The notes beneath the pieces are model-generated. The model did not search any database. It saw nothing but the letters and a program-made list of their open reading frames with translations, and was not told where the DNA came from. Shown piece by piece: positions 1 through 64,000 of a stretch of DNA of 64,000 nucleotides (positions are counted from its first letter, which is position 1; each line of letters starts with the position of its first letter). The translations under genes and the position numbers were made by a program. The stretch lies in the NCBI GenBank assembly GCA_028716525.1, contig JAQUPQ010000017.1, forward strand, positions 1 to 64,000, given 5' to 3'. The DNA is from Terriglobia bacterium (GTDB taxonomy: Bacteria > Acidobacteriota > Terriglobia > JAIQFV01).

Positions 1-82
1 GCTTTAGCGCCTTATTGAGGTCTTCATCGGAAATCAGATGACGTTCTTTGAGGATTTCACCTAGTCGTTTCGGCATGGGCAT
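1..82 (-). CDS. Partial N-terminus of a GspE/PilB-like ATPase (probable)
   Basis: The gene runs off the left edge, leaving only the first 27 codons. The peptide begins MPMPKRLGEILKERHLIS and continues DEDLNKAL. This LGEIL...LIS..DL..AL pattern is typical of the MshEN/GspE N-terminal domain at the start of type II secretion and type IV pilus assembly ATPases, and of some stand-alone MshEN proteins. A second in-frame ATG lies two codons downstream (position 76). No clear ribosome binding site is visible. The catalytic part is outside the window, so the family assignment is tentative. Confidence 0.45.
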   Translation of the reverse strand, partial: MPMPKRLGEILKERHLISDEDLNKALK

Positions 83-218
83 TTAATTCACGGATTGGGT
101 TTCTTAAGCCGGCAAATACAACGCTGCGCCCCGGATCGAGGCGCAGCGTTTTCTGAGGTCCCTTCGAAGAACCCTTGGAGAATCAATTCGTATGGTCCCC
201 GGGAAGTCACACTGCATT

Positions 219-779
219 TCAGTATTGCACCACATCGATGCGCTTCTTCAATTCCTCAAGAGAAACCCGCCCGGCTTTGTATTCCAATAGGTTCTTTCGG
301 GCGGTCCGCACGATGACGGTGCGATAGGGTGGCGATGAAGCGGAAAATCCCGAATCAAACAAATGCGCGATGATGGCCACCTGCTCATCGGGGCGCAGCG
401 CGGTCAGCGAATCAGCGTGCTCCGTCAGCGCCCTCAACATGGCCTCCCTCAAATGAGGCAATTTTTCGTTGTACGCTTTGCGGACTTCTTCGGGTGAACT
501 CCGTGTCTGGTTAAACAGATTGGGACGCGAATCGGCGGCCAGGTCCACTTCGAAAGAAAAAACCGCGCCAAAGCCCGAAAGGTACGCCCCTTTTGGTTTT
601 TCCAAGACGGCAAACGGCTCCGAAAAACTCTGTTGCAAAATGGTTGAAAGCACGGCCTCAAACACTTCCAAATTCTGTTTGACCGGCGCGAGGTTCTCAG
701 CCGGTGCTCCTGAGGACACGGACATCCCGAAGACCGCCACGAAAACTCCCAGCCACCCTAATCGCTTTTTGTATCGCAT
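219..779 (-). CDS. Secreted protein of unknown function downstream of an anti-sigma factor
   Basis: About 186 residues. An N-terminal MRYKKR followed by a hydrophobic stretch and an APA-like cleavage region (residues 1-28) indicates a signal peptide, so the mature protein should be periplasmic. The centre carries KGAYLSGFGAVFSFEVDL; as I recall, similar proteins occur beside sigma/anti-sigma pairs in Acidobacteriota, with no known function. It sits 30 bases after the anti-sigma gene on the same strand and probably belongs to that operon, perhaps as an envelope sensor or output (inference). ATG at 785 or TTG at 791 are alternative starts; 779 was chosen for its GGA at workable spacing. Confidence 0.7.
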   Translation of the reverse strand: MRYKKRLGWLGVFVAVFGMSVSSGAPAENLAPVKQNLEVFEAVLSTILQQSFSEPFAVLEKPKGAYLSGFGAVFSFEVDLAADSRPNLFNQTRSSPEEVRKAYNEKLPHLREAMLRALTEHADSLTALRPDEQVAIIAHLFDSGFSASSPPYRTVIVRTARKNLLEYKAGRVSLEELKKRIDVVQY

Positions 780-809
780 ATCCATTTCCAATTCTAAAAT
801 TCGATACGG

Positions 810-1481
810 TTAGTTCTTGCTGTTCGTAACGATGCGCTGAGCCGCATATTGAACAATGGCATCGTTCCGTTGCATTTGCTTCCACATCACATTCTTGACC
901 TGATCAAAAGCGTCTCCAATCTTCCGGAGATCGCCCTCGCGCTGCGCCTGCATTTGTTGCGCCAACCGATCCAAACTGGCGGCGTATTCCTGACGCTCCT
1001 GGGCGTTCAATTCCGCATACTTTGAATTAATCAACTTCTCGACGTCGGCTGGACTCAACGATGCGGAGGTACTCGGAGCGGTCGAAGATACCGGCGCACT
1101 CACCGAGCCGCCAAATGCTACGGTGAGCCGGCCTTGACCATATTGAATCTGCAGGCGGGCCAGTGAGACGCCCGCGAACAAAATCACCACCGCTGCAGCC
1201 GTAGCCGCAGACCAGTTCATCCAGCGAGGGGCCGCCGCCAACCACTGCCATATCGAGGCCGTGCCGGGCTCCGCTACTTCCGGGTTCCACCGAACGGTCC
1301 GGGGCAACGTTTCTTCCGGCCAGCCGGCCCGCAACAACGCCGGAATCTGGCGGACCTGTTTCCATTGGAGGCCACATTGGGCGCACTCCGCCGCATGCTG
1401 CTCCAAAGGCCGGCGGGCTTCAGCCGACATCTCCTCCAGCGCCATTTCCGTCATGTGATCTTTGAATTCCTGACAGTTCAT
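810..1481 (-). CDS. zf-HC2 transmembrane anti-sigma factor
   Basis: 223 residues. The N-terminus begins MNCQEFKDHM and carries the zinc-binding motif HAAECAQC (H-x3-C-x2-C, about residues 28-36), the hallmark of zf-HC2 anti-sigma domains that hold an ECF sigma factor at the membrane. A single membrane helix follows at about residues 95-115 (WSAATAAAVVILFAGVSLA). The C-terminal 80 residues are charged and probably coiled coil (VEKLINSKYAELNAQERQEY). It lies 55 bases after the ECF sigma gene, the usual partner order. The signal that releases the sigma factor is unknown. Confidence 0.88.
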   Translation of the reverse strand: MNCQEFKDHMTEMALEEMSAEARRPLEQHAAECAQCGLQWKQVRQIPALLRAGWPEETLPRTVRWNPEVAEPGTASIWQWLAAAPRWMNWSAATAAAVVILFAGVSLARLQIQYGQGRLTVAFGGSVSAPVSSTAPSTSASLSPADVEKLINSKYAELNAQERQEYAASLDRLAQQMQAQREGDLRKIGDAFDQVKNVMWKQMQRNDAIVQYAAQRIVTNSKN

Positions 1482-1536
1482 AACTGACTCCCTTCAACTC
1501 CGAATCGCGTCCGCCGCCCTCAATTCCATCCGGTGT

Positions 1537-2154
1537 TCATTCCACCCATTCCTTCAGCGAAACCTGGAGATTCTCCAGGGCCGCATAAAGGCGGGACTTC
1601 ACGGTACTCACCGGGCACTCGACGACTTCTGCGATTTCTTCAAACTTCATACCGTAAAATACTTTCAGGACAATGGCCGCCCGCTGTTCCGGATTCAAGG
1701 CCAGTATGGCGCGCCGCACGCTCTGCGATCGAATGCGTTCCACCGCATCCGCTTCGGCGTCTTTCCCCCGGGCCGAATCCGGATGGGCAATCGCGTCGTT
1801 CCAAGTGATTCCCTCTTCAATTTCATCTTCCAGCGAAACCGTCTTCTTTCCTTGCGACCCCCGCTTGGAGGTATAGAACAGGTTCAAAGCAATCTTGAAC
1901 AGCCAGTGAGAAAACTTGTCCCGCGTTCGCAGCTGGCGAAGTTGGCGATAGGCCTTGAAGAACGTTTCCTGGGTCAGATCCAGCGCATCTTCACGATTCC
2001 CGGTCAACCGCAGGGCGAAGTTGTATAGCGGCTTCTCCCACCTTCGCACCAGCTGGTTGAACGCCGCTGCATCTCGTTTGATGGCACAAAGCACCAATTC
2101 GGCATCCGACACCGCTTCAAGGGCCATTCCATCCTTCACTTTCGTTGACGACAT
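1537..2154 (-). CDS. ECF-family RNA polymerase sigma factor
   Basis: 205 residues. Region 2 is recognisable around DALDLTQETFFKAYRQL and FSHWLFKIALNLF (about residues 60-105), and region 4 around LNPEQRAAIVLKVFYGMKF and VSTVKSRLYAALENL (about 150-195), a helix-turn-helix that reads the -35 element. It should direct transcription of a small regulon when released by the zf-HC2 protein encoded next. An acidic linker of about 30 residues (SLEDEIEEGITW) joins the two regions. The first of two sigma/anti-sigma pairs in this window. Confidence 0.92.
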   Translation of the reverse strand: MSSTKVKDGMALEAVSDAELVLCAIKRDAAAFNQLVRRWEKPLYNFALRLTGNREDALDLTQETFFKAYRQLRQLRTRDKFSHWLFKIALNLFYTSKRGSQGKKTVSLEDEIEEGITWNDAIAHPDSARGKDAEADAVERIRSQSVRRAILALNPEQRAAIVLKVFYGMKFEEIAEVVECPVSTVKSRLYAALENLQVSLKEWVE

Positions 2155-2270
2155 GGGCTCAAAAAAAGTCTAACTTTCAAATCAGAAATTCATTAAGGCG
2201 CTAACGAAACAAGTTTCCGTCCCGCAATTAACAGAGCGCTACAGGAAACAGTAAAGCCGTCAAATCATCC

Positions 2271-2480
2271 TCTCAAACTCCAAACTCCAAATCCCAAAAT
2301 CCAAAGTCCAAATAAAACCCAAATTCCAAATCTCAAACAAAGCCTATGCGCAGCGGTAATTCCATTTCGTGGCTTCGTTTGGATCATAGAATTTTGGGAG
2401 CCGTCATACGCAGCGGAGTGTGTTTTGGGTTTTGGAGCTTGGAATTTATTTGGAATTTGGATTTTGGAATTTGGAATTTA
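2271..2480. repeat. Paired CCAAATTCC / GGAATTTGG inverted arms (copy 1)
   Basis: The left arm (about 2274-2340) is a run of imperfect 7-8 base units such as TCCAAAC, TCCAAAT, CCCAAAA. The right arm (about 2424-2480) is the complementary run GGAATTT, GGAATTTGG, GGATTTT. The two arms can pair into one long imperfect stem enclosing about 80 bases. Both contain the node CCAAATAAA or its complement. Related arms occur at 40924-41090, 59936-59984 and 62188-62410. The right arm reads through in frame with the next gene, which gives a false N-terminal extension. Confidence 0.8.
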
Positions 2481-2600
2481 ATCATGTTCCTGCCGATCTT
2501 CCAGGCCGGCTCCCGGGCCGAACCTGTTCGCAATTCTACGATAATTAGAGGTCTTGCGGCTTTCAATTTCAGGTGCCGGCTGGGATGTCCCTTTACTTTG

Positions 2601-4259
2601 ATGCCGGGCAGCTTTAGGATTCGTGACGATTCCTCGAACCCGTGGAGGCCGCTTTTCTTGAAGACCCGCTCCTGCGTACTTTGGCTGGCGTTGCTGTTTG
2701 TCGCCATCGTGGTGCTCAACATCGTATGGTTTGCGCATGATGACCGGCCGCCGATTTGGGACATGGCCGTCCATCTTGCCACCGCCCTGGATTTCTATAA
2801 TGTTTACACGCATTTCACCTTCAAACCCGCCGACTTCAAGACGCTGCTGCTTCTCGGAAAGTTTTACCCACCGCTGTTTCCTGCCCTCATGGGCTTGTTT
2901 TTTCTGATTTTCCATCCTTCGATTTATGTCGGCCCGGCAGCCAATCTTGTCCCCCTGGCCATTCTGATGTGGTCTACCTTCAAGATCGGGCAAAAACTAT
3001 TTTCAGACAAAGTGGGACTTGTGGCTGCATTTCTTGCGGCTACCTATCCCCTCATGGCCTGGCTTCCTCGTGAAGCGCTGCTGGATTTCTCATTGGCAGC
3101 CGTCGTAGCCGCAGCCGCTTGGATGTACCTTGAATCAGAGAATTTCTCCAACAGAAAATTTTCAATTCTATTCGGCGTTGTGGCGGCGCTGGGCTTCTTG
3201 ACCAAACATAATTTCCTGTTCTATGCCCTGGCGCTGGGTATTTTCGCCCTGCTCCAAATGTTTGTCTGGGAGGAAAGAACCTGGCCGCCTCGAAGAAAGC
3301 GCCTCCTTAATTTCATCGCTTCGCAAGCAATTACTGCATTCGGCGCCGCGCTCTGGTACATTCCGCACGGGTCCGATGTTCTCGAATACCTTCGTATTAA
3401 CCGCCAACTGCACACCGTGCTGCAGCAACCCACGTATCTGACCGCGCCTTCTCTGCTGTACACCTTGAACGCTTTGACCGAAACGCAGATACATTTGATC
3501 CCATTTGTGGCGCTGTTGTGGGGAATCTGGATCTCGGCGCGGAAATATGCGCGGCGCGCCTCCATTTTGTACTTTTGCGGGTTTGGCCCGCTCGTTATAA
3601 TGACGTTCTCGATTGCGCATCGCGAAGTCCGCATGGGAGTCGCCAGCCTGCCCTTCCTGGCTGTTCTGACCGCCGCAGGGCTGATGGAAATCCGCCGGCC
3701 GGTCCTTCGACGAGCGCTCATTACGGGCTTGGTCGCCTGGGTCGCGCTGGAATTTGAACTGCTTTCTTTCGGCATTCCCCGCTGGCCGCAATCGGTAACC
3801 GTTTTGAGATCCAACGCCTTGACCTTAAACGTCTGGGAGCAAAGTTACGCCGGGATCGTGGGGCATCCGCAAAAGGAAAACTGGAAAATTGTAGATATGT
3901 TGGAGGCCGCGCGCGCCGATTCACTGAAGCATGGAGAGGCTGTGCCCAATATCGGAATCGTGCCGGATATGCCGCGTTTCAACCACTTTGATTTTATTTT
4001 GCTGGCACGCCTCAAAGGAATCGAAGCGGAGCCCGGTCGGGTCGCCGCCCTACCGGAAGTTTCTCCGGAACAATATCTCGTGATTAAATCCGGTGATCAA
4101 GGCGAAGCTGGAACGACGCGTCATAACGGAGAAATTAATCAATGGATCATTCAACATCCGGACCGATTTGAACAGATCGATGTATTCGCCTTGCCGGATG
4201 GTTCGACCGCCAGCGTGTATCGAGCCAAAAATTCAAATATGAACCCTGATGTGAGGTGA
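2601..4259 (+). CDS. GT39/ArnT-like membrane glycosyltransferase
   Basis: About 552 residues with some ten hydrophobic segments in the first 400. After the first membrane helix (VLWLALLFVAIVVLNIVW) comes DDRPPIWDMAVHLATAL, the acidic loop expected for GT39/PMT/ArnT enzymes that move sugars from polyprenyl-phosphate donors. YPPLFPALMGLFF and REALLDFSLAAVVAAA are also typical. The C-terminal 140 residues are soluble. The frame is open from 2346, but the upstream codons translate the CCAAATT repeat, so a start at 2601 (MPGSFRIRDD) just before the first helix is preferred; ATG 2484 is the alternative. First gene of a glycan operon; the acceptor is unknown. Confidence 0.75.
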   Translation: MPGSFRIRDDSSNPWRPLFLKTRSCVLWLALLFVAIVVLNIVWFAHDDRPPIWDMAVHLATALDFYNVYTHFTFKPADFKTLLLLGKFYPPLFPALMGLFFLIFHPSIYVGPAANLVPLAILMWSTFKIGQKLFSDKVGLVAAFLAATYPLMAWLPREALLDFSLAAVVAAAAWMYLESENFSNRKFSILFGVVAALGFLTKHNFLFYALALGIFALLQMFVWEERTWPPRRKRLLNFIASQAITAFGAALWYIPHGSDVLEYLRINRQLHTVLQQPTYLTAPSLLYTLNALTETQIHLIPFVALLWGIWISARKYARRASILYFCGFGPLVIMTFSIAHREVRMGVASLPFLAVLTAAGLMEIRRPVLRRALITGLVAWVALEFELLSFGIPRWPQSVTVLRSNALTLNVWEQSYAGIVGHPQKENWKIVDMLEAARADSLKHGEAVPNIGIVPDMPRFNHFDFILLARLKGIEAEPGRVAALPEVSPEQYLVIKSGDQGEAGTTRHNGEINQWIIQHPDRFEQIDVFALPDGSTASVYRAKNSNMNPDVR

Positions 4260-4263
4260 AGTG

Positions 4264-4437
4264 ATGGCCATCAAACCTGAGCTGTTGGAAATTCTGGTAT
4301 GTCCCTTGTGCAAGACCCCGGTGAAGACCGTCCATGAGGGCGCCGGTTTGAAATGTGAAACCTGCCGGCGGGTTTATCCCATCAAAGATGATATTCCGGT
4401 GATGCTCATTGACGAGGCAAAAATTGAAGAGCCCTGA
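4264..4437 (+). CDS. Trm112/UPF0434 family small zinc-ribbon protein
   Basis: 57 residues. MAIKPELLEILVCPLCKTPV carries the first CxxC, CETCRRVYPIKDDIPVML the second and the conserved YPI..IPVML ending. This is the Trm112/YcaR (UPF0434) fold; family members are small zinc-binding partners of methyltransferases or sit beside LPS genes. GAGGTGA lies just upstream of the ATG, which is four bases after the glycosyltransferase stop; its end overlaps the heptosyltransferase start. GTG at 4261 is an alternative start. Confidence 0.85.
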   Translation: MAIKPELLEILVCPLCKTPVKTVHEGAGLKCETCRRVYPIKDDIPVMLIDEAKIEEP

Positions 4438-5578
4438 GGGATTCATTGAACGCCTGGGCGCATCGCCGAAAATTCTGTTGATCCGTCTGCGCTCTTTGGG
4501 TGATGTGGTTTTGATGACCCCGCTCGCGGAGTCGATACGGCGAACTTGTCCGGGCGCTCAAATTGATGTGGCCGTGGAGTTTCCGTTCAACGAAGTACTG
4601 GCAGGAAATCCTTTCATTCGCCGCAGCATCACCCTCCAATCCAAGAAGAACCCCCATTCGACAAACTCTCCCTCGGTGGGTCAGCCCGGCCGGGAATCCA
4701 GTCTTTTGCGTCGCCAGGCCATCTGGAATTTTCGCCAGGAAAAATACGACGTGGTGTGGAACCTGCATGGTGGAGCCACTTCGGCATGGATGTGCGGCTT
4801 GAGCGGCGGGCGATGGCGAATCGGATGCACGCAGTTTCGGAATCGATGGGCCTACAACCTTCGGGTGCCTGACTCTCGAGACCTTTTGCCGCGCCCCCAC
4901 CATACCGTGGAGCGCCTCTTGTTGTGGTGGGACTGGCTTCGAGGAGTTCATCGGACAGATTTTTCGGATGATCCCTCGCCTCAAGTGTTTCCTCAAGCGG
5001 AGCCGCGTCGTACCGCTCGCACTAAAATGCATCAGGCTGGATTAGATCCGGACCGGCCTTATGTTGTCATCCAAGCGGCTGCGGTTTTTGCGACCAAAGA
5101 GTGGATGGCCGATCGGTTCGCCACCGTTGCCGACTTTCTCTCGGCGAAAGAATTCCAAATCGCTTTGACGGGCTCCTCGGGGGAAACTTCGAAACTGCGA
5201 GCGGTGCAATCCCGCATGAAGAACCATGCAGCCCTCCTTTCCAACCTGGGAGTTCAAGAATTGATCGCCGTCCTCGAGAAGGCCTCTTTATATCTCGGGA
5301 ACGACAGCGGGCCGGCGCATATCGCCGCGGCCTTAAAGAGACCGACCGTGGTGTTGTTCGGCTCCTCGAATTCCGCGGCTTGGGCTCCCTGGCATGCTCC
5401 CAGCGTCATTGTTCAAAATCATTTTGAATGCAATCCTTGTCCGGGGTATAAATGCCTGGTTTACAACGAGCCGGAGTGCATCAAGTCGATCACGGTTCCG
5501 CAAGTCCAGGCGGCCGTATTAAAACTCCTCTTTCCCAACCGCGAGGAATCCATTCATGCAGAAGCTGTCCGCTCTTAA
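4409..5578 (+). CDS. ADP-heptose:LPS heptosyltransferase family (GT9)
   Basis: 389 residues. LIRLRSLGDVVLMTPLAESI near the N-terminus and LGNDSGPAHIAAALKRPTVV near residue 300 are the two signature blocks of glycosyltransferase family 9 (WaaF/WaaC-like), which add L-glycero-D-manno-heptose from ADP-heptose to the LPS core on the cytoplasmic face. A C-terminal Cys-rich segment (CNPCPGYKCLVYNEPEC) is usual in this family. It overlaps the Trm112 gene by 29 bases and the next kinase gene by 23, so the genes are translationally coupled. Which heptosyltransferase it is cannot be told from sequence. Confidence 0.88.
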   Translation: MTRQKLKSPEGFIERLGASPKILLIRLRSLGDVVLMTPLAESIRRTCPGAQIDVAVEFPFNEVLAGNPFIRRSITLQSKKNPHSTNSPSVGQPGRESSLLRRQAIWNFRQEKYDVVWNLHGGATSAWMCGLSGGRWRIGCTQFRNRWAYNLRVPDSRDLLPRPHHTVERLLLWWDWLRGVHRTDFSDDPSPQVFPQAEPRRTARTKMHQAGLDPDRPYVVIQAAAVFATKEWMADRFATVADFLSAKEFQIALTGSSGETSKLRAVQSRMKNHAALLSNLGVQELIAVLEKASLYLGNDSGPAHIAAALKRPTVVLFGSSNSAAWAPWHAPSVIVQNHFECNPCPGYKCLVYNEPECIKSITVPQVQAAVLKLLFPNREESIHAEAVRS

Positions 5579-6545
5579 AAGGATTGTCGGCCGTTTTCGG
5601 GGCAAGCGCATCGCCATTTACGGCGACTTGATGCTCGACGAATTCTTGCGCGGCCGCGTTTCACGAATTGCCCCCGAGGCTCCGGTTCCCATCGTGGAGG
5701 TCACGGCGCATTCTTATCACCTGGGCGGAGCCGGAAATGTGGCGGCGAACATTGATTCGTTGGGTGGTATTCCTTTGCCGTTTGGGGTGGTGGGCGACGA
5801 TGAGGCCGGTCAGCGCATCCGCAGGGAGTTTCGCAAATTGGGCATCGATACACGCGGCGTTTTGAAGGACGCCCGCCGCCCGACCACTTTGAAAACGCGC
5901 ATCATCGCGGAGCACCAGCAGGTCGTCCGTGCCGACCGCGAACGGCGCGACGGAGTGGATTCCAAGATTTCGTCGCGCTTGCTCTCGGGCGCTTCCACCC
6001 TGCTGTCGGGAATCCAGGCGCTGATCATCTCCGATTATGACAAAGGACTCATTACGCGAGAACTCCTGGAAACATTGCTGCCGTTGGCGGCCCAGCGCGG
6101 CATCCCCGTGTGTTTGGACCCCAAGATTTCCCATGCTTCGTTTTATACGGGCGCCACACTCATAACACCCAACCATCACGAGGCGGAAAAGTTGAGCGGC
6201 ATTTCCATTCAGGATGATCGCTCGGCGGAACGCGCCGCCCGGAAGCTTCTCGATTATTTTTCCTCCCAAGCACTCCTCATCACCCGCGGCGAACACGGCA
6301 TGACCTTGTGCACCCGCCATGACCCGCCCACCCACATCCCTACGCTGGCGCGGGAAGTGTTTGACGTCACAGGCGCTGGAGACACGGTCATCTCAACATT
6401 GGCACTAGGCCTGGCTGCCGGTGCCACGATGAAACAGGCGGCTTATCTGGCCAACGCTGCCGCCGGCATTGTGGTAGGAAAATTGGGGACCGCCACGGTC
6501 TCTCGGCAGGAATTGCTTCAACAGATCACCGACCGAAACATCTGA
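5556..6545 (+). CDS. hldA: D-glycero-beta-D-manno-heptose-7-phosphate kinase (HldE/RfaE domain I)
   Basis: 329 residues, PfkB/ribokinase fold. Visible motifs are GDLMLDEFLRGRVSRIAPEA and HLGGAGNVAANI (substrate pocket), LDPK, TPNHHEAEKLSG, and DVTGAGDTVISTLALGLAAG, which holds the anion hole and catalytic Asp. It phosphorylates heptose-7-phosphate at C1 in ADP-heptose synthesis, feeding the GT9 enzyme encoded directly upstream. Only the kinase domain is present; the cytidylyltransferase-like adenylyltransferase half of fused HldE is missing, so a separate hldC should exist elsewhere. Confidence 0.9.
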   Translation: MQKLSALKRIVGRFRGKRIAIYGDLMLDEFLRGRVSRIAPEAPVPIVEVTAHSYHLGGAGNVAANIDSLGGIPLPFGVVGDDEAGQRIRREFRKLGIDTRGVLKDARRPTTLKTRIIAEHQQVVRADRERRDGVDSKISSRLLSGASTLLSGIQALIISDYDKGLITRELLETLLPLAAQRGIPVCLDPKISHASFYTGATLITPNHHEAEKLSGISIQDDRSAERAARKLLDYFSSQALLITRGEHGMTLCTRHDPPTHIPTLAREVFDVTGAGDTVISTLALGLAAGATMKQAAYLANAAAGIVVGKLGTATVSRQELLQQITDRNI

Positions 6546-6748
6546 AAGGCATTTAAAATTTGGATATTGCGCGAATGCGCGATTTAAAGGCAATGGAAAT
6601 TTAGCGATTGCGAGATTGAGTCAATTAGAGAAAGAGAATTGACAGAATTCAGTTTTCAATTCGCGCATTCGCGCAATATCCAAATTTTAAATGTTTCTAA
6701 TTCGCGCAATCGCGCATTCTCCAAGTCTCAAATGCCTTTAAATCGCGC
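6545..6748. repeat. Long perfect inverted repeat with a competing second pairing
   Basis: Positions 6550-6582 and 6661-6693 are exact reverse complements over 33 bases, with a 78-base loop; the core contains GATATTGCGCGAATGCGCGA. A second exact 16-base pair, 6577-6592 with 6733-6748, overlaps the first left arm, so the two stems are mutually exclusive. A third 10-base pair joins 6545-6554 to 6730-6739. It begins at the hldA stop codon and lies between convergent genes. It may act as a bidirectional terminator or be a relic of a mobile palindrome. Confidence 0.8.
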
Positions 6749-6765
6749 AATGTCCTATGGCTTCC

Positions 6766-6807
6766 GACTGAACAGACCGGATAGACCAAATAGACAGGAC
6801 AGACTGG
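6766..6807. repeat. Nine-base GACYRRANA tandem tract
   Basis: Four consecutive 9-base units (GACTGAACA, GACCGGATA, GACCAAATA, GACAGGACA) and a partial fifth. The same 9-base rule recurs at 34519-34755. The tract ends just before the stop codon of the minus-strand secreted-protein gene. Confidence 0.7.
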
Positions 6808-6815
6808 TTTGACTC

Positions 6816-7589
6816 TTACTCCACCCTTTCCACCACTACATTGGCAGTCGGAACCACGATTTTGACGAGGCGATGGTCACTCCCGGTGACATAGACGTCC
6901 AATTTCAGGTCGTTGGTGTCCACCAAAAGATGCTGAGCCGTCACCGGCTTGTTGTTGACAGGAACCGTCTCATCGCCCTTCAGGATCATGTGCAAAATTC
7001 CTCCAATGGATTCCTGGGGGATGAAGGCTGAAAATTCCTGCAAACCGCCCTTATCAAAATTGTACCGGCGCACCAGCAGGCAGTATTGGTGAAAGATGTT
7101 GTCATCCAGCAGCGTCACGTCGGGCGCCAGGTCGAATTCCCGCCGCTCCGTTCCGGAGCCCGTATTAAATTCGACCTTGGCTTTGCCGGCTGTGAAGTTC
7201 ATTTTTATGGCAGCCGTGTTTCCCGAAAATTTCTGCGACAAGGTATATTGGATGGGATCGTAATTGGGCTGGAGCTGCAATTCCGTTTCAATGAGATACT
7301 CCACGGGTTTCTCATCGCGTGCGATGGCGAGATGGATTTTGCCGCGAGCCACAATCTTGCCGTTCTGCGGAGTGATGGCAAATTCCTCGGTCCCTTTCGG
7401 CTCGCCGTCCACAAGAATTTTGAAGACGCCTTTTTCTTCACCCGGCACCGACGCGTTCTGCTTCGCCGAAGAACTGCGAGGGGATTTCTGAACGGGTCGC
7501 GTTTGAGCGTCCAGTCCGGCCATAGCCAGCCACCCGAACAACAGTGAAACGACTGCCCACAAAACTCCCGATCTGTGCCATCTCAGCAT
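6816..7589 (-). CDS. Secreted protein of unknown function
   Basis: 257 residues. A signal peptide is visible (residues 1-29, SLLFGWLAMAGLDAQ). After a polar linker the rest looks all-beta, with alternating hydrophobic residues (VFKILVDGEPKGTEEFAI; YLIETELQLQPNYDPIQYTL), suggesting a periplasmic beta-barrel or lipocalin-like fold. I do not recognise a named family with confidence. It starts three bases after the shikimate kinase stop, so it is the last gene of that minus-strand operon. Confidence 0.7.
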   Translation of the reverse strand: MLRWHRSGVLWAVVSLLFGWLAMAGLDAQTRPVQKSPRSSSAKQNASVPGEEKGVFKILVDGEPKGTEEFAITPQNGKIVARGKIHLAIARDEKPVEYLIETELQLQPNYDPIQYTLSQKFSGNTAAIKMNFTAGKAKVEFNTGSGTERREFDLAPDVTLLDDNIFHQYCLLVRRYNFDKGGLQEFSAFIPQESIGGILHMILKGDETVPVNNKPVTAQHLLVDTNDLKLDVYVTGSDHRLVKIVVPTANVVVERVE

Positions 7590-7592
7590 GGC

Positions 7593-8147
7593 TCATTTCT
7601 CCAATAAGGACAAAGTCTTCCGCGCCACCAGCTCGGGGGGATCATCTCCCGCTTCCACACGCAAGTCCGCAGCCAGGTAATAGGGCAAACGGGTTTGAAA
7701 GAGTTCAATAAGTTTCGCCGGATCCCGAAGAAACAAAGGACGATGTTGGTAGGTCTCACAACGCGCCCGAATCACATCCAGAGGGCAGTCCAAAAACACG
7801 GAGATACCGTTATTCCGCACAAAATCGATGTTCCGTGGAAAGGTGAAGGTACCGCCACCCAAGGCGACCACCTTGGCAGACGACAGATCCAGCGACAACA
7901 GGGCGCGATTTTCGATCTCCCGAAAGTAGGGCTCACCCCGCTCCTCAAAAATGCGTGAGATCTCCATCCTCTCGTGAGCTTCGATCTGGTCGTCCAAATC
8001 GATGAAGCCCTGCGATCGCAGGGTCGCCATGGCTCTCCCCACCGAGGTTTTCCCGCACCCCATGAAGCCCACCAAAAATATATTTCGCATGAGTGGAAAA
8101 TGACTCGAAAACGAACCTGCAAGGCGCTCCCCTTCAGCCCAAATCAT
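7593..8147 (-). CDS. aroK: Shikimate kinase
   Basis: 184 residues from this start. The P-loop GFMGCGKTSVGRAMA, the shikimate-binding DLDDQIE, the GGGTF loop and the lid region with CETYQHRPLF are all present, in the order expected for AroK, which phosphorylates shikimate in chorismate synthesis. An internal ATG at 8090 (MRNIFLVGFMGCGKT) gives 165 residues and matches the usual family N-terminus better; neither start has a good ribosome binding site. The gene sits 13 bases after the DUF4097 gene, an unusual neighbour for a biosynthetic gene. Confidence 0.92.
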   Translation of the reverse strand: MIWAEGERLAGSFSSHFPLMRNIFLVGFMGCGKTSVGRAMATLRSQGFIDLDDQIEAHERMEISRIFEERGEPYFREIENRALLSLDLSSAKVVALGGGTFTFPRNIDFVRNNGISVFLDCPLDVIRARCETYQHRPLFLRDPAKLIELFQTRLPYYLAADLRVEAGDDPPELVARKTLSLLEK

Positions 8148-8160
8148 GGCCGACCGGATG

Positions 8161-9057
8161 CTACTTCTTGCGGATGCGGATTCTACCAGAGAAAGAGGAA
8201 AGATGCACTGAAGCGGCCCCGTCGTTGTAGATACCCAAGAGCGACTGTTTCAGGTTGGTGGGATTGAGGTTGTAATGCGGTTTCGATTTCAGGGGAATTT
8301 CGCTCTGGACGCTCCCTTTCACACTGCGGGCATCCAGTTCGAAGGAGGAATCTTCGGGCGTCACGACATCGATGGCGCCGCTGTAATTGGAAAGCGCGTA
8401 TTTGCCGTTATCAAAAAACGGACCGATGTAAGAAATATTTCCGGAAGCGGTGGAGGCGTCGATGGACTGGCTCTGAAGATTGTTGAACTGTATGTCACCG
8501 CTGATGGAATTGGCTTCAATGCGCCCGGAGCTGTTCGACACGGTCATGCTGCCGCTCACCGATCGCAGGATCATGGACCCGGCCACGCCCGACAACTCCA
8601 TGGAGGAGTTCAAAGCATCGACGTTGACGTTGCCCTTAACGTCCTCCACCTTCACCCTGCCCGTGACGTTGTGAATCTCCACGGCGGCCCGTTCCGGAAC
8701 TTCCAGAACATAGTCCACCGTGCGTTCAAACGGTTTCATGTTGGGGTCCAGCCAATGCGTGTCGAAGCGGACGCGATTCCCCACGGATTCCGTGTCAATT
8801 TCCACGCCCGTGGAACGCTTCGTAGCCACCACATGCACCTCGTTGCGCGGCACGCCCCGCACTACTACAAATCCGTTGTCATTGGTCAGAATAACCTGGG
8901 GTGAACTGCCCGTGGGAAAGCGCTTTTCAAAGCGGTCTCCGGCGGCCAGCGCCACCGGCGAGAAATCTCCCAGGGCCGTGACCATCGACACCGCGAGGGC
9001 GATCAACAATAACCGCCGCACAATTGGAGCAATGCGAAGACTCGATTTAAAGGACAT
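8161..9057 (-). CDS. DUF4097 family secreted beta-repeat protein
   Basis: 298 residues with an N-terminal signal sequence (LLLIALAVSMVTALGDF). From about residue 130 it has short repeated strands of the type VTGRVKVEDVKGNVNVDAL, VSGSMTVSNSSGRIEANSIS and SGDIQFNNL, which build the right-handed beta-helix-like DUF4097 domain. It overlaps the zf-HC2 gene by 11 bases. Family members commonly accompany sigma/anti-sigma pairs and are thought to act at the cell envelope; no specific function is known. Confidence 0.85.
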   Translation of the reverse strand: MSFKSSLRIAPIVRRLLLIALAVSMVTALGDFSPVALAAGDRFEKRFPTGSSPQVILTNDNGFVVVRGVPRNEVHVVATKRSTGVEIDTESVGNRVRFDTHWLDPNMKPFERTVDYVLEVPERAAVEIHNVTGRVKVEDVKGNVNVDALNSSMELSGVAGSMILRSVSGSMTVSNSSGRIEANSISGDIQFNNLQSQSIDASTASGNISYIGPFFDNGKYALSNYSGAIDVVTPEDSSFELDARSVKGSVQSEIPLKSKPHYNLNPTNLKQSLLGIYNDGAASVHLSSFSGRIRIRKK

Positions 9058-9730
9058 CAGAATGAACGATGGATGCGAGCAAATCTACTTTCTTCCGATA
9101 CGCTTCAAGCAGATATCGCTGGGCGAGCGCGTTGTTCGGATCATTCTTCACGGACTCCCGGCATTTGTCAATGTAATAGTCAATCGTTGCCAAGTTGTCT
9201 TCCAAAACAACGCGGATGGAAGGATCTAACTGGGCGATTCGCGATTGAGAGATCTTCTCGAGGGAGTCGATGGCCTGCAGGTAGTTTTGCTCAGCGATCT
9301 TGACTTCGCTGCTGACCTGCGCTTCCTGAGCGGCGTCCTCCGAAGACACGGAGGGGCCAATTCGAACCCCGTGGAAAGTCCATACTGTGGCCACCATCAG
9401 TAGAATGGCCAGAGTGGATAAGGCGGCACCCAATTGAGGCCAAGTTTCCAGCTGAAACCAAGCCCTCCAGTTCCACTTCCATGTGGGGGCTTCCGCCTCC
9501 CGTATCAGTCCTTCCGCCTCACACTCGGCATTCAAACGCGTCCACAAACGAGCATCAGGCGTAAACAGAGGGAGCTGTTGGGATTGCTCAATGACCGTCC
9601 GAAAATTGGCATAAACCGTACGGCAGTTTCGGCACACAGCCCCATGTTGTTCTATTTCAACAACTTGGGAAGGGGTGAGACCGCCGTCGATCTTTTCTGA
9701 TAGAAGTGAACGATATTGATTGCAGTTCAT
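9047..9730 (-). CDS. zf-HC2 transmembrane anti-sigma factor
   Basis: About 227 residues. MNCNQYRSLLSEKIDG opens the domain and QHGAVCRNC supplies the H-x3-C-x2-C zinc site. A membrane helix follows at about residues 105-127 (LGAALSTLAILLMVATVW). The C-terminal part is an amphipathic periplasmic helical region. ATG 9730 with an upstream GGCAGG is preferred over TTG 9748. The ECF sigma gene lies 180 bases upstream and the DUF4097 gene overlaps its end, so sigma, anti-sigma and DUF4097 form one module. Confidence 0.85.
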   Translation of the reverse strand: MNCNQYRSLLSEKIDGGLTPSQVVEIEQHGAVCRNCRTVYANFRTVIEQSQQLPLFTPDARLWTRLNAECEAEGLIREAEAPTWKWNWRAWFQLETWPQLGAALSTLAILLMVATVWTFHGVRIGPSVSSEDAAQEAQVSSEVKIAEQNYLQAIDSLEKISQSRIAQLDPSIRVVLEDNLATIDYYIDKCRESVKNDPNNALAQRYLLEAYRKKVDLLASIVHSDVL

Positions 9731-9910
9731 TGGATCTTTACCTGCCAAAATTTCATAACCTTCAAACCCTTCGATGCATAAAGCGGCTGGGGTGATGCCG
9801 GGACATTTTACATTTTTTTACTCGTCCGGAATAAGACTGATTGGAGGCTCTGAAAACCCCTCTCCCCATCTCCCTGACCCCCTTCAGCGCGCTCATTGAC
9901 AACACTCTGA

Positions 9911-10561
9911 TCAGCCTCCGGCCCCTTCTCCCTTGGCCGACACCTCGCCTTGTTCCACCAATTCTCTCAAACGCATGCGGGCCTTGTGGAGCTGGGATTT
10001 TGAATTTCCAATGGAGCAGCCCAACATTTTTGCGATCTCGTTGTGCTCGTAGCCCTCAATGTCGTGGAGAATAAAAATCGCCCGGTAACCCGGCGGCAGG
10101 TTGGAGATGGCCCGCTCCAGATTGACCCGGTCCAAGGACCCCGCCAAGCGGATATCTTTATCTTCCAACTCCCGGGGAGGCGCCGTTTCGTCTCCGCGAT
10201 CGATGGTTTCGTCGATTGAAATTTGATCCGGGACTTTCTTACGCAGATGCATCAAGACCACGTTGACGGTCATGCGATGCAGCCAAGTGGAAAAAGCCGA
10301 CTCTCCCCGGAACGTCGCAACCTTCCGGAACAACTGCATGAAGGCCTCTTGGGCCAGATCTTCGGCTTCCGAGGTGGAGCCGGTCATGCGCAGACACAGG
10401 GAGTAGACCCGCTTCTTGTGGAGATGGTAGAGGAACTCAAAAGCCGTCCCATCACCCTTTTGGGCGAGTTGAATGGCTCTCGCTTCAGTCAGCTCTGGCG
10501 GTTGGGATCGAGTCTGATTTGGCAATCTAGGGCGACTCCAACTTTTGGGCGACGATAACAA
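9911..10561 (-). CDS. ECF-family RNA polymerase sigma factor
   Basis: 216 residues. Region 2 is seen at GSTSEAEDLAQEAFMQLFRK and STWLHRMTVNVVLMHLRKK, region 4 at LPPGYRAIFILHDIEGYEH and IAKMLGCSIGNSKSQLHKAR. The start appears to be TTG at 10561; no ATG gives a full region 1.2/2. Second sigma/anti-sigma pair in the window and distinct from the first. The propeller gene ends only 25 bases upstream, so it may be co-transcribed with the envelope genes at 10587-14807. Confidence 0.9.
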   Translation of the reverse strand: MLSSPKSWSRPRLPNQTRSQPPELTEARAIQLAQKGDGTAFEFLYHLHKKRVYSLCLRMTGSTSEAEDLAQEAFMQLFRKVATFRGESAFSTWLHRMTVNVVLMHLRKKVPDQISIDETIDRGDETAPPRELEDKDIRLAGSLDRVNLERAISNLPPGYRAIFILHDIEGYEHNEIAKMLGCSIGNSKSQLHKARMRLRELVEQGEVSAKGEGAGG

Positions 10562-10586
10562 AAAATGTTTAAATCGTTCGGATGAT

Positions 10587-12827
10587 CTATTTCTTCTCGA
10601 CGGTCACAACCGCCTTGGCCAATCCCGGATTACCGCTGGAGTCGTAAACTCGCAGGGTGACGACATGCTCGCCCGGCGAAAGGGCCTCGGCGTGAACTGT
10701 AAATTCTTCGAATTTCGAATCCACCAACCCGTCGTCGGAAGTCAGCATCTGCCACCGGCCGCTATCCAGCGCATATTCGGCCCGACGCAACGGCGACTGT
10801 TCATCGCTCGCCCTGAAATGCACCGTCAGGCTTCCGGGATCAACGGACTGCCCCGTGGGCTCCACTTTGGGCGGGGTGTTGTCTATCGTGAACACCTCGC
10901 TCTCCATTTCGGTCGTAAGAGCCGCACCGGCCGGATTTGAAAGGGCGTCGCTGGCCACCACTTTGAACCGATATTTTCCATCCGGGAGTGTTTCCGGATC
11001 CAAGCCATAGCTGCTTTCTCGCAAATCCTTTTTGAGGAGCCTCCAATTCTTTTCCTGAAGGCCCCGCAGATACACGGAATATTCCATGATGTCGTGGTCC
11101 TTATCCTCAGCCTGCCAACTCAAGGTCACTCGCGAGCGCGAAAGCGTGGGCGATGCAAAGGCCGTCACAGTGATAGTCCCGGGACTCTCTACAGAGGTTG
11201 TTCCGGTCTTGGCCTCGACGTCTGAACTGCTGCCTTCCGCAGACCCCGCCGGATGCCGCAACGGCGGAAGTCCTTGAGGGGTGACCTTCACCGATTGAAT
11301 GACCGGACGCACATTCTGGGGCAGGTAAGCCACGGAAACCAGATCCAGCGAAGGCGCTGCTTGACCACTGCCTCGCAATTCGCCTTTCCATTGGATAAAT
11401 CGCGCTGCCGGGCTCGTGATCTGCTCTCCATCCGATCGCGTGTAGGCGCCGGACCAATCGCTCCAGGTGGCGTCGGGATTTTCGGAATTCCCGCTCCGTG
11501 TAAAAAATCGAATCGATGTGCCGGACGGAGCATCGCCCTGCCAGGAAATAACACCCCACCTTGAAACGCTCTGAGTATCTTTAATCTCAGACTCCACTTG
11601 GCCTAAGGCGGGCATCGAGGGACCCAGTTGGTATAACTTGCCGATATTGCTTGTCGCCGCGAACACCTCGTTTCCCCGCCGAATCAGCCGAGAAACCTGC
11701 GCCTCGTTGGTCTGAGCCACCAGCTGGGTCCTGTGATCCGGCTCGACGGCGTACAACCGACCTTTGGAATCGGTCGAAAACAACAGCGTCTGTCCCTGCA
11801 AGAGCATATCGAACGCATCTTCATCGCGTGAACTCCACAGTGACTCCGTGGCCAGGTCCGGCGCAATCCGATAAATGGCGCTGCGAAGCCCGCCCGCCGG
11901 ACCCAAGGTAAAGGTGGGCGGGGCAAACGACTGCTCGACCGGCATCTCCACCACCGTGGGAGTCGTTTCATTCGGTGTCACGGTGACGGTAGCGGTCGTG
12001 GGCGCGACCGGAATTGAACTCCCGGGGATGATGGGCGCAAATCGCTGCTGAATTTTTTCGTTCATACAGCTGATGTAAATCGAGCCGTCGGAAGCCGGCG
12101 TAATGGCATGAACTTCCTGCAGCGGCGAATCGAAAAGAACAAATCCCTTTCCCGCCGCATTAATCTTAAAGAGAAGGCCCCCCGGGAAGGTCCCCGCCAA
12201 AACATTTCCCTGTGGGTCCACGGCCAGCGACATCACTTGCGTTTGCTTGGTTTCGTAAAACAGTGTTCCCTTTCCAGAAGGGTCCACTTTGTAAATCTTT
12301 CCTTGATCGCCGGTGGCCACGAAAAGGGTTCCGGAAGGATCGAAGGCCAACGCCCAAATATACTTTGAATGCGGATTAAAAAATTCACTGGCAGTGCCGT
12401 CGGGTTGAACTTTGAACACCTTTCCATCGGGGGACGAGCCCACGTAGAGATTGTCATGAGCGTCCACCGCAAGTCCGAAGATATCCAGTTCCTTGGCCGT
12501 ATAAAACAAGCGTCCTTCGTTCTTCGGATTCACTGCAAACACTTTTCCGCTGTGACCCGTTCCCAAAAAGAGATTTCCCTTGGAATCGGACGCCATCGTC
12601 CAGACCAAAACCTGATCCGTGGAAAAGATGGATTTTAAGTCGGGGGCGAGCGTTACGCGGCCCTCTTGGGTGATGGAACAGCCATCGACCTTACCTCGTT
12701 GGAAGTCGTGGAATGAGGAAATCTCCCAAAAGGTGGGTGCGACTGCCCACGCGGGGAAGGCTCCAATCCACCATCCCAGTAAGCCGCCGACAGACCCCCA
12801 CACTAGAAATTTCAAAATTCGTCGCAT
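10587..12827 (-). CDS. Secreted beta-propeller protein with C-terminal Ig-like domains
   Basis: About 746 residues. A signal sequence (MRRILKFLVWGSVGGLLGWW) precedes repeated propeller strands such as GNLFLGTGHSGKVFAVNP, DNLYVGSSPDGKVFKVQPDG and GTLFVATGDQGKIYKVDPSG. The C-terminal third has two Ig/fibronectin-like modules (SRVTLSWQAEDKDHDIMEYS; LSPGEHVVTLRVYDSSGNPG). AAGGAG with good spacing fixes the ATG at 12827. It is probably exported and protein- or glycan-binding; ligand unknown. It follows the S55 peptidase gene by 66 bases. Confidence 0.8.
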   Translation of the reverse strand: MRRILKFLVWGSVGGLLGWWIGAFPAWAVAPTFWEISSFHDFQRGKVDGCSITQEGRVTLAPDLKSIFSTDQVLVWTMASDSKGNLFLGTGHSGKVFAVNPKNEGRLFYTAKELDIFGLAVDAHDNLYVGSSPDGKVFKVQPDGTASEFFNPHSKYIWALAFDPSGTLFVATGDQGKIYKVDPSGKGTLFYETKQTQVMSLAVDPQGNVLAGTFPGGLLFKINAAGKGFVLFDSPLQEVHAITPASDGSIYISCMNEKIQQRFAPIIPGSSIPVAPTTATVTVTPNETTPTVVEMPVEQSFAPPTFTLGPAGGLRSAIYRIAPDLATESLWSSRDEDAFDMLLQGQTLLFSTDSKGRLYAVEPDHRTQLVAQTNEAQVSRLIRRGNEVFAATSNIGKLYQLGPSMPALGQVESEIKDTQSVSRWGVISWQGDAPSGTSIRFFTRSGNSENPDATWSDWSGAYTRSDGEQITSPAARFIQWKGELRGSGQAAPSLDLVSVAYLPQNVRPVIQSVKVTPQGLPPLRHPAGSAEGSSSDVEAKTGTTSVESPGTITVTAFASPTLSRSRVTLSWQAEDKDHDIMEYSVYLRGLQEKNWRLLKKDLRESSYGLDPETLPDGKYRFKVVASDALSNPAGAALTTEMESEVFTIDNTPPKVEPTGQSVDPGSLTVHFRASDEQSPLRRAEYALDSGRWQMLTSDDGLVDSKFEEFTVHAEALSPGEHVVTLRVYDSSGNPGLAKAVVTVEKK

Positions 12828-12893
12828 TGCTTCTCCTTGAATGGAATCAAAAGACTCACCCACGAGCGGCGGAGGTGAAGGAAACTCGGGCGC

Positions 12894-14807
12894 TCATTTG
12901 AGGACCGTCACATTCAGCCATTTCTGCCCGGTCAACATGAGATTCAACGGCGCGCCTTCAAAGATGGCCAAGGTGGAGGTTCGCAGGATGGTCTGATTGA
13001 CCCCGGAGGTGCGGTCCGCCGAAAGAATGGCTTGCAAGGAGGGCGGCACCGCCGGATAGGTTTCACCGAATAAGGCTGCGGATTCTTCCATCCGGGAAAC
13101 CCGCACATACAGCCGGTTATTCTGCCGGGTGTGATTGACTGTGCGAATCAATTGCGCCACATCTTTCGGAAAAAAAGTAGGCCGTGTTTCCCGATTTTCA
13201 ATCTGCGACAACGTTCCACCATCGCTGACACTCACTTGCAGGGGTCCGGGAGTCACATTTTCAGGAATCGTTACCGGAATGGAAGTCTCCACTTCCTCAC
13301 CATTGGTTTTGCGCAACATCGCATGCACTTCCATTTTGGCGCCTGCCCGGACTTCCCGCTCGTCCGCCCAAATTCTCTCCAAACTGGCCTGGCGCTTCTC
13401 GTCCCAGGAAGTCACGTCCAGTTCAATGGAATCAATCTGGACGTCCTTGAGCCCGCTTTGCATGAGGAAATTGACGGGGTTGGCCACCAGCAAGGAAGCA
13501 ATCGCCGAGGCATTGGCATCACCGGAAACAAAATTCTCGATCTTGACCTGCTGCTTTCCTTTCAAGGCGATGGTTCCCTGCAATTCCAGGGTGGATTCAC
13601 CGAGCGTCCGTTCACTGGAACTCAATGCCGAGAAGACTGTGAAATTCACCATCAAGGGCGTCAAAAAGCGATCATTCACCGTCTCAAAATGAAAAACTTT
13701 CCCCTCATTGCGGCTGGACCGCAAACGGATCGTGACGGGAATCATCTTGGGCGCTAGGCCGATCTCTCCGCTGATGCCGCTCACACGATCTTGTTTGATG
13801 GTACCGATCAATTCCGTCGGCACGGAAAGTTCCGTGGAACTCATGACGCTGGGCAGCACCGTGATCAGCCGGGTCTTGGTCATAGGAAGCTCGGTGGGGC
13901 CGCTTTGTAAGAAGGCGTGGCCGAAGGCATAGATGCGATCGCCATCCCGGTACGTCACCTTGCCGGAGGCCGTCGCACCGAACACGCCTCGCACCAACTG
14001 GGCCCCTACGCCCGAGCCGGGCTCGATGTCAGCGGCTTCGGAAAGCGTGTTGTCAACAACGTCGCTCCCGCCCATGGCGCCCCCCATCACGGGTGTCAAT
14101 CCCAAAGCGCGGAACTGGGGACGGAAGTATTCCACCGCAGCCGGAGAAAAACCGGAAAGCAACAGCGGTGTGTCAATGGGTTTCAATTCCGACGGATTCG
14201 GGAAAGAGTCGCCTACCGCGCCCGGTTTCTCCAATTCCACCCGGGGTCGAAACGACGGCACCAAGGCCCACAATTGACTTTGCAACGATTGACTGGGGTC
14301 GTAGGAAGCTCGCGATGCCGCCGGACTCACCGTGCCGCCCGGTGCCGGAACGTCCTCCGCCGCCGAACTGCCGGCCACCATGTTTTGGATCGGGGTGATG
14401 GCAGCGATGGCCTCTTTGGAGAATGGAAAAGCGTACGCGACCGCCCCTAACAATTTTCCTTCAACAAAAACGGGGCTTCCACTCATCCCTGCGAAAACAC
14501 CCGTCTCGGCCAGGGGCCCTCCCGAGAGTTTGGCAAACACGGCGTTTTGCTTGGGAAGAAAGTTCTCAACCACACCCAGGATCTCGACATTGAAATCGGA
14601 AACGGTATCCCCCTGGAAGACCGTGTGTCCCACGCCCTTCATCCCCGGCCGCAAATCTTTGAGGTCAAAGAAAGGTACGGCCGCTTGCTTGGCGGGATGC
14701 CCAGAGGGGGGCGCTGCATCCCCCGGAGCAAGCCGGCTGCGGGCTTGCGCCAGCGCCAAGGTTCCCCACAACATCACCAACAACCACACCAGATATCGTA
14801 ACTTCAT
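12894..14807 (-). CDS. SpoIVB-type (peptidase family S55) secreted serine peptidase
   Basis: 637 residues with a signal peptide (LVWLLVMLWGTLALAQA). FFDLKDLRPGMKGVGHTVFQ, then GVFAGMSGSPVFVEGKLLGA and FPFSKEAIAAITPIQNM are the S55 signature; the Ser in GMSGSP is the expected nucleophile. S55 is best known from the sporulation protease SpoIVB, but members also occur in non-sporulating Gram-negatives. The C-terminal 300 residues have no recognised domain. It could process an envelope substrate, and the sigma/anti-sigma pair in the same gene run is one candidate (inference). Confidence 0.85.
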   Translation of the reverse strand: MKLRYLVWLLVMLWGTLALAQARSRLAPGDAAPPSGHPAKQAAVPFFDLKDLRPGMKGVGHTVFQGDTVSDFNVEILGVVENFLPKQNAVFAKLSGGPLAETGVFAGMSGSPVFVEGKLLGAVAYAFPFSKEAIAAITPIQNMVAGSSAAEDVPAPGGTVSPAASRASYDPSQSLQSQLWALVPSFRPRVELEKPGAVGDSFPNPSELKPIDTPLLLSGFSPAAVEYFRPQFRALGLTPVMGGAMGGSDVVDNTLSEAADIEPGSGVGAQLVRGVFGATASGKVTYRDGDRIYAFGHAFLQSGPTELPMTKTRLITVLPSVMSSTELSVPTELIGTIKQDRVSGISGEIGLAPKMIPVTIRLRSSRNEGKVFHFETVNDRFLTPLMVNFTVFSALSSSERTLGESTLELQGTIALKGKQQVKIENFVSGDANASAIASLLVANPVNFLMQSGLKDVQIDSIELDVTSWDEKRQASLERIWADEREVRAGAKMEVHAMLRKTNGEEVETSIPVTIPENVTPGPLQVSVSDGGTLSQIENRETRPTFFPKDVAQLIRTVNHTRQNNRLYVRVSRMEESAALFGETYPAVPPSLQAILSADRTSGVNQTILRTSTLAIFEGAPLNLMLTGQKWLNVTVLK

Positions 14808-15252
14808 ACTCTTCGTCCTGCTCCCTGCAGCATTTCAAAAACCCTGCAATTTTTATTGACTGCTTCTCTATCTTAAGACTCTGGAAACACCCCCGGAGTT
14901 TCAAAACCCGCTCCGGCGCTCAATCCGGTGTCCCCAGTCAGCCCGCGTCGTGGGATCATCCTCGGGTGGCGATTCGTCCAAATACCGTAAGACGAGCCAG
15001 TTTAGTTTAAAGGTGAAAGGGAGTCAATTGCCCCGCCGGACGGACGACCCTACTTTTTCGCTTCGACACGAAATCCCCAGGGCCGTTGCACGCGCCATCG
15101 CGGCAAACGATCCGCCAAAGGAACTTGCATTATCCGGGTTCGTTCGGATATAACGCCGCTTCGAAGTGCGGCCCACCCGAGCGGGCCGCGGGGTGGTTCT
15201 GCCCTCACCCCGCACGCCGAAGGCTCCATGGGAAACGCCGGCAAAAAATATT

Positions 15253-15295
15253 TTGACAGGTCCGGGCCGGTGTTTTAAAATGAAAATGATTTTCA
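15253..15295 (+). promoter_or_regulatory. feoB promoter with Fur-like operator
   Basis: TTGACA (15253-15258), a 17-base spacer and TAAAAT (15276-15281) make a near-consensus housekeeping promoter. TGAAAATGATTTTCA at 15281-15295 is a perfect 7-1-7 palindrome of the Fur-box type and overlaps the expected transcription start, so a bound repressor would block initiation. feoB follows 88 bases downstream. The stretch 14808-15252 before it shows no gene or other signal that I can support. Confidence 0.75.
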
Positions 15296-15383
15296 TTATC
15301 AGGGTTTGAGATCCGGGCCCTGAATGGGAGGCTTTCGCCGGACCCTTCCGGAGGCGGACCGGTTCTCCCCACGACAGGTCTTC

Positions 15384-17354
15384 ATGAATTCTGCTGCGGC
15401 AACGTCCACTGTGCTTCGCAAGATCGCGTTGGTGGGCAACCCCAACGTGGGAAAGTCCGTGTTGTTCGGGCAGCTCACGGGCCAATATGTCATGGTGTCC
15501 AATTATCCCGGCACCACCGTGGAAGTGTCGCGCGGCACGGCGCCCATTTACCGCGAAACCTTCGAAATCATCGACACCCCCGGCGTGAACAGCCTTATTC
15601 CACAATCCGAAGATGAACGGGTGACCCGCGACATTCTCCTCACCGAAAAACCGGATCTCATCATTCAAGTCGCGGATGCCAAGAACCTGCGCCGCTCCCT
15701 GCTGCTCACTCTGCAGCTGGCGGAACTCGAATGTCCTCTGGTCATCGATCTCAATATGATCGACGAATGTCGCACCCGCGGCATCGTGGTCGACTCCAAA
15801 AGCATCAGCTCGCTGTTCGGAGTGCCGGTGGTTGAAACCATCGCCACCACGGGCGAGGGTTTTCGAAAATTATTCGATGCCGTCAAGAATGCCCGCATTC
15901 CGCAAGACCCGCACCAGGGGGATTCGCAGGCCCTTACGGCGCAAATCCGATCGCAGCTCGGCGAAAATCCGCGAGTTCCGCCCCGCCTCTCTGTCGAATG
16001 GCTGGCGGCGCCCGATGAGGCACTGCGCGCTTCGGTTGAAAATTTAATCCCGAAGGAAAAGCTCAGCCGCATCCAGACCGAGGTTGAACAATTCCGTGAG
16101 CAATTCCATCAATCAGCCGCTTCCATGATCCATCGGGAACGCATGGCTTTCTTGGACCAACATGTGGACTCTCTTCGCACGGTCATGCCCTTCAACCGAA
16201 AAGTCTTTTTTGAGAAGTTGGGCCGTTGGAGCCGCGAACCTCTGACGGGTATTCCCATTCTCCTGGTCGTCCTTTTTCTGATGTACGAATTTGTAGGTGT
16301 CCTGGGCGCTCAAACCGCCGTCAATTTTCTTGAGAAGACGCTGTTCGGCCGTTACATCGTCCCCGTGGCGCGAGCCGGCTTCAACCGCTTCCTGCCCTTC
16401 CCGTTTATCGACGACCTGTTTGTGGGTCCTTATGGTTTGATCTCCATGGCCCTGTCGTACGCCGTGGCCATCGTGCTGCCGATCGTCGGAACCTTCTTTC
16501 TGGCTTTCGGTTTTTTGGAAGATAGCGGATATCTGCCGCGTCTATCGATTCTTTCGGACCGCCTGTTCCGCGCCATGGGTCTCAATGGCAAAGCGGTTCT
16601 TCCGCTGATTCTGGGTTTGGGCTGTGACACCATGGCCACCGTCACCACACGTGTTCTGGCCACCAAGAAAGAAAGGATAATCGCCACGCTTTTGCTGGCG
16701 TTGGGAATTCCCTGCTCCGCCCAGTTGGGAGTCATCCTGGGAATCACGGCCGGCATTTCACGAATTGCCGTGTTCACAATTTTCGGGACGGTCACCCTGC
16801 AGGTGTTTTTGGTCGGTTATCTGTCTTCCCTCATTGTCCGCGGCCGCCGCAGCGATTTCATTTTCGAAATCCCGCCGATTCGCATTCCGCAACTGCGAAA
16901 CATCGGATTCAAAACCTGGATGCGGATGAAGTGGTACGTACGGGAAGCGGTTCCGCTGTTCGTCTTGGGAACTCTCCTTCTCTTCGTGCTCGACAAGCTG
17001 AGGATTTTGAATTCAATCATTCGAGCCACCGAACCCGTGGTCGTGAAACTGTTGGGACTTCCGTCTGAAGCCGCCACCGCCTTTATTCTGGGCTTTTTGC
17101 GCCGCGACTACGGCGCCGCCGGTCTCTATCGCCTGGCTGAAAACGGTCTGCTGGATCACGTTCAGATCGTGATCGCGCTGGTCACCATGACCTTGTTTGT
17201 TCCCTGCACGGCCAACTTCTTTATGATGATCAAGGAACACGGCTGGAAGCGCGCGGTTTACATTGCGCTCGTGATTACACCCATCGCCCTGGGCACGGGC
17301 GGCGCCTTGAATTGGATTCTGCATCATGCGCCGGAATTCAGCCGGCTGCTTTAA
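15384..17354 (+). CDS. feoB: Ferrous iron transporter FeoB
   Basis: About 656 residues. The N-terminal G domain has GNPNVGKS (G1), the switch region around NYPGTTVEVSRG and DTPGVNS (G3). After a helical linker come about nine membrane helices with the gate motifs LGCDTMATVTTR and GIPCSAQLGV and the conserved RRDYGAAG. It moves Fe(II) across the inner membrane. ATG 15384 with an AGGT upstream is preferred over the open frame from 15324. No separate feoA gene is present; a FeoA-like domain ends the regulator encoded 56 bases downstream. Confidence 0.95.
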   Translation: MNSAAATSTVLRKIALVGNPNVGKSVLFGQLTGQYVMVSNYPGTTVEVSRGTAPIYRETFEIIDTPGVNSLIPQSEDERVTRDILLTEKPDLIIQVADAKNLRRSLLLTLQLAELECPLVIDLNMIDECRTRGIVVDSKSISSLFGVPVVETIATTGEGFRKLFDAVKNARIPQDPHQGDSQALTAQIRSQLGENPRVPPRLSVEWLAAPDEALRASVENLIPKEKLSRIQTEVEQFREQFHQSAASMIHRERMAFLDQHVDSLRTVMPFNRKVFFEKLGRWSREPLTGIPILLVVLFLMYEFVGVLGAQTAVNFLEKTLFGRYIVPVARAGFNRFLPFPFIDDLFVGPYGLISMALSYAVAIVLPIVGTFFLAFGFLEDSGYLPRLSILSDRLFRAMGLNGKAVLPLILGLGCDTMATVTTRVLATKKERIIATLLLALGIPCSAQLGVILGITAGISRIAVFTIFGTVTLQVFLVGYLSSLIVRGRRSDFIFEIPPIRIPQLRNIGFKTWMRMKWYVREAVPLFVLGTLLLFVLDKLRILNSIIRATEPVVVKLLGLPSEAATAFILGFLRRDYGAAGLYRLAENGLLDHVQIVIALVTMTLFVPCTANFFMMIKEHGWKRAVYIALVITPIALGTGGALNWILHHAPEFSRLL

Positions 17355-17410
17355 TATCGTTGTTCCCGAAACGGACGGCCGCTGAACCTCCCGCCGCCCT
17401 GGAGGACGCC

Positions 17411-18061
17411 ATGATCACGCATCAAATGGAAGAGGTATTGGAAGCCATCTGGACCGCTGAAGAGCGCGGGGACACGCATCGCGAGAAAGTCGCCGCCATG
17501 GCCGTTCTGCCTTTGGAACAAACACTCCTGGATTCGCTCGTGGACGCGGGATGGATTCTCTCCGATGCCACCCATCTCAATTTCACCCCGGAAGGTCGCG
17601 GACGGGCCCGGGAAATCATTCGACGACACCGTCTGGCGGAGCGCTTGGTCATGGATGTTTTGGGAGTCGACATCCAAGAGGCGGAGGACAGCGCCTGCGA
17701 GTTTGAACACTCCCTGGCGTTGGGATTGGCGGACTCCATCTGCACCTTGCTGGGTCACCCCAACCGCTGCCCCCACGGGCGGGCGATTCCCGAAGGCCGT
17801 TGTTGCCAACAAGCGCAATCCGGCGTCACCGCGGTGGTGTTTCCACTCACGGCGCTTTCTCTGGGGGCTTCCGGACGTATCGCTTACATCAACACCCGGA
17901 ACTTTCCCCGTATTCAAAAGCTTTCAGCGTTCGGCGTCACACCCGGTGTCACGGTCAGGCTGTTTCAAAAATCCCCGTCTTACGTTCTCCAATGCGAAGA
18001 AACCCAAATCGCTTTGGAGGAGGAAATCGCCCGCGAAATTTTTGTGCGCCGTGCGGAATAG
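17411..18061 (+). CDS. DtxR-family metalloregulator with C-terminal FeoA-like domain
   Basis: 216 residues. The N-terminal winged helix is weakly conserved (MITHQMEEVLEAIWTAEERG), but the dimerisation and metal-binding part is clear: IIRRHRLAERLVMDVLGVD, SACEFEHSLALGLADSI and LGHPNRCPHGRAIP. A FeoA/SH3-like domain occupies the last 75 residues (LSAFGVTPGVTVRLFQKSP). GGAGG fixes the ATG. It probably senses Fe(II) or Mn(II) and may regulate the feoB operon it belongs to. The Cys pair in PEGRCCQQ is noteworthy. Confidence 0.88.
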   Translation: MITHQMEEVLEAIWTAEERGDTHREKVAAMAVLPLEQTLLDSLVDAGWILSDATHLNFTPEGRGRAREIIRRHRLAERLVMDVLGVDIQEAEDSACEFEHSLALGLADSICTLLGHPNRCPHGRAIPEGRCCQQAQSGVTAVVFPLTALSLGASGRIAYINTRNFPRIQKLSAFGVTPGVTVRLFQKSPSYVLQCEETQIALEEEIAREIFVRRAE

Positions 18062-18215
18062 GGATAATACGAGAAACGAGACGGGATTCTTGATTATTAA
18101 GGACGGACGAACAGAGACGGCCGGAGACGTGGAATATTCAAAAACGGGGCGGGTAACGACGGCACTTCTAACCGGGAGAGGATCCTGAAATCAACGAAGG
18201 CTCAAAAACTTTGCT

Positions 18216-18383
18216 TTACTTCTTCTTGTCCGAACCCTCTTCCCCATTTTTCATGGCATCCTTGAAATTCTTGATGCCTTCACCAATGCCGCGGCCGATT
18301 TCCGGTATTTTCTTGCCGCCAAAAATCAAGATGACAATGATGAGAATGAGGAGCAGTTCTGGAAGACCCAATTTTCCCGGCAT
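18216..18383 (-). CDS. tatA: Sec-independent translocase subunit TatA
   Basis: 55 residues. A short periplasmic N-terminus, a membrane helix ([20 protein letters not shown]), the [10 protein letters not shown] hinge and an amphipathic helix ([18 protein letters not shown]) define TatA/TatE, which forms the pore for folded proteins. AGGAGGA lies just upstream of the ATG. It stands alone, without tatB or tatC nearby. The amidase at 57750-59432 carries a twin-arginine signal and is a likely client. Confidence 0.93.
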
Positions 18384-18466
18384 ACTTCCTCCTGAGATGA
18401 CGCTTGAATTCTAGGGGAATCCTTCATCGAAGTCAAACGGTCAGCCCGGCACAACTTCATGCATGC

Positions 18467-18670
18467 TTATGCGACCGTCCTTACTTTCTTGTGTTCGATT
18501 TTCACCAAAGTCTGTAGGGCGTCGTTCACTGATTGAGAATCCGGAAAAACTCTTGCTAATTCCGGAGACAGGGCAACAAGGACTTTCATAAGGAAACCAG
18601 GAAGCTCAGGAGCTGGCCAACGATTCGGCGCCCTCAGAGATAATTCTTCTTGAAGGTCATAGTTTTTCAA
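18467..18670 (-). CDS. Small protein of unknown function
   Basis: 67 residues starting at TTG, with a strong AGGAGG eight bases upstream. The peptide is soluble, helical in appearance, and contains LPGFLMKVLVALSPELARVF. I do not recognise a family. It lies between tatA and the DMT permease on the same strand. The good ribosome binding site is the main argument that it is real. Confidence 0.5.
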   Translation of the reverse strand: MKNYDLQEELSLRAPNRWPAPELPGFLMKVLVALSPELARVFPDSQSVNDALQTLVKIEHKKVRTVA

Positions 18671-18729
18671 CTTCGTGGCCTCCTGGCTTCCTCATAGAAT
18701 AAAAACTCTTCAGGTTCCAGCTCTGGAGA

Positions 18730-19644
18730 TTAGGTCTCGGGAGCCTCCGGAACATCGAGAGGGGCGGAGGTGTTCGTCCGGCTGGATACCAAAATTCCGG
18801 CCAGAACCAAACTCGCCCCTATCGCAATGCCCCAAGAAACTCTTTCTTTCAACACCCAAGCACCCAGTAGAAGCGCCACCACCGGATAGATCAAAGAGAC
18901 GAAAGACATGTGGATGGCGCTCAAATGCTTCAATAAGTAAAAATAAATGGTGAAAGCAATCACCGATCCAAATATCGCCAGATAAAGAACGGCACCGACA
19001 TTTTTCATGCTCCAGTGGACCGGAGTTCCCCACTCCATCGCTCCTGCTCCCGCCAAAAGAATGGCACTTCCCAACAGCATGGCATAGAAATTCAGGACCA
19101 ACGTATGGAGGCTCTTTCCATGCTTCTTCAGATACACCAACGAGACGCTGGACCCAGCCGCTGCCAGAAGCATCCCGACAATGCCCCGACTGGAATTCGC
19201 CGTCGAGCGGATTTGATCGGAATAAATAAACACAATCCCGCCGAAGCCCAGAAAGATGCCGAACAGTTTCGCCCAAGTCAATCTTTCAAGATGCAGCCAG
19301 TAGTGGGCCAGCACAGCCACGAAGAAGGGATAGGCACAAAAAAGCACGGAAGCCAGACCGCTCGAAACGTACTGTTCCGACCAGTAAACCAACCCGTAGG
19401 AAATTCCAAAATTGACTGTCCCTACCAGCGCGATGACGCGCGCATCCGCCGGACTCAACCGCAGGCTTAACCTTTTCGACAACAGAACCGCCAGCAACAC
19501 CACAGCGGAAATCGCAAATCTCAATCCCGCGCCAAAAAGCGGCGGGACGCCTTCCAATCCCACCTTGATCCCCAGCCAAGTGGAGCCCCAGATCAGGCAT
19601 ATGATGGCATAGAGGGTGATACTCTTGAGACTGCCGGGTCGCAT
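18730..19644 (-). CDS. EamA/DMT-superfamily permease
   Basis: 304 residues with ten predicted membrane helices in two homologous halves. IICLIWGSTWLGIKVGLEGV at the N-terminus and MSFVSLIYPVVALLLGAWVL near the C-terminus are characteristic EamA blocks. Such proteins export amino acids or other small metabolites; the substrate cannot be inferred. Confidence 0.9.
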   Translation of the reverse strand: MRPGSLKSITLYAIICLIWGSTWLGIKVGLEGVPPLFGAGLRFAISAVVLLAVLLSKRLSLRLSPADARVIALVGTVNFGISYGLVYWSEQYVSSGLASVLFCAYPFFVAVLAHYWLHLERLTWAKLFGIFLGFGGIVFIYSDQIRSTANSSRGIVGMLLAAAGSSVSLVYLKKHGKSLHTLVLNFYAMLLGSAILLAGAGAMEWGTPVHWSMKNVGAVLYLAIFGSVIAFTIYFYLLKHLSAIHMSFVSLIYPVVALLLGAWVLKERVSWGIAIGASLVLAGILVSSRTNTSAPLDVPEAPET

Positions 19645-19831
19645 TCTATCTGCCTTTCAGGAGGCTGCAAGTCCAGGGCGTTCAAACATTCATGGCAAAA
19701 AATGACCGCACACCTTAAAATGTCATCAACACAATCGTTCTCACTTCAAAGGTCAAATGAAAAGCAGTGAATCACAAGGCGCGGAGATTTGTAAACCTCT
19801 TTTGCAACACCATTTGATCTAAGGCGGTCAC

Positions 19832-20620
19832 TTGCGAGCGACGGATTTTGAATTTCGTTATCGCTTTTTTGTCATTGTGCTGATTTATGGTCTCGGATTC
19901 TTGTTCAATGTCTTTGACCCGGTTAACGTCTCGGCCGCAGTGATCCAGGCGCTGGCGCGGTCGCGGCTCGAGTTCGATTTCAATCCGGCCAGGCTGTGGC
20001 TTCAATTGGCCTTCCTCGGCGGAAGCACGCTGATTTTTGTGGGGGCGGGGATTCGAACCTGGGCAACCGCTTATTTGAAGGCCGAAGTGGTGCACGATTC
20101 GCAGCTGCATTCTGAAGGATTGGTGGTCGACGGCCCCTTTCGCCACGTCCGAAACCCGCTTTATCTTTCCAATATTTTCTTGGCGCTCGGAATGGGAACC
20201 CTTGCCAGCCGCGCAGGCTTTGTTTTCATTGTGGCGGTCAACACCCTCTTTGTTTTTCGTTTAATCTGGAGAGAAGAGGCGGAGCTGTTGGCACAGCAGG
20301 GTGAATCGTTTCGGAGATTTTGTGCTGCCGTTCCGCGATTATGGCCGTCGTTCACGCCCCGGTGGCCTTCAAGCGCCATTCGCCCGGAGTGGGGTCAGGC
20401 CTTCGGCGCGGAAGTTCTTTTTTGGGTGTTTGGCGCCGCCTTGTTGTCTTTTGCAGTCACACTTCGGATGACGATTTTCTATGCCATTCTGATCTCAGCC
20501 TTTGTGTTTGATCTCATGGCGTATCTGCTGATCAAACGAACACGGATCAAGAAATCCAAGGTTGTGCAGAAATCAGGAAACACCGCTCGAGAGCAGCATA
20601 CGGACCAGAACGTCGGTTGA
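19832..20620 (+). CDS. Isoprenylcysteine carboxyl methyltransferase-family membrane protein
   Basis: 262 residues with about six hydrophobic segments. GPFRHVRNPLYLSNIFLALG followed by WREEAELLAQQGESFRRF matches the ICMT/phospholipid-methyltransferase fold, in which the RNP..L and E..L motifs bind S-adenosylmethionine. The bacterial substrate is usually unknown. The start is TTG at 19832 with AAGGCGG upstream. Confidence 0.82.
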   Translation: MRATDFEFRYRFFVIVLIYGLGFLFNVFDPVNVSAAVIQALARSRLEFDFNPARLWLQLAFLGGSTLIFVGAGIRTWATAYLKAEVVHDSQLHSEGLVVDGPFRHVRNPLYLSNIFLALGMGTLASRAGFVFIVAVNTLFVFRLIWREEAELLAQQGESFRRFCAAVPRLWPSFTPRWPSSAIRPEWGQAFGAEVLFWVFGAALLSFAVTLRMTIFYAILISAFVFDLMAYLLIKRTRIKKSKVVQKSGNTAREQHTDQNVG

Positions 20621-20660
20621 GGCGGGCGCACTGCTTCCCTCCGGTTCGGGGAGGACCTTT

Positions 20661-21083
20661 ATGCCGGAAAAAATCGAACAGGAAGTTCTAGAAGCCAACA
20701 AACGCTTCTATGATGCCTTGGAATCCCTGGATATTGACCAGATGGGCTCCATCTGGCTGCACGAATCCTGGGTAAAGTGTGTTCACCCCGGTTGGGGTCC
20801 CATTTCCGGTTGGGAGAACGTGCGCCAAAGCTGGGAGGCCATTTTTCAAAACACCCAAGCCATTCGGGTTCGATTGACCGGCCAATCCATCCGAATGATC
20901 GGCGATTTCGCCTGGGTGAGTTGCATTGAGAATATTGCCAATCGGCTCGATGCCTCTTTGGATGCCGCTGAAGCTTTTACGACCAACCTGTTTCTGCGCC
21001 GCGACAACCGGTGGTGGATCATCCTTCACCACTCCTCCCTGTTGCCGGCCATCAAACCGTTCTCCGAAATCACCATCCAGTAG
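20661..21083 (+). CDS. NTF2-like (SnoaL/DUF4440 type) protein
   Basis: 140 residues. An N-terminal helix (EQEVLEANKRFYDALESLDI), the conserved WVKCVHPGWGPISGWENV block and a strand with RWWIILHHSSLL fit the NTF2-like fold. Members bind or isomerise small molecules or serve as scaffolds; the function here is unknown. GGGGAGG precedes the ATG. Confidence 0.8.
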   Translation: MPEKIEQEVLEANKRFYDALESLDIDQMGSIWLHESWVKCVHPGWGPISGWENVRQSWEAIFQNTQAIRVRLTGQSIRMIGDFAWVSCIENIANRLDASLDAAEAFTTNLFLRRDNRWWIILHHSSLLPAIKPFSEITIQ

Positions 21084-21151
21084 AAGCGCCCATCGACTTA
21101 TTGCGATTGCAACTTTTTGCATCGTCCCTCCGTGGGAAGCCCGGTAACCCG

Positions 21152-21160
21152 TGCTATAAT
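21152..21160 (+). promoter_or_regulatory. Extended -10 promoter of the cysteine operon (probable)
   Basis: TGCTATAAT (21152-21160) is a consensus -10 hexamer with the TGn extension; no good -35 is visible. It would give a leader of about 100 bases before the cysM-like gene at 21269. I could not match that leader to a known riboswitch. Confidence 0.5.
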
Positions 21161-21268
21161 CAACAATTCAGATACCCCGTGAGAGAACGTTGAGCGGAAC
21201 GCCAAGCACCTCGCTTCGTTTAGGTTTCTGGAAGCAGAGATGTCTGAGGAGAGGTATTTAAGAAACGC

Positions 21269-22210
21269 ATGAACTCCGGCGCCGAATTGGATCGAAAGAG
21301 TGGACCCATGGACTTGATTTCCAGGATAGGCTCAACGCCTTTGGTTCGTTTGGGCAAAGTGGTCGGCGAAATACCCTCCGGCGTTGAAATTTATGGCAAG
21401 GCCGAGTGGTTCAACCCGGGTGGATCGGTCAAGGACCGCCCCGCATTGAACATGATTCTCGAAGGCGAACGCAGCGGCCAGCTGAAGCCCGGAAAGATCA
21501 TCCTGGATGCCACTTCCGGCAACACCGGCATCGCCTATGCCATGATCGGCGCTCTCAAGGGCTATCGAGTGCGATTGTGCATGCCGGAGAACGCTACGGC
21601 CGAACGTAAGCGGATCTTGAGCGCCTATGGCGCCGAGCTGGTGTTGACCAGTCCCATGGACGGCTCGGACGGTGCCATTCGCGCCGCCAAAAAGATGTAT
21701 GCAGAGAATCCCGAACTCTATTTTTATTCGGACCAGTACAGCAATGACGCCAATTGGAAGGCCCACTACCAAACCACCGCACCTGAAATTTGGGAGCAGA
21801 CGGAACATCGCATCACGCATTTTGTGGCGGGCCTGGGTACCAGCGGAACCTTTGTAGGGGCCGCACGTCGGCTCAAAGAATTCAACCCCAAGATCCAATG
21901 CATCGCGTTTCAGCCGGACTCACCGTTTCATGGCTTGGAAGGTTTAAAGTATATGGACACCGCCATGGTGCCGGCGATCTACGATCCCACAGTCGCCGAC
22001 CGTCAATTGCGCGTGACCACGGAGGCTGCCTACCGCATGGTCAAACGCGCGGCCCGCGAGGAAGGTTTATTCATTGGCGTCTCTGCCGGCGCCGCCATCG
22101 TGGCCTCTATCCAGGTGGCCCGGGAGCTGAAGTCGGGGGTGGTTGTCACGGTTTTGTGCGACAGTGCGGAAAAATATCTGACCGAACGATTTTGGGAAGA
22201 AGAGGATTGA
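21269..22210 (+). CDS. cysM: Cysteine synthase, CysM (O-phosphoserine/CysO type)-like
   Basis: 313 residues, fold-type II PLP enzyme. NPGGSVKDRPA holds the Schiff-base Lys, TSGNTGIAYA the substrate loop, THFVAGLGTSGT the phosphate-binding loop. MPENATAERKR and QYSNDANWKAHY resemble mycobacterial CysM, which uses O-phosphoserine and a thiocarboxylated carrier protein rather than O-acetylserine and sulfide. The adjacent JAMM protease and carrier/E1 genes support the carrier-dependent role. First gene of a three-gene operon; the next starts directly after its stop. Confidence 0.88.
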   Translation: MNSGAELDRKSGPMDLISRIGSTPLVRLGKVVGEIPSGVEIYGKAEWFNPGGSVKDRPALNMILEGERSGQLKPGKIILDATSGNTGIAYAMIGALKGYRVRLCMPENATAERKRILSAYGAELVLTSPMDGSDGAIRAAKKMYAENPELYFYSDQYSNDANWKAHYQTTAPEIWEQTEHRITHFVAGLGTSGTFVGAARRLKEFNPKIQCIAFQPDSPFHGLEGLKYMDTAMVPAIYDPTVADRQLRVTTEAAYRMVKRAAREEGLFIGVSAGAAIVASIQVARELKSGVVVTVLCDSAEKYLTERFWEEED

Positions 22211-22675
22211 GTGACTTTGCGATTGACCCGACAGGCTATTTCGGAAATCAAGGCCCACGGACGTGAGACCTATCCGCACGAGTGTTGTGGAGCGCTGGTA
22301 GGCACGCTGGAGGAGACCGGCCGAAAGATCGTTCATGAAGTGGTCCGCCTGCCCAACAGCTACACCACCGAGGTGGCCGTCGACCTCGGCATTTTGGAAA
22401 ATGAGCGCGGGACGCTCAACCGCTACATCATCGACCCCAAGGATTTGTATCAAACGGAAAAGGAAGCGCGCGCTCAAGGATGGTCGATCGTGGGATTCTA
22501 TCACTCCCATCCCGACCATCCGGCCGTGCCTTCGAAGTACGATTTAGGCGTCGCCAGCTCGGGATATTCCTACGTCATTGTTTCCGTCCCTCAAGGAATA
22601 CCCGCCGAGCTTCGCAGCTGGCAAACGGATGCGCCGCGCGAAGAGTTTTTGCCGGAGGTGGTTGAAGAAGCATGA
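22211..22675 (+). CDS. JAMM/Mov34 metalloprotease (Mec-like)
   Basis: 154 residues. The zinc-peptidase motif is complete: the Glu in YPHECCGALVGT, then GFYHSHPDHPAVPSKYDLG (H-x-H-x10-D with the conserved Ser). In mycobacteria the homologue Mec releases cysteine from CysO-cysteine; in Pseudomonas the QbsD homologue trims residues after the carrier's Gly-Gly. Both tasks would fit here because the carrier domain encoded next is not at a free C-terminus. The start is GTG 22211, abutting the cysM stop. Confidence 0.88.
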   Translation: MTLRLTRQAISEIKAHGRETYPHECCGALVGTLEETGRKIVHEVVRLPNSYTTEVAVDLGILENERGTLNRYIIDPKDLYQTEKEARAQGWSIVGFYHSHPDHPAVPSKYDLGVASSGYSYVIVSVPQGIPAELRSWQTDAPREEFLPEVVEEA

Positions 22676-22677
22676 AG

Positions 22678-22762
22678 AATGGGAAAAATGGGGACAGACA
22701 CCTGCCGCATGCCAATCCTGCCGATTGCAGCAAAAACGGTGTCTGTCCCCATTTTTCCCATT
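22678..22762. repeat. GGGGACAGACACC palindrome (REP-like, copy A)
   Basis: A perfect 25-base inverted repeat (22678-22702 and 22738-22762) with a 35-base loop; the arm core is ATGGGGACAGACACC. It begins two bases after the JAMM stop and ends just before the ribosome binding site of the fusion gene, so it occupies an operon junction. Further copies are at 38415-38488, 38965-39034 and, degenerate, 40291-40368. The form resembles REP elements mobilised by IS200-like (RAYT) transposases; no such gene is in the window. Confidence 0.85.
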
Positions 22763-22777
22763 TTCAGAGAGGAATCT

Positions 22778-24265
22778 ATGCCCGTTAAAATTTTGATCCC
22801 AACTCCCTTGCGCAGTTATGCCGGGAAGAAAGACGCCATTGAGGTCAGCGCCAAGACCGTCGATGAAGCCATAAAGTCTTTGATTGACCAACACGCGGAG
22901 CTGAAGGCCCATCTCCTCACCGAAAACGGAAAGTTGCGAAGTTTCATCAACGTCTACGTGAACGATGAGGACATCCGGTACTTGCAGAAAGAATCCACGC
23001 CGCTCCAAGGGAACGAGACCATTTCAATTATTCCTTCCATTGCGGGTGGATCGGCTGCGGCCAAGCCTCTGGCGCCGGTGTCGCAATCCATCGCTGAAGC
23101 CGCCAAACAATTGTCTCTCTCCAAGGAAGAAATCCTCCGCTACAGCCGTCACCTCATCATTCCCGAGGTCGCCATGGAGGGACAGCTCAGGCTGAAGGCG
23201 GCCAGAGTTCTGACCATTGGCGCCGGCGGACTGGGCGCCCCGTTGGGAATGTATCTCGCCGCGGCGGGCGTCGGCACGCTCGGCGTGGTGGATTTTGATG
23301 TGGTTGATTTCACAAATCTGCAGCGTCAGGTGATTCACTCCACACGCGATGTGGGTCGGCCGAAACTGGAGTCCGCCATGGAGCGACTGAAAGGAATCAA
23401 CCCCGAAATCAATATCGTGGGTTTCGAAACGCGCCTCAGCAGTCAAAACGCCCTGGAGATTTTTAAGGACTTTGACATCATCGTTGACGGCACGGACAAT
23501 TTTCCAACGCGCTATCTCGTGAATGACGCCTGTGTCCTGCTGGGCAAACCCAATGTGTACGGATCGATCTTCCGCTTTGAAGGGCAGGCCTCGGTATTCG
23601 GCATGCCGGATGCGCCGTGCTACCGCTGCCTGTATCCCGAGCCCCCCCCGCCCGGATTGGTGCCGAGTTGTGCTGAAGGCGGCGTATTGGGAATCCTGCC
23701 CGGCATCATCGGATGTATTCAAGCCAACGAAACCATCAAGCTCATTCTGGGCCAAGGTGAAACCCTGGCCGGAAGGCTCTTGTTGTTCGACGCTTTGCGC
23801 ATGAAGTTCCGCGAATTAAAACTTCGGAAGGATCCGGAATGCCCGGTTTGCGGGACACACCGTACCCTTCACCAGCTCATCGATTACGAACAATTCTGCG
23901 GAATCCCACAACAGCAAGCGAAGGAAAAAGAAATGTCCACTTCATCGGAACATGAAATCGACGCAGTGACTTTGAAGCACCAGCTGGATCAAAACGAGAA
24001 GATTTTTATTTTGGACGTGCGTGAACCTCACGAATTCCAAATCTGCCGCATCCCCAATTCCCATCTGATTCCACTGGGCGATTTGCCCTCGCGCATCAGC
24101 GAGCTCAACTCCGCCGATCTGATCGTTGCCCACTGCAAGAGCGGCATGCGCAGCGCCAAAGCCTGCGATTTCCTGCGCAAATCCGGTTTTACACGCGTGA
24201 AGAATCTGAAGGGCGGCATTCTCGCCTGGAGTGATCAGGTTGACCCCTCGGTTCCCAAGTACTGA
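22778..24265 (+). CDS. CysO/ThiS-like carrier fused to ThiF/MoeB-type E1 and rhodanese
   Basis: 495 residues in three parts. Residues 1-91 are a ubiquitin-like sulfur carrier ending IIPSIAGG, as in CysO. Residues 115-350 are a ThiF/MoeB adenylyltransferase with GAGGLGAP, DFTNLQRQ, zinc CxxC pairs (CYRC, CPVC) and the catalytic Cys in VPSCAEGG. The last 105 residues are a rhodanese with active-site HCKSGMRSAKA. It should adenylate and thiocarboxylate the carrier's Gly-Gly for the CysM-like enzyme, but that Gly-Gly is followed by SAAAKP and must be freed, presumably by the JAMM protease. AGAGAGGA precedes ATG 22778; upstream codons only translate the palindrome. Confidence 0.9.
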   Translation: MPVKILIPTPLRSYAGKKDAIEVSAKTVDEAIKSLIDQHAELKAHLLTENGKLRSFINVYVNDEDIRYLQKESTPLQGNETISIIPSIAGGSAAAKPLAPVSQSIAEAAKQLSLSKEEILRYSRHLIIPEVAMEGQLRLKAARVLTIGAGGLGAPLGMYLAAAGVGTLGVVDFDVVDFTNLQRQVIHSTRDVGRPKLESAMERLKGINPEINIVGFETRLSSQNALEIFKDFDIIVDGTDNFPTRYLVNDACVLLGKPNVYGSIFRFEGQASVFGMPDAPCYRCLYPEPPPPGLVPSCAEGGVLGILPGIIGCIQANETIKLILGQGETLAGRLLLFDALRMKFRELKLRKDPECPVCGTHRTLHQLIDYEQFCGIPQQQAKEKEMSTSSEHEIDAVTLKHQLDQNEKIFILDVREPHEFQICRIPNSHLIPLGDLPSRISELNSADLIVAHCKSGMRSAKACDFLRKSGFTRVKNLKGGILAWSDQVDPSVPKY

Positions 24266-24792
24266 AGTCCGGCGCCTCGGGACCATCGCCGCCCCCTATT
24301 TCCATTTCTAGACCAGCAATCACAAGGACCCGACGCGGTTTTTTCATCATCGTCTCCGTCCAACTAACTCTTTTTATTGCGGAGGGTCTATGAACGGAGG
24401 CCAGTGCGACAATTTCGTGTCTCGTTTATCAAATATATTTATTCACCGAGCCTACTCAAGCGAATGGTAAATCACGGCATCGGAATCAAGATTAACGAAC
24501 ACGCGGTTTGAATGGCACCCGGCACGGCTACAGCCCACTATTTTCATTTAGTCTGGGAGACTGTGACATTATCTTAATGATTTTAAGGTCTCATATCCAA
24601 AGTGCGCTGAGCCCAAAACAATCACTAATGCTTTGGGGCTGATTTGACGATAACCAGTAATAGTGGTTGCACTTGGAGGCGGAGGCACGACAAACCCACT
24701 CGCTCGAAATTCCAGGAAGAGTGCATAACGGAGCCAAAGGCTTCATGTGAGGGCATGGGCGCGGGATTCACGGCCGTGATTTGGTGAGGAAT
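24266..24792. other. Gene-poor spacer with one possible 26-residue ORF
   Basis: About 530 bases between the sulfur operon and the hybrid kinase. The only coding hint is ATG 24390 to TAA 24470 on the plus strand, 26 residues (MNGGQCDNFVSRL...), with a strong GGAGGG at 24381-24386. The peptide has no recognisable feature. No RNA gene or riboswitch was identified. Confidence 0.35.
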
Positions 24793-27700
24793 ATGAATAG
24801 AACAGTTCAAAAGAAAATATCAAAAGCTAAAAGGAATCCCACCGCGACAGAAGCCGGAGGACAAAGGCCCGGAGCAAAGCACGGGGATTTGTTTGGTGCG
24901 GCGTCCAGTCATCTGGAATCTGAAAATAAATATCGATTGTTATTTGAAAGTAACCCCGTCCCCATGTGGGTTTTCAATCTTGAATCTCTCCGCTTTCTCG
25001 CAGTCAATGATGCCGCAGTTCACAACTATGGGTATTCCCGAGAAGAATTCCTGACGATGACGATCCGGGAAATTCGCCCCCGCGAAGACACCCCCGCGCT
25101 TCTGGAAGTGATTCGGACTTTGAAGGACGGGTTCCATCCGCCCCAACCCTGGCGACATCGCAGAAAGGATGGGTCCGTCTTTGACGTCGAAATCCGTTCC
25201 CATACCCTCACTTACGAAGGCAGACGCGCCGACCTGGTTATGGCGACAGATGTTACAGAACGAAGGCGCGCCCAAGAGACGCTCGCCCGATCGGAGCAAA
25301 AATATCGCAGCCTCTTCGAATGTGCGGATGATGCCATCTTGATTTTCGATCCGGACACGGAAGTCATCCTCGAAGCCAATGAAAAAGCCTGCCGGATGTA
25401 TGGATTTTCAAGAACCGAATTGCTGGGCATGAGCTTGAAGGAGCTGACACTCAACGTCCCTCGAGGCAGAAAACAGGTCGCCACCCTTTTGGAACATGGC
25501 CTGTGCCGGAATTTTGACACCGTCCATCTCAACAAGACAAGAATACCTATTCACATCCTTGCAAACGCCTCGGTCATCGACTATCAGGGCAGGAAAGCCA
25601 TACTCAGTATTCACCGGGATATCACCGAGAGAATGCAAGCGGTGCAGGCGCTTAAGGAAAGTGAAGATCGTTACCGCGACCTGGTTGAAAACAGTCAGGA
25701 ACTGATTTGCACTCACGACTTGGACGGAAAGGTTCTCACCGTAAACCTGGCTACGGCAAGGAGCCTGGCCTGTGAACCGGGCGAAATTGTCGGGCACAAC
25801 ATTCGGGAATTTTTGGCGCCGGAAATGCAGGAGGGATTTGACGACTACTTGGCCACCATTCGACGGGATGGAAAGGCTCACGGACTCATGCTCGTGAAGA
25901 ACTTTGCCGGCGAAAAACGCGTCTGGGAATATTCCAACACCCTCCGCACGGAGGGCGTCGATGTTCCTGTAGTCCGTGCGTTGGCCCGTGACGTGACCGA
26001 GCGGAAACGAGCCGAGCGATCGGCCAGAATGGAAAATCGGCGGAATGAGATCATCCTTCGGACGGCCTTGGATGGATTCCTTATTATGGATTCCCAGGGC
26101 CAGATCTTAGAAGCCAATCCTGCCTTCTGCCAGATGTTCGGGTACACCCCAGAGGAACTGCGCACCATGAGGGTGAGCGACCTCGCGGCACAGCGGACCT
26201 TCACCGAAGTCGAAAATCTAATCCACGAAATCAGAGCCAGGGGCTTTGCCACATTTGAAACAACAGGTCACTGCAAGGAGGGAGGATTCATCGACGTCGA
26301 GGTGAAGTCCAACACGATACAGCTTGATGGGAACGAGCTGCTTTTTAGCTCCGTCCGGGACATCACCGAGCGCAAACGCAATGAGGAGCAACTGCGTGAA
26401 TTAAGTGAATTTGATAATCAGATCATATCGAGCGCCCAGGAGGGAATTGTGGTCTACGACCGCGATCTCCGATATCGGGTGTGGAATCCCTACATGGAGG
26501 AGTTGAGCGGTCTCCGAGCCGAAGAGGTAATTGGAAGACATCCCTTAGAAATACTGCCCTTCCTTAAGGAACAGGGCGTTTATGATTTGCTGCAGAGGGC
26601 CCTGGCGGGTCAAACGGTCGTGGCGCCAGACATTCCTCAGCCTCCAATCGGACCCAAAGGACCGGGTTGGAGCTCGGCCCGATTCTCACCCTTGCGGAAC
26701 ACCAAGGGAGAGATTATCGGCGTCGTGGGAATAATCCGGGACATCACCGAAAGCAAAAACGCGGAGGACGAATTGCAGCGTTCACGCTATATGCTTCAAT
26801 CGGTCCTGGATACCATTCCGCAACGAGTATTCTGGAAGGATTTGAACTCCAACTATGTGGGCTGCAATCAACCCTTCGCTCTCGATGCGGGCGAGGAGGA
26901 TTCCAAAGCAATTGTTGGAAAGAGCGATTTCGAGCTGGCCTGGAAAGAAAGAGCGGCTCTGTATCGGGCGGATGACCATGAAGTGATTTCAACGGACAAA
27001 TCCAAAATCCACTTTGAGGAGCGCGTAAGTCATGCTAACGGGCGGGACTTGTGGGTGAGAACCAGCAAGGTCCCATTGCATGATATCCAAGGCCAAGTAA
27101 TCGGCATTCTGGGCACTTATGAAGACATCACCGAGCTGAAACGATCGGAAATGGAGCGCCAAGCCATCTATGAAGTGACCGAAGGAATCAATCAAACAGC
27201 CAACCTCAATGATTTGCTTCACCTGGTCCACGAGGCGCTTCGAAGAGTCGTGTACACCGAGAATATCTTCATTGCACTTTACAACAAGAGGGCCGACCAC
27301 TTTGAATTTCCATATTGGGTGGATCAGTTCGATCCTCCGCCGAATCCCGCCCAGGTGGGCAAGAGCCGGACCGCTTACGTTTTCCGGACAGGACAACCCC
27401 TCTTTTTAACCCCTGAGATTTTCAGAGATCTAAATCTCAAGGGTGAAGTGGAGCAAATAGGAACCCCATCGGAAGTGTGGATCGGCGTCCCACTCAAGAC
27501 GCCGGTAGAAACCATCGGAGTGCTTGTCGTTCAGCACTATTCCGACGCCAATGCCTATACCAAGAGGGACCTGGAATTTCTGACTTCTGTCGGGAACCAA
27601 ATTGCCGTCGCTATTGAGCGCAAACGCGCCGAAGAGGCCATCCACCTTCAAACCACGCGGTTTCAATCCCTCTTTGAGAACTCTCCCATCCCCATCGCCA

Positions 27701-29196
27701 TGATGGATCATTCGGATCTCATCATTCAAGTCAACAAGGCTTTCGAAAGGACCTTTGGTTATATGAGGGCCGAAGTTCTGGGACGCCCCATCAATGATGT
27801 TGTCGCCCCGCCCGAAAAGAAAGACGAAGCCGCGGACCTAAGCGCCCAGACTCTAGGAGGTCACGCGATTCAATTGGAGACAGTTCGGCGATGCAAAGAC
27901 GGAACTTTGGTTCCCGTGCAGATCTTCGGTGTTCCCATGTTTTCAGATACGGGAACTATCGGACTGTTTGCCCTGTACATGGACCTGACGGAATCGAAGT
28001 TTCTTTCCGAGCAGCTTCGACAAGCCCAAAAAATGGAAGCAGTAGGTCGGCTGGCGGGAGGAATCGCCCATGATTTCAACAACCTCCTGACCGCCATCCT
28101 GGGCTATGGCCAATTAACCTTGGGGTCTCTCGATGGACATGATCCCTTAAGGAAAAACGTTCAGGAGATTATCAAGGCAGGCGAGCGGGCGGCGGGTTTG
28201 ACCAATCAGTTGTTGGCCTTCAGCCGCAAGCAGGTTCTCCAGCCGGTGCCATTAAATCTCAATGCCGTCGTTTCCGACATGGACAAGATGCTTCGCCGAT
28301 TGATCGGTGAAGATGTCGAACTCATCCTTAAACTGAATGCCAAAATAGGATCGGTTCGCGCCGATGTCGGCCAGATGGGTCAAATCATCATGAACCTTGC
28401 CATCAACTCGAGAGACGCAATGCCGCATGGCGGGAAGCTCATTATTGAAACATCCAATACCACCTTTGACGAGGTCTACACCCGACTTCATCCTGAAGCG
28501 ATCAAAGGGTCTTACGTAATGTTGGCCATCACTGATACCGGAACCGGGATGGATTCGGACACCATATCGCACATGTTTGAACCCTTCTTTACAACCAAGG
28601 GGCTGGGCAAAGGAACCGGTCTTGGATTGTCCACTGTTTACGGAATCATCAAGCAGAGCGATGGCTACGTCTATCCCTATAGCGAGGTCGGAAGGGGAAC
28701 GACCTTCAAAATCTATCTTCCCAGAGTGGACGGCAAGCTGGACGCGCCCATTCAGGGTGAACAAAACGCGGATGAACACCCTGCCACGGAAACCATCCTT
28801 GTGGTAGAGGACGAAATGGGCGTTCGGAGCCTCATTCAAAGTGTTTTGGCGGCCAAGGGATATACCGTTCTTGAGGCCGATGACGGCATTGAGGCCCTCA
28901 AATTGAATGAGAATCACCCCGGGACCATCGATTTGTTGCTGACGGATCTGGTGATGCCCCGGATGAGTGGTCGAGAATTGGCGGAACACCTGTCGCCGAA
29001 AAGACCCGAGATGAAGGTTCTCTTCATGTCCGGCTATACTGCCGACAGCGTCGTTTATACCGGAGCTTTAGAATCAACCCTGAACTTCATTCAGAAGCCA
29101 TTCACCACCAAGGAATTGAGTCAGAAAATCACCCACGTCCTTCACAATGACGTACCCGATGCGGGGCCCGCCGAAGAATTGGTCGCGAGGAATTGA
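24793..29196 (+). CDS. Multi-PAS/GAF hybrid histidine kinase with receiver domain
   Basis: About 1467 residues, no membrane segment, so probably cytoplasmic. Six PAS domains lie at roughly 43-157, 163-283, 290-403, 413-526, 536-652 and 660-780, most ending in DITER-like motifs; a GAF domain at about 786-942; a seventh PAS at about 952-1070; the kinase core with GGIAHDFNNLLTAILGYG (His near 1091); an ATPase domain with GTGLGLSTVYGII; and a receiver from about 1335 (VVEDE, phosphoacceptor Asp in LLLTDLVMP). No output gene is adjacent, so it may pass phosphate to a distant partner. ATG 24793 is chosen; TTG 24781 is possible. Confidence 0.9.
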   Translation: MNRTVQKKISKAKRNPTATEAGGQRPGAKHGDLFGAASSHLESENKYRLLFESNPVPMWVFNLESLRFLAVNDAAVHNYGYSREEFLTMTIREIRPREDTPALLEVIRTLKDGFHPPQPWRHRRKDGSVFDVEIRSHTLTYEGRRADLVMATDVTERRRAQETLARSEQKYRSLFECADDAILIFDPDTEVILEANEKACRMYGFSRTELLGMSLKELTLNVPRGRKQVATLLEHGLCRNFDTVHLNKTRIPIHILANASVIDYQGRKAILSIHRDITERMQAVQALKESEDRYRDLVENSQELICTHDLDGKVLTVNLATARSLACEPGEIVGHNIREFLAPEMQEGFDDYLATIRRDGKAHGLMLVKNFAGEKRVWEYSNTLRTEGVDVPVVRALARDVTERKRAERSARMENRRNEIILRTALDGFLIMDSQGQILEANPAFCQMFGYTPEELRTMRVSDLAAQRTFTEVENLIHEIRARGFATFETTGHCKEGGFIDVEVKSNTIQLDGNELLFSSVRDITERKRNEEQLRELSEFDNQIISSAQEGIVVYDRDLRYRVWNPYMEELSGLRAEEVIGRHPLEILPFLKEQGVYDLLQRALAGQTVVAPDIPQPPIGPKGPGWSSARFSPLRNTKGEIIGVVGIIRDITESKNAEDELQRSRYMLQSVLDTIPQRVFWKDLNSNYVGCNQPFALDAGEEDSKAIVGKSDFELAWKERAALYRADDHEVISTDKSKIHFEERVSHANGRDLWVRTSKVPLHDIQGQVIGILGTYEDITELKRSEMERQAIYEVTEGINQTANLNDLLHLVHEALRRVVYTENIFIALYNKRADHFEFPYWVDQFDPPPNPAQVGKSRTAYVFRTGQPLFLTPEIFRDLNLKGEVEQIGTPSEVWIGVPLKTPVETIGVLVVQHYSDANAYTKRDLEFLTSVGNQIAVAIERKRAEEAIHLQTTRFQSLFENSPIPIAMMDHSDLIIQVNKAFERTFGYMRAEVLGRPINDVVAPPEKKDEAADLSAQTLGGHAIQLETVRRCKDGTLVPVQIFGVPMFSDTGTIGLFALYMDLTESKFLSEQLRQAQKMEAVGRLAGGIAHDFNNLLTAILGYGQLTLGSLDGHDPLRKNVQEIIKAGERAAGLTNQLLAFSRKQVLQPVPLNLNAVVSDMDKMLRRLIGEDVELILKLNAKIGSVRADVGQMGQIIMNLAINSRDAMPHGGKLIIETSNTTFDEVYTRLHPEAIKGSYVMLAITDTGTGMDSDTISHMFEPFFTTKGLGKGTGLGLSTVYGIIKQSDGYVYPYSEVGRGTTFKIYLPRVDGKLDAPIQGEQNADEHPATETILVVEDEMGVRSLIQSVLAAKGYTVLEADDGIEALKLNENHPGTIDLLLTDLVMPRMSGRELAEHLSPKRPEMKVLFMSGYTADSVVYTGALESTLNFIQKPFTTKELSQKITHVLHNDVPDAGPAEELVARN

Positions 29197-29432
29197 GAAT
29201 TAGGAATTGGGAACTGAGAATGACTTTGAGTGTTTTGGTCGTCGTTGGATTCGCGATTTAAAAAATATCCCTCCGAGGCAATGCCGCTGACCGATAGACA
29301 CAACCAATCACCCGGTTCCGGGAGTCCACCCTTATTTAAGAGCGGGAAGAACCCGCGGCCTTGAAGAACCACCGGTTTAAATTTGCCACGGCGGGAGCTA
29401 CGGCACCCCGAGAAAAACGCCAGTTCAACAAA

Positions 29433-32357
29433 TCAGTGTGCGGCTTTATTTAACGCCAAAGGTGATCCATCATCACCGAAGAATGAGATCGTCATATTAT
29501 TGGCTGTTCCGGCATCCAACATGATGAACTGGGTGACGAACCCTCCTCCATCCGCGATTTGAGGAAAGATGATTGGCGCCGGCGCTATCTGATTGAAATC
29601 CGCAATGGGAAAAGTCGTCAGTACAGGATCACCCCGGCTGTTGATGAGCTCGCGTAACGTGAGCGCCACGAAGGGCGAGGAAGAGGAAATATCCAGCACC
29701 CCCGTGAACCCCGCTGGCAGCCCGGAAATCATTTGGCCCACAAAAGCCGCCGTATGCCCGTTGGCGCTCAGCGCAATAGGTCCCAAGCTTGAGCCAGCGG
29801 GTGTCGTTCCATCCAAATGAAAGGCGTTCACAGTCACGTTGATGGGTGAACTGCCGGGATTGGCGATAGCCAAACCCGTGTCATGTCCGCCGGACTCATC
29901 CACATAAATTCTGGCATGCGTTGTCGGTATTGCCGCCGGCACTCCCGATTCGGTGACCAGTACTGCGCCTGGCTTGAAGCTGAAGATTCCTGCCCCGACC
30001 GGCGACAATGTACCCGGATCTGGAACTACCTGCACCGATCCGGCGCTGATGCCGGCCGGAGATCCGTCCGTCGAAAAGAGGAATACGCCGCCTGCTGGAA
30101 TATTGTAACGATAGGACGAAGCCGGTGTGCCCGACCCGCCCTGCTGGATCACCGCCAGGGGTGTCCCATTGTCGGCCCTTATCTGCATCGTTCCCGTCTC
30201 TGCGGTGCCCGATGTGTTGAGCAGCACAATCGCAGTCTTGAAACCTCCGCCATCGGCCAACTGAGAAAAGTTCACCGCCGAGCTTCCCAGGGCTTTGGTT
30301 AAGTCGGCAATCGGAGTACTGGTTAACAAGGAGTCGCCGCGCTGATTGGTGGTCAAACGTAACGCCAGAATGGATAGCGGCTGATCGCTGGAGATTTCCA
30401 ACGTTCCAAATTGCGTGATGCTGGAAAAATTTGCGGGCAAGACAAAATTGGGCGCAATATCACTCAACTGATCAATAAATTTGGCTCGATGGACGTGCGG
30501 CGCCAATGTCCCATTCCCGACAATGGGGTTTTGCCCGTTGGTGTCTCGCAGCGTGTAAATTGCATTGGCTGTGGTGCTGTTGGTATTGACAATCGCCAAT
30601 CCCGTATCAACGGAAAGAGTTGAGAGGTCCTCTTGATCCGACTTGCCGCTGATATTGCTGCGAAAATCAATAAAGATTTTAGCGTGCGTGGTGGGAGGCG
30701 ATGCCGGCACTCCCGCCTCGCTCACAACCACCCCATTCTCCGTAAAGCTGAAGACCGCTGTGCCGTAAGGCGGATTCGACGTAATCGCGGTCTGGCCTTC
30801 GCTTATGGATTTGCTGCCTGTTCCTCCGGGCAAGACGGTGGCATAACCTGCCTGCACCGGACCGGTGCTACCGAAGGTCGTAAATGTCCCCGCTCCTGTG
30901 GCAGTCAATGAAAGGTTGGCCGTCACATCGTGGATCTTCATCGTATAGTTCTGGTTTCCTGGGCATCCCCCCGCGACAAATCCTGTTACCGAAAAAGTAT
31001 AGGTCCCGACTTGAGTCGGCGTGCCGGAAAGTATTCCGCCGGTAGACAGGCTCAAGCCCGGAGGCAAAGCGCCGGAGACCCGAAAAAACTGCGTGGAGGA
31101 GGGCGGCGTAGTCGGTGTGACGCTTTGGTTATACGATAAGCTTACCCCGCCATCCGGAAGAGAAGATTGAAATAATGTCCCGGCAGGACATCCGTGGGTG
31201 TTAAGCAGTTCGGAAATATCCCCTGACCCGAAGTTTGCCGTGAAAATATCCAACCTTCCGTCCCCATTCAAGTCTGCAGCAGCAATCGAAACGGGATTGG
31301 TCCCGACATTGAAATTGATGGGTGACTGAAAGGTCCCGTCACCATTCCCATAAAGGAGAGATACATTGTTCGAACTGGAGTTGGCCACAGCAAGATCCAA
31401 CTTTCCGTCGTTGTTAAAATCTCCTGCCACCAAAGCAACCGGCCGGGTGCCCGCCACGAAGTTCACTGCGGGCTGGAAGGTTCCATCTCCCTTACCCAGA
31501 AGGATGGAGATGTTTCCCGAGGTGGCATCTGCAACGGCGATATCCAGTTTCCCGTCTCCATTGAAATCGCCCACTGTTAAACCCATGGGGTTGGGACCCA
31601 CCGGAAAACTCGATGGGCTGCCGAACGTCCCATTGCCATTTCCGAGGAGAATCTTGACTGACCCGGACGAACCACTCGCCGGTGGAACCGTCACTGCAAA
31701 GTCTTTCTTGCCGTCTCCGTTGAAATCCCCCAAGACCAATGCTGTGGGGTTCTGGCCGACCGGAATGCTGCTCGGTGGTCCAAAGGAGCCTCCGCCCGTT
31801 CCAAGGAACACCGCAATATTTCCGGAGGTTTGGTTGAGAACTGCAATATCCTTATTCCCGTCGCCGTTCAAGTCTCCGTAATAAACTCCCACGGGACCGA
31901 AGCCTCCGGCTGACATTGTCCACCACGGAGTGAGGTTCCCGGTTGTCGGATCGCCCGTATATCCGGTCACCGTCGAATCAAAATGGTTGGTTTGGTAATA
32001 GATCATCATCGTGCCCACTTGGGCAAAAGTCAGATAGTTGGGATCGTTTCCTGTCGTGGTAAATACTGGCGAAAGCAGATGGCCGTTGGGACTTACATTT
32101 CGCTTGATGAGCGTATTTCCCGCGAAGTCAAGGCTTATCACAGTCGCCGTACCGGGTGCCCCCCCGCCATTGGGATTAATGGTAACAAAGTCAGGCTGTG
32201 TCCCCGCCGGTAGATTTCCCCCCGAGACAAATGCACCTATGTTGTAAGGTTGCGAAAAATTGAGCGTCACGGCTGAAGTGACAAGTAGCGCAAAGGCGAA
32301 GTACCATTTCACAAAGGTTCGCATCGCGCTTACGGGTTCTTTACTCGGTGGAAACAT
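29433..32357 (-). CDS. Secreted FG-GAP/VCBS repeat protein
   Basis: 974 residues. A strong AGGAGG fixes the ATG at 32357; the signal sequence follows (FAFALLVTSAVTLNFSQP). Five calcium-binding repeats (DLNGDGNKD, DFNGDGKKD, DFNGDGKLD, DFNNDGKLD, DLNGDGRLD) form an integrin-type propeller at about residues 160-370. An Ig-like module follows (LPPGLSLSTGGILSGTPTQV), then two copies of a module of about 220 residues sharing TTHA(K/R)I(F/Y)(I/V)D and ADGGGF. The protein ends inside the next ADGGGF segment. Probably a surface adhesin; ligand unknown. Confidence 0.85.
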   Translation of the reverse strand: MFPPSKEPVSAMRTFVKWYFAFALLVTSAVTLNFSQPYNIGAFVSGGNLPAGTQPDFVTINPNGGGAPGTATVISLDFAGNTLIKRNVSPNGHLLSPVFTTTGNDPNYLTFAQVGTMMIYYQTNHFDSTVTGYTGDPTTGNLTPWWTMSAGGFGPVGVYYGDLNGDGNKDIAVLNQTSGNIAVFLGTGGGSFGPPSSIPVGQNPTALVLGDFNGDGKKDFAVTVPPASGSSGSVKILLGNGNGTFGSPSSFPVGPNPMGLTVGDFNGDGKLDIAVADATSGNISILLGKGDGTFQPAVNFVAGTRPVALVAGDFNNDGKLDLAVANSSSNNVSLLYGNGDGTFQSPINFNVGTNPVSIAAADLNGDGRLDIFTANFGSGDISELLNTHGCPAGTLFQSSLPDGGVSLSYNQSVTPTTPPSSTQFFRVSGALPPGLSLSTGGILSGTPTQVGTYTFSVTGFVAGGCPGNQNYTMKIHDVTANLSLTATGAGTFTTFGSTGPVQAGYATVLPGGTGSKSISEGQTAITSNPPYGTAVFSFTENGVVVSEAGVPASPPTTHAKIFIDFRSNISGKSDQEDLSTLSVDTGLAIVNTNSTTANAIYTLRDTNGQNPIVGNGTLAPHVHRAKFIDQLSDIAPNFVLPANFSSITQFGTLEISSDQPLSILALRLTTNQRGDSLLTSTPIADLTKALGSSAVNFSQLADGGGFKTAIVLLNTSGTAETGTMQIRADNGTPLAVIQQGGSGTPASSYRYNIPAGGVFLFSTDGSPAGISAGSVQVVPDPGTLSPVGAGIFSFKPGAVLVTESGVPAAIPTTHARIYVDESGGHDTGLAIANPGSSPINVTVNAFHLDGTTPAGSSLGPIALSANGHTAAFVGQMISGLPAGFTGVLDISSSSPFVALTLRELINSRGDPVLTTFPIADFNQIAPAPIIFPQIADGGGFVTQFIMLDAGTANNMTISFFGDDGSPLALNKAAH

Positions 32358-32833
32358 GGGAGGTCCTCCTGTAATCGGTCCTCAATCCGACATTTGTTTG
32401 GCCGACTTTGGTCGGTTCGAAAGCGAATCCCGCATCCCCGCACCTTCAAACCAGCATAAAAAACAAAACGCGCCGCATTCAACCTCACCTCGGCTTGAAA
32501 GCGGAAACACAAGTGAAGAATGGAGCTACACGTCGAGTCCAATCTTCCGTCCGGAGAGTTTCGCTCCAAACCTAGCTTCACAGCGCGTCCACCCATCTCA
32601 CGCCGTCTCGTTTTTTGGCCGCGGCTGGTTGATGAATGAAGGAAGCAAACAGCATCGCCCGAGTCGAAGAGCTAGGGCCCTGGCCCGCGTCTTCAGGCGC
32701 TCAACAAAACTCCATGCCGAATAAAGATTAGGCACAGTCCGTATGAAATGTATCCCTGGTGAAGTCGCGATTCTATGGCGGCGTTTGATAAAAAACAAGA
32801 TCTTTCTGGGGCAGTCGTGCCATTTTGGCAGTC

Positions 32834-32934
32834 GGCCCCGATCCATCGGGGCCGGGCCTGATCGCACCGCCGCATATCGTCGAGATCCGGACCGAAGGAC
32901 CGTCCGGGATGCCCCCATGAAACGGGCATCCCGG
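32834..32934. repeat. GC-rich hairpins ending in GGCTACC
   Basis: In the gene-free stretch 32358-33065, GGCCCCGAT (32834-32842) pairs with ATCGGGGCC (32845-32853), and an 11-base stem joins 32904-32914 to 32924-32934, followed by CTACC. The same type of hairpin plus CTACC recurs at 33613-33734, 37449-37542 and 51379-51413. The remainder of the spacer shows no other signal. Confidence 0.7.
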
Positions 32935-33065
32935 CTACCTTCGATTTGAAAACCGTGGTCTCGTTCCTGTTTGGGGCTGTTGGCTGATAGCTGAAGGCTG
33001 ATCGCTTGTGGCTCGATCTTGGCAGAATGGAGTAACATGGCTCCACCAAAATGCAGGAGGCCATC

Positions 33066-33533
33066 ATGAATACGATTCCTCAACCTATTTCTGAATTTCT
33101 TGCCGGCAAGCGCTTTGCCGTGGCCGGCGTGTCACGTGACCACGGCCAGGCCGCCAATGCCATCTTTCAACGGCTCAAGGATTCGGGATACGAAGTGTTC
33201 CCGCTGAATCCCAACGCCAGCGAACTGGAAGGAACACGCTGTTATGCCGACGTCTCATCCCTGCCCGGAGTGATTGACGGTGTGATCATCGCAACACATC
33301 CTGACAAGTCGGACGAGATCGTAAAGCAGTGCGCTGACCGGGGCATTCCGCACGTCTGGTTTCATCGTTCCATTGGAAACGGCAGCCTTTCGCAAAAGGC
33401 TCTGGATGAATGCCGGGCCCGCGGTGTCAAAGCGATTGTGGGAGGTTGTCCCCTCATGTTTTGCGGACGCGTCGATTTCTTTCACAAATGGATGTGCCGA
33501 TGGTTGCAGTGGCGCGGCCGTGTTCCCAAATGA
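33066..33533 (+). CDS. CoA-binding domain protein
   Basis: 155 residues. KRFAVAGVSRDHGQAANAIF is the Rossmann nucleotide-binding start of the CoA_binding_2 family, followed by VFPLNPNASELEGTRCYADV and PHVWFHRSIG. Family members bind CoA; their role in the cell is unclear. AGGAGG lies five bases before the ATG. The last 20 residues include GGCPLMFCG and an aromatic-rich end. Confidence 0.88.
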   Translation: MNTIPQPISEFLAGKRFAVAGVSRDHGQAANAIFQRLKDSGYEVFPLNPNASELEGTRCYADVSSLPGVIDGVIIATHPDKSDEIVKQCADRGIPHVWFHRSIGNGSLSQKALDECRARGVKAIVGGCPLMFCGRVDFFHKWMCRWLQWRGRVPK

Positions 33534-33612
33534 TGTAGGTTTGAACCTTTATTTAGAAAACTCTGTCGGGGAAATTACCACCTGGGAATCGACGCCGTGA
33601 CCGGCAGCCACA

Positions 33613-33734
33613 ATCCCCCGCGGGGGATCGTGGGTTTCTGTGCAGGATCAGTCGAGAGCCCTCCCCGATCCATCGGGCCGAGCGCTACCCCTGCGACGTA
33701 GAGCCCCCGGCCAAAAGAACGGCCGGGGCTACCA
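33613..33734. repeat. GC-rich hairpins ending in GGGGCTACC
   Basis: ATCCCCCG/CGGGGGAT (33613-33628) is a perfect 16-base palindrome. CCCGAT/ATCGGG (33664-33677) and CCCCGGCC (33705-33712) with GGCCGGGG (33721-33728) follow, and the block ends GGGGCTACC. It ends 16 bases before the start codon of the thymidylate-synthase-like gene. Confidence 0.7.
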
Positions 33735-33750
33735 GAGCTATTTTCGAGAC

Positions 33751-34419
33751 ATGAAAACACGGAAACCGAGAATCGCACTTCCGAATCACTCTCTCGAGGC
33801 CGCATCCTTGGGAGAGGCATGGCTCGACGCCTCCAGATTGATCCTCGAGACGGGCTCGCTAAGTCGATACGACGGAACAATGACACGCGAAATTGCGCAT
33901 CTGACCCTGGTCATCGCTTATCCGAATCCCGTGGATCCCATCATCAGCCGACATGGCGACCCTGCCTGGCTGAACTGGATACACAAAAACTTCTTTGTTC
34001 AAAATCGGGTGAAGGACCTCGGAAATGCCGCCAGTTACGCCGTTCGTCTTTTTAATTATGGCTACCGCGGACGCGATCAGATTCAAGGGATTGTCAAACG
34101 ACTGCGGCGCGACCGCGAAACACGTTCAGCTACGGTGACCACGTTCATGCCGCTTACCGACACGTCTTACATTCCTTGCATCAGTTTGCTGGATTTTTGG
34201 ATACCCGGGAAGAAACTGGAACTGGTGGTCTATGCACACAGCTTGGATTTTGGAAAGAAGGCTTACGGAAACTTGGTGGAGTTGGCACAATTGCAATCGC
34301 TCGTCGCCAAGCGGTTGAAGGTATCCGTGGGCCGCATGACTCTCTATGTAAAGTCGGCCCATATCTACAAACCTGAATGGAAACTTATGAGGCAGATTGG
34401 CCGGCACAGGATGCTGTGA
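33751..34419 (+). CDS. Thymidylate-synthase-like protein
   Basis: 222 residues. The N-terminal AWLDASRLILETGSLSRYDG and EIAHLTLVIAYPNP resemble the start of archaeal-type thymidylate synthases. YIPCISLLDFWIPGKKLELV contains a Cys where the catalytic Cys is expected, followed by AHSLDFGKKAYGNLVELAQL and TLYVKSAHIYKPEW, like the SAHIY signature. It is shorter than ThyA (about 264), matching the archaeal form. The reaction could be dUMP methylation or pyrimidine hydroxymethylation. No folate gene is near. ATG 33751 is chosen because the codons upstream translate the hairpin block. Confidence 0.6.
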   Translation: MKTRKPRIALPNHSLEAASLGEAWLDASRLILETGSLSRYDGTMTREIAHLTLVIAYPNPVDPIISRHGDPAWLNWIHKNFFVQNRVKDLGNAASYAVRLFNYGYRGRDQIQGIVKRLRRDRETRSATVTTFMPLTDTSYIPCISLLDFWIPGKKLELVVYAHSLDFGKKAYGNLVELAQLQSLVAKRLKVSVGRMTLYVKSAHIYKPEWKLMRQIGRHRML

Positions 34420-34518
34420 AATCAATTTTCAAATCTTAAAAGTAGGGCACGATAGGACCCGTAGGACCTCTACGACGCACATATTAAAAAATGAAAGCAT
34501 CGCCTCTATAAACTGGAC

Positions 34519-34755
34519 AGACTGCCCCGCAAGGACCGCGGGGTCTTCGGCTTGCCGACTACGCAAGCCTCGAGACAGACCAAAACGACCGGACAGACTG
34601 AAAAGACTAGAGAGACCAGACGGACCGGATAGACTGCCCCGCAAAGAACGCGGGGTCTTCGGCTTGCCAACTACGCAAGCTTCGAGATAGACCAAAACAA
34701 CCGGACAGACTGGAAAGACTGAAAAGACCAGAGAGACCAGACAGACTGGACATCC
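34519..34755. repeat. Nine-base GACYRRANA tract with a 112-base tandem duplication
   Basis: Two units starting at 34519 and 34631 match over about 80 bases with about six differences. Each contains CCCCGC...GCGGGG and CTTGC...GCAAG hairpins followed by 9-base GAC units (for example GACTGGAAA, GACTGAAAA, GACCAGAGA, GACCAGACA, GACTGGACA). The tract ends beside the amidohydrolase stop. It relates to 6766-6807. Confidence 0.8.
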
Positions 34756-34763
34756 TGAACTCG

Positions 34764-35744
34764 CTACAGACGCAGCAGGCGTGCAGCATTGCCCCCCAAA
34801 ATTCCTTCGCGTTCCTCGGGCGTAATTTTCAGTTGGCGGATGCTGGACAACATCTTTTCCATGCTGCCGATGAGATGCGGGAAATCGCTTCCCGCCAAAA
34901 TATGATCGGCTCCGGCAAAATCAATGGCCAATTGCAGCGCCTTAACGTCAAAATTGACGGAATCATAATAAAATTCTTTGAGGTAAGCGCTGGGCGGCCT
35001 CTTGATGTTTTGGCGACACTGCGGAAAAGCTTCGTAGCCCCGATCAAGACGTTCGGCGATAAACGGAATGGTTCCTCCCAAATGTCCCAGCACCCATGTC
35101 ATGTTTGGAAACCGCTCCGGGACGCCGGCAAACACCAGGCTGGCTGCCGCCAGGGTGGTGTCCATGACAAATCCCACCAACGGCATGAGCATGTAATTCA
35201 ACATGGCCTCCACGCCGACGGGATACGTGGGATGAACGAAGAACACGGCCTCGAGGTCGTGGGCTTTTTGATATAACGGCCAGAAACGCTGATCGCTTAA
35301 GGCCACTCCATTCACATTGCTGAAGACCATCACGCCTTTCAATTTCAGTTCCAAAAGCACGCGCTCCAATTCTTCGACCGAAGCTTCGGGGTCATTCAGC
35401 GGCAAGGTTCCCAAGGCCACAAAATGATCGGCATGCTCCCGTTGTATACGGGCAAAGCAATCGTTCACCATGCGACTAAGCTCGACGGAACGTTGGGGTG
35501 TCTCAATGACAGTTCCGGGGCAGGTCAAGGTGATGATTTGCTTGTCGACGCCGGCCTTGCCCAGAGCCGACTTTCGGACATCGATAAAGCGATGCGCCGG
35601 AACGGCAATGTTGTAATCGCCCGGGGAGTGCAGCACCGGATTTCCATCGGCGTCGATGGTGATTTTGTAAGCGCTCGGCCCGACGCGCAAGGCTTCAATG
35701 TATTCCGGGGGATAAACGTGATTATGAAAATCGATGACAGCCAT
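34764..35744 (-). CDS. Amidohydrolase family 2 (ACMSD-like) metal-dependent decarboxylase/hydrolase
   Basis: About 326 residues. VIDFHNHVYPPEYIEAL gives the HxH metal site at the N-terminus, VFFVHPTYPVGVEAM a further His, VLGHLGG another, and AGSDFPHLIG the catalytic Asp near residue 290. This is the TIM-barrel family that includes aminocarboxymuconate-semialdehyde decarboxylase. AAGGAGA precedes ATG 35744. Substrate unknown and no pathway neighbours. Confidence 0.87.
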   Translation of the reverse strand: MAVIDFHNHVYPPEYIEALRVGPSAYKITIDADGNPVLHSPGDYNIAVPAHRFIDVRKSALGKAGVDKQIITLTCPGTVIETPQRSVELSRMVNDCFARIQREHADHFVALGTLPLNDPEASVEELERVLLELKLKGVMVFSNVNGVALSDQRFWPLYQKAHDLEAVFFVHPTYPVGVEAMLNYMLMPLVGFVMDTTLAAASLVFAGVPERFPNMTWVLGHLGGTIPFIAERLDRGYEAFPQCRQNIKRPPSAYLKEFYYDSVNFDVKALQLAIDFAGADHILAGSDFPHLIGSMEKMLSSIRQLKITPEEREGILGGNAARLLRL

Positions 35745-36032
35745 CTCGGTCTCCTTCATTTCTCGATGAATTCCCTGCCCAGCGAAGTCGCACAGTTAAA
35801 CATAGCGCCGATGAAAACGCAATCATGCGAGTGGTTTGAGGACCCTCTGTTTCGAGAATGGGTGCCGGGTGTCGGGTGCCAGGAAAAGTCTCTTGCTCCG
35901 AAAATCGACGGAGGACTTTCTGCGCAACCTCGGCGATCTCAGCGTCTCCGCGGTGAACGGCGTCCAAAACCAGGTCTATTCCTTGCCCCCCGGGTGCACG
36001 ACAGTACACGAGCTACTCCTTCGTGAATACCC

Positions 36033-37358
36033 CTATCGCTTGCTCCTTCGTACCCAGAAAAAATATACCGGCAATCCGGCCAGAACCAGTCCCAACCCAA
36101 CGGCGCTTTCACGTGGGCTGGAAATCATTTGGTTGATGACGATGACAAAAGAGAATATCGCAAAGAGGATTGGAACGATGGGATACCCCCAAACGGAGTA
36201 TTCCCGAACCACAGCGGGCCGTCTGCGAAGAATCAACAGGCCCACGGCCATCAAACCGAAAAACATCCATTCTGTGTATACCACTCGTGTGAACAAACTA
36301 CGATATGTGCCGGTGGCCACCAAGACGCAGGACCAGATGGCCTGCAAAACGATAGCGCTGGCGGGCGTTCGGTACTTGGGATGAATGGACCCGGCCCAGG
36401 AAAACAACAGCCCATCTTTGGCCATGGCGTAATACACGCGGGGCCCAGCCAAAATAATTCCGCTCACGGCGCCAAAGGTCGAAAACACAACCAATATCGA
36501 CATCAACGCACCGCCGCCGCGTCCCACCACCACATTGGCTGCCTCGGCTGCAATTTGGGTGGACACTGTCACTTTGTCCAGAGGGAGCAGGTAAAGATAC
36601 ACACCGTTCATCGCCACGTAACACGCCATGACGATGAGCGTCCCAAACAACAGGGCCCGGGGAATGGTTTTTTGCGGTTTGACGGTTTCTTCGGCATTGT
36701 ATCCCACCATGTGCCAACCACCGTAGGTAAACAGCCCGGCGACCATCGCCAAGAGAAAACTCTTGAGCGAGGTTGACCCGACCGAGCCTGTTCCGGCCAC
36801 GAAATGGCCGGGGACACGGCTTCCCAGCATGAATCCCGCGACAATCAACAAGGCAATCGCAATCAGCTTGGCGAAGGTCACGGCGGTTTGAAGATTGCTT
36901 CCGGGTTTGACCCCCGCGTAATTCACTGCCGAGAGGATCAAGATACAGACAATCGCAATTCCTTTGATACCGGTTGAACTCATTGGATGGAAGAATGCGA
37001 CATAGCGCGCGCAAATCATCGACATGGCCGCAATAATTCCCGAGTGCATAACCCAGAACATTGCCCATCCCCAAAGAAATCCGACGGCTGGAGAGAAGGC
37101 CTCACTCAGGTACACATAAACCCCTCCCGAACGCGTGTAAATAGAAGCCAGTTCAGCGCACACTAGAGCTCCAAACAAGGTCAGCACACCGCTCAGGACC
37201 CACACCCATAGAATTCCGGAGACCGATGGAACCAATCGTGTGACATCAGAAAGTTGAACAAAGATGGAGGACCCGACGATGGTTCCCACCACCATGGCGA
37301 TGGCTTGTGGAAGACGAATGACCCGGCGAAGGGCCGGAGATTCCGCATCTTCGTTCAT
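36033..37358 (-). CDS. APC-superfamily amino acid permease
   Basis: 441 residues with about 12 membrane helices. IAMVVGTIVGSSIFVQLSD in helix 1 is the APC substrate-binding break; YTRSGGVYVYLSEAF and EETVKPQKTIPRAL follow in the usual order. It imports or exchanges amino acids; specificity cannot be read from the sequence. GAGAGGT lies upstream of the ATG. The last helix is followed by a short basic tail. Confidence 0.92.
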   Translation of the reverse strand: MNEDAESPALRRVIRLPQAIAMVVGTIVGSSIFVQLSDVTRLVPSVSGILWVWVLSGVLTLFGALVCAELASIYTRSGGVYVYLSEAFSPAVGFLWGWAMFWVMHSGIIAAMSMICARYVAFFHPMSSTGIKGIAIVCILILSAVNYAGVKPGSNLQTAVTFAKLIAIALLIVAGFMLGSRVPGHFVAGTGSVGSTSLKSFLLAMVAGLFTYGGWHMVGYNAEETVKPQKTIPRALLFGTLIVMACYVAMNGVYLYLLPLDKVTVSTQIAAEAANVVVGRGGGALMSILVVFSTFGAVSGIILAGPRVYYAMAKDGLLFSWAGSIHPKYRTPASAIVLQAIWSCVLVATGTYRSLFTRVVYTEWMFFGLMAVGLLILRRRPAVVREYSVWGYPIVPILFAIFSFVIVINQMISSPRESAVGLGLVLAGLPVYFFWVRRSKR

Positions 37359-37448
37359 TCGTGAGCACCTCTCCAGAAGTTCGCGAAAGAATAAGTCGAT
37401 TTGGAGCGACGTTCAAGGTATTCAATAAACGTCTCATCGGTAGCCCTC

Positions 37449-37542
37449 GCCCCGATATATCGGGGCAGGGCCGTTTTAAAGGCCGGGATTTTTATTTGAA
37501 TACATACGAGGGCCCCCGGCGTAGAAAACCGCCGGGGCTACC
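37449..37542. repeat. GC-rich hairpins ending in GGGGCTACC
   Basis: 37449-37466 is a perfect 18-base palindrome (GCCCCGATATATCGGGGC). CCCCGGCG (37514-37521) pairs with CGCCGGGG (37530-37537), followed by CTACC. TAGCCC precedes the first stem. Same family as 33613-33734. Confidence 0.75.
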
Positions 37543-37641
37543 AGGACAGTGAAATCTGTTTGCCCTTCGGACTGCAGTGAATCTCGGTTCCTGTAAATTC
37601 GTTTTGCAATCCGCCCGATTCCGCTAAGATGTTTTTCGCCT

Positions 37642-38232
37642 ATGAAAGGCCAAATGATGGAAACCCTCGAGGAAAAAATCCATCGCGTGCTCCAAGAGGT
37701 AGTGGCGATAGTCTCTTATAACCCCGCGTGGCCCGTAATGTTTGAACGCGAAAAAGAACACCTCCTCTGCTGTCTCCCGCGAGATCTCGTCGGCCGAATC
37801 GAGCATTACGGAAGCACCGCCATTCCAGGACTGGGAGCCAAACCCATCGTTGATATTCTGGTGGAAGTCAGCAGCCTTGAGAAAACGCGAAGGACGATCG
37901 CGCCGATTTTGGAATCCCAGGGCTACGACTATTTCTGGAGGCCCACGTCAGGCGATGACACCCCTCCCTTTTATGCCTGGTTCATCAAACGAGATTCCAA
38001 CGGGAAGCGCACGCACCATATTCACATGGTGGAGGCTTCCTTTCCACAATGGGAAGGCCTTCTGTTTCGCGACTATCTCATCAAGCATCCCTCTGTCGCG
38101 AAAGAGTACGAACGTTTGAAGGTTCGATTAGCTACGGAATTTCGGTACGACCGGGTCGCATACACGACCGGGAAAACGGAATTTATTGCGAAAGTCATGG
38201 CTCAGGCATTCTCTTTGATGGCGCAAAGATGA
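37642..38232 (+). CDS. GrpB/UPF0157 family nucleotidyltransferase-like protein
   Basis: 196 residues. SYNPAWPVMFEREKEHL and HYGSTAIPGLGAKPIVDI are the two family signatures; the second resembles the G-S...D-x-D site of nucleotidyltransferases. GKRTHHIHMVEASFPQWEGL and LFRDYLIKHPSVAKEYERLK complete the conserved core. The biochemical role is not established. Alternative starts at the Met residues 5 and 6 are possible. Confidence 0.9.
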   Translation: MKGQMMETLEEKIHRVLQEVVAIVSYNPAWPVMFEREKEHLLCCLPRDLVGRIEHYGSTAIPGLGAKPIVDILVEVSSLEKTRRTIAPILESQGYDYFWRPTSGDDTPPFYAWFIKRDSNGKRTHHIHMVEASFPQWEGLLFRDYLIKHPSVAKEYERLKVRLATEFRYDRVAYTTGKTEFIAKVMAQAFSLMAQR

Positions 38233-38265
38233 ATGTTGGCGGTGGTGACTTCAAGGCATGTTGAA

Positions 38266-38365
38266 ACAGGCCCTGTTCACAGGGCCTGTGACTCCTCAGC
38301 CCGCCCATTCATGGGCGGAAACAAAAGACCAACAAACAGGCTTGTATTGAGCCCCATTGATGGGG
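38266..38365. repeat. Three consecutive short perfect hairpins
   Basis: ACAGGCCCTG-TTCA-CAGGGCCTGT pairs 38266-38275 with 38280-38289 (10-base stem). CCGCCCAT/ATGGGCGG spans 38301-38318. CCCCAT-TG-ATGGGG spans 38352-38365. They follow the grpB-like stop; the first could terminate transcription, though no T-tract follows. Confidence 0.7.
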
Positions 38366-38414
38366 TGATACCTTCATCCGATTTCCTCAAAAAGGGGGCG
38401 AGGCATCAACCTGC

Positions 38415-38488
38415 AAGAATGGGGACAGACACCAAACGCGCAGAGACTTTGCAAGGCTTTAGAGTGTGAAGTGTCTGTCCCCATTCTT
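38415..38488. repeat. GGGGACAGACACC palindrome (REP-like, copy B)
   Basis: A perfect 18-base inverted repeat, 38415-38432 with 38471-38488 (AAGAATGGGGACAGACAC and complement), loop 38 bases. Same family as 22678-22762. Confidence 0.85.
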
Positions 38489-38562
38489 CTGGGAAAGCCC
38501 GGATGAAAACGCGTCAGCGGTGCCACAGATCAAGCAGCGGCACCGCTGAAAAAGAGTTTCAT

Positions 38563-38832
38563 CTAGTATCGGTACCGGTCCTGTCGGTCATATCGACCAT
38601 CACGAAACCGTTGCCCGCAGCGCTCCTGGGCGCGACGTAATTGCTCGCGCTTTTCGAAGGCTTGGTGGCTGTTAGGTCCATGCCGGCGGATGGCCTTATC
38701 CAAATTTCTCTCGGCCTTTTCAACGCGCTCGTGACATTCATGGTCTCCGCGATCCGCCCAGGCGGTCCCGCTGATACCGAACAACAACGCTCCTGCAACA
38801 ACCAATCCCGCGATCTTTCTTTGGATTCGCAT
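38563..38832 (-). CDS. Small secreted protein rich in charged residues
   Basis: 89 residues. A signal peptide with cleavage near SGTAWA (residues 1-25) is followed by a highly charged helical segment (HECHERVEKAERNLDKAIRR) and an Arg/Asp/Tyr-rich tail (GRYDRQDRYRY). GGGAGGA precedes the ATG. No family recognised; two Cys residues could pair in the periplasm. It lies between two REP-like palindromes. Confidence 0.7.
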   Translation of the reverse strand: MRIQRKIAGLVVAGALLFGISGTAWADRGDHECHERVEKAERNLDKAIRRHGPNSHQAFEKREQLRRAQERCGQRFRDGRYDRQDRYRY

Positions 38833-38964
38833 ACCGTCCTCCCGGCAGCCTGGATTGAGCCCGTCTGTTTCGTGTTTATCGCTGCCTGTCAACATCGATG
38901 TTGAAGTCTGCAGCAAAGTTGTCTGGCACCGGGCATTCCATTTCGTGTACAGAAGCGTGGAGTT

Positions 38965-39034
38965 GAATTGGGGACAGGCACCATCGTCGTGGGGGTTTTC
39001 AAAACTTCAAATGTGAGGTGCCTGTCCCCAATTC
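38965..39034. repeat. GGGGACAGGCACC palindrome (REP-like, copy C)
   Basis: A perfect 18-base inverted repeat, 38965-38982 with 39017-39034 (GAATTGGGGACAGGCACC and complement), loop 34 bases. It ends 33 bases before queG. The variant GGCACC differs from copies A and B (GACACC). Confidence 0.85.
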
Positions 39035-39067
39035 GCCTTCCATCCGTGAAAAGACTACAATCGCCGC

Positions 39068-40315
39068 ATGACTGTGGGGCAACGCCTCCGACACAAAGCG
39101 GCGGAACTGGGGTTTGCGAAGTGTGGAATTGCACGATCGCAATCGTTAGATGCTGTTTCAAAAGAGCGCTTCCTTCGCTGGATTGGAGAGGGATTCCACG
39201 GCGAGATGGGATACATGGCGCGTCAATCCGAAAAGAGGCTGGACCCATCGGAAGTGTTGGCAGGCTCGAAATCTGTTATTTCAGTCCTGGTCAATTATTT
39301 CACCTCCCCTCAGCATTCCGACGACGCTCTCACCGGAGCCGTTTCGCGCTACGCCTGGGGCCGCGATTATCATCTCACCGTCAAAGAAAAACTCCGCGCT
39401 CTTAATGCTTTTCTCTCATCACTCGTCACCAGTCACTCGTCAATCTTCTACGTCGATACGGGCCCCCTCCTCGACAAATGGTGGGCCCAGCGGGCGGGCC
39501 TGGGTTGGATTGGAAAGAACAGCAACTTAATTACGCCGGAGATCGGTTCCTGGGTTTTCGTGGGAGAAATTCTGACCACGGTTGAATTTACGGGTTCTGA
39601 CTACGATGCGTCATTCGAGCACCCTTCCGCAGCGTTCAAAAGAGAAGATGGGATTCAGTATGGAAAGACCCCATCTATCGAAACACAAGACGCTGAAACC
39701 GCGCCAAAAAGAACACTCTGTGGAAGCTGTCGACGTTGTCTGGAGGTGTGTCCGACGGGTGCCATTGTGGCGCCATTTGTAGTCGATTCACGGAAGTGTA
39801 TTTCTTACCTCACCATTGAACTGCGTGGGCCTATCCCGCGGGAGTTTCGCCGCGGCATTGGAAATCGAATTTTTGGTTGTGATGATTGCCAGGATGTCTG
39901 TCCTTGGAACCGATTTGCGGCCGTGTCTTACGAACAGGCGTTTCATCCGGACGAGGGCAACCTCACGCCCTCACTGATCGAACTGCTGTCGCTGACTCAG
40001 GAGGAATTCAATCGCAGGTTTAAAAACTCTGCCATCCGGCGGGCCCGCTATTCCGGATTTTTGCGCAATGTCGCTGTCGCGCTTGGAAACAGTCACCGTC
40101 CGGAAGCAGTTCCCGCGCTGGAGTCAGCTCTCCAGCATGTCGAAGCACTCGTTCGACAGCACGCCGCCTGGGCCTTGGGTGAAATCGGCAATCCCGAGGC
40201 GATCCAAGCCCTTCGATCCCATCTGGCTCAGGAGAACAACGCAGACGTCAGGAAAGAAATCGAAGCGGCACTGCAGTCAGCTGAAAAGCTGAATGGGGAC
40301 GGGCACCAAAGATAA
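39068..40315 (+). CDS. queG: Epoxyqueuosine reductase QueG with HEAT-like C-terminus
   Basis: 415 residues. The cobalamin-binding N-terminal part includes YAWGRDYHLTVKEKLRAL and DTGPLLDKWWAQRAGLGWIG. Two 4Fe-4S clusters are served by CGSCRRCLEVCPTGAI, CISY and CDDCQDVCPWN. It catalyses the last step of queuosine tRNA modification. Residues 330-400 form HEAT/PBS-type repeats (VRQHAAWALGEIGNPEAIQA), as in longer QueG forms. The final residues (NGDGHQR) are encoded by a degenerate REP-like arm. Confidence 0.95.
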   Translation: MTVGQRLRHKAAELGFAKCGIARSQSLDAVSKERFLRWIGEGFHGEMGYMARQSEKRLDPSEVLAGSKSVISVLVNYFTSPQHSDDALTGAVSRYAWGRDYHLTVKEKLRALNAFLSSLVTSHSSIFYVDTGPLLDKWWAQRAGLGWIGKNSNLITPEIGSWVFVGEILTTVEFTGSDYDASFEHPSAAFKREDGIQYGKTPSIETQDAETAPKRTLCGSCRRCLEVCPTGAIVAPFVVDSRKCISYLTIELRGPIPREFRRGIGNRIFGCDDCQDVCPWNRFAAVSYEQAFHPDEGNLTPSLIELLSLTQEEFNRRFKNSAIRRARYSGFLRNVAVALGNSHRPEAVPALESALQHVEALVRQHAAWALGEIGNPEAIQALRSHLAQENNADVRKEIEAALQSAEKLNGDGHQR

Positions 40316-40368
40316 GAATTCCAGCAAGTTTTTAGATTGTGAGCCGTCCGTTCCCAGTTTTCCATTTT
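40291..40368. repeat. Degenerate GGGGACGGGCACC palindrome (REP-like, copy D)
   Basis: GAATGGGGACGGGCACC at 40291-40307 faces an imperfect complement around 40341-40368 (GAGCCGTCCGTTCCCAG). The left arm lies inside the end of queG and supplies its last codons and stop. Confidence 0.55.
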
Positions 40369-40390
40369 TCGTCAAGCCTCATTTTATGTC

Positions 40391-40791
40391 GCCCCTGCGG
40401 GGCTCCACGTCAAACTGACGCTTTCCCGGGGCTTGCGCCCCGGGCTACTCAATATCGTCCCTGCGGGACTGGAGCGAAGCGATCGTTCAATTCGAAACTG
40501 CTACCCACGCTATCCGCGAAAGATCTGTCGGATCCCTGCGGGACTGGAGCGAAGCGATCGTTCAATCATAGGGGCGACAGGGATTTGCGGACAATTCATT
40601 CTTAAATTCTCCGCCTGTTGTAGTGAATTATTCGGCGGTTGAAAGATCTCAGAATTCTGTTGGGTGCGCCGATCCTCACCCGGACGGGCTGGCCAAGACT
40701 TCAAAATATTATCTGGCCCATCATCTGTCGCCCCCTCAAGGGGGCTTAACCCTTATCTGCCTCCGCTGGGTCCTGAGGCTTACGCCTCAGG
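40391..40791. repeat. Mosaic of hairpins with GGC-TTRC-GCC loops
   Basis: In the gene-free stretch 40316-41145: GCCCC-TGC-GGGGC (40391-40403); CCCGGGGC-TTGC-GCCCCGGG (40425-40444) followed by CTAC; CCTGAGGC-TTAC-GCCTCAGG (40772-40791) followed by CTAC. The two larger hairpins share a TTRC tetraloop and a 3' CTAC. Confidence 0.7.
40458..40566. repeat. Two identical 34-base direct repeats
   Basis: 40458-40491 and 40533-40566 are identical, separated by 41 bases. Each contains TCCCTGCGGGA and AGCGATCGTTCAAT. Only two copies are present and no cas gene is nearby, so this is not called a CRISPR array. Confidence 0.75.
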
Positions 40792-40923
40792 CTACGGTCA
40801 TTCCGTCCGCACAAGGCGGACTGGCTTTAAGCGAACGTTTGCATTCGAACTCTTACACTCTTTAAACGACGCGCAAAATTTCTGGAAGTCCCCGATACTT
40901 GCGTACACGAAACCCGGAAGCAC

Positions 40924-41090
40924 TTTCCAAATAAACTCCAAGGTCTAAATTCCAAACAAAAGCTGATTTCGCAAATATCTTCTTCATCATGCACCGGTTT
41001 GGATCTTGGAACTTTAATGATTGGGTCTTGTTTGGATATTGGAATTTGGAACTTACTTGGAATTTGGTTTTTGGAGTTTGAAGTTTATCA
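40924..41090. repeat. Paired CCAAATTCC / GGAATTTGG inverted arms (copy 2)
   Basis: Left arm about 40924-40957 (CCAAATAAACTCCAAGG...), right arm about 40998-41086 (GGATATTGGAATTTGG...TTGGAATTTGG). The right arm is longer than the left. Same family as 2271-2480 and 62188-62410. Confidence 0.75.
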
Positions 41091-41145
41091 AGGCATCCCC
41101 CGCAGTGTTTCCTGCGGGGGTCGATTGGATGCAGCTCACCTGGGA

Positions 41146-44100
41146 TCAGTGATTTTGGGGAATGGACGAACCGCCCGGCGCGAACAGAACCGGCGCCATC
41201 AGAAACAATTCGCTGGAGGAGACAGTCTTTGTCGATGGTGCAGCGGTCTCTCCGGGCTCTTCTGCATTGGCCTTGGTTATCCTGGATTCGATCGGGATGC
41301 GCAGCACCTGTCCCACCACCAAGCGATTCATGTCGGGAATGATCAACTTGTTGGCGGCGTATATGATCGACCACTTTTCTTTGGTGTGATAATACTTGGT
41401 CGAAATGGTCCCCAAGGTTTCTCCCGATTGCACCTGATGCAGGACGGCATCTCCGCCGATGACTTCTGAAATGGTTCGTGTTTGACGTGGAGCATTCCCC
41501 TTCGATGGGGGCGCGGAAGCGCTTGTCAGGGCCGCCTTCACGTTGGGTGCAGCCGGTTTCTTCTCCTGCCGGCTGGTTTGAACTCTCTTGGGTTCCATAG
41601 GAATCCGGAGTTTTTGTCCGGCGTGAGGCTGTCCTGACGCATCCAACAGTCCCTTGTTCGCATTGTAAATCAACGGCCACAGCTTCTCGGAATGGAAGTA
41701 CCGAACCGCCAATGATTGCAGCGTCTCCCCGGTAACAACGGTATGGATCAGGATGTGGGGCGCGCCATTCAAAGAGGCCGTAGGCTTCACCTTGCTCTTG
41801 CCCGTCAACGAAAACTCGTCTTTCGTGTCTGCTTTGGTCTCACGGCTTTGCGCCCGGACTCCATTGTTTCCGGCAGCGGAATCGTTCTGGTCCGGAGTCA
41901 CGTCCATCTTAATTAAACGAGGAAGCGTTTGGGTGGCCACCAGAACACGGCGGTTGGGGCGCGGTTCAAGTTCCACCACGAATTTCAATCCCCTCTTTTT
42001 TTCTCCCGGCGCCAGTTGAACCACCAATCGCGGCTCCGTTGCCACTTTCGAGAACTCCGGCATCGTTCCGGGATCGATTCGTACGCGATACTCGCCTCTG
42101 GGGATGTTGTTGAAGGTGAATTCGCCATCCTCGTCGGTAAACGTTACCTTGTAGGTCTCATTCAAGACGATGATGATATTGGCGCCCGGCAGTTCATGTT
42201 GGGTATTGCCCAAGGCCGCATCCGCTTGATCAATCAACACCACTTTTCCTGAAATCTTTCCCAATTGCAGAAGCGGGAAAGAAGCTTCACTTGTCGTCCG
42301 CTTGGATACATTGAGTCGAACTTTAGGATGAAGGCCGGCATCGTAAACGGCGGGCAAGGACAACATATCCAGCCCGACGGAATGAAGCCCCACGGGTACA
42401 TTCTTAAATTCATAATGACCCATCGCATTGGTAGTCATCTTTTCCCGGCCATCCAATGAAACGACCACGCCCGATACACCGTCCTTTTTCTCGTCCAGCT
42501 TGCCATCGCCATCCAAATCGTTGAACACCACACCGGCAATGTTGCCGAACTCCCGGGGAAGACGAGGCATGGCAGCCGACCCCATTGAATTCGGAGCAAA
42601 TTCCGGAGGCCGTTGTCCCCACTTGAAAGTCTTGAAGATGCGAATTTGAAATTGGTAGCGGTTGAATTGCTGCATGAGCAAGGTGTTGGCCACATCCGTC
42701 AAATTGGCCGGCGTCAAGGTCAAGCTATCCAGCAGGCTCAGCATGTTGGTGGTGCGATTGTATTGTCCGTTCACCGAGAGTTGGATGCCCGCGGGGAGGC
42801 TCCAATTCACACCGCTGTTAAACGACGTGGTGCTGAAACTGGAGGTCCGGAGGATCTCCAAAGGCTGCTGCCAGTTCAATTCCGCGTACAAAGACAGACT
42901 CGGCCTCACGGTCCAACTCAATCCCGCGTTTCCGGTAAGGCTCGATTTGAATTGCGCTTTCCCCGTTTGAGATTCCCGCAGGTCTCCCACCGTGACATAA
43001 GCGGTGGAACCGTTCTTCCAACTCTTGCGAATTTCCAGTTCCATGCGTTGCGTATTATTGCGTTCCAGCCCGTTACTGAAATCGGCGGCACGATTTTGGT
43101 CGAACCGTGCTTCCAGTCGCCACGATCCCAAGGAGTGCGAATAATCCAGTTCCCAGGAACGGTTATGGGTCAGCAGGGTGGTGGGGCTTCCGGGGAGCGA
43201 CTGGGCGTTCGAATCGCCGTATCTGAAATTAAGTGTTCCCTGTGGGAAGAGTTGATACCGCCCACCCACGAACGTGGTGTCGATGTTCAACGAAGCCGTC
43301 AAGCGGGAATCCAGGAGGTTATTGTGATAGCGATTGAAGCTCCCGTAAACCGCAAACTTCCGGCTGATTTGATAATTGACGTTGCTGAAGAATCCTTCCC
43401 GATCTCCAATATTGAAATTCGTCAATGGAAAGAGATCCGGGCTCAGGCGCATCCAGCTGACTTCGGCGCTTCCCCGTACCGTCTTGTATTTGGCACCGGC
43501 CAAATAGGAGAAATCCAGGCCTTGAGGCTGCGGCAAGGATGCATCACCGGAGTACCGGGAAAAAGAGAGCTGGCCCAGCAACTGAATATTCTTGGTCAAC
43601 TGATAAATGGCGTCGCTTGAGGCAATGCTGGTGGATTGAGGAACGGACCGCCCCAGGGACTGATCGGCGTTGTTTGTTTGAATCAAGCTGCTACCGATTT
43701 TCAACTTGGAGGACACCTGAAACTGGCCCCGGATACCGAACATATCCTGCTGGGTCAGTTGCAAGGATTCCCCAAAAAGTCCCGTCAGCGATGCCACCCG
43801 TCCGCCGAAGGCCGTAACGGACCATCGATCGGTTGACGCCGTGATTTTGGCCCCCCGCAGGTTGGCGAAAGGATTGAACAGAGAGCTCAAATGGAAATCC
43901 AGGTTATACGCGTTCAGGGGATGATCACCCACCAGAAAATCGAACTTCACGTTGCGCCAACGGTAGTCGGACAGCTCTACCATGCCGCGACCGGCATGAA
44001 CTGAATTGTCGGAGTTGACGACGTCGAAAGAGGTCTTCAGGACCCCCCAGTTGGGAAGATATTCATAGCTGTCAAGCCGGACGTCGAAGTTGGACAAGGA

Positions 44101-44313
44101 AGGAACTGCCAACGAGAAGAGCGGATTATTCAACAGGGTGTTACTGAGGGTGGTGTTGTTGTTGTGATATTGGAAGGTAACACTGACCCCACCCGCCTCT
44201 TGTCCCCAGGTTGGAACCGAAAAAAGGAAGCACAATCCTCCAAGCAGCAGGGCCAACTTCTGGCTTCGAGCTGTCTCAAGACTTACTCCTTTTTTCCCTC
44301 GGGTCTTTGACAT
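41146..44313 (-). CDS. Outer-membrane beta-barrel with Sdr-like and two LysM domains
   Basis: About 1055 residues. A signal peptide (LALLLGGLCFLFSVPTWGQ) is followed by about 560 residues of alternating strands with aromatic girdles, as in an outer-membrane barrel. Residues 590-670 have FNDLDGDGKLDEKKDGVSGV, an SdrD-B/carboxypeptidase-regulatory module, followed by a second similar module (LPGANIIIVLN...EDGEFTFNNIPRGEY). Two LysM domains end the protein (HTVVTGETLQSLAVRYFHSE; HQVQSGETLGTISTKYYHTK) and should hold peptidoglycan. Last gene of the pilin/chaperone operon, where an usher would be expected; no PapC/FimD signature was recognised. ATG 44313 is preferred over TTG 44325. Confidence 0.8.
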   Translation of the reverse strand: MSKTRGKKGVSLETARSQKLALLLGGLCFLFSVPTWGQEAGGVSVTFQYHNNNTTLSNTLLNNPLFSLAVPSLSNFDVRLDSYEYLPNWGVLKTSFDVVNSDNSVHAGRGMVELSDYRWRNVKFDFLVGDHPLNAYNLDFHLSSLFNPFANLRGAKITASTDRWSVTAFGGRVASLTGLFGESLQLTQQDMFGIRGQFQVSSKLKIGSSLIQTNNADQSLGRSVPQSTSIASSDAIYQLTKNIQLLGQLSFSRYSGDASLPQPQGLDFSYLAGAKYKTVRGSAEVSWMRLSPDLFPLTNFNIGDREGFFSNVNYQISRKFAVYGSFNRYHNNLLDSRLTASLNIDTTFVGGRYQLFPQGTLNFRYGDSNAQSLPGSPTTLLTHNRSWELDYSHSLGSWRLEARFDQNRAADFSNGLERNNTQRMELEIRKSWKNGSTAYVTVGDLRESQTGKAQFKSSLTGNAGLSWTVRPSLSLYAELNWQQPLEILRTSSFSTTSFNSGVNWSLPAGIQLSVNGQYNRTTNMLSLLDSLTLTPANLTDVANTLLMQQFNRYQFQIRIFKTFKWGQRPPEFAPNSMGSAAMPRLPREFGNIAGVVFNDLDGDGKLDEKKDGVSGVVVSLDGREKMTTNAMGHYEFKNVPVGLHSVGLDMLSLPAVYDAGLHPKVRLNVSKRTTSEASFPLLQLGKISGKVVLIDQADAALGNTQHELPGANIIIVLNETYKVTFTDEDGEFTFNNIPRGEYRVRIDPGTMPEFSKVATEPRLVVQLAPGEKKRGLKFVVELEPRPNRRVLVATQTLPRLIKMDVTPDQNDSAAGNNGVRAQSRETKADTKDEFSLTGKSKVKPTASLNGAPHILIHTVVTGETLQSLAVRYFHSEKLWPLIYNANKGLLDASGQPHAGQKLRIPMEPKRVQTSRQEKKPAAPNVKAALTSASAPPSKGNAPRQTRTISEVIGGDAVLHQVQSGETLGTISTKYYHTKEKWSIIYAANKLIIPDMNRLVVGQVLRIPIESRITKANAEEPGETAAPSTKTVSSSELFLMAPVLFAPGGSSIPQNH

Positions 44314-44351
44314 GGTGGCGCTCAATCAATTCGACGTTCCTCACAATGATG

Positions 44352-45209
44352 TTAGGGCTGCACTTGGGTGACGGATTCAAGGAGCTCCTTCAAACCCACG
44401 TCCAGACTGCTGACGATGGAAAACTTCTGAGCGGGCAAATCTTTTTTCAAAGGCAAGAAAATGGTTCGTTCCGATTGGGGAAGAACCACGGCATCATTGA
44501 TGGGAAGAGTTTCCACCTCCGTACCTTGGCCATCCACAATCTTGCATTCCCCTTTGAAACGGAAGTAGGAGTTTCCGGAATTCTTCAAAGTAATCTGCAC
44601 GCCCAGCCGGCTGGGATTGTTGGGATCAAGGATCACCTGCTGAGCCGTCACCGAGGCCTGGGTCGCCGGCGCACCCACGCGATCGTAGATAATGGCGCCA
44701 ATGCGGGCGTTGAGATAGGCCATGTGAATATCGTGTGGCTGTGTGATATTGGGAACAGATTCAATAAGGATCGCCGTCCGATAGCCTCCATCGGGAGTTC
44801 CCATCGGCACGGTAAACGTGTAACGAATGATCTGCTGGCTGTGGGGGCCCAAATCGAATTCCGCGGGGTTGACTTCGATCCAGTCGCTCATGGAAAACTG
44901 GGGTACTCTTCCCCGCTTCACAAACATGGGATCGCCACCGGGAGTCAGGTACCAGTCGGCCACTGTCACGCGCATGTGCACCGGCTCGGCGGATTCATTC
45001 TCGACGGTGATCCCGTCCGTCTTGGTCTGACCAGCCGCAACTTGATGCTCCGATCGGATCGGAAATGCTCCCAGAGAAACATCCGCTCGAATGGCCTCCG
45101 TGCCTGCCATGATCAAACCCAACGCTATCAGGCAGGCCAGTATCCAAAACATGATCTCTTTCTGCCATCGGGCTTCCCATTCTGCGGTGCGATTCATTGG
45201 CTCTTTCAT
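44352..45209 (-). CDS. PapD-like periplasmic chaperone
   Basis: About 285 residues. A signal or anchor helix (IMFWILACLIALGLIMAG) precedes an Ig-like chaperone domain: GQTKTDGITVENESAEPVHM, then MSDWIEVNPAEFDLGPHSQQ, which matches the SxW..V.P..F.L.P pattern of fimbrial chaperones. A second Ig-like domain follows (VQITLKNSGNSYFRFKGECK). It should cap pilin subunits by donor-strand complementation. AGGAGG nine bases upstream sets ATG 45209; ATG 45227 would place that site inside the gene. It sits between the pilin genes and the barrel gene. Confidence 0.82.
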   Translation of the reverse strand: MKEPMNRTAEWEARWQKEIMFWILACLIALGLIMAGTEAIRADVSLGAFPIRSEHQVAAGQTKTDGITVENESAEPVHMRVTVADWYLTPGGDPMFVKRGRVPQFSMSDWIEVNPAEFDLGPHSQQIIRYTFTVPMGTPDGGYRTAILIESVPNITQPHDIHMAYLNARIGAIIYDRVGAPATQASVTAQQVILDPNNPSRLGVQITLKNSGNSYFRFKGECKIVDGQGTEVETLPINDAVVLPQSERTIFLPLKKDLPAQKFSIVSSLDVGLKELLESVTQVQP

Positions 45210-45258
45210 TTTCAACTTCCTCCTCATGGAACAAATTGGTACAGACCGGCTAACGCCT

Positions 45259-45777
45259 TTACGGCGAAGTAAAAGTAATCACAAACGATTGAGTGTATGA
45301 AGCAGAGTCGTAGGACCAGCTGTTAACCATCGAAAATGTAGCGGTGCATTGGAATCCCGGGCCGGTTTGGGTGTTGGCGACTCCGTTGATGAGGTTCACC
45401 GGTGTGGTTTTGCTCATCGTTCCGTTGTCACAAATACAGGTGTGACCGGAAGGACAATTACCGCTGGATTGCACTCCCGTCCAACTGACATTGCTGATCG
45501 GAATTGAGCTGGTTGCGGAATTCAAGTCCCCATTCGCCATTCCGTGGACAGACCAGGCCTGAGTTGAGGAAGCACCAGCAACAGCGATGCCGATGAGCAC
45601 AGTCGAATTCGCAGTGATCGAGGGATTAGTGGTAGGGTTGGCATCCGCAAAACTGATGGAAGTCGGACTGATGGTGAGGCTGCCTCCGATCCCGGCGAAG
45701 GAAACGGAACAAACAGATCCGAGGAGGGCGATCCCCAACATCGCCCCTGTCATCCGGTTTTTGATCCTGTTTCGCAT
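45259..45777 (-). CDS. Pilin-like secreted protein, Cys-containing paralogue
   Basis: 172 residues with a signal peptide (LGIALLGSVCSVSFA). It shares LTISPTSISFADANPTTNPS, NSTV, IPISNVSWTG and the C-terminal SWSYDSASYTQSFVITFT with the two paralogues encoded upstream. It differs in having four Cys residues in the middle (NCPSGHTCICDNGTM and GFQC), suggesting a disulfide-stabilised tip or adaptor subunit (inference). Preceding AGG motifs support ATG 45777. Third of three tandem pilin-like genes. Confidence 0.75.
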   Translation of the reverse strand: MRNRIKNRMTGAMLGIALLGSVCSVSFAGIGGSLTISPTSISFADANPTTNPSITANSTVLIGIAVAGASSTQAWSVHGMANGDLNSATSSIPISNVSWTGVQSSGNCPSGHTCICDNGTMSKTTPVNLINGVANTQTGPGFQCTATFSMVNSWSYDSASYTQSFVITFTSP

Positions 45778-45919
45778 GGCCTCAACCTCAACGTATCTCT
45801 CAGATTCATTCCATCCCCATCCGACCACTGCTCTTTCCAGGCCGATGGTTTGAAAAACGTGCAGCGGAAAAGAAGCCGAGCCACCCTTCCGCTGCCTCAA
45901 CTCCATCGCCCGGAAAGAA

Positions 45920-46432
45920 TTAAGGCGCAGTCAGGGTGTAGGTCACCGATTGCGTGTAACTGCCGGTGTTGTAGGACCAGCTGTTGGCGAACGCAAAGGT
46001 GTAGGTGCCGCTGAACGATCCGCTGCCCGCTGAGAATGTGGCGGCGCTTTGAGCGGTTGTCTTGTTCATGGTACCGGCAATAAACGGTGCCCCTGAAGCC
46101 GTCCACGTCACGTTACTGACCGGAATCGTGTCGCTGCCTGAGGTCAAATCGCCTCCGGCGAGAGCGGTCAGCGTCGCAGTGCTGGCCGAACCCGTGCGCA
46201 CGTCCGCTGTAACCGCCACGGTCGAATTCGCGGCCACCGAAGGTGATGTGGTCGGACTGGCGTCGGCAAAGCTGATGGTTGTAGGAGACAACGTCAACTC
46301 CGCTCGCGCCGAGATCGTGGCGTTAATGGTCAGGCTCTGCGTGGCCGAGGCAGCATACAACGCGGTGGCGCTACCCCACACCAACAGCCCGACGACCAGG
46401 CAACCCAAGAAAAGCTTTGATGTGTTTTTCAT
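45920..46432 (-). CDS. Pilin-like secreted protein (paralogue 2)
   Basis: 170 residues, same length as paralogue 1 and roughly three quarters identical by eye. After the signal peptide (LVVGLLVWGSATALYAA) come ELTLSPTTISFADASPTTSP, VAANSTVAVTADVRT, NVTWTASGAPFIAGTMNKTT and the C-terminal SYTQSVTYTLTAP. The all-beta pattern, the N-terminal Thr/Ser-rich strand (SATQSLTINATISARA) and the conserved last strand resemble chaperone-assembled subunits, in which the N-terminal strand completes the neighbouring subunit. Confidence 0.8.
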   Translation of the reverse strand: MKNTSKLFLGCLVVGLLVWGSATALYAASATQSLTINATISARAELTLSPTTISFADASPTTSPSVAANSTVAVTADVRTGSASTATLTALAGGDLTSGSDTIPVSNVTWTASGAPFIAGTMNKTTAQSAATFSAGSGSFSGTYTFAFANSWSYNTGSYTQSVTYTLTAP

Positions 46433-46521
46433 TTCATCTTCTCCCCATTAGAATTAAATTACGTTTCGATTTCTGACGGAGGATTGCGGCAACGCCATCT
46501 CCCGTCACTACGGATCCACCC

Positions 46522-47034
46522 TCAAGGAGCGGTCAAGGTATAGGTCACGGTTTGCGAATAACTGCCCGTGTTATACGACCAACTGTTCGCCATCGAGAAC
46601 GTGTAGGTCCCCGAGTACGAACCGCTGCCTGCCGAAAAAGTGGCAGCACTTTGAGCCGTGGTTTTGTTCATCGTTCCTGCGATGAACGGGCTTGGAGTGG
46701 CCGTCCAAGTTACATTGCTGATCGGAATCGTGTTGCTGCCCGAAACCAGATCGCCGTTAGCGAGCGCGGTCAGCGTCGCGGTGCTGGTTGAAGCTGTGCG
46801 CACGTTCGCGGTAACGGCGACCGTGCTGTTCGCTGCAACCGTCGGCGATGAGGTCGGACTGGCGTCCGGAAATGTAATCGACGTTGGAGACAACGTCAGT
46901 TCCGCTCTCGATGAGACAGTGGCATTGATGGTCAACGTTGCCGTAGTGCTGCCGGCAAACGCGGCCATCCCGTTGAACAAAATCGCCAGCGCAACGATCC
47001 CACAGCCAAGAACCAAACTGTGTGGCCTTTTCAT
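46522..47034 (-). CDS. Pilin-like secreted protein (paralogue 1)
   Basis: 170 residues and the first gene of the operon. Signal peptide GIVALAILFNGMAAFA, then TLTINATVSSRAELTLSPTS, TVAANSTVAVTANVRT, IPISNVTWTATPSPFIAGTM and SYSQTVTYTLTAP. It has no Cys in the mature part. Its Thr/Ser/Ala richness and regular strand spacing fit a polymerising surface subunit. Start ATG 47034 with AAGGA upstream; the longer frame to 47082 lacks support. Confidence 0.8.
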   Translation of the reverse strand: MKRPHSLVLGCGIVALAILFNGMAAFAGSTTATLTINATVSSRAELTLSPTSITFPDASPTSSPTVAANSTVAVTANVRTASTSTATLTALANGDLVSGSNTIPISNVTWTATPSPFIAGTMNKTTAQSAATFSAGSGSYSGTYTFSMANSWSYNTGSYSQTVTYTLTAP

Positions 47035-47155
47035 TTCCTTAACTCCCCCTCCTCGTTTCCTTCGGACTTCATTGATTCCCACCTCGGTACGAAAGTCGTC
47101 CCAATTAAAGAAGCGCGGGAATCATTGCAATTTTTCATCACGAAAATGTCACAAG

Positions 47156-47195
47156 ATCGGTCATTTGCTTCCAAAATTCTTTCCTTTTGACCGAT
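47156..47195. promoter_or_regulatory. ATCGGTCA inverted sites upstream of the pilin operon
   Basis: ATCGGTCA (47156-47163) and TGACCGAT (47188-47195) are exact inverted 8-mers separated by 24 bases, 122 bases upstream of the first pilin start. The arrangement suits a dimeric regulator or a looped RNA. No consensus promoter was identified for the operon. Confidence 0.4.
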
Positions 47196-47398
47196 TCGTT
47201 CATACCCTGCGGGCGGGACAAGTTTTGAAGCTCTCGTCGGTAAGTGACCCAAATAGTGGGGTTCCCAAAACTGCTGGAATAAAAGCGTCACTTTTTCGTA
47301 CTCGCCCGAAAAAGAATATGGCAAGTATTGTGCCAAATACTCATCAAGCTTGATTTCAAGCAGTTGCAAACCGCGCAGCCGTTTATGCGGTGACGGAA

Positions 47399-47416
47399 TT
47401 TGTCAAGGTTGACAAA
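47399..47416. promoter_or_regulatory. TTTGTCAA-GG-TTGACAAA palindrome
   Basis: A perfect 8-2-8 palindrome in the 710-base gap between the pilin operon and the next divergent gene. Its right half contains TTGACA, so it could overlap a -35 element. The rest of the gap (47035-47744) shows no supported gene. Confidence 0.45.
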
Positions 47417-47744
47417 GACCGTCGTCGAAATGACAGTGCAGGCTTGTGATAGAATGACTCTTGGTCCTTCGGGGCTTAGCCTTAGTGAAGATTGGGCGGT
47501 TTCGGGCAATGTGTCCGTCGTTCAAGAGGTACGAAAGTCCATATCTGGCGTTTCGGTCAAAGCTAGTCCACCCCTCGCGGTCGGAATGACCGAAGAGTGT
47601 TAAATCGGGCTAGCGCTCTGGCAGGGCTATCTCGGGAGTATGCAGCGGCAGGATGGCGCCGCCCGCCGAGGCGGCCTATAACTCGCGCAGATAAGGTCCT
47701 GAAACGCCGAATCTGCTTCGGCCAAACCATAAGGAAGAAATTAA

Positions 47745-48707
47745 ATGCGATTTGAGTTCTACCACCCTGGTATTAACGTGGCCAGGACCCTCATGGTCGA
47801 CGGGGTCGCCGACAGCCGCTTGAATATGAGCCACTGGCCGGGAAATCGAACTCCGGAACACCTCAAAGCCGACACCTCCACCGAAATCTGCCTGAATTTG
47901 GCGGCAGACCCCTATGCAGACCGGTTATTCGAAAACATCGAAATCGTCAGCAACAACCATTTTGATACCGACGGCCTGCTCTCCTCGTGGACGGCCCTCC
48001 ATCCCAAAGAAGCGCTGTTTCACCGGGAATTTCTGGTGGCAGCGGCTCAAGCCGGTGACTTTGGATGGTATACAACACCCCAAGCCGTAAAATTCGACTT
48101 GGTCGTGAGCGGCTTCGAAGGTTCTGACCGCTCTCCGCTGCACAATCGGTTGGCCGGGTTAAATGACACGCAGAAGTATCAGCTTCTTTATGAACATCTC
48201 TTGGGAGAAATGCCCGGGCTAATGGAAAATTTTGAGAGCCGTTACCGGGATTTATGGACGGAGGAATTCAAGGCTCTTGAACAGGCCCGTTCGGCTTTGA
48301 ACAACGGCGCCGGCCAATGGCGGCATCATCCCGCCGAAGGACTGGCTGTGTTTCAAACCGATAAAGAGTTTCCCCTCACCTCACGCTTTAACCATGCTTC
48401 ATCCGACCGACTTCTCACCCTTCTCAACTCCCCGGACGGCTTGCGGTGCGAGTTTCACTTCGACGTTATCACATGGTTTGAAACGGTTCATGTTCAAAAG
48501 AAACCCCGCCTGGATCTGACGCCGCTCGCAAGTCAGTTGAACGCATTAGAAAAAAGAGGGGAGGTCACCTGGAAAGCGGATCCTCTCGAGGAGCTCTATC
48601 CCTGCCTATCCCTTTGCGACGGAAATGGAAACTCAGCTAACACTTCCCTTCCCGCCGAATCCATCGAAAATGCTTTCGTCTCTTTCTTCCGTGCCGCCGA
48701 GAGATGA
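47745..48707 (+). CDS. Uncharacterised protein with a DHH-like N-terminal motif
   Basis: 320 residues, soluble. MRFEFYHPGINVARTLMVDG and SNNHFDTDGLLSSWTALHPK resemble the DxDG/NHxDxDG metal motif of DHH phosphoesterases, but the rest of the protein does not match a family I know with confidence. The middle is helical (LLGEMPGLMENFESRYRDLW). AAGGAAG precedes the ATG. It is transcribed alone, divergent from the pilin operon. Function unknown; a phosphodiesterase-like role is only a suggestion. Confidence 0.7.
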   Translation: MRFEFYHPGINVARTLMVDGVADSRLNMSHWPGNRTPEHLKADTSTEICLNLAADPYADRLFENIEIVSNNHFDTDGLLSSWTALHPKEALFHREFLVAAAQAGDFGWYTTPQAVKFDLVVSGFEGSDRSPLHNRLAGLNDTQKYQLLYEHLLGEMPGLMENFESRYRDLWTEEFKALEQARSALNNGAGQWRHHPAEGLAVFQTDKEFPLTSRFNHASSDRLLTLLNSPDGLRCEFHFDVITWFETVHVQKKPRLDLTPLASQLNALEKRGEVTWKADPLEELYPCLSLCDGNGNSANTSLPAESIENAFVSFFRAAER

Positions 48708-48760
48708 GATCGATTGGAGTGGTTTCCCTCCTGTCATTCATCTCCAAAGATAGGAAAGGC

Positions 48761-48878
48761 CTCACCGCCGAGGCGGGAACACATTCTTTTGGCTTCCTTC
48801 GTCTGCGAATAGAGCTGTCCTTCGCCGCGCCATTGAACCTCTGCGCTGGCTCGGCGAACTCTGCGCCTCGGCGGTGAG
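48761..48878. repeat. CTCACCGCCGAGGCG inverted pair
   Basis: 48761-48775 (CTCACCGCCGAGGCG) and 48864-48878 are exact reverse complements over 15 bases, enclosing 88 bases. A related but unpaired stretch (GCGTCTCCGCGGTGAACGGC) is seen near 35943-35962. It lies in the gap between the DHH-like gene and mqnD. Confidence 0.65.
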
Positions 48879-49005
48879 TAGGTTTTCGTGCTCCAACTGA
48901 GGCAAAAAATCCGTCTAATGATATAATCGGCTGCCCCCTTCGTCCTGATTGCGGGTCAATTTAATGAGGTGGGGGTCTGTACACAGGACACTTCAAGAGG
49001 ATTGA

Positions 49006-49860
49006 ATGACTGAAACAAACACTTCAAATGGGATCGATATCAAGCTGGCACACAGCCCGGATTCCGACGATGCCTTTATGTTTTATGCGCTGGCAACCGA
49101 AAAAATCCCGACAGGGAACCTCCATTTTCATCATACCTTGTGTGACATTGAAACACTCAACAACAAAGCGTTGGAGGGGTTTTACGAAGTCACCGCCATT
49201 TCTTTTCATGCTTATCCGATGATCGCGGACCAATACGCCCTGTTGCCGCACGGATCTTCAATGGGTTCCAAGTACGGACCCATGGTGATTGCCTCAAAAC
49301 CTTTTCCGGCCAATGAAATCAAAGGCAAGAAGATTGCCATTCCGGGTCTCTTGACGACCGCTTATCTTTCACTGCGGTTGTTTGAGCCTGATTTTGAACC
49401 CGTCATCGTGCCGTTTGATAAGATCGTCGACTCCGTGAAACATGGATTGTTTGACGGCGGTTTGATCATTCACGAGGGCCAGCTGACCTATGCCCAGGAA
49501 GGTCTCTACAAGATAATCGATCTCGGAGAATGGTGGGACGAGCAGTTTCATCTGCCGCTTCCACTGGGTGGAAACGCCATTCGAAAAGACCTGGGGCCGG
49601 AAACTATCTCCGAAGTTTCCCGACTGTTGAAGGCCTCCATCCAATACGGTCTGGAGCATCGCGAAGAAGCATTGGAATACGCCATGCATTTCGCCCGCGA
49701 CTTGAATCGCGACTTGGCCGACCAGTTTGTCGCCATGTATGTGAATGAACTGACGCTGGATTATGGGCCGGAAGGCCGCCGCGCCGTTCAACTGCTGCTG
49801 GACCAGGGATACGAGAAGAAGATTATTCCCAGGAAGGTGACGGTGGAATTTGTGGGGTGA
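49006..49860 (+). CDS. mqnD: 1,4-dihydroxy-6-naphthoate synthase MqnD (futalosine pathway)
   Basis: 284 residues. [20 protein letters not shown] at the N-terminus and [20 protein letters not shown] are the MqnD signature; [13 protein letters not shown] and [18 protein letters not shown] complete the periplasmic-binding-protein-like fold. It converts cyclic de-hypoxanthine futalosine to 1,4-dihydroxy-6-naphthoate in menaquinone synthesis. No other mqn genes are in the window. AGAGGA precedes the ATG. Confidence 0.92.
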
Positions 49861-49862
49861 TA

Positions 49863-50493
49863 AAACAGGTGTCGGGTGTCAGGTGTCAGGTGTCAGAATA
49901 ACAGGTGTCGGGTGTCAGGAAAGAATGTTCAGTGATGTGCTGTAATTGAAAGGACAATTCAACACCCCCAGGAGAGGGGTGTGAAGTGAGTCTCAAAAGC
50001 TATCGGGAATTGGTGGTGTGGCAGAGAGCAATGGATTTGGTGGAAGAGAGCTATCGCTTATCAAAGCGTTTGCCGAAGACAGAGATTTACGGACTGTGTA
50101 GCCAAATCCAGAGAGCCGCGGTCTCCATTCCTGCAAACATTGCCGAAGGCCATGGACGTGAACACCTGGGTGATTATTTGCATCATTTATCCATAGCCAA
50201 CGGCTCAATTATGGAATTAGAAACGCATTTGTACCTGCTTCAACGCCTGTCTTTCTTTTCTTCAGACGAGACTCGCCATGCAATGGAATTGACCGGCGAG
50301 GTCGGTCGTCTGCTAGCCGGTCTCATTAGGAGTTTATCCTCAAAGCGAATTCCTCATGAAGCCAGCGAACCTGCAACCTGACAGCCGGCACCTGTTATTC
50401 CGACACCCGAAACCCGGCACCTGGCACCTGTTATTCCGACGCCTGACACCCGAAACACGTTTTTCCTGACACCCGGCACCTGATACCCGACAC
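49863..50493. repeat. Inverted GGTGTCR seven-base arms framing a four-helix-bundle gene
   Basis: The left arm (49865-49920) repeats GGTGTCG and GGTGTCA about six times; the right arm (50382-50493) is a longer complementary run of ACACCCG, GCACCTG and GACACCC. Both contain AGGTG with an AATAAC spacer (CAGAATAACAGGTG on the left, its near complement twice on the right). The arms fill the space between the convergent mqnD and thiG stop codons exactly, with one gene between them. This suggests an inserted cassette. Confidence 0.8.
49986..50381 (+). CDS. Four-helix bundle protein (23S rRNA intervening-sequence family)
   Basis: 131 residues. YRELVVWQRAMDLVEESYRL opens the family, followed by ICSQIQ-like LCSQIQRAAVSIPANIAEGH and the ending LTGEVGRLLAGLIRSL. 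This matches the S23/IVP family first seen inside 23S rRNA intervening sequences and related to Avd of diversity-generating retroelements. The molecular function is unknown. The start is GTG 49986 with AGGAGAGGGG upstream. It is enclosed by the inverted arms described separately, suggesting it moves with them. Confidence 0.9.
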   Translation: MSLKSYRELVVWQRAMDLVEESYRLSKRLPKTEIYGLCSQIQRAAVSIPANIAEGHGREHLGDYLHHLSIANGSIMELETHLYLLQRLSFFSSDETRHAMELTGEVGRLLAGLIRSLSSKRIPHEASEPAT

Positions 50494-51270
50494 CTATTTC
50501 ACCACTCCCGCCAATGGACTTGAAGCTGTGGCGTAAAGTTTTTTCTCGATGCGGCCTGCTTGATAAGCCAATCGCCCTGCAATGACCGCGTGTTTCATGG
50601 CCTCCGCCATAGCGACGGCATCCTGAGCGCCGGCAATTCCTGTGTTCATCAGCACGGCATCGGCGCCCAACTCCATGGCCAGAGCGGCATCACTGGCCGT
50701 GCCCACGCCGGCGTCGACAATGACGGGCACCTCTGTAATTTGCTCCCGCAAAATTTTAATGTTAGTCGGATTTTGAATTCCCAGACCGCTCCCGATGGGG
50801 GCGCCTAAGGGCATCACAGCGGAAGCGCCGGCATCAATCAAACGCCTGGCGATAACCAAGTCATCATTGGTATATGGAAGAACAATAAAATCTTCTTTCA
50901 CCAAGGTGCGAGTCGCCTCAATTAATCCCAGGACATCCGGAAACAGAGTCTTCTCATCACCGATCACTTCCAGCTTCACCCAATTCGACAATCCCGCTTC
51001 CCGGCCCAACCGGGCCGTTCGGATGGCATCATCAGCGGTATAACACCCTGCGGTATTCGGAAGAATGAATATTTTTTCGGTATCGATGTAGTCCAGCAAT
51101 GATTCCTTGGAACGGTCCGTCAAGTTCACCCGCCGCACAGCCACTGTCACCATTTCGGCGCCGCTGGCTTCATGGGCGCGCTTCATTTCCTGAAATGTCT
51201 TGTACTTGCCGGTTCCGACGATCAATCGAGAATGAAATGCCCGACCGGCAATGATGAGTTCATCAGCCAT
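50494..51270 (-). CDS. thiG: Thiazole synthase ThiG
   Basis: 258 residues. [20 protein letters not shown], the Schiff-base Lys in [31 protein letters not shown] and [20 protein letters not shown] are all characteristic. It forms the thiazole phosphate of thiamine from deoxyxylulose phosphate, dehydroglycine and ThiS thiocarboxylate. It is solitary here: no thiS, thiH/thiO or thiC nearby. AGGAGA precedes the ATG; no TPP riboswitch was recognised upstream. Confidence 0.95.
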
Positions 51271-51378
51271 CGAATTTCTCCTTGAAATATCGCGCTTTAA
51301 CCCTTAGCCATCATAATTCCGGGATTCCAAAAACGCAATTCCCCGTCATGAGATTGGGTAGCGGCGTTTCTTGGTAGC

Positions 51379-51413
51379 GCAGCCGAGTCCCGAACCATCG
51401 GGACGAAGGCTGC
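51379..51413. repeat. GCAGCC...GGCTGC nested hairpin
   Basis: GCAGCC (51379-51384) pairs with GGCTGC (51408-51413), enclosing TCCCG (51388-51392) and CGGGA (51399-51403). GGTAGC precedes it, and GCGCTACC occurs near 51506. Part of the GCTAC-flanked hairpin class, between thiG and the BNR protein. Confidence 0.6.
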
Positions 51414-51516
51414 GGCGTTTGCATGCAACCAACAAAAATCCTGCTAACACTCACATCCCTTCCATCCCGCCGCCAAAAGCCGCGCCCTAAAAAACGCGGG
51501 CGCGCTACCCAATCCG

Positions 51517-54500
51517 CTACTTGGTTTCTTGTTTCTTATCCCACTCGGCCCGGGTCATGACCTTGACGCCGGGAACCTTCTCCTTCTCCAAACTCGCGTT
51601 CAACGAGGGCAAATCCTTTTGGGCTGTCGCTTCAAACTCTGCCGCCATGGAGTCGAATTCTTTCCCCAAGGCTGTCATGCGATCCAGCTGCGATTGCGTG
51701 GGACGTCCCTCAAATCCATTTACCGCCCCGTACAGGGAACCCATCTGCTCACGAATCTTTTCCTCGCCGGTAATTCCTCCTCCCTCCTTGGTCGCCACCA
51801 GCCGCCCTCGAAGCGCTTCCAACGACGCAGCGAGTGTCTCCGCTTGTTGGCGCGCCGCGCTGCCCTCCGGCATTCGACCGGCGAGTTGGCGGCATTGGTT
51901 GCGGGCGTCGACCACGGCGTCTACGGTGTACGTCAGGCGGCCCAACATATCGTAGAGTTTCAGGGCCGTCTGATACTGCAACAGCCGGTCCTCTTTGGTG
52001 TGTTTCGAGCGTGGATCAGAAACCAGCGTGAGTGTGGTGGTGTAAGTATTCTTGCCTTTGATCATCTTGACCGTGTAGGTGCCTTCAAGAACCCGGGGTC
52101 CGACAAAAGAAAAGAAATTGGGGACCAGTCCGGCGGCGGGTGGAACCTTAGGCGGTTTCATGCGCATGGACCACTCCACACGGCTTAATCCACGACGCTT
52201 TTCGCCGTCCAAGGTTGAAATCAGCTTCCCCGAAGAGTCGTAGATCTCCAGTTTCAAATCGCCAAAGATGTGCCGTTTCTTCTGATAGTACGTGATGATG
52301 GCATTTTCGCTGGCGGAGCGGCCGACAAATTCGGCGTCGCCGTTGAATCCAAATTCCGACGCGGGGATGATCATCGCTGCCGGGCGCTCCTCGATGAACG
52401 CCGCCTCCTTTGAAAGAATCTCAGGAGTCAGTTTTCGAAGCGGCGTGATGTCGTCAACAATCCAAATGCCGCGACCATGCGTGGCGACGAGCAAATCCGA
52501 TTCACGGGGTTGGATGGCTATATCTCGAACAGCGACTTTTGGAAAATCTCCACCCTTGTATTGCGCCCATTGCTGTCCTCCATCCAAGGAAACGAGCAAA
52601 CCATTCTCTGTTCCGAGAAAGAGCAGATCTTTCCTGACCCCGTCTTCCCGAATGACGTGGGCGTATCCGGAAAGATCAGGTGTCGCCAAGGACTGCCAGG
52701 TTTTTCCATAATCCGTAGTGCGGTAAACATGGGTCTTCATGTCGCCTGCCGCATGTCCATCGAAAGTCGCATAGGCCGTTCCTTCGTCGAAGTGGCTCGC
52801 CTCCACGGTCGAAACCCAGGTATGGGCCGGCAGCCCCGGTACGGCGCCAACGATGTTCGTCCAGGTCTTTCCGCCATCACGCGTGATCTGCAAATTCCCG
52901 TCATCCGTTCCCACCCAGATAATTTTGGGATTCTTCGGGGACTCGCAAATCGTGTAGATGGTGGTGTGAGCTTCGGCGTCGGAGTTATCCACAGTCAATC
53001 CGCCGGATTGATCCTGCTTCTGCTTATTGGGATCGTTCGTTGTCAGGTCGGGTGAAATACGCTCCCAGGAGTTTCCATGATCGCGCGACCGGAAAAGAAA
53101 CTGTGCGCCCAGATAGAGGGTTCCCTTCTGCGTCGGGCTGAGGGCGATGGGGGCGTTCCAATTGAACCGCAGTTTCTTCTCGCCCGCACCCGGGAAGGGT
53201 TTGATGTCTTTCGTCTCGAGCGTCTTCTTATTGATCCGCGCCAGATTGCCGCCTTGATATTCGGCATAAACGTAATCCGGATCCGTGGGATCGGGGAACG
53301 CCCAGAAGCCGTCGCCGCCATATACGCTGCGCCAATCGCGATTCTGTATCCCGCTCGGCGCCCGCGAAGGGCCGTACCAAGTGCTGTTATCTTGAAGGCC
53401 ACCATAGACGTTGTAGGGCTGTTCCATGTCGTAGGTCACGTGGTAAAACTGCGACAGGGGAAGGTTGGCGATGAAGCGCCAGTGGTTGCCGCGGTCCAGC
53501 GAGGTGTACAACCCACCGTCGGTCCCGACAAAAATCTGTTCGGGATTTTCGGGATTGATCCACAGGGCATGAAAATCGCTATGAACGCCTCCGCCGATGC
53601 CGCTGAATGACCTGCCACCGTCGTCGCTGACCGCGAGCCCTGTCGACGGCTTGTAAACCCGGTTGTAATTTTGAGGATCCACAAACAGAGTGGCAAAATA
53701 GAACGGCCTCCCGATGACCTCGTTTCCGGAATTCATCTCGTGCCATGATTCACCGCCGTCCTCGGAGCGAAACAGGCCGCTGCGCTTGGCCTCCACCGCC
53801 GCAAACACAACACTGGGGCGCGACGGGGACACGGCGACAGCAATACGCCCCAGATCTCCCTCGGGTAAGCCCTTCGTCAACTTCGTCCAGGTGGCGCCGC
53901 CGTCGGTGGTCTTAAAGAGCCCGCTGCCGGGCCCACCTGAATTGAACGAATAAGGAGTTCTTCGAAACTGCCATAGCGAAGCAAAAAGGATCTTGGGCTC
54001 TTGCGGATCCATGGTCACCCAGGCGCAACCGGTCTCGTCGTTGGCCGACAGGACTTTTTGCCAGGTCTTTCCTCCATCGACGGTTTTGAAGAGTCCGCGC
54101 TCCGAATTCGCATCCCAGAGATGTCCGGTGGCACAAGCATAGACGGTATTGCTGTTCGTGGGGTCGATGACAATGCGGGCAAAGCGCTCGGTGTCTTTCA
54201 ATCCCATGAATTGCCAGGTGTCGCCTCCATCGACGGTCTTATAGATTCCGTCGCCCACCGACACGCTGTTCCGGACCCAGCTTTCACCCGTCCCAACCCA
54301 GACCGTTTTCGGATTGCTGGAATCAATCGCGACGGCCCCGATAGACTGGTTGTACTTGTCGAACACCGCCTTGAAGGTGGTGCCCCCGTTTTCCGACTTC
54401 CATACACCGCCGCCGGCCGAGCCCACATAAATCGTCAGGCGGCCTTTGTCGACGAGGGCATCGATCGAGGCAATCCGCCCGCTCATCACAGCGGGACCGA

Positions 54501-54651
54501 TGGAGCGTGCTCCCAAGCCTGAGATCATCTCGGAATCCAGTTTGATTGTCTCTGCGGGAGAAACCTTCGTTTGTGCCGACGTTCTCTCCGGCATTCCTAA
54601 TGAACCAATCAAGATAAGAAGCAATACCACTATCAAGGTAAGACGCTTCAT
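51517..54651 (-). CDS. Secreted VPS10/sortilin-like BNR-repeat propeller protein
   Basis: 1044 residues with a signal peptide (LIVVLLLILIGSLGMPERTS). About eleven Asp-box/BNR repeats are visible, such as ENGGTTF, VDGGDTW, VDGGKTW, TDGGATW, EDGGESW, DDGGRSF and RDGGKTW, forming a double propeller over the first 720 residues. The C-terminal 300 residues include an Ig-like stretch and a coiled coil. Such large VPS10-like proteins are frequent in Acidobacteriota; their ligands are unknown, and the name glycosyl hydrolase sometimes used is unproven. GGAGG precedes the ATG. Confidence 0.88.
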   Translation of the reverse strand: MKRLTLIVVLLLILIGSLGMPERTSAQTKVSPAETIKLDSEMISGLGARSIGPAVMSGRIASIDALVDKGRLTIYVGSAGGGVWKSENGGTTFKAVFDKYNQSIGAVAIDSSNPKTVWVGTGESWVRNSVSVGDGIYKTVDGGDTWQFMGLKDTERFARIVIDPTNSNTVYACATGHLWDANSERGLFKTVDGGKTWQKVLSANDETGCAWVTMDPQEPKILFASLWQFRRTPYSFNSGGPGSGLFKTTDGGATWTKLTKGLPEGDLGRIAVAVSPSRPSVVFAAVEAKRSGLFRSEDGGESWHEMNSGNEVIGRPFYFATLFVDPQNYNRVYKPSTGLAVSDDGGRSFSGIGGGVHSDFHALWINPENPEQIFVGTDGGLYTSLDRGNHWRFIANLPLSQFYHVTYDMEQPYNVYGGLQDNSTWYGPSRAPSGIQNRDWRSVYGGDGFWAFPDPTDPDYVYAEYQGGNLARINKKTLETKDIKPFPGAGEKKLRFNWNAPIALSPTQKGTLYLGAQFLFRSRDHGNSWERISPDLTTNDPNKQKQDQSGGLTVDNSDAEAHTTIYTICESPKNPKIIWVGTDDGNLQITRDGGKTWTNIVGAVPGLPAHTWVSTVEASHFDEGTAYATFDGHAAGDMKTHVYRTTDYGKTWQSLATPDLSGYAHVIREDGVRKDLLFLGTENGLLVSLDGGQQWAQYKGGDFPKVAVRDIAIQPRESDLLVATHGRGIWIVDDITPLRKLTPEILSKEAAFIEERPAAMIIPASEFGFNGDAEFVGRSASENAIITYYQKKRHIFGDLKLEIYDSSGKLISTLDGEKRRGLSRVEWSMRMKPPKVPPAAGLVPNFFSFVGPRVLEGTYTVKMIKGKNTYTTTLTLVSDPRSKHTKEDRLLQYQTALKLYDMLGRLTYTVDAVVDARNQCRQLAGRMPEGSAARQQAETLAASLEALRGRLVATKEGGGITGEEKIREQMGSLYGAVNGFEGRPTQSQLDRMTALGKEFDSMAAEFEATAQKDLPSLNASLEKEKVPGVKVMTRAEWDKKQETK

Positions 54652-54822
54652 TCTGCTGCCTCCATTTCGTGGATCACCCGGTACAGGTGTGAGGAAGACG
54701 CTCGTCGATGGTTCGAAACTCCGGCTCTCAGGGGGTTTCAGGGATGAGAATCAAGTCCGGAAAGCCGAACATTGCATACCCTGGATGCAACACAGAACCC
54801 GATCCATCACTCTCTGATGCCC

Positions 54823-55593
54823 TCAGGGTTTGGCCTTCTTATCTTCGGGCTTGGGTTCTTCTTTCTTTACCTCGGGCATCTTGAACCGCGAGTCGTCCAG
54901 GGTGGGGTTAATCTCCACTTTGTCGATTGTGATTTTTTGTCGTTGTGGGGAGCCTTTAGTGCCCGCTTCGATTGAGAAGGGCATCATCAAGCCTTCGACT
55001 TCTTTATAGTCGCCCAACAACGATTCCCCTTCCACCACGGTTCCACGGATCGTGCGTTTGCCTTCTTGTTTAATCTCGAGAAAGCTGTCGGCATCCAGAT
55101 AGAATGTGCGGACGGAGCCATCTTTGAGGGTGACTTGAAGTTTATAGGTGTCGGTACCTTCGAGGGGCTCTTTTCCCAGCAATTCCACTTTGTTGCCTTT
55201 CGCCTTGTAATCCACCAGGGGGCCATCGAAATCGGCCTGTTCATCGATTGTCTTTCGGTCATCCTCAGACATCGGCTGGGGGTCTTTCACTCCGCCAAAG
55301 GGCATGATCGACCATCCGGACTTCCCGTCAAACCCCTGCGAGGCCGTCATACCTTGAATCGTAAATTCCAGTCGCATTTGATTGGGTCGTTTTTGCTCAA
55401 TGACCATGGGGGCTTCGATTCCCGGGCCGACAACCATTCGTCCGCTGACCCGAATCGTGTTGACCTTCTTCAGCTTGTCCAAGCCTCCACGGGCCTGAAT
55501 GTTTTTCGCCACAATCTCGTCCACCGTCTGCGCATACATGGGAACCACAAAAACGGCGAGGATTAACACAATGAGCCAAGTTTTCTTCCTCAT
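54823..55593 (-). CDS. LolA-like outer-membrane lipoprotein-sorting protein
   Basis: 256 residues. The signal peptide (WLIVLILAVFVVPMYAQ) is followed by TVDEIVAKNIQARGGLDKLK and KVNTIRVSGRMVVGPG, the N-terminal pattern of LolA-fold proteins, then WSIMPFGGVKDPQPM and DSFLEIKQEGKR. It is a periplasmic half-barrel protein that could bind lipoproteins or lipids. The C-terminus is Lys/Pro-rich. AAGGAGA precedes the ATG. Confidence 0.8.
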   Translation of the reverse strand: MRKKTWLIVLILAVFVVPMYAQTVDEIVAKNIQARGGLDKLKKVNTIRVSGRMVVGPGIEAPMVIEQKRPNQMRLEFTIQGMTASQGFDGKSGWSIMPFGGVKDPQPMSEDDRKTIDEQADFDGPLVDYKAKGNKVELLGKEPLEGTDTYKLQVTLKDGSVRTFYLDADSFLEIKQEGKRTIRGTVVEGESLLGDYKEVEGLMMPFSIEAGTKGSPQRQKITIDKVEINPTLDDSRFKMPEVKKEEPKPEDKKAKP

Positions 55594-55790
55594 GCCAGAT
55601 TCTCCTTTTGAATCGAAATAGAAGTGTGTGATGAATCGGATGGCCTTAAGGCTTGCTTGTGGATACTCATCTAATTCTCGCGGCCGATCCGATGTGCGAG
55701 GTTCTTAATCCAATACGTAACTATGCCGGCGGAAGTTGCAGATTGTGTGGATTCAACTCGAGATAGGAGCCGCCTCCTCGAAACGGCAAT

Positions 55791-57692
55791 TCACCGGCTC
55801 AACGGGGCCAGAATATCTCCCAACAAGTCGGGCTGACCTGTAATCCGTTCCAGGTGGGGATACCGTTCGCCTCCATGGTAGTTCAGGGAGTAGGTCTTAT
55901 AAAATTCGTGACTCACAGCAAGCAATTCCAGTGGATGTGACGAAGTCTTGCTCCCCGCAACTGCTTCGTGCAGAACTTCCGGAGTCCATTTCCGGCCATT
56001 CACCGCCGCGAGTGTCATCCCGGGCGACAGTCCGGCTTTGGCCGCCGGCGAACCGGGAATGACATCCACAATATTGCCTTTTTCGGTCAGGGAAAATCCC
56101 AGAGAATAGTTCAACAGTATCGTTTTATCCGCGGTCTCTCGTGCTTCGATGATCTCATTGGGCTGGTCGGTGTAAACCAACTCCCATCCGCCGCGCTCCA
56201 GCCCGTCCAAAGGAGCGTGGGCCGACGTTGAGTGCAAACGCGCATTCAAAAATTGATTCCAGTTGTGAGGCATCACGCCGTTCAATGCACTGACGACATC
56301 CTCAAACGTGTACATGCGGGTTGTGTAAGGCTCCCCCGGCACACCAAAAAACGATTTTGCAAAATCATTCAAGGACCGCTCGTGATGCGATTGGTCCCGA
56401 ATCAGCGTGTCGGCATCCAGCCAAATCAACAGGCTTTCTTCGTAGAAGTCAACGCCGCGCCGCCAAGAGGACCATTCTTCCGGCGCACCATATAGAACTT
56501 GCGCCGCCACGGCCGTGTCTTCCAAAGGGCGCCAGGTCCTGCCGGGTTCATTGTCCAAACGAGCCGCCACTGACGCCAAATACTCCCTGCTTTGCTCGGG
56601 CGAGCGCAGTCCGCTTCGACCGGTAAGAACCAAGCTGCCCCAATATTGCGTCATGCCTTCGTACACCCACAGCAAATCCCCTTTCATCGGATCTTCATAA
56701 TCCTTCGCTGCCAAACCCTCCGGCCGGCGAAATTTGCCGTTCCAGGAATGCGTGTATTCATGAGCCAGCAAATCGACATGTCTCAGATTGATAGACGAAT
56801 CGATAAGGGTGCGTTCGGGGGCGCGGTCGTCACTCGACTCCGGATGTTCCAGGCCGTTGGAATCCAGCCCGTCGCTGAGCGCCAAAAGAAAATGATAGTG
56901 ATGATAATGTCGCCCCCCAAACAGCGTATTCGCTTCCTGAACCAGGTGCTTGTACTTCTCAATCTGATCTGTTTTCATTTGGAGTGCTGCGGAGCTGTCG
57001 GCGGCAACGTCGATTTCAACAGAACCATCGCCCGAAGGAGTCAAAGGAATGACTCGAAAATATTCACCGGCCAATACCGGGGAATCCACCAATCGTCCCA
57101 ACGAAACCTTCTCGAAGTCAATTTGCCCCCCCTCCTCCCTCGCAATCGGCAGCGCCGTGCCGATTTTCCATCCCGAAGGAATCTTCAAAGAGGTCTGGTA
57201 ATCAATCATCGAGGCGGGAACGCCGGCGGGATACAACAACACTTGATTCCATGGAACAATCGCCAGCTTGGCGGTCGCATTGGGCGTGAATCCGTACCCA
57301 TTTCCGGTAATGGAAGAATTTGGCGACAGATAGTCCAAAGAGACTTCCAGCGTTTCAACGCCCTTGGGAATTTCGCAATGAAACGTGTACATGTCGAGCG
57401 AATCGCGGCGCCAGGCAACGGGCTTTCCTGCAGCGTGCATTTGAATGCCGGTCAATTCAACATTGGGCCCCGTGGGACTATGCTCTCCAGGAATCCATTT
57501 GGGATACAGCAGTGTGAAGGGGCCCGCCTTCACCGGAAAGCTCAAACGGGCATGAAAAATTCCATGGGGCGCCGTGGTGGCGTCGACCGAGAGCTTAATG
57601 ACGGGTTCCGATTGAGCCAACACTCCAGGTGCAGCAGCACACGTCATGAGAGCTGCTGCCAACATAAATCGTAAAAGATTCATCTTCCCCAT
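55791..57692 (-). CDS. M61-family glycyl aminopeptidase with PDZ domain
   Basis: 633 residues, secreted (LLRFMLAAALMTCAAAPGVL). The zinc site is HEYTHSWNGKFRRPEG, with a downstream Glu in WVYEGMTQYWGSLVL; this and the N-terminal all-beta domain define M61. A PDZ domain lies near the C-terminus (GFSLTEKGNIVDVIPGSPAA). These peptidases remove N-terminal glycine or alanine from peptides. The ATG at 57692 has GGGAG upstream; 57683 is also possible. Confidence 0.92.
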   Translation of the reverse strand: MGKMNLLRFMLAAALMTCAAAPGVLAQSEPVIKLSVDATTAPHGIFHARLSFPVKAGPFTLLYPKWIPGEHSPTGPNVELTGIQMHAAGKPVAWRRDSLDMYTFHCEIPKGVETLEVSLDYLSPNSSITGNGYGFTPNATAKLAIVPWNQVLLYPAGVPASMIDYQTSLKIPSGWKIGTALPIAREEGGQIDFEKVSLGRLVDSPVLAGEYFRVIPLTPSGDGSVEIDVAADSSAALQMKTDQIEKYKHLVQEANTLFGGRHYHHYHFLLALSDGLDSNGLEHPESSDDRAPERTLIDSSINLRHVDLLAHEYTHSWNGKFRRPEGLAAKDYEDPMKGDLLWVYEGMTQYWGSLVLTGRSGLRSPEQSREYLASVAARLDNEPGRTWRPLEDTAVAAQVLYGAPEEWSSWRRGVDFYEESLLIWLDADTLIRDQSHHERSLNDFAKSFFGVPGEPYTTRMYTFEDVVSALNGVMPHNWNQFLNARLHSTSAHAPLDGLERGGWELVYTDQPNEIIEARETADKTILLNYSLGFSLTEKGNIVDVIPGSPAAKAGLSPGMTLAAVNGRKWTPEVLHEAVAGSKTSSHPLELLAVSHEFYKTYSLNYHGGERYPHLERITGQPDLLGDILAPLSR

Positions 57693-57749
57693 TCGTTCAC
57701 TCCCTCATGAAAATAAAGTGTCCGATGACGAGACTGAAAGGCACAAGGG

Positions 57750-59432
57750 TTATACCTTCAAATCCGCAGTCGGCAAAAATTTCGGTGGCTTGCGGCCCTG
57801 AATGGCCTGTTCAAAAGCATACGCCACCCGGATCAGCTTCGGTTCGCTATAAGCCGTTCCAAAAAAAGAAATGCCCACCGGCAATCCAAAAACGAACCCG
57901 GCGGGAACGTTGATGTTGGGATAGCCGGCGACCGCGGCAGGTGTGGAACTTCCTCCTGTGGCGTGATCGCCATTCACCCAATCGATCACCCACGGGGTCC
58001 CTCCGGTAGGCGCCACCAATGCGTCCAGATGATGTTGCGCCATAACCGCATCGATTCCCTGAACACGCGCCATGCGATGATCCTTGGCCAGAGCCTCCAA
58101 ATACTTCTTGCTGGTCAGCGGCCCCTTGGCCTGGGCTTTTGTCATGATGTCCTGTCCAAAGTAAGGCATCTCCTGATTGCTGTGCTTTTCGTTGAAATCG
58201 ATGATGTCCTTGAGTGTTTTGACAGGGGCACCGGGTTTCAACCCCGCCAGATATTTGTTGAGGTCCGCCTTGAACTCGTAGAGCAGAACTTCCAGTTCCG
58301 AATCGTCAAACTTTCCCGTGGTCGGAACATCCGCCGGATCGATGAGGATGGCTCCAGCCTGTTTCATGGCTTTAAGGCATTCGTCCATCACGGCATCCAC
58401 CCGATCGTTGAAACCGAAAAACTTGCGAGCCACGCCGATGCGGGCGCCCTTGAGTCCGTGAGGATTCAGAAACCGGGTGTAATCCGCTGCCGTTTTTCCG
58501 CGACTGGCGCGCGTGGCCTCATCGCGCGGATCAATGCCGGTCAACAAGCTGAGAAGCATGGCCGCATCTTCAACCGTCCGCGCCATGGGGCCGGCGGTAT
58601 CCTGGCTGTGCGCAATGGGGATGATACCGGAACGTCCGATCAAACCCAGTGTGGGTTTGATCCCGACAATGCCGTTGGCTGAGGAGGGGCAGACGACGGA
58701 GCCGTCGGTCTCTGTTCCGACCCCTACGGCACAAAAATTTGCGGAGACCGCCGCCCCGGTACCGGAGCTCGAGCCGCAGGGATTGCGATCGAGCGCGTAG
58801 GGATTGCGTGTCTGCCCGCCCCGGCCGCTCCAGCCGCTGGTGGAATGGCTGGATCGAAAATTCGCCCACTCGCTGAGATTGGTTTTTCCGAGCAGCACCG
58901 CGCCTGCTTCCCGAAGCTTTCGCGCCACAAAAGAATCCTCGCGGGCAATGGATCCTGCCAAGGCCAGCGACCCAGCCGTCGTGCTCATGCGGTCGGCCGT
59001 ATCAATATTGTCTTTGATCAGCACCGGAATTCCGTGCAGCGGTCCTCGGGCCCCCTTCTGCTGCCTTTCCCGATCCATCTGATCCGCCAGAGTCAACACA
59101 TCCGGATTGATCTCGATGACGGAATTCACCTTGGGACCACTTCGGTCCAAGGTCTCAATACGTTTCAGATATTGCTCGGTAAGGGAATACGATGTCCACT
59201 TCCCCGACTTCATTCCGTCTTGAAGTTCCTTGACACTCATCTCCGCGAGCTCAAATTTGGATTCGGAATCCGACGGACTCTTGGACCGAGGTGCGGACCC
59301 CATGAGGCTGCCCGCTTCAAGGGGAAGCATCGAACCGGCCAGGAGCGTGGCGCTCCCCACGACACCGGAACGAAGAAATCCCCTGCGGCCTATCTTCTTG
59401 CTTCCATATTTTGATGGTTTAGAGCGATTCAC
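57750..59432 (-). CDS. Tat-exported amidase-signature enzyme
   Basis: About 560 residues. A twin-arginine signal (GRRGFLRSGVVGSATLLAGS) is followed by the amidase fold. The catalytic Lys is in GIPVLIKDNIDT; the Ser pair lies in GSSSGTGAAVSAN and TETDGSVVCPSSANG. It resembles GatA in fold, but export rules out tRNA amidation; it probably hydrolyses amides in the periplasm. GAGGAGG places the start at GTG 59432. It may rely on the TatA encoded at 18216-18383. Confidence 0.9.
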   Translation of the reverse strand: MNRSKPSKYGSKKIGRRGFLRSGVVGSATLLAGSMLPLEAGSLMGSAPRSKSPSDSESKFELAEMSVKELQDGMKSGKWTSYSLTEQYLKRIETLDRSGPKVNSVIEINPDVLTLADQMDRERQQKGARGPLHGIPVLIKDNIDTADRMSTTAGSLALAGSIAREDSFVARKLREAGAVLLGKTNLSEWANFRSSHSTSGWSGRGGQTRNPYALDRNPCGSSSGTGAAVSANFCAVGVGTETDGSVVCPSSANGIVGIKPTLGLIGRSGIIPIAHSQDTAGPMARTVEDAAMLLSLLTGIDPRDEATRASRGKTAADYTRFLNPHGLKGARIGVARKFFGFNDRVDAVMDECLKAMKQAGAILIDPADVPTTGKFDDSELEVLLYEFKADLNKYLAGLKPGAPVKTLKDIIDFNEKHSNQEMPYFGQDIMTKAQAKGPLTSKKYLEALAKDHRMARVQGIDAVMAQHHLDALVAPTGGTPWVIDWVNGDHATGGSSTPAAVAGYPNINVPAGFVFGLPVGISFFGTAYSEPKLIRVAYAFEQAIQGRKPPKFLPTADLKV

Positions 59433-59597
59433 GTATTCCCTCCTCACAGATGTCAGGCGGCTCAAATCTCCTGCCGCTGACGATTTGATCTTCAACAATG
59501 GCTCTTTGAATAATCCGCAAAGCGACTGATCGTATTACGATACAGACATTTTGAAAAGTTCTGGCGCTGACGTCAACAAATCTTGTATAATACTTTC

Positions 59598-59843
59598 ATG
59601 GCACGAGGTTGGGATAGTAAGTCGGTGGAAGCGCAGATTGAAACAGCTGAAGTCGGTAACGGTGCAGCATTTCGGGTAGAACAAACGGTTCCAGTTGAAC
59701 TGCAGCTCCAAAAGAACAGTCTCCTCCTTTCGAAAAAACGCATTGAACATGATATCGAGCAAAGTCGAAATCCGCGTCATGCCCAGCTTTTGAAAGCGGC
59801 ATTGGACGATTTGGATCAGAAGCTTTTGCGACTCGGCGTTTAA
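59598..59843 (+). CDS. Small conserved protein of unknown function, possibly leaderless
   Basis: 81 residues beginning MARGWDSKSVEAQIETAE; a charged helical protein (LSKKRIEHDIEQSRNPRHAQ). As I recall, small proteins beginning MARGWxSK occur in Acidobacteriota with no known role. A TATAAT lies at 59586-59591, only seven bases before the ATG, so the transcript may start at or near the start codon; no ribosome binding site is present. A -35 is not evident. Confidence 0.65.
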   Translation: MARGWDSKSVEAQIETAEVGNGAAFRVEQTVPVELQLQKNSLLLSKKRIEHDIEQSRNPRHAQLLKAALDDLDQKLLRLGV

Positions 59844-59935
59844 TCGAATCAGTCTGTTCTGTACGGTTGGGCATTATGGCATGGGCCCTCATACCGGAGG
59901 ACTGCTGTTGCCCAATCCCCCCGGATACGGCATCA

Positions 59936-59984
59936 AATTCCAAGCTCCAAAACCCCAATAAAATCCAATTTCCAAATTCCATAC
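59936..59984. repeat. Single CCAAATTCC arm (copy 3)
   Basis: CAAATTCCAAGCTCCAAAAC...CCAATAAAATCCAATTTCCAAATTCC, left-arm polarity only; no facing GGAATTTGG arm is seen. The rest of the gene-free stretch 59844-60384 holds no other signal I can support. Confidence 0.65.
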
Positions 59985-60384
59985 TGGGGCGGATTCCTTG
60001 GAGCCTACCGCCTGAAGTTAGAAACTTTGCCGTGGGAACTTGTATGGCTTTTCGAGCTTGAAATGCCAACAGAGTTCGCACACGGTTGATCCCGAACGGC
60101 AACACGCCGGGGAATTGAAACGTGAAATTCGATCCCCTTCCCTACCCACTTTTCGAGACACCGAAAGCGACATCCCAACCAAAACGGATCGATTTCCTGC
60201 GAATAGCTCAATGGGATATGCTCTTTAAAAAACCACGGTCATGTTACGCGGCCTGCAAACTGAATGCAAGCGTCCCAGGGCCGGAAGTCGTAGTTGGAGA
60301 TTCCCGTTGATTCGGACTTCAGGCTCGACTTACAATTCGAGCGCTTGAAGTGCGCGGCTTGATCCTGCTTAAATTCCATAGGTC

Positions 60385-62151
60385 ATGACGAATCCACCCA
60401 CCAAAACCCGGCCGGCCGTCAACTACTCCAAGGTTTTGCCGGAAATCAGCCGGGTGCTTCTTTCGACGCTCGACTACGACCATCTGTTCCGCATTGCGGT
60501 CGAGAGCCTTCGTTTCGCGCTCGGATATCTCCACGTCGCACTGTTTGAAGTGGATTCCCAAACGCAGAAGATTTTTTTGAGAGCTCAATCGGGAGATGCG
60601 TTGGCGCCCCTGTCGGAGTCCTTTCTCGCCGACGAAGCTCACCCACTCCTGGGAGCGGTCTTGCGGACGCTCAAACCACGCGTCTCCATCGTCGACGAAG
60701 ACAACCGGCCCTCGGCGCTATTGCATTCCCGCGGAACAGAAATCATCCTGCCGGTGATGGTCGCCAAGAAGGTGGGCGCCTTGTTGTTTTTGGCCGCGCC
60801 GCCGGGCCTCGTGCCGACACAGACGGAGATGGAAGCGCTTGAAACCCTGGCCGATCAGTTGGGTACAGCGATCAGCAATGCGCGGTCCCACTGGTCGCTT
60901 CGCTCTCACGACCGGGCGCTTTCCGCGCTCCTGCGCGCCAACAAGGAATTGCTCAACGTCACCGATCGCGATGAAATTCTCCACCGCTATGCCTCCTATT
61001 TGTTTGAGGCCATCCCGGACTCGCGTATTGCTTTGGTGGAGCTGGCAGGGCCCTCCGCCCCCCGAAGGGACCGGGCCGAAATGGCACGGGTGCGTCGATT
61101 CTTCTCCCCGGAAACATTACGGCGCAAACCCTCCGAGGAAGAGATGATTCCCGTCAGCGAATTAAAAGAGCTGCAGGAAGCCACGGAGACTCGCCGCTTG
61201 GTGGTCACGACGCTGCTCTCGAGTCGGGTGCTTCCGCGACAGGTCGCTGAAGAAGTCCATGCGGCGGAGTCGTCTCCCTACCTCGTGGCTCCGCTGGCTC
61301 CTCAGGAGAAGGTGCTGGTCTGGGGCGTGGTTCATCGCCTGGGATTGAACGCCCATTTCGCGGAGCACGAGATCGATTTGGCCGAAGCGCTCACCAATCT
61401 GGTTTCCCTGTGGTTGCGCATCGCCTTATTGTTTGAAGAATTGAAAGAGGTCAATCAGGAATTGGCAAAAAGCAATGAGTTGAAGACGAACCTCATGTCC
61501 ATCTTGTCGCACGATGTCAAGTCTCCGCTCAACGGCATTTTTGGCTTTGCGGAACTATTGAAGGACGTCAACCTGCCCGACCCCGCTTTGGCGCCGGCCA
61601 CGGATATCATCATGGGCAATGTTCGAAGGATCGTGAACATCATCGATGACACCATGGATGTGGCGCGTATCGAAGGCGGCGAAATGACCTTGAAGACAGA
61701 ATCACTGGATCTGCGGGAACTCATCGACGACCAGGTCCGTTCGCATCGCCATCAGATCGAAATCCGAAAGGATACGGACCCGGCGCTACCCCAGGCTCTG
61801 GCGGATCGCTTGCGCGTCAATGAAATTCTGGAAAATCTCGTCAGCAACGCCATCAAGTACACGCGGCCCGGAAACTTCCTTGCGATTACGGCCCGGCCTG
61901 AAGGAGATGGAAAACATATTCACATCACGGTCGAAGACCGGGGCATGGGAATTTTTGAACAGGATCTGCCGAGACTGTTTACCCGATATTTCCGCATCCG
62001 CAATGACCAGACCCAATCCATCGAAGGGACCGGCTTAGGTCTCTACATTGTGAAATTGCTGGTCGAGGCTCACGGCGGAAATGTTTGGGTGGAAAGCACC
62101 TACGGTGAGGGAAGCCGGTTCCACTTTACATTGCCCGTGGCGCCAACGTAG
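60385..62151 (+). CDS. GAF-domain sensor histidine kinase
   Basis: 588 residues, no membrane segment. A GAF domain occupies about residues 20-165 (LFRIAVESLRFALGYLHVAL) and a second GAF-like region about 170-350. The dimerisation/phosphoacceptor helix is LMSILSHDVKSPLNGIFGFA (His near 377), followed by ATPase motifs ENLVSNAIKYT, DRGMGI and GTGLGLYIVKLLVEAHGG. The ligand sensed is unknown. No response regulator gene is adjacent. Confidence 0.92.
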   Translation: MTNPPTKTRPAVNYSKVLPEISRVLLSTLDYDHLFRIAVESLRFALGYLHVALFEVDSQTQKIFLRAQSGDALAPLSESFLADEAHPLLGAVLRTLKPRVSIVDEDNRPSALLHSRGTEIILPVMVAKKVGALLFLAAPPGLVPTQTEMEALETLADQLGTAISNARSHWSLRSHDRALSALLRANKELLNVTDRDEILHRYASYLFEAIPDSRIALVELAGPSAPRRDRAEMARVRRFFSPETLRRKPSEEEMIPVSELKELQEATETRRLVVTTLLSSRVLPRQVAEEVHAAESSPYLVAPLAPQEKVLVWGVVHRLGLNAHFAEHEIDLAEALTNLVSLWLRIALLFEELKEVNQELAKSNELKTNLMSILSHDVKSPLNGIFGFAELLKDVNLPDPALAPATDIIMGNVRRIVNIIDDTMDVARIEGGEMTLKTESLDLRELIDDQVRSHRHQIEIRKDTDPALPQALADRLRVNEILENLVSNAIKYTRPGNFLAITARPEGDGKHIHITVEDRGMGIFEQDLPRLFTRYFRIRNDQTQSIEGTGLGLYIVKLLVEAHGGNVWVESTYGEGSRFHFTLPVAPT

Positions 62152-62187
62152 GGTGCATGGTCAATTCAGAGAATGACCGGACTACAA

Positions 62188-62410
62188 GGTAAATTCCAGG
62201 TTCCAAGACCCAAAATCCAAATAAATTCCAAGGCCCAGATTCCAAACAGGAGGAATTCCTGTCAACACAAGTCGTCTGCAATGCGTCGCTTCACAACTTG
62301 AAATTCAGAATTGAAGATCAGCCGGTTCTTGAATGTTGGAATTTGCTTTGACTTTGGAATTTTGGGATTGGAATTTATTTGGATTTTGGTCTTTGGTATT
62401 TGGAATTTCT
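62188..62410. repeat. Paired CCAAATTCC / GGAATTTGG inverted arms (copy 4)
   Basis: Left arm about 62188-62249 (TTCCAGGTTCCAAGACCC, then AAAATCCAAATAAATTCC), right arm about 62333-62410 (GGAATTTATTTGGATTTTGG and neighbours). The node CCAAATAAATTCCAA is present on both sides in opposite orientation. The right arm ends at the stop codon of the MBL hydrolase. Confidence 0.8.
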
Positions 62411-62414
62411 TCCT

Positions 62415-63440
62415 CTATACCCTTTCCAGCCGGCGCACTCCATCCCGATCAACCCCCCGAATTTTACCCTCGGCTTCCAAATAATCCGCGTGCGCGTACG
62501 CCTCCGAGAGCGCCAAAAACAATCCACTGCTATCCACCTGTGGAAAGAGCTCTCGCGCCAGAGCCCACACGGTTTTCTTTCTGTCACCCAGCAGCTCCAG
62601 AATTCGCGATTGGCGCTTGTCGTGATGGTGGATTATAGCCTCAAAAAGAGTATCGAACGCTTCCACGTCGTCTCCGTGCCCGGAACACACTTGGCGGGGA
62701 CGAAGGCGCCGGAGTTTTTCCAGGGATGAAAGATAGCTCATCAGACTGGGAAAGCGTTGGCCGGGACGAATGGGATCTTCGTTGAGGATAGGATTGGGGG
62801 TAATCCGCTTGATCACCGTGTCGGCCGCGATCAACAATCCAAGGCCGCGAAGAAAGAAACACACACTTCCGGGCGTGTGACCGGGCGTATGAATCACTTC
62901 GAGAATCTCATCCCCGCAAAGCAACGTCTGGCCTTCTAAAACTGGCGTAAATGTCGGGACGGGGTCCGTCATCGAAAGGATGTATCGATATTGATCTTCG
63001 AATTGATTCACCGCGTCGACGGGGACTTCGGCTTCCCGATACATGCGCTCATAGAAACCCGGGTCGGTGCGGTGTTGAAATTCCGCGCTGTCTAGCGGGG
63101 ATGCAAACAAACCCGCCCCCGCCTGATGAGCCACTTCCGCGGCCAGACCGTAATGGTCGGGATGACCGTGCGTAATGAAAATCTTCCGAACCTTGGAGAA
63201 ACTGAGGCCCAGAGATTCCAGGCCGCGCTTCAAAACCCCGCGCGCTTCCTCGGTTTTAGGGCCGACATCGATCAGGACCACCTCGGGCTCGGTGATCACA
63301 TAAACGTTGATCGGACCCACATGAAACGGCGTCGGCACGATGACTCGATAAAGGGGGAGATTCAAAATCCTGCGGCCGGCGGTGTCACTGGAAGGCAAAA
63401 TTACACTCCCAAGGAAAGATAAAGAAATGCCGAGCTCCAT
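62415..63440 (-). CDS. MBL-fold metallo-hydrolase
   Basis: 341 residues. The metal site ITHGHPDHYGLAAEVAHQAG (HxHxDH) lies near residue 90, with HTPGHTPGSVCFF and a further Asp/His block (LLIAADTVIKRITPNP) later. The C-terminal 60 residues look like a winged helix (VDRDGVRRLERV end). This is the glyoxalase II-like subset with a LACTB2-type C-terminal domain; substrate unknown. No clear ribosome binding site at 63440. Confidence 0.87.
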   Translation of the reverse strand: MELGISLSFLGSVILPSSDTAGRRILNLPLYRVIVPTPFHVGPINVYVITEPEVVLIDVGPKTEEARGVLKRGLESLGLSFSKVRKIFITHGHPDHYGLAAEVAHQAGAGLFASPLDSAEFQHRTDPGFYERMYREAEVPVDAVNQFEDQYRYILSMTDPVPTFTPVLEGQTLLCGDEILEVIHTPGHTPGSVCFFLRGLGLLIAADTVIKRITPNPILNEDPIRPGQRFPSLMSYLSSLEKLRRLRPRQVCSGHGDDVEAFDTLFEAIIHHHDKRQSRILELLGDRKKTVWALARELFPQVDSSGLFLALSEAYAHADYLEAEGKIRGVDRDGVRRLERV

Positions 63441-63476
63441 CCTCGGCGAGCTTCACGTGGGGCCCTCGATCGCGGA

Positions 63477-64000
63477 TCAGTGCGTGTTCAATGGCCAGCC
63501 GTTGGACTCCAACGAGGCGCGCGCCACGCGGTGCCCTGCGACGACGGTGTTGGTTGGAATGTATTTGGTGAATCGCTTCAACGCCGCTAATTGCGTCCGC
63601 AGCAGATCGCCCTCGGCGATAGCCGTCAACGCGGCCTTGGCCTCTCCCTCTATGCGCGCCGCTGCCTCCGCAAAATAGATCTGCGTTAAATCCATATGCA
63701 GACGGGCTTTTTCCTCACTACTCGACGCCGCCAGCTTGAGCGTTCGCAGGAGAGAGGATTCGCAGGCATACACGTCCATGATCATGTCGGCGATGTGTCC
63801 CAGGATTTCCTGCTGATCAACCAATTTGTCGGTAAACTTCTGCATCGCCGCGCCGGCCACCATTAAGACGATCTTCTTGGCATCCGCCACACATTTCTTC
63901 TCCTGCGCCAACAATTCGGCGCTTTCTTCCTTCAAGGAGGGAAATCCGGTGATCTCGTCCAGCAGTTTTTTGGCCGCTGGAATCAACGCCAGCTCGCCTT
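63477..64000 (-). CDS. Acyl-CoA dehydrogenase, C-terminal part (truncated by window edge)
   Basis: About 174 residues are visible; the frame stays open to the right edge, so the apparent internal start codons are not real starts. QKFTDKLVDQQEILGHIADM and MDVYACESSLLRTLKLAAS resemble the helical C-terminal extension of long acyl-CoA dehydrogenases used in beta-oxidation. The FAD-binding core is beyond the window. It ends at GWPLNTH. Confidence 0.75.
   Translation of the reverse strand, partial: GELALIPAAKKLLDEITGFPSLKEESAELLAQEKKCVADAKKIVLMVAGAAMQKFTDKLVDQQEILGHIADMIMDVYACESSLLRTLKLAASSSEEKARLHMDLTQIYFAEAAARIEGEAKAALTAIAEGDLLRTQLAALKRFTKYIPTNTVVAGHRVARASLESNGWPLNTH

Follow-up and report, generated by a model that had tools for sequence, protein, structure and literature searches.

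A conserved operon of Acidobacteriota encoding a putative divergent chaperone-usher pathway with a barrel predicted to lack plug and docking domain

The window analyzed here, a stretch of 64,000 nucleotides from a Terriglobia bacterium (Acidobacteriota), carries on its minus strand five open reading frames (ORFs) with short intergenic gaps (26 bp between the barrel and chaperone genes, 31 bp between the chaperone gene and the adjoining pilin-like gene). They encode three tandem pilin-like proteins, a chaperone, and a large barrel protein:

46522..47034 (ORF to 47082), minus strand: pilin-like subunit 1 (P0005), with signal peptide, donor-strand-like N-terminal extension, Gly -14, and Tyr -12
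45920..46432, minus strand: pilin-like subunit 2 (P0004), with an AF2 model and pilin-dominated PDB matches
45259..45777 (ORF to 45906), minus strand: pilin-like subunit 3 (P0003), putative tip, mature N-terminus without donor-strand extension
44352..45227, minus strand: two-domain periplasmic chaperone (P0002), PapD-superfamily and WxLIP-like
41146..44325, minus strand: usher-like outer-membrane protein (P0001), with signal peptide, barrel, two periplasmic beta-sandwich modules, linker, and two LysM domains
42625..44193, minus strand: barrel region of P0001 (residues ~45-567), 26 predicted strands
41926..42552, minus strand: two beta-sandwich modules of P0001 (residues ~592-800), SdrD_B and CarboxypepD_reg, corresponding to usher CTD1 and CTD2 by position and profile
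41599..41751, minus strand: LysM domain 1 of P0001 (residues ~859-909), from Pfam
41293..41439, minus strand: LysM domain 2 of P0001 (residues 963-1011), from Pfam

The start of P0003 was moved to codon 44, and P0001 counts 1059 codons from a TTG start or 1055 from the first ATG. This gene content (three pilins, a chaperone, and a 1055-residue barrel protein, on the minus strand and with short gaps) had been listed in a preliminary description made from the sequence alone; it is borne out by the ORFs and by Pfam, which also confirms the two LysM domains reported in the barrel protein (E = 3.4e-14).

The association between chaperone and barrel recurs far above chance. A chaperone gene with an adjoining barrel gene on the same strand is found in 57 out of 60 loci, mostly from Acidobacteriota, and two of the three loci without an adjoining barrel end at a contig edge. 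Within the close group, barrel and pilins are each present in 40 of 42 loci. The contig scan for the chaperone used an alignment as query and gave matches; the scan with a single barrel sequence as query gave none. The usher model PF00577 matches neither P0001 nor the barrels of its close relatives, and the whole genome (96.5% complete) contains no PF00577 usher and no PF00345 chaperone elsewhere. At the Pfam level, then, the three points that the preliminary description had put at stake all came out in its favor: the barrel gives no recognizable usher signature, no separate usher is detected elsewhere, and the genes conserve their co-occurrence.

The window pilins do not match fimbrial Pfam models, the small pilin-like proteins do not match the WxL ones, and sequence searches of the PDB with the pilins returned nothing useful. 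The AF2 model of pilin 2 (pLDDT 89.7) shows an unpaired N-terminal extension (residues 22-42), and its top Foldseek match in the PDB is CfaB (E = 9.5e-4), accompanied mainly by the PapG pilin domain, FimG, Caf1, FimF, and CsuA/B; WxL proteins are absent among the top 50 matches. A glycine located 14 residues from the C-terminus is a hallmark of chaperone-usher (CU) pilins. Of 78 pilins, 64 carry it, as do 99 of the 127 in an extended set. The pilin 2 model shows the incomplete Ig fold with the N-terminal extension. The penultimate tyrosine is absent, with C-termini such as TLTAP and TLSKV. One subunit per examined operon appears to be devoid of a donor strand and probably constitutes the fibre tip.

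The chaperone had been described as “PapD-type”, a label that the first sequence search did not sustain and that only profiles uphold. P0002 has no match to PapD_N (PF00345) and a weak one to WxLIP_PGBD (PF06030; E = 0.0016, under the Pfam cut-off), and its best sequence match in the PDB is a Gram-positive WxLIP (WxL-interacting protein), not PapD; among CU chaperones, the best sequence match is CsuC. WxLIP_PGBD is matched by 10 of 12 close chaperones and PapD_N by 2 of these 12 and by 11 of 19 distant relatives (best E = 4e-14, in a distant one). In profile comparisons, the chaperone aligns with canonical chaperones along both domains (hhalign, 98.3%, E = 1.5e-14), as it does with the solved EfmWxLIP1 (E = 3e-6, versus 0.069 for CsuC). 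Arg135, conserved in 42 of 42 relatives, aligns with FimC Arg8. Pro121 is conserved in the same 42 relatives and in canonical chaperones; it is the proline described as the only residue invariant throughout the CU superfamily (PMC4654587).

In P0001, besides the two LysM stretches, Pfam recognizes SdrD_B (residues 596-652) and CarboxypepD_reg (710-759). The AF2 model, built from a 21-sequence alignment, contains a 26-stranded barrel of moderate confidence (pLDDT 77.7, pTM 0.57), behind which AF2 (model strands 556-749), hhalign, and Foldseek all place two C-terminal beta-sandwich domains (CTDs). Their transthyretin-like fold is widespread. The ten best Foldseek matches of the model in the PDB are all FimD or PapC (E = 1.5e-17 to 5e-13, the next one being 9e-10), with TM-scores to ushers of only 0.32-0.50. 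Since usher structures consisting of the barrel only score like other barrels (2.8e-8 for 3ohn versus 1.9e-8 for the Mtr complex), this ranking rests on barrel and CTDs jointly. The C-terminal modules align with usher CTDs in both the close (E = 6.4e-5) and the distant group (E = 2.8e-9; hhalign), the direct profile match having a probability of just 64% in the close group; the SdrD-B modules, initially taken as non-usher features, are the usher-like CTDs. Close-group and distant-group barrels are themselves related (profile match of 100%, E = 1.7e-52), and plug-bearing relatives align with canonical ushers over 624 columns that include the FimD plug (97.9%, E = 3.4e-13). The FimD/PapC matches, the CTD alignment, and these intermediate relatives speak against the earlier proposal of an unrelated new barrel in the usher's place, and P0001 is most likely a strongly diverged usher that escapes PF00577.

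To our knowledge, every usher studied in depth receives its subunits with an N-terminal domain and closes its pore with a plug. The former, a periplasmic chaperone-docking domain, comprises ~125 residues. Because the first barrel strand of the P0001 model begins at residue ~45, directly behind the signal peptide, and none of the inter-strand loops exceeds ~18 residues, the window barrel is predicted to lack both the docking domain and the plug. Distant relatives keep the N-terminal domain and a plug-like insert that aligns with the FimD plug.

We consider it likely, with a probability of about 0.78, that this operon is a divergent CU pathway that builds a surface fibre by means of a barrel without plug and docking domain. 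The chaperone-dependent fibre operon predicted in the preliminary description is supported by the pilin fold match, Gly -14, the chaperone proline, and the usher-like barrel. The three incomplete-Ig pilins would leave the cytoplasm by Sec; in the periplasm, the two-domain chaperone would cap them, donating the missing strand, and pass them to the barrel acting as usher. As they are exported through it, donor-strand exchange would link them into a thin polymeric fibre on the cell surface. The tip position would fall to pilin 3, which has no donor strand to give. The barrel would be a minimal usher made of a large pore and two periplasmic CTDs: in the absence of a docking domain, the CTDs would recruit the chaperone-subunit complexes and, in the absence of a plug, the pore would be gated by loops, by the CTDs, or by the fibre. 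In the window's family, the two LysM domains on the tail behind the last domain may tie the pore to peptidoglycan.

Alternatively, this could be an ordinary archaic CU operon, mechanistically unchanged and missed by Pfam through divergence, as the plug-bearing distant relatives, essentially ushers overlooked by PF00577, and the conventional character of all the remaining parts would suggest. We find this unlikely, since the position of strand 1 and the short loops leave no room for plug and N-terminal domain in the close group, and two relatives possess canonical CU operons as well, at separate loci. A plug-like motif was detected in 4 of 15 distant members but only in 1 of 29 close ones (probably by chance), although the regular expression employed, crude and insensitive to the point of missing even the canonical usher of G029, makes this weak support only.

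Among the loci examined, LysM occurs on the barrel only in the window and in two genomes of the same family; SPOR is found on the barrels of three other relatives (SPOR or AMIN in some relatives overall) and most barrels carry no wall-binding domain, so that the system is not defined by a LysM anchor, which the preliminary description had put in the foreground. These domains, the prevalence of WxLIP_PGBD in close chaperones, and the better profile match to EfmWxLIP1 than to CsuC could also indicate a diderm WxL system, in which a WxLIP-like protein would fix small WxL-like proteins to the cell wall as a surface adhesive complex, with no exported polymer and with the LysM barrel as a tether between outer membrane and peptidoglycan. 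This seems improbable: besides the scarcity of wall-binding domains, it leaves the usher-like CTDs and the plug-bearing relatives unexplained, the small proteins lack any WxL signature in Pfam or among the best structural matches, and the CU-like fold of the pilins, along with the PapD_N matches of the distant chaperones, led us to reject a pure WxL system. Still less probable is an OmpA-like barrel that, rather than being a secretion pore, would anchor or stabilise via LysM fibres exported otherwise, since, despite the LysM domains and a model (of moderate confidence) without docking domain or plug, the genome has no other usher, the barrel alone accompanies the chaperone constantly (57 of 60 loci), its size and barrel-CTD-CTD order match those of ushers, and the absence of LysM from most relatives led us to reject a passive LysM anchor.

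Our searches of the literature, which paired WxL or Acidobacteria with chaperone-usher and SdrD-type barrels with ushers, retrieved no description of the system. At slightly less than even odds, the divergent CU pathway may represent a novel CU class, widespread in Acidobacteriota, whose platform without docking domain and plug implies other recruitment and gating mechanisms, and whose WxLIP-like chaperone would mark Gram-positive WxL complexes and Gram-negative pilus chaperones as sharing one origin, an evolutionary link that can be tested. If true, a natural usher deprived of both domains would reveal the indispensable components of the machine and the way in which CTDs alone can run subunit handover. 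It would also extend CU-type fibres to a large phylum of soils and the subsurface, in which the literature searched leaves them largely undescribed and current annotation misses them.

The operon shares with classical CU systems (FimC/FimD/FimA, PapD/PapC) its organisation, signal-peptide pilins with N-terminal extension and Gly -14, a two-domain chaperone with the invariant proline and the arginine aligned to FimC Arg8, and a barrel followed by two beta-sandwich CTDs. It differs from them in the LysM tail, the missing N-terminal domain and plug of the window barrel, its 26 strands (in a model of moderate confidence) instead of the 24 of usher barrels, the lack of PF00577, PF00345, and fimbrial Pfam matches in the window proteins, and pilins devoid of the penultimate tyrosine. 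Archaic and alternative CU systems (CsuC/CsuD, EcpB, CfaA/CfaB) provide the nearest pilin fold (CfaB) and the nearest CU chaperone (CsuC), and have a similarly broad phylogenetic spread. Their chaperones have as a hallmark Arg89, which anchors the subunit C-terminus; this position is occupied by arginine in the window chaperone and in the four distant relatives checked but, in most of the close relatives (27 of 42), by histidine. Gram-positive WxL/WxLIP (DUF916-DUF3324) clusters resemble the operon in the chaperone, similar to EfmWxLIP1 in both domains, and in the small secreted beta proteins, whereas the window operon has no WxL-domain proteins and combines an outer-membrane barrel and CU-like pilins in a diderm host. 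Finally, inverse autotransporters (intimin/invasin) also join LysM and an outer-membrane barrel in one protein. Those proteins have LysM at the N-terminus and export their Ig domains as passengers, whereas in the window barrel LysM is C-terminal, behind periplasmic CTDs, and pilins and chaperone are separate proteins.

The five genes that the preliminary description had assigned to a fibre-assembly operon are borne out by the gene coordinates, all on the minus strand and separated by short gaps:

46522-47034, minus strand: pilin 1
45920-46432, minus strand: pilin 2
45259-45777, minus strand: pilin 3
44352-45227, minus strand: chaperone
41146-44325, minus strand: barrel protein

In Pfam, the barrel matches SdrD_B, CarboxypepD_reg and two LysM domains and has no usher match, the putative chaperone matches WxLIP_PGBD weakly (E 0.0016) and PapD not at all, and the pilins have no convincing match; an NCBIfam scan added no further family above its cut-off. 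Neither a PF00577 usher nor a PF00345 chaperone was found elsewhere in this genome (96.5% complete). The window also encodes a DUF6687 protein beside a menaquinone biosynthesis protein (VitK2_biosynth; 47745-49860, plus strand), divergent from the operon, a hybrid histidine kinase of 1471 residues that combines several PAS domains with a GAF and a receiver domain (24781-29196, plus strand), and a 637-residue protein matching the SpoIVB peptidase S55 (12894-14807, minus strand), unexpected in a diderm outside spore formers.

Chaperone-usher (CU) pilins are marked by a glycine 14th from the C-terminus, present in 64 of the 78 pilins examined here; 63 of the 78 carry a tyrosine at the 12th position from that end. 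The confident AF2 model of pilin 2 (pLDDT 89.7), with its first 20 mature residues unpaired, has CfaB as best PDB match, and CU pilins (CfaB, the PapG pilin domain, FimG, Caf1, FimF, CsuA/B, and PapA) make up most of the top 50, together with some glycosidases and integrins. Pilins 1 and 2 possess an alternating-hydrophobic N-terminal extension (TQSLTINATISA...), which pilin 3 lacks because its mature N-terminus begins almost at the core (GIGGSLTISPT...). Many relatives likewise have one subunit apparently devoid of the extension, mostly that nearest the barrel (signal cleavage being placed by a crude rule). A tip subunit, having no subunit ahead to complement, would be expected to look this way, which makes pilin 3 a putative tip subunit.

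The chaperone profile aligned with Escherichia coli and acidobacterial canonical chaperones over both domains (profile-profile, 98.3%, E 1.5e-14), Arg58 falling on FimC Arg8. Across the CU superfamily a single residue, a proline, has been described as invariant (PMC4654587); Pro121 aligns with it and is kept in 42/42 relatives and the three canonical chaperones, and Arg135 is just as constant. At position 89, where arginine is the archaic/alternative hallmark, the window chaperone has Arg and 27/42 relatives have His. Among solved structures, EfmWxLIP1 comes nearest in sequence (E 3e-6, both domains), with CsuC behind (0.069). Distant chaperones match PapD_N in 11 of 19 cases (best 4e-14) and WxLIP in three, whereas close ones match WxLIP in 10 of 12 and PapD_N in two, which suggests a family intermediate between both; we found no paper linking WxLIP and PapD chaperones. 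In some operons the pilins or the barrel are flanked by two distinct homologues of the chaperone (loci L116:6655-9248 and L098:6908-11269).

The AF2 barrel model (pLDDT 77.7, pTM 0.57) has 26 strands, the first directly after the signal peptide, leaving no N-terminal domain, no long inter-strand insert and hence no plug, and two beta-sandwich modules C-terminal to the strands. Its PDB ranks 1-10 are exclusively FimD or PapC (E 1.5e-17 to 5e-13; next at 9e-10), although the model is moderate, the usher C-terminal domain (CTD) fold widespread, and TM-scores to ushers low (0.32-0.50). This ranking needs barrel and modules together, barrel-only usher structures scoring like other barrels. In an independent profile comparison the modules aligned with usher CTD1-CTD2 (E 6.4e-5 for the close group, 2.8e-9 for the distant one).

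Close and distant barrels align over 649 columns (E 1.7e-52). A distant subgroup, including L068 (insert at residues 284-309), L074, L076, and L080, bears an N-terminal domain and a plug-like insert, and aligns with canonical ushers (97.9%, E 3.4e-13, 624 columns), the insert falling on the FimD plug. These bridging alignments argue for a series of ushers, plug-bearing relatives and the window barrel, whose group, judging from the model, would be the member without plug or N-terminal domain. L030:7288-9837 and L031:6255-9413 have a Cu_amine_oxidN1-like domain where the usher N-terminal domain would be, and the N-terminal region of the distant plug-bearing barrels L070 and L078 looks similar. 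In the barrel homologue L079:6872-9778, a T2SS-T3SS_pil_N (secretin N-terminal) domain stands at the N-terminus and SPOR at the C-terminus.

A LysM pair is found in the window barrel and in two same-family genomes (L147, L148), and SPOR ends three other barrels (L031, L065, L079); the position of these domains, C-terminal to the CTDs, fits a periplasmic tail. AMIN, which binds peptidoglycan or polysaccharide in other proteins, is fused C-terminally to a chaperone homologue (L022:10754-12211). As most barrels lack any wall-binding domain, wall anchoring, central to the preliminary description, is a repeated option and not the core of the system.

With the barrel as query, 13/297 genomes of the phylum were positive; the chaperone profile detected 53/396, canonical chaperones included, and in other searches 29/299 in the window's class and 26/142 in another. 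Named carriers include many Candidatus Saccharicenans/Aminicenantes, other Acidobacteria and one UBP2 bacterium. Conserved co-occurrence, set beforehand as a test, held: the barrel adjoins the chaperone on the same strand in 57 of 60 representative loci, the majority retrieved via the chaperone alone, and of the three loci where it does not, L097 and L149 end at a contig edge. Pilins are present in 40 of the 42 closest loci; in distant loci, too, the chaperone is preceded by small exported proteins, several of which have the glycine at -14. In several Aminicenantia genomes (L024-L029) the operon is preceded, ~2.5 kb ahead of the chaperone, by a ~450 aa response-regulator-like protein with a C-terminal Fis-type helix-turn-helix sequence, possibly a dedicated regulator, and by an extra small subunit without this glycine.

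Two relatives' genomes (G029 and G001) additionally hold canonical CU operons with PF00577 ushers, so that both kinds coexist as separate systems. On one G029 contig (C75; L032, L081), the new chaperone/barrel pair is separated by ~12 kb from a canonical operon whose pilins are spore-coat-U-like. In the likeliest scheme, pilins capped by the chaperone would pass through a minimal usher and polymerise by donor-strand exchange. Under strict membership, the window barrel lacks three usher features (PF00577, N-terminal domain, and plug) and shares one, the two CTDs; we therefore keep the system apart from CU members proper, as a variant that, by analogy, would work like the CU pathway.
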